This document shows positions 1 through 33,945 of a stretch of DNA of 33,945 nt, in pieces (within the stretch, counting starts at the first letter, position 1; each line of letters starts with the position of its first letter). The position numbers and the translations under genes were made by a program. Under the pieces are notes generated by a model. That model saw nothing but the letters and a program-made list of their open reading frames with translations. It did no database searches and was not told the origin of the DNA. The stretch is from Planctomycetota bacterium (GTDB lineage Bacteria; Planctomycetota; SZUA-567): NCBI GenBank assembly GCA_031270685.1, contig JAISXA010000005.1, forward strand, positions 1 to 33,945, given 5' to 3'.

Positions 1-167
1 CCTCAAGGTCAAATCGCTTCACGAATGCTCCTCCAGACTGGTGGGAACATGATGAATCGTCATGTCCCTTCGTCATGTCTTTCTTATGACTCCATCACGC
101 CGAAAACCGGATGTGCCGCAAATTTTCCGTAATCGAAAACTCCTGTGCCGCAAAGGTTACGGTTAGC

Positions 168-204
168 GCAAAGCGGAATTTGGCGTTTCGAATGCCCGCT
201 TTGC
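168..204. repeat. Inverted repeat with 9-bp arms
   Basis: GCAAAGCGG (168-176) is mirrored by CCGCTTTGC (196-204) around a 19-base spacer. The arms are perfect. There is no T-run on either side, so it is not a classical intrinsic terminator. It could be an operator or a leader structure for the gene starting at 354. Confidence 0.5.
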
Positions 205-217
205 AAGACTTCGGTTC

Positions 218-245
218 TTGACTTATGCGCGTGCACGGGTTAAAT
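218..245 (+). promoter_or_regulatory. Possible sigma-70 promoter for the 816-aa gene
   Basis: TTGACT (218-223) is followed after 16 bases by TTAAAT (240-245). The match is four of six bases at the -10 site. It lies about 110 bases upstream of the start codon at 354. The support is only this spacing and similarity. Confidence 0.25.
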
Positions 246-353
246 CGGATGCATCCCCGCTCCGCTCACGAATCCGCGGATGACAACCAGGTTGGCGGAA
301 GCGGTTGCGGCGCAAGGCGTCGGCGTTAACGAGCGGTTTATTTGGGATGCGGA

Positions 354-2804
354 ATGAGCGGTTACCTCGATCAGATCCCCAAGCAATTGGCGGCCAGGCG
401 CAAGGCGTTCAAGGCGGTGTCGGCGAACCCCGCGCTGTTGTCCGGTTGCTGGGCCATCTTGCGGACCATAGCCAACAACGCCTTCGATTATATGCGAAAC
501 GCGGTGATCGGAGGCTGCAGTTTTCCCGATCGGCCAATTTTTCTTTCCGTCGACGACGCGGCTTTTATCAACTTTGGCACGACCCCGGCCTTGCTCAGGC
601 GAGACCACGCCTGGATTGACGCCGAGGAACGCGGGGCGGAACCGCCCGAAGGGCCGGAGATGAAACTGCCGCCCGAGCGGGAATCCCTTTTCCGCCGCCA
701 GCTCGCCGACGCGGCGAGGACCTTCGGTCGAAACCACGCCGCCGCCAGGGTATACAGTTTCGAACCATGGCTGCAGGAAATGTACCGCGACTGTCTCGAC
801 GTGGATTACGCCGAGAATCTGCAACGCCAGATCGACAGGCTTAACGCCTATATGGACGGCGTCCCGAAAGCCCTGAGGGCCACCGGGCTCACCGGTTCCC
901 TTGCCAAGGGGGTGATGGACGCGTTTAACCTGTTCCGCACCATCACCGGTTCGTCGCATCAACTCGAACGCGATAAAATGAGCTTTACCGACCGTCGGAA
1001 TTTCGTAAACACGGCGCAGCAGATCGGGAAAGTCCTCGATGCCGCCGACAAGAGGCTCGGCGCCGCGGCGGCCGGGCGCTCTGCGGTGCGCGAATTGTTC
1101 AATTTCTGGAAAAACGCCAACTACGAAATGATGAAGTACACCCGGGAACTCCGGGTTCTTTGGGCCGGTACCAGTCTTGACGACCGGATTCTGGACCTTG
1201 CGCGGCTCCTCGGGGCGATGCAGCGGACGCTGGGGCGTTCCTCCGAGGAGGCGATCCCTCCCCGGCCCCAGATGCCGATTCTGCGCGCCGACGACGAGGA
1301 TTCGCATATCGCGTACTCGGACGTCGAGGACGCGTTTCGCTTGATAATGCGGCAGGACATCGTGCTGGGCGGGGACGTTTCCCTCTCGAGGACCGAACTG
1401 CGCCGCTACGGCCCGCTGTCGGTGATCATCGCGCCCGGCAGCGGGGATCCCCGGTATTGCCTCGACATTCGCCGCCTGGCCATGGCGGACCACGACGAGG
1501 ACGACAAAAGCAGGGCAAGGTCCTTCGCGATCCAGGAACGCGAGATGGAGGTGGACCGGCGCGTCCGCTATCCCATCAATTGCATCGTCGTTCCCACGCG
1601 TTCGTCGCGCGGCGCCCTGCTCGCCGGAATCGCGGACGCCTGGCTGGAGTACAACCAAGCGGCGTTTCCGGTCAATTTCAAGGGCGCGCTCGACGAGGCG
1701 AGGCGCGTGGCTCCATCCGCCTTCGAGGCGCCGGAGGGCGTTTCGGCGAAGGATTTATCCCCGCATCACGCCCGGCGCGTCCTTGCCGGGCTGGTGGCCC
1801 ATTATGTGCGCTGGGCGCAATCGGGGGCGGAACCCGGGCAGGATGCGGTTCCCGACTTCCCCGCGTTCAGGGATTGGGCGCTTTCCAGACAAGGCGTTCC
1901 GTCATTCCTCATACCTTTGCGCTACCGCCCGATCGTAGAATTGTTCGCGGAGGCGACCGGCAAACGCCGCGCCGCCATGTGGCGCTGGTATCTCGGTCCC
2001 CGTTACGCCCTTGATCGGCAACTGCTCGCGGTGAACATGCTCCAGAAGGATTGGGCGGCGTTTCGCGACCATCTCAAATTCCTCCCCCCCCCGATGGCGC
2101 GGGGTAACGCCAATCTGGAAAGCGCTTTCTCCAAACTCGAGGATAGGTCCGACCCGATTTCCGGGCACAAGGCGCTGTCGTTCCTGCAGCGGTTTTTCAA
2201 TGACGATCCGGATTTGAAAACCGCCCTGGTTACGGTGGAAAGCCAGATCTCCATAGAAATGGAAACGCTCAGAAGCCAGGCGGAAAGTCTGGGGCGCGCG
2301 TTTCAGTACGACCAGGCATCGTCCGCGATGCTTCGCCGGCAGGTCTCGCAGATTCAGGAAAAAAGGAACCGGGCCGACGCCCACATCGATCAGCATCTCA
2401 CCGGGATCATGCACGCGGTGGAGGGAAATTACGAGGCAGCCGTCGTGGCGTTGTCCATGTGCCTGACGCCGCTCGAAAAGCGGAGCGGCGACGATCATCC
2501 CCCGAATCCGGTCGCGGAGGAGGCCGACGTCTCCTGGTTCGCCGAAAATCTGCCTCCGCTGGACAACTCCTTCGGCAAGCGGACGGTTCCGGGCGAAAAC
2601 GGGCCAGGCACGGTCTGTTATGATTTCGTGTATTTCAACCTGGGCAAGGTGTACCTCAAGCTTGGACGCGACATCGAGGCGAGAATGTGTTTCCGGGGCT
2701 TCAAGGATGGAACGCCGCGCGACCGGTATTTCCTGTTCCACCAGTGGGCGGATGAATTGTCGAAATCGACGAAGCCGGCGGCCGGGGGGAACCCCGGGGA
2801 ATAA
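354..2804 (+). CDS. Unrecognised large cytosolic protein with TPR-like C-terminus
   Basis: An 816-residue protein whose family I do not recognise. No signal peptide or membrane segment is visible, so it is probably cytosolic. The sequence is mostly helical-looking and charged. Residues about 600-680 look coiled-coil-like (many Glu, Gln, Arg and Ala), and the last 60 residues contain a TPR-like helix pair (YFNLGKVYLKLGR). The ATG at 354 is preferred; an in-frame TTG at 342 would add four residues. A run of nine C lies inside the gene near 2083-2091 (Leu-Pro-Pro-Pro), a possible slippage site, but the frame stays open. The stop is 14 bases before purO, whose ribosome-binding site GGGGAAG falls in that gap, so the two are probably co-transcribed. 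No function is proposed. Confidence 0.85.
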   Translation: MSGYLDQIPKQLAARRKAFKAVSANPALLSGCWAILRTIANNAFDYMRNAVIGGCSFPDRPIFLSVDDAAFINFGTTPALLRRDHAWIDAEERGAEPPEGPEMKLPPERESLFRRQLADAARTFGRNHAAARVYSFEPWLQEMYRDCLDVDYAENLQRQIDRLNAYMDGVPKALRATGLTGSLAKGVMDAFNLFRTITGSSHQLERDKMSFTDRRNFVNTAQQIGKVLDAADKRLGAAAAGRSAVRELFNFWKNANYEMMKYTRELRVLWAGTSLDDRILDLARLLGAMQRTLGRSSEEAIPPRPQMPILRADDEDSHIAYSDVEDAFRLIMRQDIVLGGDVSLSRTELRRYGPLSVIIAPGSGDPRYCLDIRRLAMADHDEDDKSRARSFAIQEREMEVDRRVRYPINCIVVPTRSSRGALLAGIADAWLEYNQAAFPVNFKGALDEARRVAPSAFEAPEGVSAKDLSPHHARRVLAGLVAHYVRWAQSGAEPGQDAVPDFPAFRDWALSRQGVPSFLIPLRYRPIVELFAEATGKRRAAMWRWYLGPRYALDRQLLAVNMLQKDWAAFRDHLKFLPPPMARGNANLESAFSKLEDRSDPISGHKALSFLQRFFNDDPDLKTALVTVESQISIEMETLRSQAESLGRAFQYDQASSAMLRRQVSQIQEKRNRADAHIDQHLTGIMHAVEGNYEAAVVALSMCLTPLEKRSGDDHPPNPVAEEADVSWFAENLPPLDNSFGKRTVPGENGPGTVCYDFVYFNLGKVYLKLGRDIEARMCFRGFKDGTPRDRYFLFHQWADELSKSTKPAAGGNPGE

Positions 2805-2818
2805 TAGGGGGGAAGCGG

Positions 2819-3466
2819 ATGCAACAAATCTATCTAGGCAGAATCGTGGCTGTGGCGGTTACCCCGGGTGGGCGGGCGGCCGCGCTGTATCGCGTGTCGT
2901 CACGCAGTTTCCCCAACCGCCGGGCTGAAATCGCCCCGGACGGAAGGAGCGTGGCCATCGTGCCGAAGCCCGGGTTTGAAAAAGATAGCGGGAAAAATCC
3001 CTATACCGCCTATAACTGCGCGCGCATCGCGCGGGGCAGGGCGGTGCTAGCCAACGGTTCGCACGCCGATCCCATCGCGGAAAAGATTCTCATGGGAATG
3101 CCGGCGCGGGATGCGCTCGCGCTTTCCCTTTTGGCGATGGACTATGAAAAGGACGGCCATTCCACGCCCCGCATCGCCGCCGTCGCCGAGCCGGAGGCGA
3201 AAATCGGCTGGCTGGGGACCGTCCGGGAGGATGGCCTCGACGTCCGCTCCTTCTCGCTTCCGCCCGGGACGCTGATCCATCTTTCCACCTACGGGCACCA
3301 TGTTCCAAGCTCCCGCCGTGTCTCGGAATTCACCGCCGAGACCGCTTCCGAAGCGTGCGAGTTCATAATGGGAAAGGGGGTTTTCGGGCAGTTCTCCAAC
3401 CCGGTCGCGGCGGTGGCCGCCGTGCGGGCGGGCGAAAGTTTCGAGCTGGCCGCGCTGGATGGATAA
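2819..3466 (+). CDS. purO: IMP cyclohydrolase, archaeal PurO type
   Basis: A 215-residue protein that should close the purine ring, converting FAICAR (5-formamidoimidazole-4-carboxamide ribotide) to IMP, the last step of de novo purine synthesis. Most bacteria do this with the C-terminal cyclohydrolase part of PurH; this sequence instead matches the unrelated PurO family first described in methanogens. Visible family motifs are YRVSSRSFPNR (24-34), AYNC (64-67) and NGSHAD (79-84), and the length agrees with the roughly 200 residues of archaeal PurO. The start ATG follows GGGGAAGCGG. It sits directly behind the unrecognised 816-residue gene. Whether the organism also has PurH, or a PurP/PurV-type formylation step, cannot be seen here. 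Confidence 0.88.
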   Translation: MQQIYLGRIVAVAVTPGGRAAALYRVSSRSFPNRRAEIAPDGRSVAIVPKPGFEKDSGKNPYTAYNCARIARGRAVLANGSHADPIAEKILMGMPARDALALSLLAMDYEKDGHSTPRIAAVAEPEAKIGWLGTVREDGLDVRSFSLPPGTLIHLSTYGHHVPSSRRVSEFTAETASEACEFIMGKGVFGQFSNPVAAVAAVRAGESFELAALDG

Positions 3467-3555
3467 ATGAAGTTTCGCGAAATGGCGACGATGCCGCCGA
3501 CCGCCATTTCGCGAAAATCGAAACCTCCCGCGCCGCAAGGTTGATAAAAGGCATT

Positions 3556-4215
3556 ATGGTCATGGATGATCAGGGCGTCATTGTCCAGAAGAATTCCGTC
3601 CGCTATGGGAAAACCGGCGCCGCGATGTACCATTCGCATCACGATCTGATCCGGTTTTGGGAGCGCGCGGTGCGCCGGGCTGATTTGCCGGTGCGGATGA
3701 CCCAGGGGTTCAACCCCCGGCCGCGGCTGGTGTTCCCGCACGCGTTGGGAGTGGGCATCGCCTCGCTTCACGAAGAGGTCGAGATGGAATTCTCCAGGAG
3801 AATCGAAAATGCCGATATTCTCGATCGTTTGCGTTACGCCTGCCGCGGCGTGCTGGATATACGCCAGGTGACGACGTTGCCCCCGGTTAAAAAGGGAAGA
3901 ACGGCGAAAGAGTTCCGCTACGAGATTTCCGGTTGGCCGAGGGACGTTCTTTCAACATTGACCGGTGCGATCGATCAACTTCTGGCGAAAGAATCCGTAT
4001 GCATGCGGCGCGGCGCTCCAGGGGCGGAGCGTCGAGTCGATATCCGCCCCTATCTGCGGGAGCTTCGAATCTCGGACGGAAAGGTGCTGGCGAAGGTGAT
4101 GAATTCGCTGGCCGGGACTGCCCGTCCGGATGAAATTGCCGGAGCGTTGGCGGATGAATGCGGGGTGGACGCGTCTGCTTTGCATATTTTAAAGACTGGA
4201 ATGGCATTGGATTAA
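3556..4215 (+). CDS. DUF2344 / TIGR03936 radical SAM-linked protein
   Basis: A 219-residue protein of the DUF2344 family. Its N-terminal half has the family signature: YHSHHDLIRFWERAVRRADLP, then TQGFNPRPRLVFPHALGVG, then an acidic EVEMEF strand. In many bacteria this domain is encoded next to, or fused to, a B12-binding radical SAM protein (TIGR03960), often near ribonuclease G; neither partner is present here. Its biochemical role is not established to my knowledge. The ATG at 3556 follows AAAAGG by four bases; a second ATG at 3562 is equally possible. The frame is open far upstream, but that stretch overlaps purO in another frame and is low-complexity Arg/Gly. It lies 89 bases after purO and may share its transcript. 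Confidence 0.82.
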   Translation: MVMDDQGVIVQKNSVRYGKTGAAMYHSHHDLIRFWERAVRRADLPVRMTQGFNPRPRLVFPHALGVGIASLHEEVEMEFSRRIENADILDRLRYACRGVLDIRQVTTLPPVKKGRTAKEFRYEISGWPRDVLSTLTGAIDQLLAKESVCMRRGAPGAERRVDIRPYLRELRISDGKVLAKVMNSLAGTARPDEIAGALADECGVDASALHILKTGMALD

Positions 4216-4218
4216 AAA

Positions 4219-4261
4219 CCACACTTTTGCGAATTGGACATTCAAACCGCCGAATGCCCAA
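4219..4261 (+). repeat. Hairpin with AACCGC loop, possible diverged repeat copy
   Basis: TTGG-A-CATTC (4234-4243) pairs with GAATG-C-CCAA (4252-4261) around a loop containing AACCGC. It is preceded by CACTTTTGCG, which resembles the GTGGACTTTTG box of the repeat family. It abuts the fuller copy at 4265, so the two may be a tandem pair. Confidence 0.45.
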
Positions 4262-4264
4262 GTT

Positions 4265-4356
4265 GTGGACTTTTGAAGGAAATCAAACAAACCGCTGTTT
4301 AATCGCCATTTTGCAAAACTTCAGGTAAAACACGCATCCGCCGCATTTTTCTTGAA
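4265..4356 (+). repeat. Structured repeat element, copy 1 (degenerate)
   Basis: Box GTGGACTTTT (4265-4274) leads into a hairpin with loop AACCGC (4290-4295). The arms AAACA/TGTTT pair perfectly and the outer stem is imperfect. After the stem come TTCAGG (4320-4325) and a tail TTTTTCTTGAA (4346-4356). Length is 92 bases, compared with 86 to 89 for the other copies. It lies between the DUF2344 gene and the autotransporter gene, in the same direction as both. Confidence 0.6.
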
Positions 4357-4394
4357 ACGTAAACGCTTGTCCCGGCAAGTTACGGTCACGGGGC

Positions 4395-4415
4395 GCGGCG
4401 TCGCAATGACGCCGC
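4395..4415 (+). other. Leader hairpin upstream of the autotransporter gene
   Basis: GCGGCGTC (4395-4402) pairs perfectly with GACGCCGC (4408-4415) around loop GCAAT. It lies 54 bases before the start codon. There is no T-run, so it is not an intrinsic terminator in the gene's direction; it may stabilise or regulate the 5' leader. Confidence 0.5.
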
Positions 4416-4469
4416 AATCCCCATAGACCCAAGACGTTATCGGACAAGCGCTCCAGGGGGAGGTTTCGC

Positions 4470-6854
4470 ATGTCATTTCGTGGAATGCTGCGCGCGACCG
4501 CATTCATGCTGCTTGCCGCGGTCCAGTGCGCATCGGCCGCCACGCCCTTGTGGACCGGCTCGACCTACATGGACTCGATCAAGGCGACCGGCGCGGATAA
4601 ACTGCACGCCGTCGGCATCACCGGCAAGGGCGTTTCCGTGGCGGTGGTGGACACGCCTTTTGATGCCTACAACAGCCATTTGATCAATAACATCATCGAG
4701 GAAGCATGCTACGGGGTCAGCTATGAAGGTATTGCCGACAGTACCACTTTCAGCAAATTCAACGCCGGGATGCTGGATAATCTCGGGACAACGGACGATG
4801 GTTTGCGCATCTGGGGGATGTCGGGCGTGTCGGGAGTCAATCTTGCGCAAAAGGAGGATGTAAGTCACGGCACCCATGTCGCCGGCACGGTCGTCGCCAT
4901 GGCGCCCGACTCGGGGTTGATCCTCATGACCGGCGCGTCGTATGTGTCCAATGGCGGCAATGAGGGACTCGGATACATATTGGAAACGGATTTTCTTCTC
5001 CAAAAAGTCGCGGCTATCGCGGATCAGTATAATATCGTTGCGGTGAACGGAAGCTACGGCGATTCCAGCGAGTATTACAAAGCCTCGGATACAGGTTTTG
5101 AGCCGGCCACCGCCGCCGCGTTGAAATCCCTGGTCGCCGCCGGCGTTACGCCTGTATTCGCGGCCGGGAACGAGGGATCGAACAACTATCTCCCCAGTCC
5201 GGCGGCGCAGGCGCTCGCCCTTGCGGTCGGCTCGTACGGTCCCGATGGGACGATTTCGGCCTTTTCCAACCTGAGCGCCAAGGTGGTCCTGTTGGCGCCC
5301 GGCGAGTTTATCAACTCGGCGATCCCCGGCTGGACTGATCAGTCCGAGGAGGGATTATTGCAAGGCACCAGCATGGCCGCGCCGCACGTATCGGGCGCGA
5401 TAGCGCTCCTCGCTTCCGGAGCGAGAAACGCCACGGTTGAAGAGATCTATTACGCGCTCGTCAATACCGGCGACCTGATCGCCTACGACGCCGCCACCGA
5501 ACCGGACCGACAGGCGGAGCGGGATTCCGCGAGGGCTGACGGAACTCTGTTGACTCTCTACGCCGATTCCCCGCTGGAAGTCACCGCCTATGCGGCGCTC
5601 CGCGTCGACAAGGCCTATGCGTACCTGACATCCACCCGGACCGGCACGCTCTACCGCAATGTCAGGGATTACGGCTCGCCCTACGCGGACATGATCCGGG
5701 CTTTCGGCGAAGAGCTGGCCGCCGGCGTCGGCGATTCATCGGTGATTTACCAATTGCTCGAAGGGCTTTCCACGCCCGAGTTGGCGCGGGTCGCCCGGGA
5801 GATGAGCCCGGTGATTCTTGCGGCCGGTTCCGAGACGATTCATGTCGCGGCCGCCGACCTGCACGGCGCTCTCGGGCGCAGGTTGTCCGCCAACCGCCTC
5901 AACTACGAGATGCAGTACGACGCCTCCATGGTCCAGGGCTATCCGAAACCGATGCCCAACAGCCCCGGATGGCTGAACGGGATTCCCGGGGAAGCCTTCA
6001 CCGTCTGGGCGGAGGGTTCCGGCGGCTGGCTCAATCGCGAAATCGCCGGATGGGACAGGGATTATCATTCGCAATCCGGCGGCGTGACCGTGGGCGCGGA
6101 GACCTATTTCGGCGGCTGGACGGCCGGCCTTTTCGCCAACGTCTCGCGTCATGAAATCAACGGCGGCGGCAGCTTCAGAACCGATATCGGCGCCCTCGGC
6201 GCGTACGGATCGGTGAACCAGGGCGTATGGTACGCCGACGGCTCGCTTTCCATCGGATGGGGGCACGCCGACAGCGAACGCGGGATCCATATTCCCGGAA
6301 ATGTGTATTACTACGACCAGGACACGCCGATCGTCTACGATGCCGTAACCCGCACCGCGAACGGGTCGACCAACAATCTGGGCTTCAACGGCCGTTTGGC
6401 GGGCGGCGCGCTGTTGTACGATTGGGGCGACTGGCGGCTGAGCGCGGGAGCCGACGCGTTCGGCGCATACCTGGTCCATGACGGCTACAGGGAATCGGGC
6501 GCTGGTTCGCTCGACCTCCACCTGGACCGCTACAATTCCTTCTATGTGGAAAGTGGATTGACCCTGAGCATGACCAGGCTGCTGCGCCAGGGCAGGCGCC
6601 CCCTGTTCGCCACCGCCAAGCTGGGCGCCCGCTACGGCATGATGTTCGACCACGGCCTTTCCGGCGGCTACAATATATTCGGCAGCAGGTTCAAGGTCGA
6701 TCCGGAATTGCTTTCCGGCTTCTGGGCGTCGCCGGAACTCCTGGTCAATTGGCGGGTGTCGGACCAGGTTTTCATGTACGCGTCCTATGAGGGCAGGTTC
6801 GGCGAGCGCCGGCAGGGGCATACCGGCCGCGTCGGCTTCGAATACGCCTGGTGA
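4470..6854 (+). CDS. Subtilisin-like serine protease autotransporter
   Basis: A 794-residue secreted protease of the S8 (subtilase) family exported by the type V route. Order: signal peptide (about 1-23, ending ASA), subtilase passenger (about 30-320), linker region (320-510), and a C-terminal beta-barrel (about 511-794) ending in the aromatic strand VGFEYAW typical of outer-membrane proteins. The catalytic triad is visible: Asp61 (AVVDTP), His133 (SHGTHVAGT) and Ser301 (GTSMAAPH), with the oxyanion Asn234 (AAGNEG). All key residues are present, so it should be active on the cell surface or released. A strong ribosome-binding site GGGGGAGG ends six bases before the ATG. The 820-residue-scale neighbours upstream are unrelated. 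It is followed by a repeat-filled 251-base gap and then convergent clpX. Substrate is unknown. Confidence 0.92.
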   Translation: MSFRGMLRATAFMLLAAVQCASAATPLWTGSTYMDSIKATGADKLHAVGITGKGVSVAVVDTPFDAYNSHLINNIIEEACYGVSYEGIADSTTFSKFNAGMLDNLGTTDDGLRIWGMSGVSGVNLAQKEDVSHGTHVAGTVVAMAPDSGLILMTGASYVSNGGNEGLGYILETDFLLQKVAAIADQYNIVAVNGSYGDSSEYYKASDTGFEPATAAALKSLVAAGVTPVFAAGNEGSNNYLPSPAAQALALAVGSYGPDGTISAFSNLSAKVVLLAPGEFINSAIPGWTDQSEEGLLQGTSMAAPHVSGAIALLASGARNATVEEIYYALVNTGDLIAYDAATEPDRQAERDSARADGTLLTLYADSPLEVTAYAALRVDKAYAYLTSTRTGTLYRNVRDYGSPYADMIRAFGEELAAGVGDSSVIYQLLEGLSTPELARVAREMSPVILAAGSETIHVAAADLHGALGRRLSANRLNYEMQYDASMVQGYPKPMPNSPGWLNGIPGEAFTVWAEGSGGWLNREIAGWDRDYHSQSGGVTVGAETYFGGWTAGLFANVSRHEINGGGSFRTDIGALGAYGSVNQGVWYADGSLSIGWGHADSERGIHIPGNVYYYDQDTPIVYDAVTRTANGSTNNLGFNGRLAGGALLYDWGDWRLSAGADAFGAYLVHDGYRESGAGSLDLHLDRYNSFYVESGLTLSMTRLLRQGRRPLFATAKLGARYGMMFDHGLSGGYNIFGSRFKVDPELLSGFWASPELLVNWRVSDQVFMYASYEGRFGERRQGHTGRVGFEYAW

Positions 6855-6909
6855 TTCCCGGCCCGCCCGGAAGTCGACTTTTAAAGGAAATTTATTGACG
6901 ACCCCTTAC

Positions 6910-6995
6910 GTGGACTTTTGAAGAAAATCAATCGAACCGCCGATTGATTTCCTTCAAAGTTTCAGGGCGTTCGTTTCAGAACCGTTTTTTTGCAA
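6910..6995 (+). repeat. Structured repeat element, copy 2
   Basis: Box GTGGACTTTT (6910-6919) opens a long hairpin: 6917-6934 pairs with 6941-6958 around loop AACCGC (6935-6940), with a single A-C mismatch. Then come TTTCAGG, GTTTCAGAACCG and a T7 tail ending GCAA. A transcript of the autotransporter gene would run through this hairpin, so it could help end that message, although the T-run lies about 25 bases after the stem. Confidence 0.7.
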
Positions 6996-7015
6996 TGTCG
7001 CTGGCTAGAGTCGAG

Positions 7016-7104
7016 TTGACGAAAAACAACCCGTTGAAACGAAAGCGGCTGAATCTTTAAAGGGAATCGGGCAGCGGTTGGCCCGATTCCCTTTAAAAGT
7101 CGAC
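7016..7104 (-). repeat. Structured repeat element, copy 3 (inverted)
   Basis: Read on the minus strand, the box is GTCGACTTTT (7104-7095), followed by a perfect 17-bp stem (7081-7097 with 7056-7072) whose loop contains AACCGC. It then runs through ATTCAGCC, GTTTCAACGGGTTG and the tail TTTTTCGTCAA (7026-7016). It begins immediately downstream of the clpX stop codon and reads in the same direction as clpX, so it may form the 3' end of the clpX message. Confidence 0.75.
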
Positions 7105-7105
7105 C

Positions 7106-8425
<1,320 letters not shown>

Positions 8426-8471
8426 CTCCACTTCCTTTCCGGCGACGGATCGCCGCCCGTATGCGCCGCGA

Positions 8472-9101
8472 CTACTTTCCCGAAGCGGACTTCTCGCCGG
8501 GTACGATGACCTCGTCGATAAGGCCGTAGTCCCGGGCCTGTTCCGCGCTCATGAAGAAGTCGCGGTCGGCATCTTTTTCTATCTCCGAAAGATCGCGCCC
8601 GGAGTGTTTGGCGAGGATATCGTTGAGAATCTCTTTTTGCCGGCCGATTTCCGCCGCCTGGATGGTTATATCGGAGGCGGTGCCCTGCGCGCCGCCCCAG
8701 GGCTGGTGGATCATGATCCGGCTGTGGGGGAGGCTGAAGCGCTTGCCCTTGGAGCCGGCGGCGAGAAGCACCGCGCCCATGCTCGCGGCCTGGCCGATGC
8801 AGTAGGTCGCGACGTTGCACGACAGGTGCTGCATGGTGTCGTAGATGGCCAGTCCGGCGGTGACGCTGCCGCCCGGGGAATTGATGTACACCTGGATGTC
8901 CGCGTCGCGGTTCACCAGATCGAGATAAAGCATCTGCGCTATGTACAGGCTCGCGTTGTAGTCGCGGATCTCGTTGCCGATGATGATGATGCGGTCGGAC
9001 AGGAGACGTGAATATATGTCGTAACTGCGTTCGCCGCGTCCGGTGCGCTCGATTACGAAGGGCACCAGGTCGGCCATGGGTTCGATGTGTTCTCCGGCCA
9101 T
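8472..9101 (-). CDS. clpP: ATP-dependent Clp protease proteolytic subunit ClpP
   Basis: A 209-residue serine peptidase forming the tetradecameric chamber of ClpXP in the cytoplasm. The catalytic triad is Ser107 (GQAASMGA), His132 (RIMIHQP) and Asp181 (ADRDFFM). The length is typical of the family. The ATG at 9101 gives MAGEH followed by the usual [22 protein letters not shown] start; a longer reading would run through the repeat box at 9124 and into the end of tig. Upstream AAAGCGG is a modest ribosome-binding site. It lies 40 bases after tig and 46 before clpX, so the three are probably one operon. Confidence 0.96.
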
Positions 9102-9123
9102 GGATTTTCCGCTTTCTTTAAAA

Positions 9124-9147
9124 GTGGATTTTTGAAGAAAATCAACT
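9124..9147 (+). repeat. Partial repeat element at the tig-clpP junction
   Basis: GTGGATTTTTGAAGAAAATCAA repeats the first 22 bases or so of copy 2 (6910-6931) with one change, C to T in the box. No second arm or tail follows, because the sequence runs directly into the 3' end of tig, whose stop codon (9142-9144 on the minus strand) lies inside it. This is the only piece of the family that touches a coding region. Confidence 0.55.
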
Positions 9148-10542
9148 GATGGGGATAGAATCCTTGACGTCATCCTCGGCAAGTCCGGCGGCGCCGTTGA
9201 CGCTGTCGGCCGCCTGGAGGTTCGTTTTTCCGGTCTCGGCGGACGCGCCTTCCGGATCGTCCTTGCCGCCCCTGGCGGCGTCTAGTATCAATTGCATCAC
9301 CTTGATGTCGAGTATCTCGCGCATCATGGCGCCGATGCCGTTGACCTCACGAACGCGCTGGACGATCTTCGCGGCGGTGGTCTTGTAGGATTGCGCAACC
9401 GCCTCGATATGCTCGGACAACTCCTCGTTCGAGACCGTGAGCTTCTCCTTTTCCGCGATGGCGGCGGCGATGATCTCCCAGCGGACCTGGCGTTCTGAGC
9501 GCTCGCCCGCCGCCTTCCTCGCATCTTCCATAAGTTGTTCAAGCCGCTCGCCCTGGATTCCCTGCCCGCGCCATTCGATGCTCCGCTGTTCGAGGAATGA
9601 GCTCTCCACCGATTTGCGGTATGCCTCGGGGATCGGGAAGGTGGTCGCGGCGACCAGCTTGTCGATGACTTCCCGCTCCTGCCGGGAGCGGGCGGCGATC
9701 AGGGCGTCCTGGACGAGGCTGCCCCGGATGCGCCGGCGGAATTCGTCCAGCGCGCCCATGCCGAGGTTGCCGGCGAAAGCGTCGTCGAGGTCGGGCAGTT
9801 GCGGGCGTTCGACCTTCCTGACCTTCAATTCGACCCGGGCGGTCTTCCCCTTGAGATCCTGATCGGGATGGTCTTCGGGAAGGGTGATTTCAAGATTCAC
9901 CGCGTCACCCGCCTTGACGCCCGTGAATTTCTCAACCAGATCGTGATAGGGGAGGCCGAACAATTGCTCGCCGTCGACGCGGAGATTTTTGTCCTCCATG
10001 TTCATGATTTCCCTGCCCTCGACCTCGGCGCGGAAATCAACGTTGACGACGTCGCCCTTCTCCGCGCCGTCGTCCGCCTCATGGTAGTGGGCGAACATGG
10101 TTCGGTAATGCTCCAGGCGCTTGTCGACCGCGGATTCCTCGACTTCGAGGTCTTCCGGCGTCAAGACGAGACCCCTATAGGAGGGAAGCTCGAACTCCGG
10201 TTTTACGTCGAACTGGACCTCGAGGACGTAGGGTTCGCCGAGAAGGGCGCGTTCCGAGCGCTGCGTTTTCTCGATCAGGCCCATGATCTTGAATCCGCTG
10301 TCCTGAATCGCCTGTTGCAAATGCTTTTCCGATAGGTGTTCCGCGGCCGCTCCCGACGCTTCGTTCGCGAATTTCTTCTCCAAAAGCCGGCGAGGGGCCT
10401 TTCCCTTGCGAAATCCCTTGATCTGCACGTAATTGTCGATTTCCCGATAGCTTTCGTCGAAAGCCTCGGCGACTTCCGCCGTCGAGAAGGTCAAGGTCAG
10501 GCGCTTGCGGCAGGTCCCAGCGTCGACTATCGATTTCTCCAT
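9142..10542 (-). CDS. tig: Trigger factor, ribosome-associated chaperone
   Basis: A 466-residue chaperone that binds the ribosome exit tunnel and shields nascent chains. The N-terminal ribosome-binding domain is visible, including the signature-like [15 protein letters not shown] around residues 45-60 (usual GFRxGKxP). A PPIase FKBP-like domain follows ([18 protein letters not shown]), then a helical C-terminal domain. The final 40 residues are polar and low in complexity. The start is set at MEKSIVDAG, three codons inside the longest reading. It heads tig-clpP-clpX and has its own plausible promoter at 10748-10775. Confidence 0.95.
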
Positions 10543-10676
10543 GTCTTCCACCTGAATTGGGCTAGGGCGTTTTCAGTGCCATCGACCCGATTGCGCCGGT
10601 ATTGCGCCGTCACCTCATCCGCCGCACACGCCGAAATGGATCATTGCTTCGCTAAAACGCGCCAAAACGCAAAAGT

Positions 10677-10726
10677 CCCCCCATGTCGTCCGACATGGAT
10701 CCGGGGGCAACCGCCAATGGGGTTGC
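10677..10726 (-). promoter_or_regulatory. Two hairpins in the tig leader
   Basis: On the minus strand the transcript would meet GCAACC/GGTTGC (10726-10707), then a stem built from five G-C pairs and CATGTC/GACATG (10707-10677). They sit between the candidate promoter and the start codon at 10542. They may influence mRNA stability or translation of tig; no known riboswitch class was recognised. Confidence 0.35.
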
Positions 10727-10747
10727 GTAACAGAATAAATCAATAAA

Positions 10748-10775
10748 ATGCTAAGGATACGGGAAGCCGTGTCAA
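10748..10775 (-). promoter_or_regulatory. Sigma-70 type promoter for tig-clpP-clpX
   Basis: On the minus strand TTGACA (10775-10770) is followed after 16 bases by TAGCAT (10753-10748), a perfect -35 and a four-of-six -10. Transcription would start near 10741, giving a leader of about 200 bases. Confidence 0.5.
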
Positions 10776-10874
10776 GGCTTTTCGCTTGGCGAGATCATTA
10801 CCCAAGCGAATGCGCCCTGCCGGGCGTACATCGAATCGAGCCGAGCGGGAGGAAGGCAAGCCGCCGCGCCCGCC

Positions 10875-11663
10875 TTAAAACAATCCCCATTGCGAATAGA
10901 GATACGGCTGCCGGGGTCGCATCGCGGGTTGCATAATCGCGTTCTCCAAAACAACCAGATCCAGTTTTCCCATAGGCCGAATCCTAAAGGTTCCCGATGC
11001 CTTGATCCAGTCGTCATTTTTCAGATCGGAATCGTCGCATTCCAACACCAAGGCCAACGGCACGGCATCGGCGGCGCAACAGTTGATGGCGAACCTGAAC
11101 AGGATCGGCTGTTTGACTCCCAAAACCTGTTCCACCTGGGGGTTGTCTTTCGCCAACATTCCAGTGACCGTCACCTTCCGCCCATTGTACTGGTCGGCGT
11201 TCTCGAACAAGTCGAGAAGCGATGTCTCCTCGTCGTCAGTTTCCGGCTCGGCGGCGTTGGGCGCGTCGGGGTCGGCTTTCCATTTCCCCCAATCGTCCGC
11301 GGCATCCCGACCTGAAGAACTGGAGTTGCCGGCGCCGCCCCCCGCCCCCACGTATCGCGCCGCGAATGCCCCGGCGCCCAAGGTCATTCCCGCGGAATGA
11401 TAAATATGGACCAGCGGCAGGAGGATTACCGCCGTACCCAGAAGTTCCATCGCGCCGAAGCGGGGGGGGGTGCGGCGCAACAGGGAAAAAATAGCCAACG
11501 GCGCCAATGCGACCGTCGCCAGGATTATGATCGGCAGAAAATTCGCGGACAGAAACGTTTCATGGCTTTTGCGCAACAACAACCCGAGGAAAGTGAACAT
11601 CCAGGCGAAACATATCAGCGGCAAGCGCCAGCGACGAGCAGTTTCGGCAATGATCCGCATCAT
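10875..11663 (-). CDS. YcgQ-like (TIGR03943) partner of the permease
   Basis: A 262-residue membrane protein of the TIGR03943/DUF1980 type, represented by Bacillus YcgQ. Two to three membrane segments occupy about residues 12-95; a Gly/Ser linker and an acidic stretch follow; and a soluble C-terminal domain contains VTVTGMLAKD and the hallmark RFAINCCAADA. The Cys-Cys pair suggests metal or redox involvement, but the role is not established. In other bacteria it is paired with a YcgR/ArsP_1-type permease, and here it overlaps the end of that gene by four bases (ATGA). A run of nine C in the coding strand (near 11462-11470) encodes Thr-Pro-Pro-Arg. It is the last gene of the metal cluster. Confidence 0.8.
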   Translation of the reverse strand: MMRIIAETARRWRLPLICFAWMFTFLGLLLRKSHETFLSANFLPIIILATVALAPLAIFSLLRRTPPRFGAMELLGTAVILLPLVHIYHSAGMTLGAGAFAARYVGAGGGAGNSSSSGRDAADDWGKWKADPDAPNAAEPETDDEETSLLDLFENADQYNGRKVTVTGMLAKDNPQVEQVLGVKQPILFRFAINCCAADAVPLALVLECDDSDLKNDDWIKASGTFRIRPMGKLDLVVLENAIMQPAMRPRQPYLYSQWGLF

Positions 11664-12835
11664 AGCGCAACTCCCGCGACCTCAAGCAACAACGACATGA
11701 GCATAACCGCGACAACCACCAGGGCCGCCAGGAACGCCGTCGCCCTGGCCTTGAGAAAGTTCCTGTACATCAGAAGCAGCTTGATATCGAACATGGGACC
11801 GACGACCAGAAAAGCCATTTGCGCCGAAAATGGAACCAGCCCCCTGAACGACGCGGCGATAAACGCATCGGCCTCCGAGCACAGGTTTAGTAGCACCGCC
11901 AGAAGCATCATAACCGCCGACGACAACATCGATGACGCCGCCATTTCCACAAATAGCCTTCTTTCCAGGCAGGTCTGGGCGATGGCGGCAATGGCGGCGC
12001 CCGCAACCAGATAGGGAGCGGTGGCCATGAAATCGTCAAGCGCATGATTTCCGGCGGCCATGGCGCGCGCGCCGAAACCACCCCCTTGGCTTTGGCCATT
12101 TTCATAACCGCAGCCAGGCATTTCTTGGGTATGCCCACCGTCATGAACATGGTCATGTCCACTTTTCCCGTTGTGAAAGCGCTCAGGCCCGCATTGGTTT
12201 GAACGCCCGCCATGGCGGCGACTATGCCCGTCATGCGCATGGCCGCCTTCCTTCCGGGCAATTCCGCCGACAAAGAGGGATCCGTGACTGAATCTCCAAT
12301 TCAGGATTAGGGCGACGCCGACGGCGATGGCATACCCGAATCCGAGGCGGATAGCCACGGGACGCCAATCGAAGTTGTAGGCCATGGCGGTGGACAGGCC
12401 GACCACCGGATTGACGATGGGGCCGGCCAAAAGGTAGGCGATGGCGGCGGCGGCGGGCAGACCTTTTCCGGCCAGCCGGCGCACCACCGGAACGATGGCG
12501 CATTCGCAAACCGGAAACAGCGCTCCCAGCGCCGCGGCGACGCACGCCGAAGCCCAATCGCGTCCGGGCAATAACGACGCGATGCGTTCGCGGCTGACGA
12601 AAACCTCGATCATCCCGCCGATCAACGCGCCCAAGAGCATGAAAGGCATCGCTTCCAACATGATGCTGGAAAACACCAGGGAAAAATTGCCGACCGTTTC
12701 ATTGCCGCCCGCGAAAAAAGGCAACAGATACGCCGCGCAAACAATCGCCAGCGCCAATCCCGTAAACACGCCGCATCGGGATGGCCCGGCGGCGGTGCTC
12801 TGGGCGGGTGAATTGCCTTTCCCGCGCGTTGTCAT
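11660..12835 (-). CDS. YcgR/ArsP_1-family permease with His-rich loop
   Basis: A 391-residue inner-membrane permease of the PF03773 (DUF318/ArsP_1) family. About eight membrane segments flank a hydrophilic central loop. The family hallmark FPVCECAIVPVVRRL is at 107-121, with Cys110 and Cys112. The central loop (about 196-245) holds about a dozen His, plus Cys215 and Cys242, suggesting binding of a soft or transition metal such as zinc. Relatives include organoarsenical exporters, but the neighbours here point to zinc or another divalent metal. The start overlaps the znuB stop in an ATGA, implying coupled translation; longer readings enter znuB in another frame and were rejected. Confidence 0.85.
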   Translation of the reverse strand: MTTRGKGNSPAQSTAAGPSRCGVFTGLALAIVCAAYLLPFFAGGNETVGNFSLVFSSIMLEAMPFMLLGALIGGMIEVFVSRERIASLLPGRDWASACVAAALGALFPVCECAIVPVVRRLAGKGLPAAAAIAYLLAGPIVNPVVGLSTAMAYNFDWRPVAIRLGFGYAIAVGVALILNWRFSHGSLFVGGIARKEGGHAHDGHSRRHGGRSNQCGPERFHNGKSGHDHVHDGGHTQEMPGCGYENGQSQGGGFGARAMAAGNHALDDFMATAPYLVAGAAIAAIAQTCLERRLFVEMAASSMLSSAVMMLLAVLLNLCSEADAFIAASFRGLVPFSAQMAFLVVGPMFDIKLLLMYRNFLKARATAFLAALVVVAVMLMSLLLEVAGVAL

Positions 12836-13716
12836 TTTCTCTCCCGATGGGTGACGACGCCTCTTCCATGCCATCCCCGCAAGGGAACGCTTATGATGAA
12901 GAATAGGGCCGCGATCAGTACGATCGTCGGGCCGGTGGCGGTTCCGGCCCATCTCTGCGCGGAGACGACAAGGCCGGAGACGGACGCGATCCAGCTTAAC
13001 GCCAAGGCCCACCAGAACATTCCGCCGGCGGATCCGGAAAGGTTCCGCGCCGTCGCCGCCGGCAGCACCAACAGGGCCGAAACAAGAAAAACCCCGACCG
13101 TCCACACGGCGAGAACGGAGGTCAGCGCCAGAAAAACCGCGAAAGCGTATTGATAGGTTCCCACTTCGACGCCGTGCGCGCCGGCGACTACCGGGTCGAG
13201 TCCGAGATAGAGGAGCCGGTTGTAGCCGATCAACTGGAAGGCGAAAACGGCGACCAGCGCCAGAAGCAGGAGGGAAATCTCCCATCCGCCGAGGGTGAGG
13301 ATGTCGCCATACAGGAAGCTCTGCGCGTTTCTCGCCACCGCTTTTTCGCGGCTTGCCGCGGCCAGCCCGAAAGCGGTCACGCCGGCGAAGAAAACGCCGA
13401 TGATGGAGTCGGACGACAAGGTGACCCGGCGTTTACAGGCGGTGATGCCAACGCCGATAAGCAGCGCCAAACCGATAGTGCTCCAACGCGGATCCATCGC
13501 CAACAACAAACCCAGGGACACCCCGGCGAATATTGAATGACTGATGGCGTCGGCGAAGAACGCCATGCCCAGGTTCACCACCTGCACCCCGGTAACGGCG
13601 GTAATGGGCGCCAGCAACAAAAGCCCCAGCAAAGCCTGGCGCATAAAGCGGGGCTGGAGGCATTCGAACGGCGGAAGCGAAGCGAACGAATCGAAAAGAG
13701 AGGTGAAATCAGGCAT
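12832..13716 (-). CDS. znuB: Zinc/manganese-type ABC transporter permease
   Basis: A 294-residue membrane protein of the ABC-3 family (PF00950) that forms the channel of a divalent metal importer. Eight or so hydrophobic segments are visible, beginning FMRQALLGLLLLAPITAVTGV, the usual family start, and including the GMAFFADAISHSIFAGV segment typical of ZnuB/MntB. The ATG follows GGAGG by six bases and overlaps the end of znuC by eight bases. The last four bases overlap the permease gene. Zinc is preferred over manganese because of the His-rich binding protein, but the sequence alone does not settle it. Confidence 0.9.
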   Translation of the reverse strand: MPDFTSLFDSFASLPPFECLQPRFMRQALLGLLLLAPITAVTGVQVVNLGMAFFADAISHSIFAGVSLGLLLAMDPRWSTIGLALLIGVGITACKRRVTLSSDSIIGVFFAGVTAFGLAAASREKAVARNAQSFLYGDILTLGGWEISLLLLALVAVFAFQLIGYNRLLYLGLDPVVAGAHGVEVGTYQYAFAVFLALTSVLAVWTVGVFLVSALLVLPAATARNLSGSAGGMFWWALALSWIASVSGLVVSAQRWAGTATGPTIVLIAALFFIISVPLRGWHGRGVVTHRERK

Positions 13717-14491
13717 GGAACGCCTCCGTGGGCATAACCGGTGAAACCCGGGCGAAAACCGGCCCGAAATCGTTCACGGCCGCACCAATGAACATCCTTG
13801 CCAATACCGAGGGCGCAAGCATATCCTCCGGCTCACCTTCCGCCACGATTTTTCGATTGAGGCAGACGACCTTGGTGGCATACCCTCGCACCAGGGAAAG
13901 ATTGTGGCAGACCATAACTTGCGTGAATCCCAGTTCCCGGCGCAGTTGGTCGAGAAGTTTGTGGAACATGTCCTCGCTGTTGAAGTCGATGCCGGATGTG
14001 GGTTCGTCCAGCACCAGCAGTTCCGGCCGCCTTCCAAGAGCCGAAGCCAACAGAACGCGCCGCAGTTCGCCGCCCGACAACGCGCCCAGGCGCCGCCGTG
14101 CCAGCCCCGCCGCACCGACCAGATCGAGGAGTTTCAGCGCCCGTTCCCGGTTGGTCTTACCCACGCCAAACCATAGCGGCAAGCGTCGCCAGTTGAGGCA
14201 GACGAATTCCATGACCGTCACCGGTATGCCGGCGTCCAAATTCAATTTTTGCGGAACATACCCGACGCGCGGCATCGTGCCGTCCGCGAATGATATCGCC
14301 CCGGAGTAAGGGGTCATTCCCAGCAGCGCCAGCAGGAGGGTGGTCTTCCCCGCGCCGTTCGGCCCCAGAATCACGGTATTGCCCCGACGCGGCATGGAAA
14401 ACGACACGCCGTCGAGAACGCGGTTGCCGCCCAGCGCCGCCGTGACGTCGTGAAACGTCACGGCGGGGGACATGGCATCTGATCGCGCCAT
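13709..14491 (-). CDS. znuC: Zinc/manganese-type ABC transporter ATP-binding protein
   Basis: A 260-residue ATPase that powers the importer. Walker A is LGPNGAGKTT (about 38-47), the ABC signature LSGGELRRVLLA is near 138-149, and Walker B with the catalytic Glu is LLVLDEPTSGID. The His of the switch region is in MVCHNLS. The start is two bases after the znuA stop, with no separate ribosome-binding site, which suggests translational coupling; a second Met six codons in is an alternative. The order binding protein, ATPase, permease matches many metal importers. Confidence 0.92.
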   Translation of the reverse strand: MARSDAMSPAVTFHDVTAALGGNRVLDGVSFSMPRRGNTVILGPNGAGKTTLLLALLGMTPYSGAISFADGTMPRVGYVPQKLNLDAGIPVTVMEFVCLNWRRLPLWFGVGKTNRERALKLLDLVGAAGLARRRLGALSGGELRRVLLASALGRRPELLVLDEPTSGIDFNSEDMFHKLLDQLRRELGFTQVMVCHNLSLVRGYATKVVCLNRKIVAEGEPEDMLAPSVLARMFIGAAVNDFGPVFARVSPVMPTEAFHA

Positions 14492-14493
14492 GG

Positions 14494-15507
14494 CTAGCGC
14501 CAGCCCAAGGCTTTTTTGAGGACGAGAAGGTTGTCGCGCATAACGGTTTCGTAATAATCCAACGGGGCGTCGTCGGGACCGCTCGCCGCGGAATCAAGGA
14601 GGATCGCGGGCAATCCTGCCTCCGCCGCGATGGTCTCCCCCGCCTTCGTCGAATATTGCGTTTCGACGACAATGACGGCGGGCTTCCGTTCGCGAATGAT
14701 TTCCAAAAGCTCGAGCATTTGCGAGGCGGAAAGCTCCTGTCCATGCGGTTGGAGATGCGCCACGATTTCCAGCTTCAAATCGCGGGCCAGGTAATCGAAG
14801 GCGCCGTGCGGTTCGACAATACGATTGTTGGCGAACCCTTTTCCCGCATCCGCCATTTCTCCAGCCAGCCCCCGCAAGCGCGCGGCATAGGCGGAGGCAT
14901 TCGCGGCGTAGATGGCGGCGCCGGCGGGATCGAGGACGCACAACCGTCCGGCTATGGTTTCAACCATGCCGGCGCTCAGCGCCGGGCTGGAAAAAATATG
15001 GGAATTCGGGCCATGATGATGGTGGTCGTCATGCTCGTCGCCGTGGCGGTCATGCCCGTCCTCGGCATATTCATGATCTGGATCGCATTCTTCTTCCTCC
15101 TCCTCAAGATGGTGATCGTCTTCGTCGTCTTCATCTTCAATCACATCAGTCACCCCCAGCGAACTGTCGATGACGATGATGTCGGGATTGGCCCGCTCGA
15201 CCGGTTTTCCCATAAACTCCTCCATGCCCAGGCCGTTGACGACCAGGATGTCGGAGGCGGCTATTTTCGCCATGTCCTGCGGCGTTAGGGCGTAATCATG
15301 GGGACAACCCATTGCGGCGGGGATCATGAGATCCACGGTAACGGATTCACTGCCCTGAGCGATGTTGCGGGTCAGTTGGTAAATCGGGAATGTGGTGCAC
15401 AAGACTTTCGCGGGGCGCGTTTGGCCTTCGCCGGCGAGGGCGAACATATGAAAAAACAGGCATGCCGCGGCCAGCGCCGTCAGGCGTATGCGGGGAATGG
15501 CGTTCAT
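14494..15507 (-). CDS. znuA: Zinc-type ABC transporter substrate-binding protein
   Basis: A 337-residue periplasmic binding protein of the cluster A-I family (PF01297). A signal peptide occupies about 1-26. Likely metal ligands are His70 (GCPHDY), His170 (NSHIF), His234 (VEPHGAF) and an acidic residue near 282 (VVETQYS). Between residues 123 and 170 lies a long Asp/Glu/His loop with about a dozen His and over twenty acidic residues; such loops mark zinc-binding ZnuA proteins and are thought to gather or sense zinc. The ATG follows AAGGA by six bases. It is preceded by the small Cys/His protein gene and followed by znuC and znuB. Confidence 0.93.
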   Translation of the reverse strand: MNAIPRIRLTALAAACLFFHMFALAGEGQTRPAKVLCTTFPIYQLTRNIAQGSESVTVDLMIPAAMGCPHDYALTPQDMAKIAASDILVVNGLGMEEFMGKPVERANPDIIVIDSSLGVTDVIEDEDDEDDHHLEEEEEECDPDHEYAEDGHDRHGDEHDDHHHHGPNSHIFSSPALSAGMVETIAGRLCVLDPAGAAIYAANASAYAARLRGLAGEMADAGKGFANNRIVEPHGAFDYLARDLKLEIVAHLQPHGQELSASQMLELLEIIRERKPAVIVVETQYSTKAGETIAAEAGLPAILLDSAASGPDDAPLDYYETVMRDNLLVLKKALGWR

Positions 15508-15610
15508 GAAGCATCCTTCATTGCAGATTGTCTCTTAGGATATGCGAGCGCGATACGTCGACACGCCATGCCGGCGCCGCGGCATCGCGCCGCTGAAAGG
15601 GGAGAAATGG

Positions 15611-16033
15611 TTAAACGGCGGGAGGAGCTCGCGAAAAAGGAATAACGTATGACGTGTGCGCGGCAAACAACCAGGTTGACTTGCCATGCGTGTCGATGGG
15701 GAGCGGTTCGGGAATTGATGCGATCGCCGAAACGGAAATTACGGACGTGGCGAATTGGAACAGAACCTGACAGGTGGAACATGTAGAACCGTCGTGGCGT
15801 TCGTGTTTTTCATCCTTGGCGCGACAAGGATGGCCGGAGTCCGATATGCGCTCCAGCGCGCCGGATAGGGACACGCTGACGGACGGGAAACGTTCAACGC
15901 TTGCGTGGACGCAATATTCAGGATAATGGTTGGCAAAGCTATGCGCGACGCCCGCCAAAGGCATAAACGCCACCGCGAATGCCGCGAGCGCGCAAAGCCA
16001 ACCTCCGAAGACACGGAACCGCCGCCTTTTCAT
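15611..16033 (-). CDS. Small secreted Cys/His protein, DUF2946-like, heads the zinc cluster
   Basis: A 140-residue protein with an N-terminal signal or anchor (about 8-30, ending GVAHS). It has Cys41, Cys70 and a CSTC pair (85-88) preceded by several His (HPC, HERH), and it ends SRAPPAV. The CxxC in mid-protein and a terminal R-A/G-P-P motif recall DUF2946 proteins often found near metal transport genes; this assignment is by memory of the pattern. It probably works in the periplasm or membrane and may bind metal. The ATG at 16033 lies exactly where transcription from the promoter at 16041-16069 should begin, so its message may be leaderless. It is 103 bases upstream of znuA. Confidence 0.7.
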   Translation of the reverse strand: MKRRRFRVFGGWLCALAAFAVAFMPLAGVAHSFANHYPEYCVHASVERFPSVSVSLSGALERISDSGHPCRAKDEKHERHDGSTCSTCQVLFQFATSVISVSAIASIPEPLPIDTHGKSTWLFAAHTSYVIPFSRAPPAV

Positions 16034-16040
16034 AACCGGC

Positions 16041-16069
16041 ATTATAGGCGTTGCGGCGATCGGCGTCAA
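16041..16069 (-). promoter_or_regulatory. Near-consensus sigma-70 promoter of the metal cluster
   Basis: On the minus strand TTGACG (16069-16064), a 17-base spacer, and a perfect TATAAT (16046-16041). Predicted transcription start is about 16033, which is the A of the first gene's ATG. A short inverted pair ATTG/CAAT (about 16094-16111) upstream could be a regulator site, but no Zur box is recognised with confidence. Confidence 0.7.
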
Positions 16070-16137
16070 GTATTCCGCTTTTCAACGGTTGGTGAATTGT
16101 CCCCTGCAATCGCGCCGTGTCGATTTCCCCGAGTTAT

Positions 16138-16893
16138 TCAAAACCCCGGCCCGCATACGACCGCCAGCGCCGTAAGAATCGCCGTTTCCGCAATCTCGCA
16201 GGTCGCTCCGTAGCCGTCGCCGGTCGCCCCGCCGAGCCTGATTTTGAGGAAAAGCGCGCACGCGCCCGTAGCCAAGGCCCAAACCGCAAGGACAATCAAG
16301 CCGTCGGCGGCGCCTTGAAACGCCAGGAGGCACGCGACAAGCCAAAAACAGGCCGAAACCAGGGAAAGGGATTTTGAGGACGCCAGGAATATCGAACCCA
16401 ATCCGACGCTTCTCGCATACGGTAGTAGCGCCATGACGACAAGCATGGCGGAGCGGCCTCCGATCGGGGCAAGCAAAACCGCCAAGCGCATATCCGCGCC
16501 CATCGAGGCGAGGCAAGCGAATTTGACCAGCAGCGCCAAAATCAGGGCTAGCGCGCCAAACGCTCCGATGCGGCTGTCCCGCATTATCGCCAAAGCCCGC
16601 TCCCGGTCGTGCGTCCCGAACAAACCGTCGGCGCTGTCGGCCAGTCCATCCAGATGCAGGCCGCCCGAATAGACGGCCAGGACCGCCGTCAGAACGGCGG
16701 CGGCGGCCATAGGCGGCAGAACCGCGCCCAGCCCGCCCGCAACCGCCCAGGAAATCAGGCCGAGAACCAGGCCGACAACCGGAAAGTACGGAAGCGACCG
16801 CGACAGCGCTTCGCCGTCCCCGGGCGATGCGCCGGCGTCGGGAACGGGGAAAATGGTGAGAAATCGCCAAGCGGCCAGAAACCGGCGCATCAT
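16138..16893 (-). CDS. cobS: Adenosylcobinamide-GDP ribazoletransferase CobS
   Basis: A 251-residue inner-membrane enzyme that joins adenosylcobinamide-GDP to alpha-ribazole or its phosphate, the final step of coenzyme B12 assembly. The hallmark GGLHLDGLADSADGLFG is clear (about 61-77), as is the start RFLAAWRFLTIFPVP. Multiple hydrophobic segments are present. The start overlaps the cobT stop by four bases (ATGATG). It is the last gene of the cobC-cobU-cobT-cobS run. Corrin-ring and adenosylation genes are not in view. Confidence 0.93.
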   Translation of the reverse strand: MMRRFLAAWRFLTIFPVPDAGASPGDGEALSRSLPYFPVVGLVLGLISWAVAGGLGAVLPPMAAAAVLTAVLAVYSGGLHLDGLADSADGLFGTHDRERALAIMRDSRIGAFGALALILALLVKFACLASMGADMRLAVLLAPIGGRSAMLVVMALLPYARSVGLGSIFLASSKSLSLVSACFWLVACLLAFQGAADGLIVLAVWALATGACALFLKIRLGGATGDGYGATCEIAETAILTALAVVCGPGF

Positions 16894-17957
16894 GCCGGGC
16901 CGCTTTCGGAAATTCCCGCACTGTCGAAGGTCGCCATTTCCGTCAGGATTCTCGCCGCCGCCTCCACCAGGTTCATGGCCAACGCCGCGCCCGTGCCCTC
17001 CCCGAGGCGCATCTCCAAGTGCAACAACGGTTCGCGGCCGATCCACTCCCGCATGGCGGGATGGCCGGGTTCGCCGCTGGCGTGCGCCAGGATGAAATGG
17101 TCCAGGCAAAGCGGGCAGAGCATTTTGGCCAGCATCGCGCCGGAAGTCGAAATGAAGCCGTCGACCAGAACTGGCTTGCGCATCGCCGCCGCCCCGAGGA
17201 CCAATCCCGCCATCGCGCCGATCTCAAGGCCGCCGACCTTGGCGAGGATGTCGAGCGCGTCAGTCGGATCGGGTTGGTGGAGCTTGAGAGCCTCTTCGAT
17301 GATGGCGACTTTTTTCGACACGCCATCGGGGCGGAGCCCGGCCCCTTTGCCGCAGACCTCGGACACCGGGCGGCCGGTCAGTATCGATGCTATGGCCGTG
17401 GCCGGCGTGGTGTTGCCGATACCCATCTCGCCGATGCCGAAGACATCGACCTTTTCCCCAAAGCGCCGCGCGATCTCGATGCCAGTCTCGATCGACTTCA
17501 CCGCCTGATCGCGGGTCATCGCCGGCTCGCGTCGCAGGTTCCGCGTCCCCTTGGCCACATTCATGCCCAGCAGCTTCCCGGAACGGACCAATTCCTCGTC
17601 GCGCCCGGCCATGCCGACGTCGACGACCACAACCTCCGCGCCGTTGAGGCGCGCCAACACGTTCACGCCCGCACCGCCGGCGATGAAATTAGCCACCATC
17701 TGCCGGGTGACATCCCTGGGGGAGGGCGATACGCCTTCGTCGACCACGCCGTGATCGCCCGCCATCACCACCACCATCTTCCTCGCCACCGGCGGCGGCA
17801 TGCGGCCGGAGATGCCGGCCAATTCAACCGCCAGATCGCAAATCCGGCCCAAGGCCCACGGAGGCATGGTCAACCGGCGAATGCGTTCCCTGGCAGCTTT
17901 GCGGGCGGCGGAATCGCGCGGCGAAATGCAGCGAATGGTTTGTTCCAAAAGACCCAT
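16890..17957 (-). CDS. cobT: Nicotinate-nucleotide-dimethylbenzimidazole phosphoribosyltransferase CobT
   Basis: A 355-residue cytosolic enzyme that makes alpha-ribazole phosphate from nicotinate mononucleotide and the lower-ligand base. Family motifs include MAGDHGVVDEGVSPSP, GIGEMGIGNTTPA and, near the end, RLGEGTGAALA with the catalytic-type Glu at about 320. The length is normal. The ATG at 17957 is chosen because GAGAGGG lies nine bases before it; an ATG at 17975 overlapping the cobU stop (AAATGA) would add six residues and cannot be excluded. It sits between cobU and cobS with overlapping ends. Confidence 0.95.
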   Translation of the reverse strand: MGLLEQTIRCISPRDSAARKAARERIRRLTMPPWALGRICDLAVELAGISGRMPPPVARKMVVVMAGDHGVVDEGVSPSPRDVTRQMVANFIAGGAGVNVLARLNGAEVVVVDVGMAGRDEELVRSGKLLGMNVAKGTRNLRREPAMTRDQAVKSIETGIEIARRFGEKVDVFGIGEMGIGNTTPATAIASILTGRPVSEVCGKGAGLRPDGVSKKVAIIEEALKLHQPDPTDALDILAKVGGLEIGAMAGLVLGAAAMRKPVLVDGFISTSGAMLAKMLCPLCLDHFILAHASGEPGHPAMREWIGREPLLHLEMRLGEGTGAALAMNLVEAAARILTEMATFDSAGISESGPA

Positions 17958-17971
17958 GGCGCATGTCCCTC

Positions 17972-18499
17972 TCATTTAAGGCGGTATGACATCCCGGCGA
18001 CCATGAAATGCGCCTCGTCGGCGTTCGCGGCCACGACCTGGTTCACCCTGCCGGAAAGATCGCGAAAAAGGCGCGAAAGCGGGTCGGCAGGCACGATCCC
18101 GAGGCCGACTTCATTGGCGACCATGACCACGAGGCCGCTCCGGCTTCGCGCCGCGCACACTGTTTCCCGGGCCAGTTCCGCCATGCGGTCCTCGTCCGGC
18201 TGCCCCGACCGGCGCATGACATTATTTATCCAGAGGGTGAGGCAATCGATCAGCACGGCGTCGCCGGCGGGGGATGCGGCCAGCGCGGCGGCAAGATCGA
18301 CCTCCTCCTCGATCGTATTCCAGCCGCGACCGGCGCGATCCGCCCGATGGCGCTCGATTCGTCCGCGCATCTCGTCGTCGAGCGCCGGACAGGTCGCGAT
18401 GAAAGTTTTCCCCGCCGCCGGCTCGGACTCGACTCTGCGCTGGGCAAAGCCGCTCTTGCCGCTCCGTGCGCCGCCGACGATGAAAACCAGCCTGGGCAC
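17972..18499 (-). CDS. cobU: Adenosylcobinamide kinase/guanylyltransferase CobU
   Basis: A 175-residue bifunctional enzyme that phosphorylates adenosylcobinamide and transfers GMP to it. The N-terminal P-loop is GGARSGKS (9-16), followed by the family stretch TFIATCPALDDEMRGRIERHR, with the His that is guanylylated in the Salmonella enzyme lying in this region. VANEVGLGIVP and LFRDLSGRVNQ are also family motifs. Start codon is GTG at 18499, one base after the cobC stop, with AGGAAA just before it. Confidence 0.95.
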   Translation of the reverse strand: MPRLVFIVGGARSGKSGFAQRRVESEPAAGKTFIATCPALDDEMRGRIERHRADRAGRGWNTIEEEVDLAAALAASPAGDAVLIDCLTLWINNVMRRSGQPDEDRMAELARETVCAARSRSGLVVMVANEVGLGIVPADPLSRLFRDLSGRVNQVVAANADEAHFMVAGMSYRLK

Positions 18500-18500
18500 G

Positions 18501-19100
18501 TCATTTCCTGTCGTTGAAGCAGGCCAATTCCCAGAATTCGCTGCTGGAGCGGCGAACGAAAAGCGTCAGGGAAGCGTAGTCGGGGCGAAAGACGAAACGT
18601 CTCGCCGGATCAATGTCCAGGAAAAGGCAACACCAGGTCGAAATGATGCCGCCGTGGGTGACTATCAACAGCGTCCCGTCGTCAGATCCGGCATGGCGCC
18701 GCCACGCGGTCTCGGCCCTGGCCTCGAATTCCCTAACGCCGCAGCCGCCGGGAAACACGAATTCTCCGGGGCGCTCCGCCCACTCGCGGGCGGCATCGGG
18801 ATGCCGGGACTGGATTTCGCGGTAGGTAAGACCGTCGAATTCGCCGAAATCGATCTCTTCCAAATCCGGCGTCACGACGAACCGGCCGCCAAGGCGATTC
18901 GCAACCGCCTCGGCTGTAAGCCGGGCGCGTTCAAGAGGGCTGGAGACGATTCGGTCGGGAATGCGTCCCACCAGGTCCGCCGCCGCCGCCGCCGCCGCGA
19001 GACTTCGCGGATCGATGCCCGGATCCCTTTTGCCCCAATACCTTCCCCTCGCCTCGACGGGCGGCGCGGCATGTCGAATAAGGTATACAGCGTCAGCCAT
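18501..19100 (-). CDS. cobC: Histidine phosphatase, probable alpha-ribazole phosphatase CobC
   Basis: A 199-residue member of the phosphoglycerate-mutase-like histidine phosphatases. The catalytic motif is LIRHAAP (7-13; Arg-His), the second arginine is in SSPLERARLTAEA, the acidic motif is LEEIDFGEFDGLTY, and the second His is in VTHGG. EIDFGEFDGLTY is frequent in alpha-ribazole-5-phosphate phosphatases. Position beside cobU, cobT and cobS makes the B12 role likely, though this superfamily is hard to assign from sequence alone. The ATG follows AGGTGATCC. It lies 49 bases after rbfA. Confidence 0.82.
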   Translation of the reverse strand: MADAVYLIRHAAPPVEARGRYWGKRDPGIDPRSLAAAAAAADLVGRIPDRIVSSPLERARLTAEAVANRLGGRFVVTPDLEEIDFGEFDGLTYREIQSRHPDAAREWAERPGEFVFPGGCGVREFEARAETAWRRHAGSDDGTLLIVTHGGIISTWCCLFLDIDPARRFVFRPDYASLTLFVRRSSSEFWELACFNDRK

Positions 19101-19149
19101 GGATCACCTGCGCCGGCGTCAGTCAAAGAGGCTCCGAACCCGGCCCGGA

Positions 19150-19731
19150 TCACCCGTCATCCTTGTCGCCGCCGTCTTCGTCGGCATCGTCCGGCAATTC
19201 GTCGAGATTGACCGGACGCCAGTACGGATCATCGACATCTTCGCCAAGAAGCTCGTCCTCTACGTCGAGGCGCACCGCCTCGAACGGATCCGCAACCGCG
19301 GCCGGGCGTTTTATGCCTTGCGCCTGTTTTGATTGGGCGGCGGCGAGGATCGCGGCTTCATCCTCGGGCGGCAACGGCCCGGGGTTGGGGTCGGTTTCGC
19401 GCGCGTCGCGAATCAGCCTCCCGATGCGATCGGCGTTGGCGATGCTGTCGTCAAGCGCGAAATGGAGGTCGGGGGCGGTCTTCAGTCCGAGCGGACTGCC
19501 GATCATGCCCCGAAGCCGCGGGGCGTTGTTCCGGACGATCCGCAACACGCGTTCGCGCTCGGCGTCGTCCCCGAGGACGGAAATGAATATCTTGGCGTGG
19601 CGAAGATCCGGGGAAACCTCGCACTTGGTCACGGTGAGGAACCCGAGACTGGCATGCTTCAGGTTGCGCAACGCATCGACCGATTCCTGAACAATCCGCT
19701 TCGCTACCCGCTCCTGACGCCTGGTGGGCAT
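19150..19731 (-). CDS. rbfA: Ribosome-binding factor A with acidic C-terminal extension
   Basis: A 193-residue ribosome maturation factor that acts on the 30S subunit (16S rRNA 5' end). Residues 1-115 form the family KH-like domain, with the start RRQERVAKRIVQESVDALRNL, the central strand AKIFISVLGDD and LHFALDDSIANADRIGRLI. Typical RbfA ends near 120-130 residues; here another 65 follow, Ala-rich then strongly acidic, ending DEDGGDKDDG. It stands downstream of infB, the usual order, with an 81-base gap, and upstream of the cob genes. Confidence 0.92.
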   Translation of the reverse strand: MPTRRQERVAKRIVQESVDALRNLKHASLGFLTVTKCEVSPDLRHAKIFISVLGDDAERERVLRIVRNNAPRLRGMIGSPLGLKTAPDLHFALDDSIANADRIGRLIRDARETDPNPGPLPPEDEAAILAAAQSKQAQGIKRPAAVADPFEAVRLDVEDELLGEDVDDPYWRPVNLDELPDDADEDGGDKDDG

Positions 19732-19812
19732 GATCGACTCCGAATCTCAATCGCCGGAAAATCCCAGGCCGTCCTCCTTGATCTCGACCGCTCGGCAATC
19801 CGGATTAAGGCG

Positions 19813-22797
19813 TTACAACTTGCGGGCGATTTCCTCAATGGCGTAAGCTTCCAAAACGTCGCCGGCCTCGATCGCGTCGTAATTGGCGATCTTGATGCCG
19901 CATTCGAAGCCGGCCTTGACCTCGCGGGCGTCGTCCTTGAGCCGCTTCAGGCTCTGGACGACGCCGTCGTAGATGACCACCTGGTCGCGGTACAGGCGGA
20001 TGCGGCTGGTGCGCTGCACGAATCCGTCCGTGACGTAGCAGCCGGCGATGGCGCCGATCTTCGAGGCCCGGAACACCTGACGGATATCGACATGCCCCTG
20101 CACGACCTCCTTTTCCTCGGGCGGCAGCAATCCTTCGAGAGCGGCGCGCATATCCTCGATCATCCGGTAAATGATGTGATAGGTGCGAATCTGCACGCCG
20201 AGGCTGATGGCGGCGGATTTGGCCTGGTGCTCGATGCCGACGTGGAAACCGAGAATAAGCGCGTCGGAAGCGTCGGCGAGGATGACGTCGGCGTGATTGA
20301 TGCCGCCAACCGCCGAGTGGATGATGTTGATGCCGACTTCCGATGTCGCCAGATCGCGTAACGTCTTGTCCAGCACCTCCAGCGAGCCGACCACGTCGGC
20401 CTTGACGATGACGCTCAACTCGCGCTTGCTTGAACCGGCGAGGTGGCTGGTAAGGTTTTCCAGCGTCACGTGCTGGCGCTTGGCGAGCGCGGCGGAGCGG
20501 GATTCGCGCTCGCGCTGCTCGGCTATCGCCCGCGCCTTCAGGATGTCCTGGAGGATATAGAATTTGTCGCCGGCTTCGGGAACGGCGGAAAGACCGGACA
20601 ACCGCACCGGCGTGCCCGGCCCGGCCTCGTCGATGGGTTTGCCGAACTCGTCCAACATGAAGCGGACCTTGCCGTAGCCGTTGGAACAAAGCATGACGTC
20701 GCCGATGCGCAGCGTGCCGTCGGAGACCAGCATGGTCGAAAGCACGCCCTGGCCCTCCGACATCCGCGCCTCGACGACGAAGCCGGTTGCGGGACGTTCG
20801 GGATTGGCCCGCAGTTCGAGAACCTCCGACTCGAGCAGGATGCGCTCGAGAAGGTCCCCGATTCCCTTGCCGGTGTGCGCCGAAACCTCGATCATGCCGA
20901 CCTGTCCGCCCCATTCCTCGGGGAGCAGGCCGAGGCGATTGGCCAGTTCCTGGCGTACCCGGTCCGGATTGGCGGAAGCCAAATCGCACTTGTTGACGGC
21001 GACGACGATCGGCACCCCCGCGTTTTTGGCGTGCGACGCCGCTTCCTCGGTCTGCGGCATGACGCCGTCGTCCGCGGCGACCACCAGCACGGCGATGTCG
21101 GTCAGGTTCGCGCCGCGCGCGCGCATGGCCGAAAACGCCTCGTGGCCGGGGGTATCCAGGAAGGTGACGCGCTTACCGTCATGGTCGACCGAGTACGCGC
21201 CGATGTGCTGCGTGATGCCGCCGTGTTCGCCGTCGACCACCCGCGTATGGCGGATACGGTCGAGCAGGCTGGTTTTGCCGTGGTCGACGTGACCCATGAA
21301 GGTCACCACCGGCGGCCGCTCGACGACTTCGCCCTCTTCGGCGACATCGGCCTGCTGTCGCGCCTCCTCGGCAAGTTCCTGTTCGAGATCCTCGTCCGAC
21401 TCCCAATCGAGAGGAATCCTGTAATTTTCCGCGATGAGGACTATATCCTCCTCGGAAAGGATGTCGTTGACCTGTATCATCATGCCCTGGCGGAGCAGGA
21501 AGCCGAGAATGTCCTGGAGCTTGACGCCTAGCGCCACGGAAAGATCCCGCAGGGTCATGCCCAGGTACACCTTCGCGGCCTGCCCGGGATCGCGCCGTTG
21601 CGGGCCGGCGATGCGCCGGGTGCGGGAGCGGCGCATGGTGTTGCGCCGGACCGGACGTTTTGAGCGGCGGCGGCCGCCGCCGGTGATGCTGCGGGTGAAA
21701 TCGTTGTCCATCTCCGCGAAGCTCGCCGGAAGCTCGTGCTGGATGCGTTTCGACTTGAAATCCGCGCGCTTGTGCTTGAACGCGACGGGAGCCTCCCCTC
21801 CGCCGGCGGCGAGGAGTTCCGTATTGATCGGCTCCATGGAGCCGCTCGCCGAAGGATCTCCCTGCTCGTTCGAAACGGCGTCCTCATAGACCTCGTCGCC
21901 GAAATCGTCGTCCGCGGTCCAATCCTCGTCGCGTTTGCCCTTCGTTTTCTTGGCCGCCTTGGCCTTTTTCTCCTGCGAATCCTCTTCTATCTTCGCCGCT
22001 CCGCGACCCCTGGTTTTGATCCGCTGCTTCACCCGCGGCTTGCCGGAGGAAAGATCGGTTTCCGGAACGACGGTATCCACGGCCAGAGCGGCCGCGGCGT
22101 TAAAACGTGAACGCGGGCCGGGGCGGGGCGGGGCGGGCCTATCGCCCCGCGCGGGCCTGGCGCCCCCGTCCTGCCTGGGGGCCGGAGCGCCGCCCGAGCG
22201 CGCGGAACGCCTGATCGCGGCAAGCATCTCCGGGGTCGCCTGTCCAACGGCGGCGCTGCCTTTCACGACCGTATTTACGCGCTTCACCGGCTTCGGCGGA
22301 GGCGGCGGCTCGCGTTCAACTTTCGGTTTCGGCTTAAGCCCGGATTTGGGTTCTGATTTCCAGGCTTTGAGCTTGACCGTTTCGGGCGATCCGGGTTCGG
22401 GTTGCGTCGGCGTCGATTCGATTTCGGGGCCAGGTTCGGAAGCGGTCCGTTCCTCGGGCGTCGAAACCGTTTCGGCGACGGGCGACTCGGCATCGACGGG
22501 CTCGGCTTCCCCGGCCGGGGATACGGGCTTTTCCGCTTTTTCGGCGGCGGCGGTTCCGAAGGGGACGATCTTTCCCAGGGGCGATGACTTCACCGCGACG
22601 ACTTTCTTCTTGCGGACGGCCTTCTTTTCCGGCGGCGGCGGGATCCAGCCTGCGGCAGCCTGGTCCGCAACCCAGTCCTCGACATCTTCATTGACGGCAA
22701 CCAGAGTGTTTTTGACGTCAAAACCCTCTTTCTGGACCGCGGTCAGAAGGTCTTGCTGGTTGAAACCGTGTTTTTTCGCCAGTTCGTGAAACCTCAT
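19813..22797 (-). CDS. infB: Translation initiation factor IF-2
   Basis: A 994-residue GTPase that places initiator tRNA on the ribosome. The N-terminal IF2_N motif ([22 protein letters not shown]) is followed by a very long low-complexity linker (about 60-390) rich in Pro, Lys, Arg and Glu, then a second IF2_N-type domain (about 405-460). G1 is GHVDHGKT (502-509), G3 DTPGH (548-552), G4 NKCD (602-605), G5 SAHTGKG. Domains II-IV complete the protein. It lies 112 bases downstream of nusA; the ylxR and L7Ae-like genes commonly found between them are absent. Confidence 0.97.
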
Positions 22798-22909
22798 GTA
22801 CTTTTTTCCCTATCCGGGCGTCGGAGGACGTCATTGTCCCCCGATCCCGTTCGCTTACGGCTCAATACCCGGATCATTCGAACGCGCATCGCTTGCCGGC
22901 TATTCGCGT

Positions 22910-24166
22910 TCATCCGCCTTCGGCATCGGCCACGGCCGCCGCCACTGGTTCGGTTTCACCGGATTTCTTCGATTCCTTGGCCTCCGCAAGCTCCTTGGCA
23001 TCGCCTTCCAACCGTTTGCGGTAACCTTCCACGGCGAAATTGTATATCTCCAGCGCCTTCTTCTCGCCGATGCCCTTGATTTCCATCAGCTTCTCGATGC
23101 CAAGTTCCATGATGTCGTGGAAAGACTCGAATCCGGCGATGAACATGTTGTTGATCATGGTCTCGCCGACTCCGGGCAGCGAAGCGATCTCCTGGCGGCC
23201 CTTTTCGCGCCAGGCCGCGTGCTGGTTGACGGTCATGATGTCGAGATTCCAGCCGGTGAGCCTGGACGAAAGCCGGACGTTCTGCCCCTTGCGGCCGATG
23301 GCAAGGGAAAGCTGGTCGTCGGGTACGATCACCCGCGCCCGCATGTTGCCGCGATCGAACTCGATATGGTCGATTTCCGAAGGCGAGAGCGCATTCCTGA
23401 TGAACAGCTCCGGGACCTCGTTCCAACGGACGATGTCGATCTTTTCGCCGCCTAGCTCCTCGACGATGTTGCGGATGCGGCTGCCGCGGACGCCGACGCA
23501 GGCGCCCACGGCGTCGACGCGGCTGTCTGAACTGGCGACCGCGATTTTTGTACGATAGCCGGGCTCGCGCACCAGTCCCTTGATCTCTACGATATGCTCG
23601 TAAATTTCCGGCACCTCGAGCTCGAACAGCTCGCGGACAAGATCGGGATGGGTGCGGGAAAGAATGATGATGACCTTGTTGCCCTTTTTGCGAACCTGCG
23701 TCACGTAGGCGCGGATGCGTTCATTGGGGCGGTAGTTTTCGGAGGGAATCTGCTCCTGGCGCGGCAGGATGCCGTCCGACTTCCCGATGTTGCAGATCAC
23801 GGTTCCGCGTTCGACGCGTTGGATAACGCCGTTGACGATGGTTCCGACGCGGGCGATGAACTCCTCGTAGACCACGTCCGATTCGGCCTCGCGGATACGC
23901 TGGATCATCACCTGGCGGGCGGTTTGCGCCGCTATGCGGCCGAAGGCGGCCGGGTCCATTTCCTCGAAGGGAATGTCGCCGTCGAGAAGGTGGATCGCTC
24001 CGCTGTTGCGGTCGATCTTGACGCGCAGTTCCTCGACATTGGGGTAATGCTTCCTCGCCGCCGAGACGAGGGCGGTTTCGATGGATTCGATCAGCTGCTC
24101 CCGGTCGATGCCTTTTTCCCGATGCAGGCTGTCGATCTGCCGCAAAAATTCTTCATTGACTTTCAT
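22910..24166 (-). CDS. nusA: Transcription termination/antitermination factor NusA
   Basis: A 418-residue RNA polymerase-binding protein that modulates pausing, termination and antitermination. Order: N-terminal domain (1-105), S1 domain (about 107-172), two KH domains (GVRGSRIRN near 224; SLAIGRKGQNVRL at 287-299), and a helix-hairpin-helix region (about 327-380, PGVGETMINN then IKGIGEKKA). The start MKVNEEF at 24166 follows AAAGGCGG; the upstream in-frame codons are less likely. Upstream lie a terminator and promoter instead of rimP, the usual neighbour. Confidence 0.96.
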   Translation of the reverse strand: MKVNEEFLRQIDSLHREKGIDREQLIESIETALVSAARKHYPNVEELRVKIDRNSGAIHLLDGDIPFEEMDPAAFGRIAAQTARQVMIQRIREAESDVVYEEFIARVGTIVNGVIQRVERGTVICNIGKSDGILPRQEQIPSENYRPNERIRAYVTQVRKKGNKVIIILSRTHPDLVRELFELEVPEIYEHIVEIKGLVREPGYRTKIAVASSDSRVDAVGACVGVRGSRIRNIVEELGGEKIDIVRWNEVPELFIRNALSPSEIDHIEFDRGNMRARVIVPDDQLSLAIGRKGQNVRLSSRLTGWNLDIMTVNQHAAWREKGRQEIASLPGVGETMINNMFIAGFESFHDIMELGIEKLMEIKGIGEKKALEIYNFAVEGYRKRLEGDAKELAEAKESKKSGETEPVAAAVADAEGG

Positions 24167-24246
24167 GGATTCGCCGCCTTTGTTTCCTACCCAAAATTGC
24201 ATTTTTCAATCACGAACGCGGACAACCAATTCTCCGGTTATCCGCC

Positions 24247-24274
24247 AAAAAAAAAGAGCGGGCGCCGCCCGCTC
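24247..24274 (-). terminator. Strong intrinsic terminator just upstream of nusA
   Basis: On the minus strand GAGCGGG/CCCGCTC arms (24274-24268 and 24262-24256) with a five-base loop are followed by nine T (24255-24247). This is the clearest intrinsic terminator in the window. It lies 80 bases before the nusA start in the direction of nusA transcription, so it either ends a separate upstream transcript or works as an attenuator. Confidence 0.85.
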
Positions 24275-24451
24275 CCACATCGACAACGCGAAGCGGGCCG
24301 CGATTGAACGCTCGGCCGGGCCGTTTTCGCGGACATTCGCCCGGCGATATCGGGATTCCTCACGGCGGATACAACGTTCAACCCGCGAAACGCATTACGC
24401 GTCGGGCAGGATGTCCCGGAGAATAGCGCCAATACCCCGCAACCCTCCAGT
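24247..24451 (-). ncRNA. Candidate 205-nt small RNA or nusA attenuator leader
   Basis: Bounded by the promoter at 24458-24486 and the terminator at 24247-24274, this stretch has no convincing reading frame. It can fold: CGCG-GUUGAACG pairs with CGUUCAAU-CGCG, enclosing a perfect GCCGGGC/GCCCGGC stem; a 5' CUGGAG/CUCCGG stem is also possible. It does not show the signature sequences of SRP RNA, 6S RNA, tmRNA or RNase P RNA that I know. It may be a free small RNA or the leader controlling nusA-infB. Confidence 0.4.
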
Positions 24452-24457
24452 GGCGGT

Positions 24458-24486
24458 ATCATCGGCTATTAATCGAATCGTGTCAA
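24458..24486 (-). promoter_or_regulatory. Sigma-70 type promoter upstream of the nusA leader
   Basis: On the minus strand a perfect TTGACA (24486-24481), a 17-base spacer and GATGAT (24463-24458; four of six). Transcription would begin near 24451. It lies about 105 bases beyond the stop of the YkgJ-type gene. Confidence 0.55.
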
Positions 24487-24591
24487 GTAAAATCAAAAGC
24501 GGATTGAAGCGGCAAGGCTTGAACGCATAATGACGGTCCAGCTTCCGGCGCGAGCGGCTACTTTCTTTGAACTGACGGAAATCGCCGGCGG

Positions 24592-25104
24592 TCATTCGAC
24601 GGGAGCGTCGGGGTATTCCTCAATGATTTCCCGGTAAAGCGCCGAGCGCCAGATTTCGGCCTCCTCCCGGTTCATCCCCAAGAGAGCGAGCAACAAGGGA
24701 GCGTTGTCCTGCTCCGGGCGAGGACAAAGATGCGGCGTGATCCCCTTGATGCAGACAGCGTCGTATTCGAAAGGATAAAGCCGGCAGATCAGCGGTCTGG
24801 TCTCCATGTCCAACCGGCAGCCGTCATGGTCGAGGAGCACGCATTCGCCCCCGGGCCGGTGGGCGATGACGCGCAATCCAAGCGGATGGGTGAATATGCG
24901 GTTCCAGACGCGATCGCCTCCCGTCCCGCCGCCGGCGGCGACGGGGACGAATGTATAAAACGGATCGGGGACTTCGCGTTCCCGGATCCGCCGTATATCG
25001 CCAAGGGTCAGGAATACCTCCGTATCGCGGCAACAAGTCAGATCGCCCGCCGCGCACCTGCCGCACAATCCGGGGCCCGACGGCCGGCAATCAGAACCGG
25101 ACAT
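24592..25104 (-). CDS. YkgJ-family cysteine cluster protein
   Basis: A 170-residue cytosolic protein of the CxxC...CC...C cysteine-cluster family (PF03692, YkgJ/zinc- or iron-chelating). Visible cysteines are C14 and C17 (CGRC), the C24-C25 pair, then GGECVLLDHDGC, PLICRLYPF and HLCPRP. The pattern fits metal binding (zinc, iron or an Fe-S cluster); the cellular role of the family is unclear. Its ATG lies within the end of the KamA-like gene (14-base overlap), so translation is probably coupled. Confidence 0.85.
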   Translation of the reverse strand: MSGSDCRPSGPGLCGRCAAGDLTCCRDTEVFLTLGDIRRIREREVPDPFYTFVPVAAGGGTGGDRVWNRIFTHPLGLRVIAHRPGGECVLLDHDGCRLDMETRPLICRLYPFEYDAVCIKGITPHLCPRPEQDNAPLLLALLGMNREEAEIWRSALYREIIEEYPDAPVE

Positions 25105-26374
25105 CGGGGTAATGGTAGGTCCGGAACTCGTAATTGATCAAACTGACGTCCCCGCCATTTGTCATGTGGTAGCGTCCGGGCTGCAACGGCACCTTGCCGC
25201 CGCCGCCGGGCGCATCGATAACGTATTGCGGCACCGCATACCCGGAGATGTGCCCGCGCAACGAGTCCACGATTTCCAGGCCTTTCGATACCGGCGTCCG
25301 GAAGTGGGCGCTCCCAAGTATCGGGTCGCACTGGTACAGGTAATAGGGCCGCACCCGCAACCGCATAAGCCCGGTCATAAGCCGGCGCATGACTTCGGGA
25401 TCGTCGTTGACGCCCTTCAGGAGCACGGTCTGGCTGCCGAGCGGCGCGCCGGCGTCGGCAAGCCGTTCGCACGCTTCCGCCGTCTCCGGCGTAAGTTCGT
25501 CCGGATGAGTGAAATGGAGCGACAGCCATACCGGGTGGTATCGGCGGAGGATCTTGGTGAGCGAGGTGGTGATGCGCATCGGCAGTACGGCGGGCGTCTT
25601 GGTGCCGACGCGGATTACCTCCACATGCGGGATATCGCGAAGCCGCATAAGCAGCCATTCCAAAGCCTCGTCCGGAAGGGTCAGCGGATCGCCGCCGGAA
25701 ATGATGACGTCGCGGACCGTCGGAGTCGCAGCTATGTAGGCGATCGCTTTTTCCCATTGCCCGCGGCAGTAATGGGTCCGCTCGGAACGGCCGACCAGCC
25801 TGGTCCGGGTGCAGTACCGGCAGTAAGCGGAGCAATACTCCGTCGCCATGAAAAGGACGCGGTCGGGATAGCGGTGAATCAACCCGGGGACGGGGCTTTG
25901 GTGATCCTCGCCCAGGGGATCCGCCGCCTCGCCCGGCGAGTGGATGCGTTCGGAACCGACTGGAATCATCGTCCGTCGCAACGCCTGCGAGGGGTCGTCG
26001 CGCGAGAGGAGGGACGCGTAATAGGGGGTTACGGCGACGGGAAGCGCCTCTTCGCCTCCGGACATGGCCGCCATTTCCTCGGGGGAAAGGTTCAATGCCT
26101 TTTCAATTTGCGAAAAGCGCAACGTATTTTGGAGTTGCCAATGCCAGTTGTTCCAATCGGAGCGCGAAACGTTCGCATAATGGTTTTTCCAAAACCGCCT
26201 TGCCATGATTCCTATGGGAAATCGCGTTATCCTCGAAAGAAGATTGTCGCCTTCCCCGCCACCTCCGGATTTAACCGGGTCCGGCCTTTCACAGGTGCGG
26301 CATGCCTGTGAATCTGGAGGCTCATCCCCATTTCCCGAAGCGCCGCCGCCGTCGGAATCCTTGATAATGGACAC
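25091..26374 (-). CDS. kamA: Lysine 2,3-aminomutase family radical SAM enzyme
   Basis: A 427-residue radical SAM and PLP enzyme. The 4Fe-4S motif CSAYCRYC is at 181-188, followed by TRTRLVG. The PLP-binding lysine is in VIDAPGGGGK (about 394). GSQTVLLKGVND, YYLYQCDP and the AHFR region are family-typical. Length and the full C-terminal tail fit KamA/AblA, which turns L-lysine into beta-lysine, rather than the shorter EF-P modifying EpmB, though the EpmB-like role cannot be ruled out. The first 45 residues form a Gly-rich, Cys-containing extension. Start is GTG at 26374 with GAGGAG seven bases before it. Its neighbour upstream is aspartokinase, the first enzyme of lysine synthesis. Confidence 0.87.
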   Translation of the reverse strand: MSIIKDSDGGGASGNGDEPPDSQACRTCERPDPVKSGGGGEGDNLLSRITRFPIGIMARRFWKNHYANVSRSDWNNWHWQLQNTLRFSQIEKALNLSPEEMAAMSGGEEALPVAVTPYYASLLSRDDPSQALRRTMIPVGSERIHSPGEAADPLGEDHQSPVPGLIHRYPDRVLFMATEYCSAYCRYCTRTRLVGRSERTHYCRGQWEKAIAYIAATPTVRDVIISGGDPLTLPDEALEWLLMRLRDIPHVEVIRVGTKTPAVLPMRITTSLTKILRRYHPVWLSLHFTHPDELTPETAEACERLADAGAPLGSQTVLLKGVNDDPEVMRRLMTGLMRLRVRPYYLYQCDPILGSAHFRTPVSKGLEIVDSLRGHISGYAVPQYVIDAPGGGGKVPLQPGRYHMTNGGDVSLINYEFRTYHYPDVRF

Positions 26375-26449
26375 AATTACGCTCCTCGCTCTCTCTCCCC
26401 CTCCGGTAACGACAAATTACACCAGTTCAATGTCGGTAACGGAGGCGTT

Positions 26450-27793
26450 TTATTCGAACATTTCCTTATGCAACTCCCGAACCGCCCTCTTAACCTGGTT
26501 TTCCCGAACCAGGAGGGCGATGTTTATCTCTGTCGCGCCCTGGCTGATCATCCGAATGCTGACGCCGCTTCTTGCCATCGCACCGGTCACCCGCGCGGCG
26601 ACGCCGGGAGTGCCTTTCATTTTCTCGCCGACGACAGAAATGAGGGACATGTCGCGATCGACCGCGACGTCCGCGAACTCCTTGATCTGTTCGGCCGCCT
26701 TTTCGACATGCTGCCCCTTCGGAGTGGTGACGCTTATGCTCACCTCCGAAGTGGCGATCATGTGGATGTCCACCCCGTTCCGGTTGAACACGTCGAAAAC
26801 CTTGGACATGAACCCATGGGCGCCGAACATCCGGCCGGTGGTGATGGTGATCAATTGCACGCCGTTCAGCACGGCCACGGATTTGGCAACCGGGGATCCC
26901 GCCGCTTCGACGACGCTTCGGCGAATGACCGTTCCCGGATGACCGGGATCGGAGGTGTTCTTGACCCGCACCGGGATGTCGTTTTCCATGGCCGGTATCA
27001 TGGTGGCGGGGTGCAAAACCTTCGCCCCGTACCAGGCGAGTTCCGAAGCCTCCATGAAAGTGAGTTCGGGGATGCTCCGCGCCCCGTCGACGATGCGGGG
27101 ATCGGTGGTCATGACGCCGGAAACGTCGGTCCAGATCTGCACTTCCTCCGATCCGGTGATCGCGCCGAAAATGGTGCCCGAATAATCGGACCCGCCCCGG
27201 CCCAGGGTGGTGATTTGCCCGTCGTCGGTGGCCGCGATGAACCCGGTTGTCACCAGGACGTCCGGATTCAAGTCCTCGATCTGCTTCGCCACCGCCGGGA
27301 AGCTGCGTGGATCGGGATGCGCTGCGCCGAAATTGGCGTCGGTGCGAAGTCCAAGGGAGACGGAAGAGCGATAAATCGAGTCAACCCCGAACTCCCGTCG
27401 AAGGACGTCGTTGACCACTCGGCCCGACATGCGCTCGCCGAAGCTCATTACCACATCCATGGTTCTCGGGGTCAGTTCACCGATCATGGCAATGCCCTTG
27501 ATCAACTGATCGAACCGCTCGAGAAGCCGCTCTATGCCAACCGCCTCGGCGTCGACGCCGAGATCGCGGCAAATGCCCCGTTGCGCCTCCTGGACCTTGG
27601 TGGTGTCGGCCTTGCCCTCCCTCGCCGCCCTGGCGGTGGCGACCAGGGCGTCTGTCATATGAACGGACGGCGAATTGTGCGCGGAAACGACGACAATCGG
27701 TTTCCGGGTCAGTTCGCTCTTGACTATTTGGCACACTTGACGTATCCGCTCGGCGTTTCCGACGCTGGTGCCCCCGAATTTCAAGGTGATCAT
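26450..27793 (-). CDS. lysC: Aspartate kinase
   Basis: A 447-residue monofunctional aspartokinase that phosphorylates aspartate, opening the pathway to lysine, threonine, methionine and diaminopimelate. The N-terminus KFGGTSVG is diagnostic; the kinase core includes GFIAATDDGQITTLGRGGSDY and WTDVSGVMTTDPR. Two C-terminal ACT domains (GVDIHMIATSEVSISV and GVSIRMISQGATEINIALLV) would bind the feedback amino acid. The ATG follows GGAAAGG at 11 bases. It is followed after 75 bases by the KamA-like gene. Confidence 0.95.
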   Translation of the reverse strand: MITLKFGGTSVGNAERIRQVCQIVKSELTRKPIVVVSAHNSPSVHMTDALVATARAAREGKADTTKVQEAQRGICRDLGVDAEAVGIERLLERFDQLIKGIAMIGELTPRTMDVVMSFGERMSGRVVNDVLRREFGVDSIYRSSVSLGLRTDANFGAAHPDPRSFPAVAKQIEDLNPDVLVTTGFIAATDDGQITTLGRGGSDYSGTIFGAITGSEEVQIWTDVSGVMTTDPRIVDGARSIPELTFMEASELAWYGAKVLHPATMIPAMENDIPVRVKNTSDPGHPGTVIRRSVVEAAGSPVAKSVAVLNGVQLITITTGRMFGAHGFMSKVFDVFNRNGVDIHMIATSEVSISVTTPKGQHVEKAAEQIKEFADVAVDRDMSLISVVGEKMKGTPGVAARVTGAMARSGVSIRMISQGATEINIALLVRENQVKRAVRELHKEMFE

Positions 27794-27842
27794 GTTCGTT
27801 GACGCCTTTCCATTGCGCCGTTTCGGCGGATATTTCAATATA

Positions 27843-27863
27843 CGGGCGGGGGTTCCCCGCCCG
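27843..27863. other. Very GC-rich hairpin in the lysC leader
   Basis: CGGGCGGGG (27843-27851) pairs perfectly with CCCCGCCCG (27855-27863) around a three-base loop. It lies about 50 bases upstream of the lysC start. No T-run follows on either strand. It could slow ribosome loading or be part of a leader switch. Confidence 0.55.
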
Positions 27864-27962
27864 GACCCGGCTCCGCGCCTTGGTTGATCCGCAATACATT
27901 TGTTGGGATATACAAAAGCGCGGCTTCCGATGCAAATGGAAAAGCGGAGCACACAAAAAAAG

Positions 27963-27990
27963 TTGACTTCCGCCCCGGCCGGCATACCAT
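27963..27990 (+). promoter_or_regulatory. Possible sigma-70 promoter for scpB-sigma operon
   Basis: TTGACT (27963-27968) is followed after 16 bases by TACCAT (27985-27990). Five and four of six bases match consensus. A start near 27998 would give a leader of about 130 bases before scpB. Confidence 0.35.
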
Positions 27991-28127
27991 GGCAATACCG
28001 TTTGAAAGCCTTTTTCCGGCCTTTCGCCGCACGGCGAAGGGCTGGTTCGAGGTGTTTCATAGCCATGACAAATCAGCGGATCCGGCGCTTTTCGCCGCCC
28101 GTTTTTCCGAGGCCATGTTGATTGCCC

Positions 28128-28943
28128 ATGATGACCGATGATCAGGACGACGACCCGCCGGTTGCGGATGCGAGTACGAACGAGGATGCGTCGCGCCGAA
28201 TTCCCCCGGATCCGATGGAGGTGGAATCCGCTTCGAACAGCCGCGGATCGAACATTGAGTCGGAAGGTTTCGAGGATGAAGGGGAAGAGGTTTCGGAGGC
28301 TGAAAGCGAATCTGAACCGCATCTGCCTCTGGGATCCATCGTAGAAGCCGTTCTTTTCGCCGCCAGGGAAGCGCTGAAGCCGGTCCAGATCGCCAGGGCG
28401 GTTGGAACAGGCATCCGTCAGAGCGCGGTTAAAGAGGCGATATCCGAGCTCAATCTGCATTACCTGGAAACCGCGAGGGCTTTTGAAATCGCCGAGATTT
28501 CCGGGCGCTTCCAGCTCATGAGCAGACCGGAATTCGCGGAACATCTCATGCGCCTGTATCCGAAGCGCGAGTTGTCGGAGAAGCCGGGAGCGCAACGGCT
28601 GACGTCCGCCGCGCTTGATACGCTCTCCATCATCGCCTACAAGCAGCCGGTGACGCGCGCGGAGATCGAGCGTATTCGCGGCGTCGGTTGCGGTCCGGTC
28701 CTCCGCTCCCTTATCGAACGCGGCACGATCCGCATCTCCGGCAAGCTCGAGGTGGTGGGAAAACCTCCGCTGTACGGCACCACTGAAGCGTTTCTCGTTG
28801 AATTCGGACTCGGATCGCTCGACGAATTGCCGTTGCGTAACGATTTCCTCAATGCCTTCCCCGAACCGGACCCGCGGGTGGTCATCGAACCGATGGCATC
28901 GCCAGGGGAGGAGACCGCGTCTCCGGAAGAAATTAGGGAATGA
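28128..28943 (+). CDS. scpB: Segregation and condensation protein B
   Basis: A 271-residue partner of SMC-ScpA in chromosome condensation. After an acidic, disordered N-terminal tail of about 65 residues, the family domain runs from IVEAVLFAAREALKPVQIA through QRLTSAALDTLSIIAYKQPVTRAEIERIRGV to YGTTEAFLVEFGLGSLDELP, two winged helices. The N- and C-terminal tails make it longer than the usual 180-200 residues. The ATG at 28128 (or the next codon) is chosen over a TTG two codons upstream. scpA, its usual neighbour, is not in the window; the next gene is a sigma factor 28 bases on. Confidence 0.93.
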   Translation: MMTDDQDDDPPVADASTNEDASRRIPPDPMEVESASNSRGSNIESEGFEDEGEEVSEAESESEPHLPLGSIVEAVLFAAREALKPVQIARAVGTGIRQSAVKEAISELNLHYLETARAFEIAEISGRFQLMSRPEFAEHLMRLYPKRELSEKPGAQRLTSAALDTLSIIAYKQPVTRAEIERIRGVGCGPVLRSLIERGTIRISGKLEVVGKPPLYGTTEAFLVEFGLGSLDELPLRNDFLNAFPEPDPRVVIEPMASPGEETASPEEIRE

Positions 28944-28971
28944 TTGACCCGGCGGCCTCGCCGTCCCGTCC

Positions 28972-29604
28972 ATGGAATTGAAGCCAATGCGCGACTCCGA
29001 GCCGACCCACGCCGACAAGGACGAACCGGAACGGCTTCTGGAACGATATCTTGCCGGCGACATGACCGCCTTCGAGATCCTGGTCGAGTTGTACCAGGAT
29101 CGCCTGTACTGGTTTATCGAACGTCTGACCGGCGATCCGCACCTTGCCGAGGATGTGTTTCAGTCCGTATTCCTCAAGGTGGCGAACAAGGCTGGAGACT
29201 TCGATCGGAGAGCGTCCTTTTCCACATGGCTGTTTCGGATCGCCAGAAACTGCGCGATTGACGAGATGCGCAAACAGAGACGCCATCTGCAATTCGTCGA
29301 TCCCGGGTTGGAGGAGTGGCTCGGACGGCGGAAAATCGACGCGCAGCCGACCCCTCTGGAGCGGACGGAGGGCGGCGAACTGCAATGCCTGGTGAGGGCG
29401 CTCCTAGCCGACATACCCGCTGTGCAGCGGGAGGCTTTCCTCCTCAAGGAAGAGGCTGACCTTGGTTTTCGGGAAATCGCGAACGTGCTTGGCTGCGGGA
29501 AGGAAACGGCCAAGAGCAGATTTCGCCTCGCGGTTGAGAAACTCCGAGAAGGATTGACCCGCATGGGCTGGAATCCGGCCGGAAAGAGGGGGGGCGACGC
29601 ATGA
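28972..29604 (+). CDS. ECF RNA polymerase sigma factor
   Basis: A 210-residue extracytoplasmic-function sigma factor. Region 2 spans about 30-105 (AFEILVELYQDRLY, then HLAEDVFQSVFLKV, FSTWLFRIARNCAIDEMRKQRR), and region 4 about 140-195 (LPAVQREAFLLKEE-like, FREIANVLGCGKETAKSRFRLAVEKLRE, the helix-turn-helix). No region 3 is present. The start could be 28972 or 28987. The stop overlaps the next gene by four bases (ATGA), a standard arrangement for a sigma and its anti-sigma factor. Confidence 0.93.
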   Translation: MELKPMRDSEPTHADKDEPERLLERYLAGDMTAFEILVELYQDRLYWFIERLTGDPHLAEDVFQSVFLKVANKAGDFDRRASFSTWLFRIARNCAIDEMRKQRRHLQFVDPGLEEWLGRRKIDAQPTPLERTEGGELQCLVRALLADIPAVQREAFLLKEEADLGFREIANVLGCGKETAKSRFRLAVEKLREGLTRMGWNPAGKRGGDA

Positions 29605-31490
29605 CGGACAAATCCCACCTTTCCGATCCGCTCGGTTATCTGTACGAGGAGATCCCTCCGGAAGCCATGGCGAGGGCGCGCAAGCATCTCGCGGAGTGTC
29701 CCGATTGCCTCAAGGACGTCAAGGCGGTGCGCGAGGCGGTGAAGGCGTATCGGAGTTTTCCGCGCGCCAAAGCGCCGGAGGGATTGCGGGACAGGCTGAT
29801 GCGTCGGGTCATGGAATCCGGCCGGCCGGCCGACGCGACGGTCGAGCTTGCCGCCGTCGCCCGGGGACGCGAAGCCCAGCCCCCCCTCCTGCCTGCGGCC
29901 ATTTACCGTGAGGAACTTGAACAGATCGAATCCATGCGCCGCTTCCGGTGGCGGACGTGGTTTTTCCATCCCGCCTGGACTGTCGCGGCGTCCGTGGTAT
30001 TTATCTGCGCCATACTTATCCACCTGTCCCCAAGGCGATCCCTTTGGTTCGACGAAAGCGCACAAACCGGAAGCCCGGCGCCCCGGATTTCGGCCAAAAG
30101 GCGGACCACCGCGACGGGCGACGCTATTGCTCCGGCGGAACTCCGCATGGATCAACAAGCCTCCGCCATCCCGGCCGAACCGGTTCCCCCGCCCAACCGC
30201 CCCGATCCGCAGGAAACGACGAACCTGCCGCACCAGGGGTCGGTGTCCACGCTGCCGCCAAAAGTGGTACGGAGTCTGCCTTCTCCGCTTCCTCCGCCGG
30301 CTCCGGTAATACCGCAACCGCTTTACGAATCCTATGCCGTTTCCGCGCCGGCCGTCGCTCCGGAGATCGTATACGAGCAAATGAATATTCCGGCGGCTGG
30401 TCCTCCTCCGCCGCTTCCCGAATTCGATTCCGCCGTCGCACCGCCGCCGCTTTTCGAATCCAATGCCGCTTCCGCGCCGGCCGTTGCTCCGAAGATCATG
30501 GATTACTTCGGTTTTCCCTACGCTGAGCCGCCACCGATCGTCAAGCGGCCGGAATCGATCGACAAAATCAAGTTGACGCTGGACCTTGTTTTCCTCGCCG
30601 GAATGCAAATGGGGCAGCGGGAATTTCGCGAGGCGGCGAAAACCATCGAACTGCTCATGCCGTTTCATCCGGAAAAGGCCGGCGAGTTGCTCGTCATGCT
30701 CGATCTCCTGGCGCCTCCCGAGGAGGCGAGAGTGATCTCCGAACCGGAAAACGCGGAACCGCCGTCAGGTAGCCGGACGACGCCGCAACGCATCGCGGAA
30801 TTGTTGGGGAATATCCTTGGAGCCGGGTTGAAAGCGCCCCCCCAAAATAACGATACGGCAACGGCGCCGCCGCCTTCCGGGTCCGCAGCCGCACCGGATT
30901 CGGGCCGAGAACAATTGGCCGGCTCTCCGAGTGATGGCGAGGACGGCGCGTCGCGGGCGAGGACGGCGGTCGTAAAGACCGAATCGGAACCGGACGAACA
31001 GGTCGAATCCGTGGCCGATGCCGAAGTGGAAACGTTCAGGCGGGAAGAACCCGAACCTCCGATGCAACCGGACATGTCGGAAGCGGCATCGGCTCAGGTC
31101 GCCGCGCACGAAGCGGGCATTGCCGCCGAATCGATTCGCGAAGATCCCGTCAACAAAAACGCGGATGGTCCCGTATATTCCGAAGCGCTGGAAAATCTCG
31201 ACGCGTTTACGGATTATGACGGGGAAGACGGGATCGCTCCGGCGTCGGCGGCGCGGGACGGAGAATTGGTGCCCGGCAACGACCGGCCCGACTACCCCGA
31301 CGCGACTCCGGCAGCATCCGGAACGGGATCTGCCTATCCCAGGAATCCGCCTCCGCTATTCGCGGATGACGACCCGGACCCGGCGCGAACGGTGAATGCC
31401 GCCCCTTCGCGCCCGATTCCGGGCGGCCGCTTTGACAATGCAGGCCAACCCAAACCCTTCTCGACCGATCCGTACATTCGGGGCGATTGA
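29601..31490 (+). CDS. Proline-rich membrane protein with anti-sigma zinc motif
   Basis: A 629-residue protein. The cytosolic N-terminus carries HLAECPDC (His29-x3-Cys33-x2-Cys36), the ZAS zinc motif of anti-sigma factors. A single membrane segment lies at about 124-142 (HPAWTVAASVVFICAILI). Beyond it are about 480 residues, far more than usual, Pro-rich with a 43-residue-period duplication, then a short conserved-looking helical block (about 310-370), then acidic low-complexity sequence. It probably holds the upstream sigma factor at the membrane and senses an envelope signal; this is inference from the motif and overlap. The His residue expected three or four positions before the CxxC is present. 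Confidence 0.8.
   Translation: MTDKSHLSDPLGYLYEEIPPEAMARARKHLAECPDCLKDVKAVREAVKAYRSFPRAKAPEGLRDRLMRRVMESGRPADATVELAAVARGREAQPPLLPAAIYREELEQIESMRRFRWRTWFFHPAWTVAASVVFICAILIHLSPRRSLWFDESAQTGSPAPRISAKRRTTATGDAIAPAELRMDQQASAIPAEPVPPPNRPDPQETTNLPHQGSVSTLPPKVVRSLPSPLPPPAPVIPQPLYESYAVSAPAVAPEIVYEQMNIPAAGPPPPLPEFDSAVAPPPLFESNAASAPAVAPKIMDYFGFPYAEPPPIVKRPESIDKIKLTLDLVFLAGMQMGQREFREAAKTIELLMPFHPEKAGELLVMLDLLAPPEEARVISEPENAEPPSGSRTTPQRIAELLGNILGAGLKAPPQNNDTATAPPPSGSAAAPDSGREQLAGSPSDGEDGASRARTAVVKTESEPDEQVESVADAEVETFRREEPEPPMQPDMSEAASAQVAAHEAGIAAESIREDPVNKNADGPVYSEALENLDAFTDYDGEDGIAPASAARDGELVPGNDRPDYPDATPAASGTGSAYPRNPPPLFADDDPDPARTVNAAPSRPIPGGRFDNAGQPKPFSTDPYIRGD
30312..30499 (+). repeat. Internal duplication in the anti-sigma-like gene
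   Basis: A stretch of 59 bases at 30312-30370 recurs at 30441-30499, 129 bases (43 codons) later, with about nine differences. It encodes PLYESYAVSAPAVAPEIV and then PLFESNAASAPAVAPKIM. It looks like a recent in-frame duplication in the Pro/Ala-rich spacer outside the membrane. Confidence 0.8.
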
Positions 31491-32002
31491 ACCGCCGCTT
31501 CATGCGCGGATTGTTTGAAAAATATGCCTATGCGCCATCTACATGCTTCTTGACCAAAACCACCCCCTCCACTACCTCGACATAGGGATCGTCCCGATTC
31601 AACTCGGCGGCCGTCCTTCTTGTCCGTAACGAATATCCAAAGAAGATGGCAAACGCGGCGGCATTGATCAAGGCCGATCCTACCCCAAGTTCGACACTTA
31701 AACTGGATGCCAGTTCCTCTTCGAAGCGCTCCCAATTGATCTTCTTCGTTATGGTGCGGTGGCCCGGGTTGTCAATACAAAATAAACGCGGACAATTTCT
31801 GTCTGTTGGAGCACAGCTGGCCTATGCATCTCGGCGAGTGATCGCTTTGTTATCGGTGCAGTTCAAACCTTGATTGTTCGAGCCGCTGATGATTTGTGTT
31901 TAGACGAGATCAAGACCGACCTGGAAACGGTCAGTCTGACTTTTGGGCGCAAGGCTGACGATACCGAGGACGAACTCGAAACAACCGATGCCGCACTGGC
32001 CG
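31491..32002. other. Gene-poor region with coding-like remnants
   Basis: About 510 bases without an intact gene, less GC-rich than its surroundings. It contains two open frames that lack a start codon (31528-31821 minus, 31786-32010 plus) and a minus-strand promoter-like pair TTGACA (31775-31770) and CATAAC (31753-31748) with 16-base spacing. Confidence 0.5.
31528..31821 (-). pseudogene. Membrane-protein-like fragment without start codon
   Basis: The minus-strand frame is open for 97 codons and ends at TAG. It reads like a real C-terminus: KINWERFEEELASSLSVELG, then a hydrophobic segment SALINAAAFAIFFGYSL followed by RTRR, then DDPYVEVVEGVVLVKKHVDG. No ATG or GTG lies in frame upstream; TTG occurs only at the hydrophobic segment. 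I do not recognise the family. It is either a truncated gene or a short gene with an unusual start. The promoter-like pair at 31748-31775 lies inside it. Confidence 0.35.
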
Positions 32003-32010
32003 CTACGTGA
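31786..32010 (+). pseudogene. Second coding-like remnant, plus strand
   Basis: The frame reads, near its end, VQTLIVRAADDLCLDEIKTD and then LETVSLTFGRKADDTEDELE, plausible helical protein sequence, and stops at TGA overlapping the end of the DUF362 gene by eight bases. No upstream start other than TTG at 31871 is present. It could be the tail of a gene whose front was lost. Support is only the look of the translation. Confidence 0.25.
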
Positions 32011-33076
32011 AATTGCCCGACAAGCTTTCGACGACGGCCAGGGCGGACGGCGGACAGCCGGCGATGAAGCGCTCCGCGCCCGAACAGCAGTCGCCGACGC
32101 CGAGCCCGGACAACGGTTTTCCGCGAAAACCCTGTCCGACCCGGATCGGCGCGGGAATGGAAACGCCGGATTCGTCGAGGCGGCGCAAGGCGTGCACCAG
32201 ATTGGCGAAGCAGGCCGAACAGGCGTTCCTCCGCTCGATGCGGCCCGCGATCCGCGCCGCCTTGCCGGTCGGCGCGGGCGTGGCGGATTGATCGGGCCGG
32301 TTAAGCTCGACGATGCCGGAAGCGTCGACCTCGAGCGCGCCCGCGCCTTGCGACTCCGCGTGGCGCAAATAGCCGACCTCGCGGGGGTCGATGCCCAGCC
32401 AGCGGCAGCCAAGCGCGTCGACCGCCAGCATGTCGTCGGAAAGCGCCATCCGGCCGGCGAACACCGGATTGCCGCCCTCCTCGAAATCGAGATCACCGCA
32501 GATGCCGTCAACCAGCGTCAGGGCCGGCCGGATCGCGAAGGCAAGGCCGGCGACAAGCCGGTCCAGGCCTTCCCGGTGAAAACGGCGTTTCTCGGAGTCG
32601 GGAATGCAGCCTTTCAGGTTTTTCACCGCGCAGGTCATGCGGGTTTGGCAATGGCCCTTCAGGACGGGAAGGTTGATGAGAAATTCCGCATCCCGCGCCA
32701 GCTTGCAGACGCGGATCGGACCGAAAGGGGTATCCACCGGGACCGGGTCGTCGTCCTTGAGGTCGTGGAGCGAGACCCCGTAGCGTTTGGCAAGCTGGTC
32801 ATAACCGCAATTGGCGAACGCGCGTTTGGTGCTGTCCCCGACCCACGATCCCTCCAGAATGCGGATTTCGCGGACGCCGTTATCCCTGAGGTGCTCGATG
32901 ACTCCGGCGACCGCTTCGGGATGCGTGGTCGCGCCGCCGTCGGCGGGGCGAGCCACCACGAGATTGGGCTTGAGCGAAACCGCAGCCCCGGAAGGAATGC
33001 GACCGGATACGCCGGCGCGATCCAGCAGATCGCGCGCCATTCCGCGGGGGTCGCTTCCATACTTGACGAAAAGCAT
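32003..33076 (-). CDS. DUF362 protein with C-terminal cysteine cluster
   Basis: A 357-residue cytosolic protein of the DUF362 family (PF04015). The family core is visible: SLKPNLVVARPADGGATTHPEAVAGVI-type start, then LINLPVLKGHCQTRMTCAVKNLKG and TLVDGICGDLDFEEGG. At the C-terminus, C286 and C289 (CSAC), C330-C331 and C341 (GCPP) resemble an iron-sulfur-binding module found in some relatives. The function of the family is not well defined; a redox role is inference. The start ATG is one base after the flaG stop, so translation is likely coupled. Link to motility is unclear. Confidence 0.87.
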   Translation of the reverse strand: MLFVKYGSDPRGMARDLLDRAGVSGRIPSGAAVSLKPNLVVARPADGGATTHPEAVAGVIEHLRDNGVREIRILEGSWVGDSTKRAFANCGYDQLAKRYGVSLHDLKDDDPVPVDTPFGPIRVCKLARDAEFLINLPVLKGHCQTRMTCAVKNLKGCIPDSEKRRFHREGLDRLVAGLAFAIRPALTLVDGICGDLDFEEGGNPVFAGRMALSDDMLAVDALGCRWLGIDPREVGYLRHAESQGAGALEVDASGIVELNRPDQSATPAPTGKAARIAGRIERRNACSACFANLVHALRRLDESGVSIPAPIRVGQGFRGKPLSGLGVGDCCSGAERFIAGCPPSALAVVESLSGNFT

Positions 33077-33077
33077 G

Positions 33078-33542
33078 TCAACTCGAGGTGTCCACCAGCG
33101 CGCCGACGGCGTTGCCGGCCAATTCGCGGAAACGTGCTGCGATCTTGAGCGACTCGTCGCTGGGGATCGAACGAATCACCTCGTCGGTGCGGACATCGAC
33201 GATTTGAATCTGGATATCCCCGGTCTCCTCGCTCACCTTGAAGCGCGTCGAGCGGTTGGCGATGCTGATCCGGCTGTTGAACGCCTCGATCGCGGCTTCG
33301 ATGCCGTCGGGTTGGACGAAACTCCCGTTCTTTTCCCGGGTTTCACTTTCGTCGGCCCCGGCGGAAGCGCGAATTTCCGCTTTCTCCTTGGGGGTGGGAG
33401 CGGCGGACTCGGGCGACGGCGATGATTCCATTTTCTCGGAACCCGGCGACCCCGTCGCCTGCAACCTCCGTTCCGACCGGAAACCGGCGGTCGTCGGCGG
33501 AGGCGCTTGTTGGGCGGTAGTCAATTTGTCGATAGAAGACAT
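33078..33542 (-). CDS. flaG: FlaG family protein
   Basis: A 154-residue protein. Residues 1-75 are disordered Ser/Pro/Glu-rich; residues about 77-145 match the FlaG domain (PF03646): FNSRISIANRSTRFKVSEET, GDIQIQIVDVRTDEVIRSIP, then a helix. In other bacteria FlaG affects flagellar filament length and is encoded near flagellin and fliD. Start ATG 33542 follows AAAGGAG by seven bases, an excellent site. The flagellin or hook genes expected nearby are not in the window. The following gene is DUF362. Confidence 0.87.
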   Translation of the reverse strand: MSSIDKLTTAQQAPPPTTAGFRSERRLQATGSPGSEKMESSPSPESAAPTPKEKAEIRASAGADESETREKNGSFVQPDGIEAAIEAFNSRISIANRSTRFKVSEETGDIQIQIVDVRTDEVIRSIPSDESLKIAARFRELAGNAVGALVDTSS

Positions 33543-33659
33543 ATCCGCACTCCTTTGCGGCGACTCTTCATGCGCCAGCCGAAGAGTCCATTCCCTTGGA
33601 ACTTGCGTTATCGGACCATCGAATGTATATAAGTCGTGACGGAACAAGCCACAATTCTC

Positions 33660-33688
33660 ATGATAAGGTAAATATTATCGGAAATCAA
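33660..33688 (-). promoter_or_regulatory. Sigma-70 type promoter for flaG
   Basis: On the minus strand TTGATT (33688-33683), a 17-base spacer and TATCAT (33665-33660; five of six). The start would be near 33653, about 110 bases before the ATG. The octamer TCCGATAA, close to the -10 of flagellar sigma-28 promoters (GCCGATAA), lies inside the spacer; no matching TAAA -35 is found for it. Confidence 0.5.
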
Positions 33689-33723
33689 GGGTAAATAATA
33701 TAAATTTCTCGATATTCGCGCAA

Positions 33724-33744
33724 GTGGACTTTTTAAAAGTCGAC
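33724..33744. repeat. Palindromic pair of repeat-family boxes
   Basis: GTGGACTTTT faces AAAAGTCGAC head to head with one base between, combining the two box variants seen elsewhere (GTGGAC and GTCGAC). It could be a protein-binding site or the remains of an element. Confidence 0.55.
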
Positions 33745-33767
33745 AAGCGGGCGCGAGCGCGCTTGTC
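33742..33767. other. Hairpin with GCGA tetraloop
   Basis: GACAAGCG (33742-33749) pairs with CGCTTGTC (33760-33767); after one G-G mismatch, GC/GC closes a GCGA (GNRA) loop. No T-run follows. It adjoins the palindromic boxes upstream of flaG. Confidence 0.5.
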
Positions 33768-33827
33768 CCCGTCCGGCCGCGCCCCTTTTTTTGCCACCTC
33801 ACGCGCTTTATGACTGTTATCGGATAA

Positions 33828-33916
33828 GTGGACTTTTGGAGAAAATCGGGCCAACCACCGCCCGATTTCCTCCAAAGATGTTACCGCTTACGGACCAATG
33901 GGTTGATTTTTCGTCA
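33828..33916 (+). repeat. Structured repeat element, copy 4
   Basis: Box GTGGACTTTT (33828-33837), then stem 33838-33851 with 33860-33873 around loop CAACCACC, including the same single A-C mismatch as copy 2. It continues through AAAGATG, CCAATGGGTTGA and the tail TTTTTCGTCA (33907-33916). Length is 89 bases, equal to copy 3. It lies far upstream of flaG, on the opposite strand. Confidence 0.72.
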
Positions 33917-33945
33917 GGTCGGGCGATAGCGCCGACCTTGCAATA

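Follow-up and report, generated by a model that had tools for sequence, protein, structure and literature searches.

The rimP-leader, which precedes rimP-nusA-infB operons, is a predicted attenuator that Naville and Gautheret described in 2010 as the most ubiquitous in bacteria (PMC2965389). Its terminator stem has the form GGGc...gCCC, no antiterminator is visible in its general form and the T run is located 4-130 nt from the first gene (PMC2965389). The effector was argued to be either NusA or RimP, with NusA as the best candidate (PMC2965389). In B. subtilis, NusA is autoregulated through NusA-stimulated termination in its own leader (Mondal et al. 2016, as reviewed in PMC12288461). An effect of NusA on its own operon is described for E. 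coli as well (PMC6511841; PMC2965389), and reading of the sequence places GGGCTTTAGGCCC-T7 directly before rimP. The closing of the foot of a terminator stem has been described as rate-limiting (PMC8060035).

The window, that is, the whole stretch of 33,945 nt analysed here, belongs to a 3.18-Mb draft genome whose nearest relatives by NusA are Planctomycetota metagenome genomes. The region upstream of its nusA gene is probably a 5' leader attenuator of the nusA-infB-rbfA operon, with NusA most likely raising termination (Table 1).

Promoter, terminator and fold of the nusA leader

Profile searches recovered the gene order nusA-infB-rbfA-cob proposed in the initial annotation, cob being a CobC-like alpha-ribazole phosphatase encoded downstream of rbfA. 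The nusA frame contains two in-frame ATG codons on the minus strand, at 24202 and 24166, the former of which is likely a misleading start; the start was placed at 24166 because relatives align from there. The gene upstream of the leader (24592-25104) lies on the same strand as nusA in the window.

The leader promoter consists of TTGACA (24486-24481), a 17-nt spacer and GATGAT (24463-24458) on the minus strand. It was the top-scoring site in a promoter scan of positions 20000-28000, its 10/12 score was reached by none of 40 shuffles of the surrounding 300 nt and its TTGACA box is invariant across nine aligned relatives (alignment A1). This promoter had already been recognised in the initial annotation, as had an RNA of ~205 nt, a length that agrees with the distance from 24451 to 24247 (205 nt) if transcription starts ~7 nt past the -10 box.

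The same annotation had also called a GC-rich stem followed by nine T, which turned out to be the strongest of 11 terminators found in 8 kb. In DNA, the terminator reads GGGAGCGGGC-GGC-GCCCGCTCTT, with 10 pairs (stem 24276-24254, nine T at 24255-24247); its core GGGC-GGC-GCCC (24270-24260) is followed by GCUC and nine U, and its end is separated from the nusA ATG at 24166 by 80 nt. The 34-kb window has one other hairpin with a comparable T run, at 33786 on the plus strand, a strong terminator-like structure with seven T near the end of the window (33750-33795). With its unbroken T run and strong stem, the leader terminator resembles the NusA-dependent terminators of B. subtilis less than does the UUUAUUUUUU of the sister genus, and both features count against the attenuator reading. 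An Rfam search, the check proposed in the initial annotation, gave no relevant match to the leader at curated or permissive thresholds.

Table 1. Coordinates of the nusA operon and of the elements of its leader
Feature	Position	Strand	Basis
nusA	22910..24166	-	NCBIfam TIGR01953, E 6e-110; start placed by relatives
infB (IF-2), second gene of the operon	19813..22797	-	NCBIfam TIGR00487
rbfA	19150..19731	-	NCBIfam TIGR00082
Sigma-70-type promoter TTGACA-17-GATGAT of the nusA operon leader	24458..24486	-	10/12 matches to consensus
Predicted terminated leader RNA, ~205 nt	24247..24451	-	Positions of promoter and terminator; start inferred ~7 nt past the -10 box
P1 hairpin (CUGGAGGGU...AUUCUCCGG)	24416..24450	-	RNAfold of leaders
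UCCUGC, 5' strand of the lower P2 stem, candidate antiterminator	24406..24411	-	Possible pairing with GUGGGA 24278-24273
P2 upper stem and long rod (~120 nt)	24284..24404	-	Alignment A1; this genus only
GUGGGA, used by both the lower P2 stem and the terminator stem foot	24273..24278	-	Folding models
Intrinsic terminator GGGAGCGGGC-GGC-GCCCGCUCUU and nine U	24247..24276	-	Single AGCGGG-N4-7-CCCGCT-TTT copy in the genome
Hairpin past the terminator (GCGGAUAACCG...UGGUUGUCCGC), read-through 5' UTR	24218..24245	-	11 pairs; similar hairpin at the same place in the sister species

The initial annotation had suggested a folded RNA. As a single sequence, the leader folds with a stability barely above that of shuffled sequences (z -1.15; 28 of 200 shuffles equal it), so the suggestion rests on comparison with relatives rather than on energy. 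A hairpin recurs at the position of P1 in RNAfold predictions, even though its sequence varies between genera; the body between promoter and terminator differs. Where this genus has the long rod, the sister genus has a short hairpin, and one pair of the upper P2 stem changes from U-A to C-G between the two genera. Counts of pairs from a comparison of this genus's two species are biased towards the structure, since these species served to derive it.

The P2 and terminator structures have the foot of the terminator stem in common. Pairing between UCCUGC and GUGGGA is possible in 9/9 relatives, with one wobble change. In folds of leaders truncated after the terminator's 5' arm, mean pairing between the UCCUGC segment and this arm was 0.14 for the window sequence and ranged from 0.29 to 0.84 among the other eight leaders. 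In complete leaders the terminator prevails (0.91-1.00), a predicted dominance that would weigh against the attenuator reading. A covariation test of the pairing found one pair changed on both sides, which 225 of 500 shuffles also reach; covariation lends little support here because the pairing is nearly invariant. The folding models are therefore compatible with an antiterminator role of UCCUGC:GUGGGA rather than proof of it.

Conservation of the leader and probable loss of rimP

In the family set (16 genomes, G000-G015), TTGAC[A/T] with a -10-like box and a terminator were found upstream of nusA in 16/16 genomes, including those in which the preceding gene is an unrelated or a divergent one, although four of them (G005, G006, G007 and G010) have promoter matches whose scores shuffled sequences often equal. 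In G003, a contig break separates the leader from nusA, the two lying at the ends of two contigs, and the gene preceding the leader is the one found there in G013 as well. The leader is retained in full by the sister species, at 79% identity. The seven genomes of the sister genus g3 have a leader of ~90-105 nt that comprises, in order, the TTGACA promoter, a variable P1, a fixed CUGCCCGAUA, a short P2, GAUGUGGGAGCGGGC-NNN-GCCCGCUC and a U run. Other genera of the family keep the promoter and terminator around unlike sequence, with leaders down to 63 nt. A covariance model built from g3 (R1) had hits in 11 of 29 genomes of the class, all of them at the nusA locus, and in every relative where the element was found it is single-copy and directly upstream of nusA.

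The stem sequence AGCGGG...CCCGCT-TTT is present in 10/16 family genomes and occurs at nusA only in eight of these. G004 has it at nusA and at one more site, and G012 has it elsewhere only, its nusA copy deviating just past the stem. The bare pattern GGGC-N3-5-GCCC-T6 occurs some five times at distinct places of the window genome, approximately as many as the reversed control, and is therefore not diagnostic in this GC-rich genome. In G006 and G010, GGGC-N3-5-GCCC with a T run, mostly as GGGCTAAAGCCC, gave 90 and 108 matches versus 2 and 8 in reverse, counts that are inflated by overlapping matches; these hairpins (e.g. G010:C1:87632-87654) resemble a dispersed repeat or a standardised terminator. 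The candidate identity of TGTGGGAGCGGG as a repeat or REP element was rejected: the window genome has one copy, and the other copies in relatives are without the leader flanks or the 3' arm of the terminator and resemble coding sequence by eye. In G009 and G015, an unusually long and strongly folding stretch of 261 nt lies between the terminator and nusA.

Outside the family, we scanned 300 nt upstream of nusA in 84 genomes of the phylum. A sense terminator was found in 53/84 stretches, against 7/84 in antisense and ~9 expected from shuffles (first-order chain, three per sequence). The remaining 31/84 were without a terminator by the criteria used, including G016, for which a short contig flank led to the wrong stretch. 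Stems of the form GYGGG...CCCRC with a T run numbered 30/84, compared with 3 in antisense and 0.24 expected. Pairs 1-3 and 5 of this stem were fixed by the search pattern and hence carry no evidence of conservation; pair 4 from the loop, which was partly free, is U-A in 17, U-G in five, C-G in six and C-A in none across families, and its variation is evidently compensated change. The window stem, GAGCGGG...CCCGCTC, is the phylum stem with U-A replaced by C-G.

Whole-genome searches of 14 of these phylum genomes, of 2.9-12.3 Mb, showed that GTGGG...CCCAC-TTTT is nearly confined to nusA, with exactly one match in eight of them, in genomes of up to 12.3 Mb. This near-uniqueness stands in for a control set of the upstream regions of other genes. 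The conserved layout of promoter, leader, terminator and nusA is evidently not due to chance, and the signature suggests that the sequence of the stem matters and not only its strength.

RimP_N (PF02576) was detected in none of the 16 family genomes. It was found in 6/60 relatives, always on contigs other than that of nusA, and in 10/14 control genomes. A gap in all 16 family genomes is unlikely, although many of the genomes examined are drafts. The non-detection in the family and in most of the 60 relatives suggests loss of rimP in much of Planctomycetota. Because rimP is undetected yet the stop signal persists, the sequences appear to be pointing to NusA rather than RimP as the controller. 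It is this combination, a terminator signature nearly unique to nusA with rimP rare and never on the nusA contig, that separates the two effector candidates; with the signature retained, the signal goes with nusA. In a text search of the available literature, we found no paper naming Planctomycetota together with rimP and nusA. For this phylum, the leader marks a probable regulatory RNA at a central operon.

Proposed mechanism and alternative explanations

The cell most likely sets the amount of NusA through the stop signal in the leader. RNA polymerase would start near 24451, make P1 and P2 and reach the terminator 80 nt before nusA, where a share of the transcripts would stop as the ~205-nt RNA and the remainder would continue into nusA. 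NusA would most likely increase termination at this point, in a negative feedback as reported for B. subtilis. Before the 3' arm is synthesised, the lower P2 stem could occupy the foot of the terminator stem, perhaps slowing completion of that stem, which would give NusA something to act on. Transcription and termination at the leader are what we infer from its anatomy, and NusA is taken as the effector because of precedent in B. subtilis (PMC12288461) and E. coli (PMC6511841 and PMC2965389). We further propose, tentatively, that the terminator stem might be a sequence-specific recognition site for NusA that is phylum-wide and has outlived the loss of rimP, while the competing stem and the rod tune it in this genus.

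Alternatively, the attenuator could respond to an effector other than NusA, which might be IF-2, some ribosomal or assembly factor, or else a small molecule with P1/P2 as its sensor. The nearly invariant UCCUGCCC segment of P2 could be a binding site, and infB and rbfA are encoded in the same operon. However, P1/P2 and the fixed segment are restricted to two genera, in contrast to the phylum-wide terminator signature; conservation would be expected of a sensor above all, which disfavours this role for P1/P2. RimP itself is an unlikely effector in the family, where RimP_N was undetected. We consider an effector of this kind rather improbable.

The initial annotation left open whether the element was an unclassified small RNA or an attenuator of nusA. 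As a free-standing ~205-nt RNA acting in trans, with nusA expressed from another promoter, the element would explain why a promoter and a terminator frame a discrete unit, and the genus-specific rod could provide a stable body. Nevertheless, the element is always beside nusA and never elsewhere (covariance model R1), its ends are conserved while the body is not, ranging from 63 to 205 nt with differing hairpins across the family, and in the 15 family genomes read, no consensus (TTGACA-type) promoter was seen after the terminator and ahead of nusA. A small RNA of this type is thus disfavoured, and we regard it as quite unlikely. Attenuation is the alternative favoured by the single-copy location at nusA, the nusA-confined signature, the lack of an intervening promoter in those 15 genomes and the precedents (PMC2965389; PMC12288461). 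Self-attenuation of nusA, as first suggested, was the right idea, yet the principle is already known.

It is very doubtful that the terminator merely ends or insulates the upstream gene without regulating nusA. In the window, that gene does share the strand of nusA, but the upstream gene is divergent in G004 (CysRS), G007 (amidase) and G012 (periplasmic binding protein), which rules it out as the owner of the terminator there; a conserved promoter also separates the upstream gene from the terminator, and the stem signature is almost specific to nusA. That the leader is 6S RNA or another housekeeping RNA missed by curated models is barely credible: the length is similar, but the 6S model (RF00013) matches elsewhere in the window genome (G000:C174:2710-2893, another contig; 59 bits, above the curated cut-off) and not at the leader, which refutes that identity, and no such Rfam family matches the leader even at E 10.

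Comparison with described leaders

The preferred reading, an attenuator of nusA, places the window element close to the rimP-leader. It lies in the 5' UTR heading a nusA-infB operon, and its stem carries a run of G in the 5' arm and one of C in the 3' arm, with U after it, in agreement with GGGc...gCCC. The distance from the end of its T run to the first gene, 80 nt, falls within the reported 4-130 nt, and its stem signature is hardly shared with other terminators of the genome, the specificity described for the rimP-leader. Unlike in the rimP-leader, the first gene of the operon is not rimP, which is missing from it. The stem also has extra fixed bases (GUGGG/CCCAC in the phylum, GAGCGGG/CCCGCUC in the window), and P1, P2 and the rod are present in addition to the general form.

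The E. coli rimP leader (Rfam RF01770) has in GGGCTTTAGGCCC-T7 a terminator with a counterpart in the window, which in turn is without the metY tRNA gene or tandem terminators of E. coli. The RF01770 covariance model gave no match in 21 genomes (the window genome and 20 relatives); among 14 control genomes it matched E. coli only. The B. subtilis system (PMC12288461) resembles the window in having a terminator in the leader of the operon that encodes NusA, with negative feedback expected. It differs in that rimP (ylxS) is the first gene there, and in that its effect was tested, whereas feedback in the window is predicted from anatomy.

What is new here is that the terminator persists although rimP was detected neither in the family nor near nusA in 60 relatives, and the addition of P1, the competing P2 stem and the ~120-nt rod. 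The window element is thus most likely a cis-acting attenuator of the rimP-leader kind, in a variant without rimP, and not a free small RNA.
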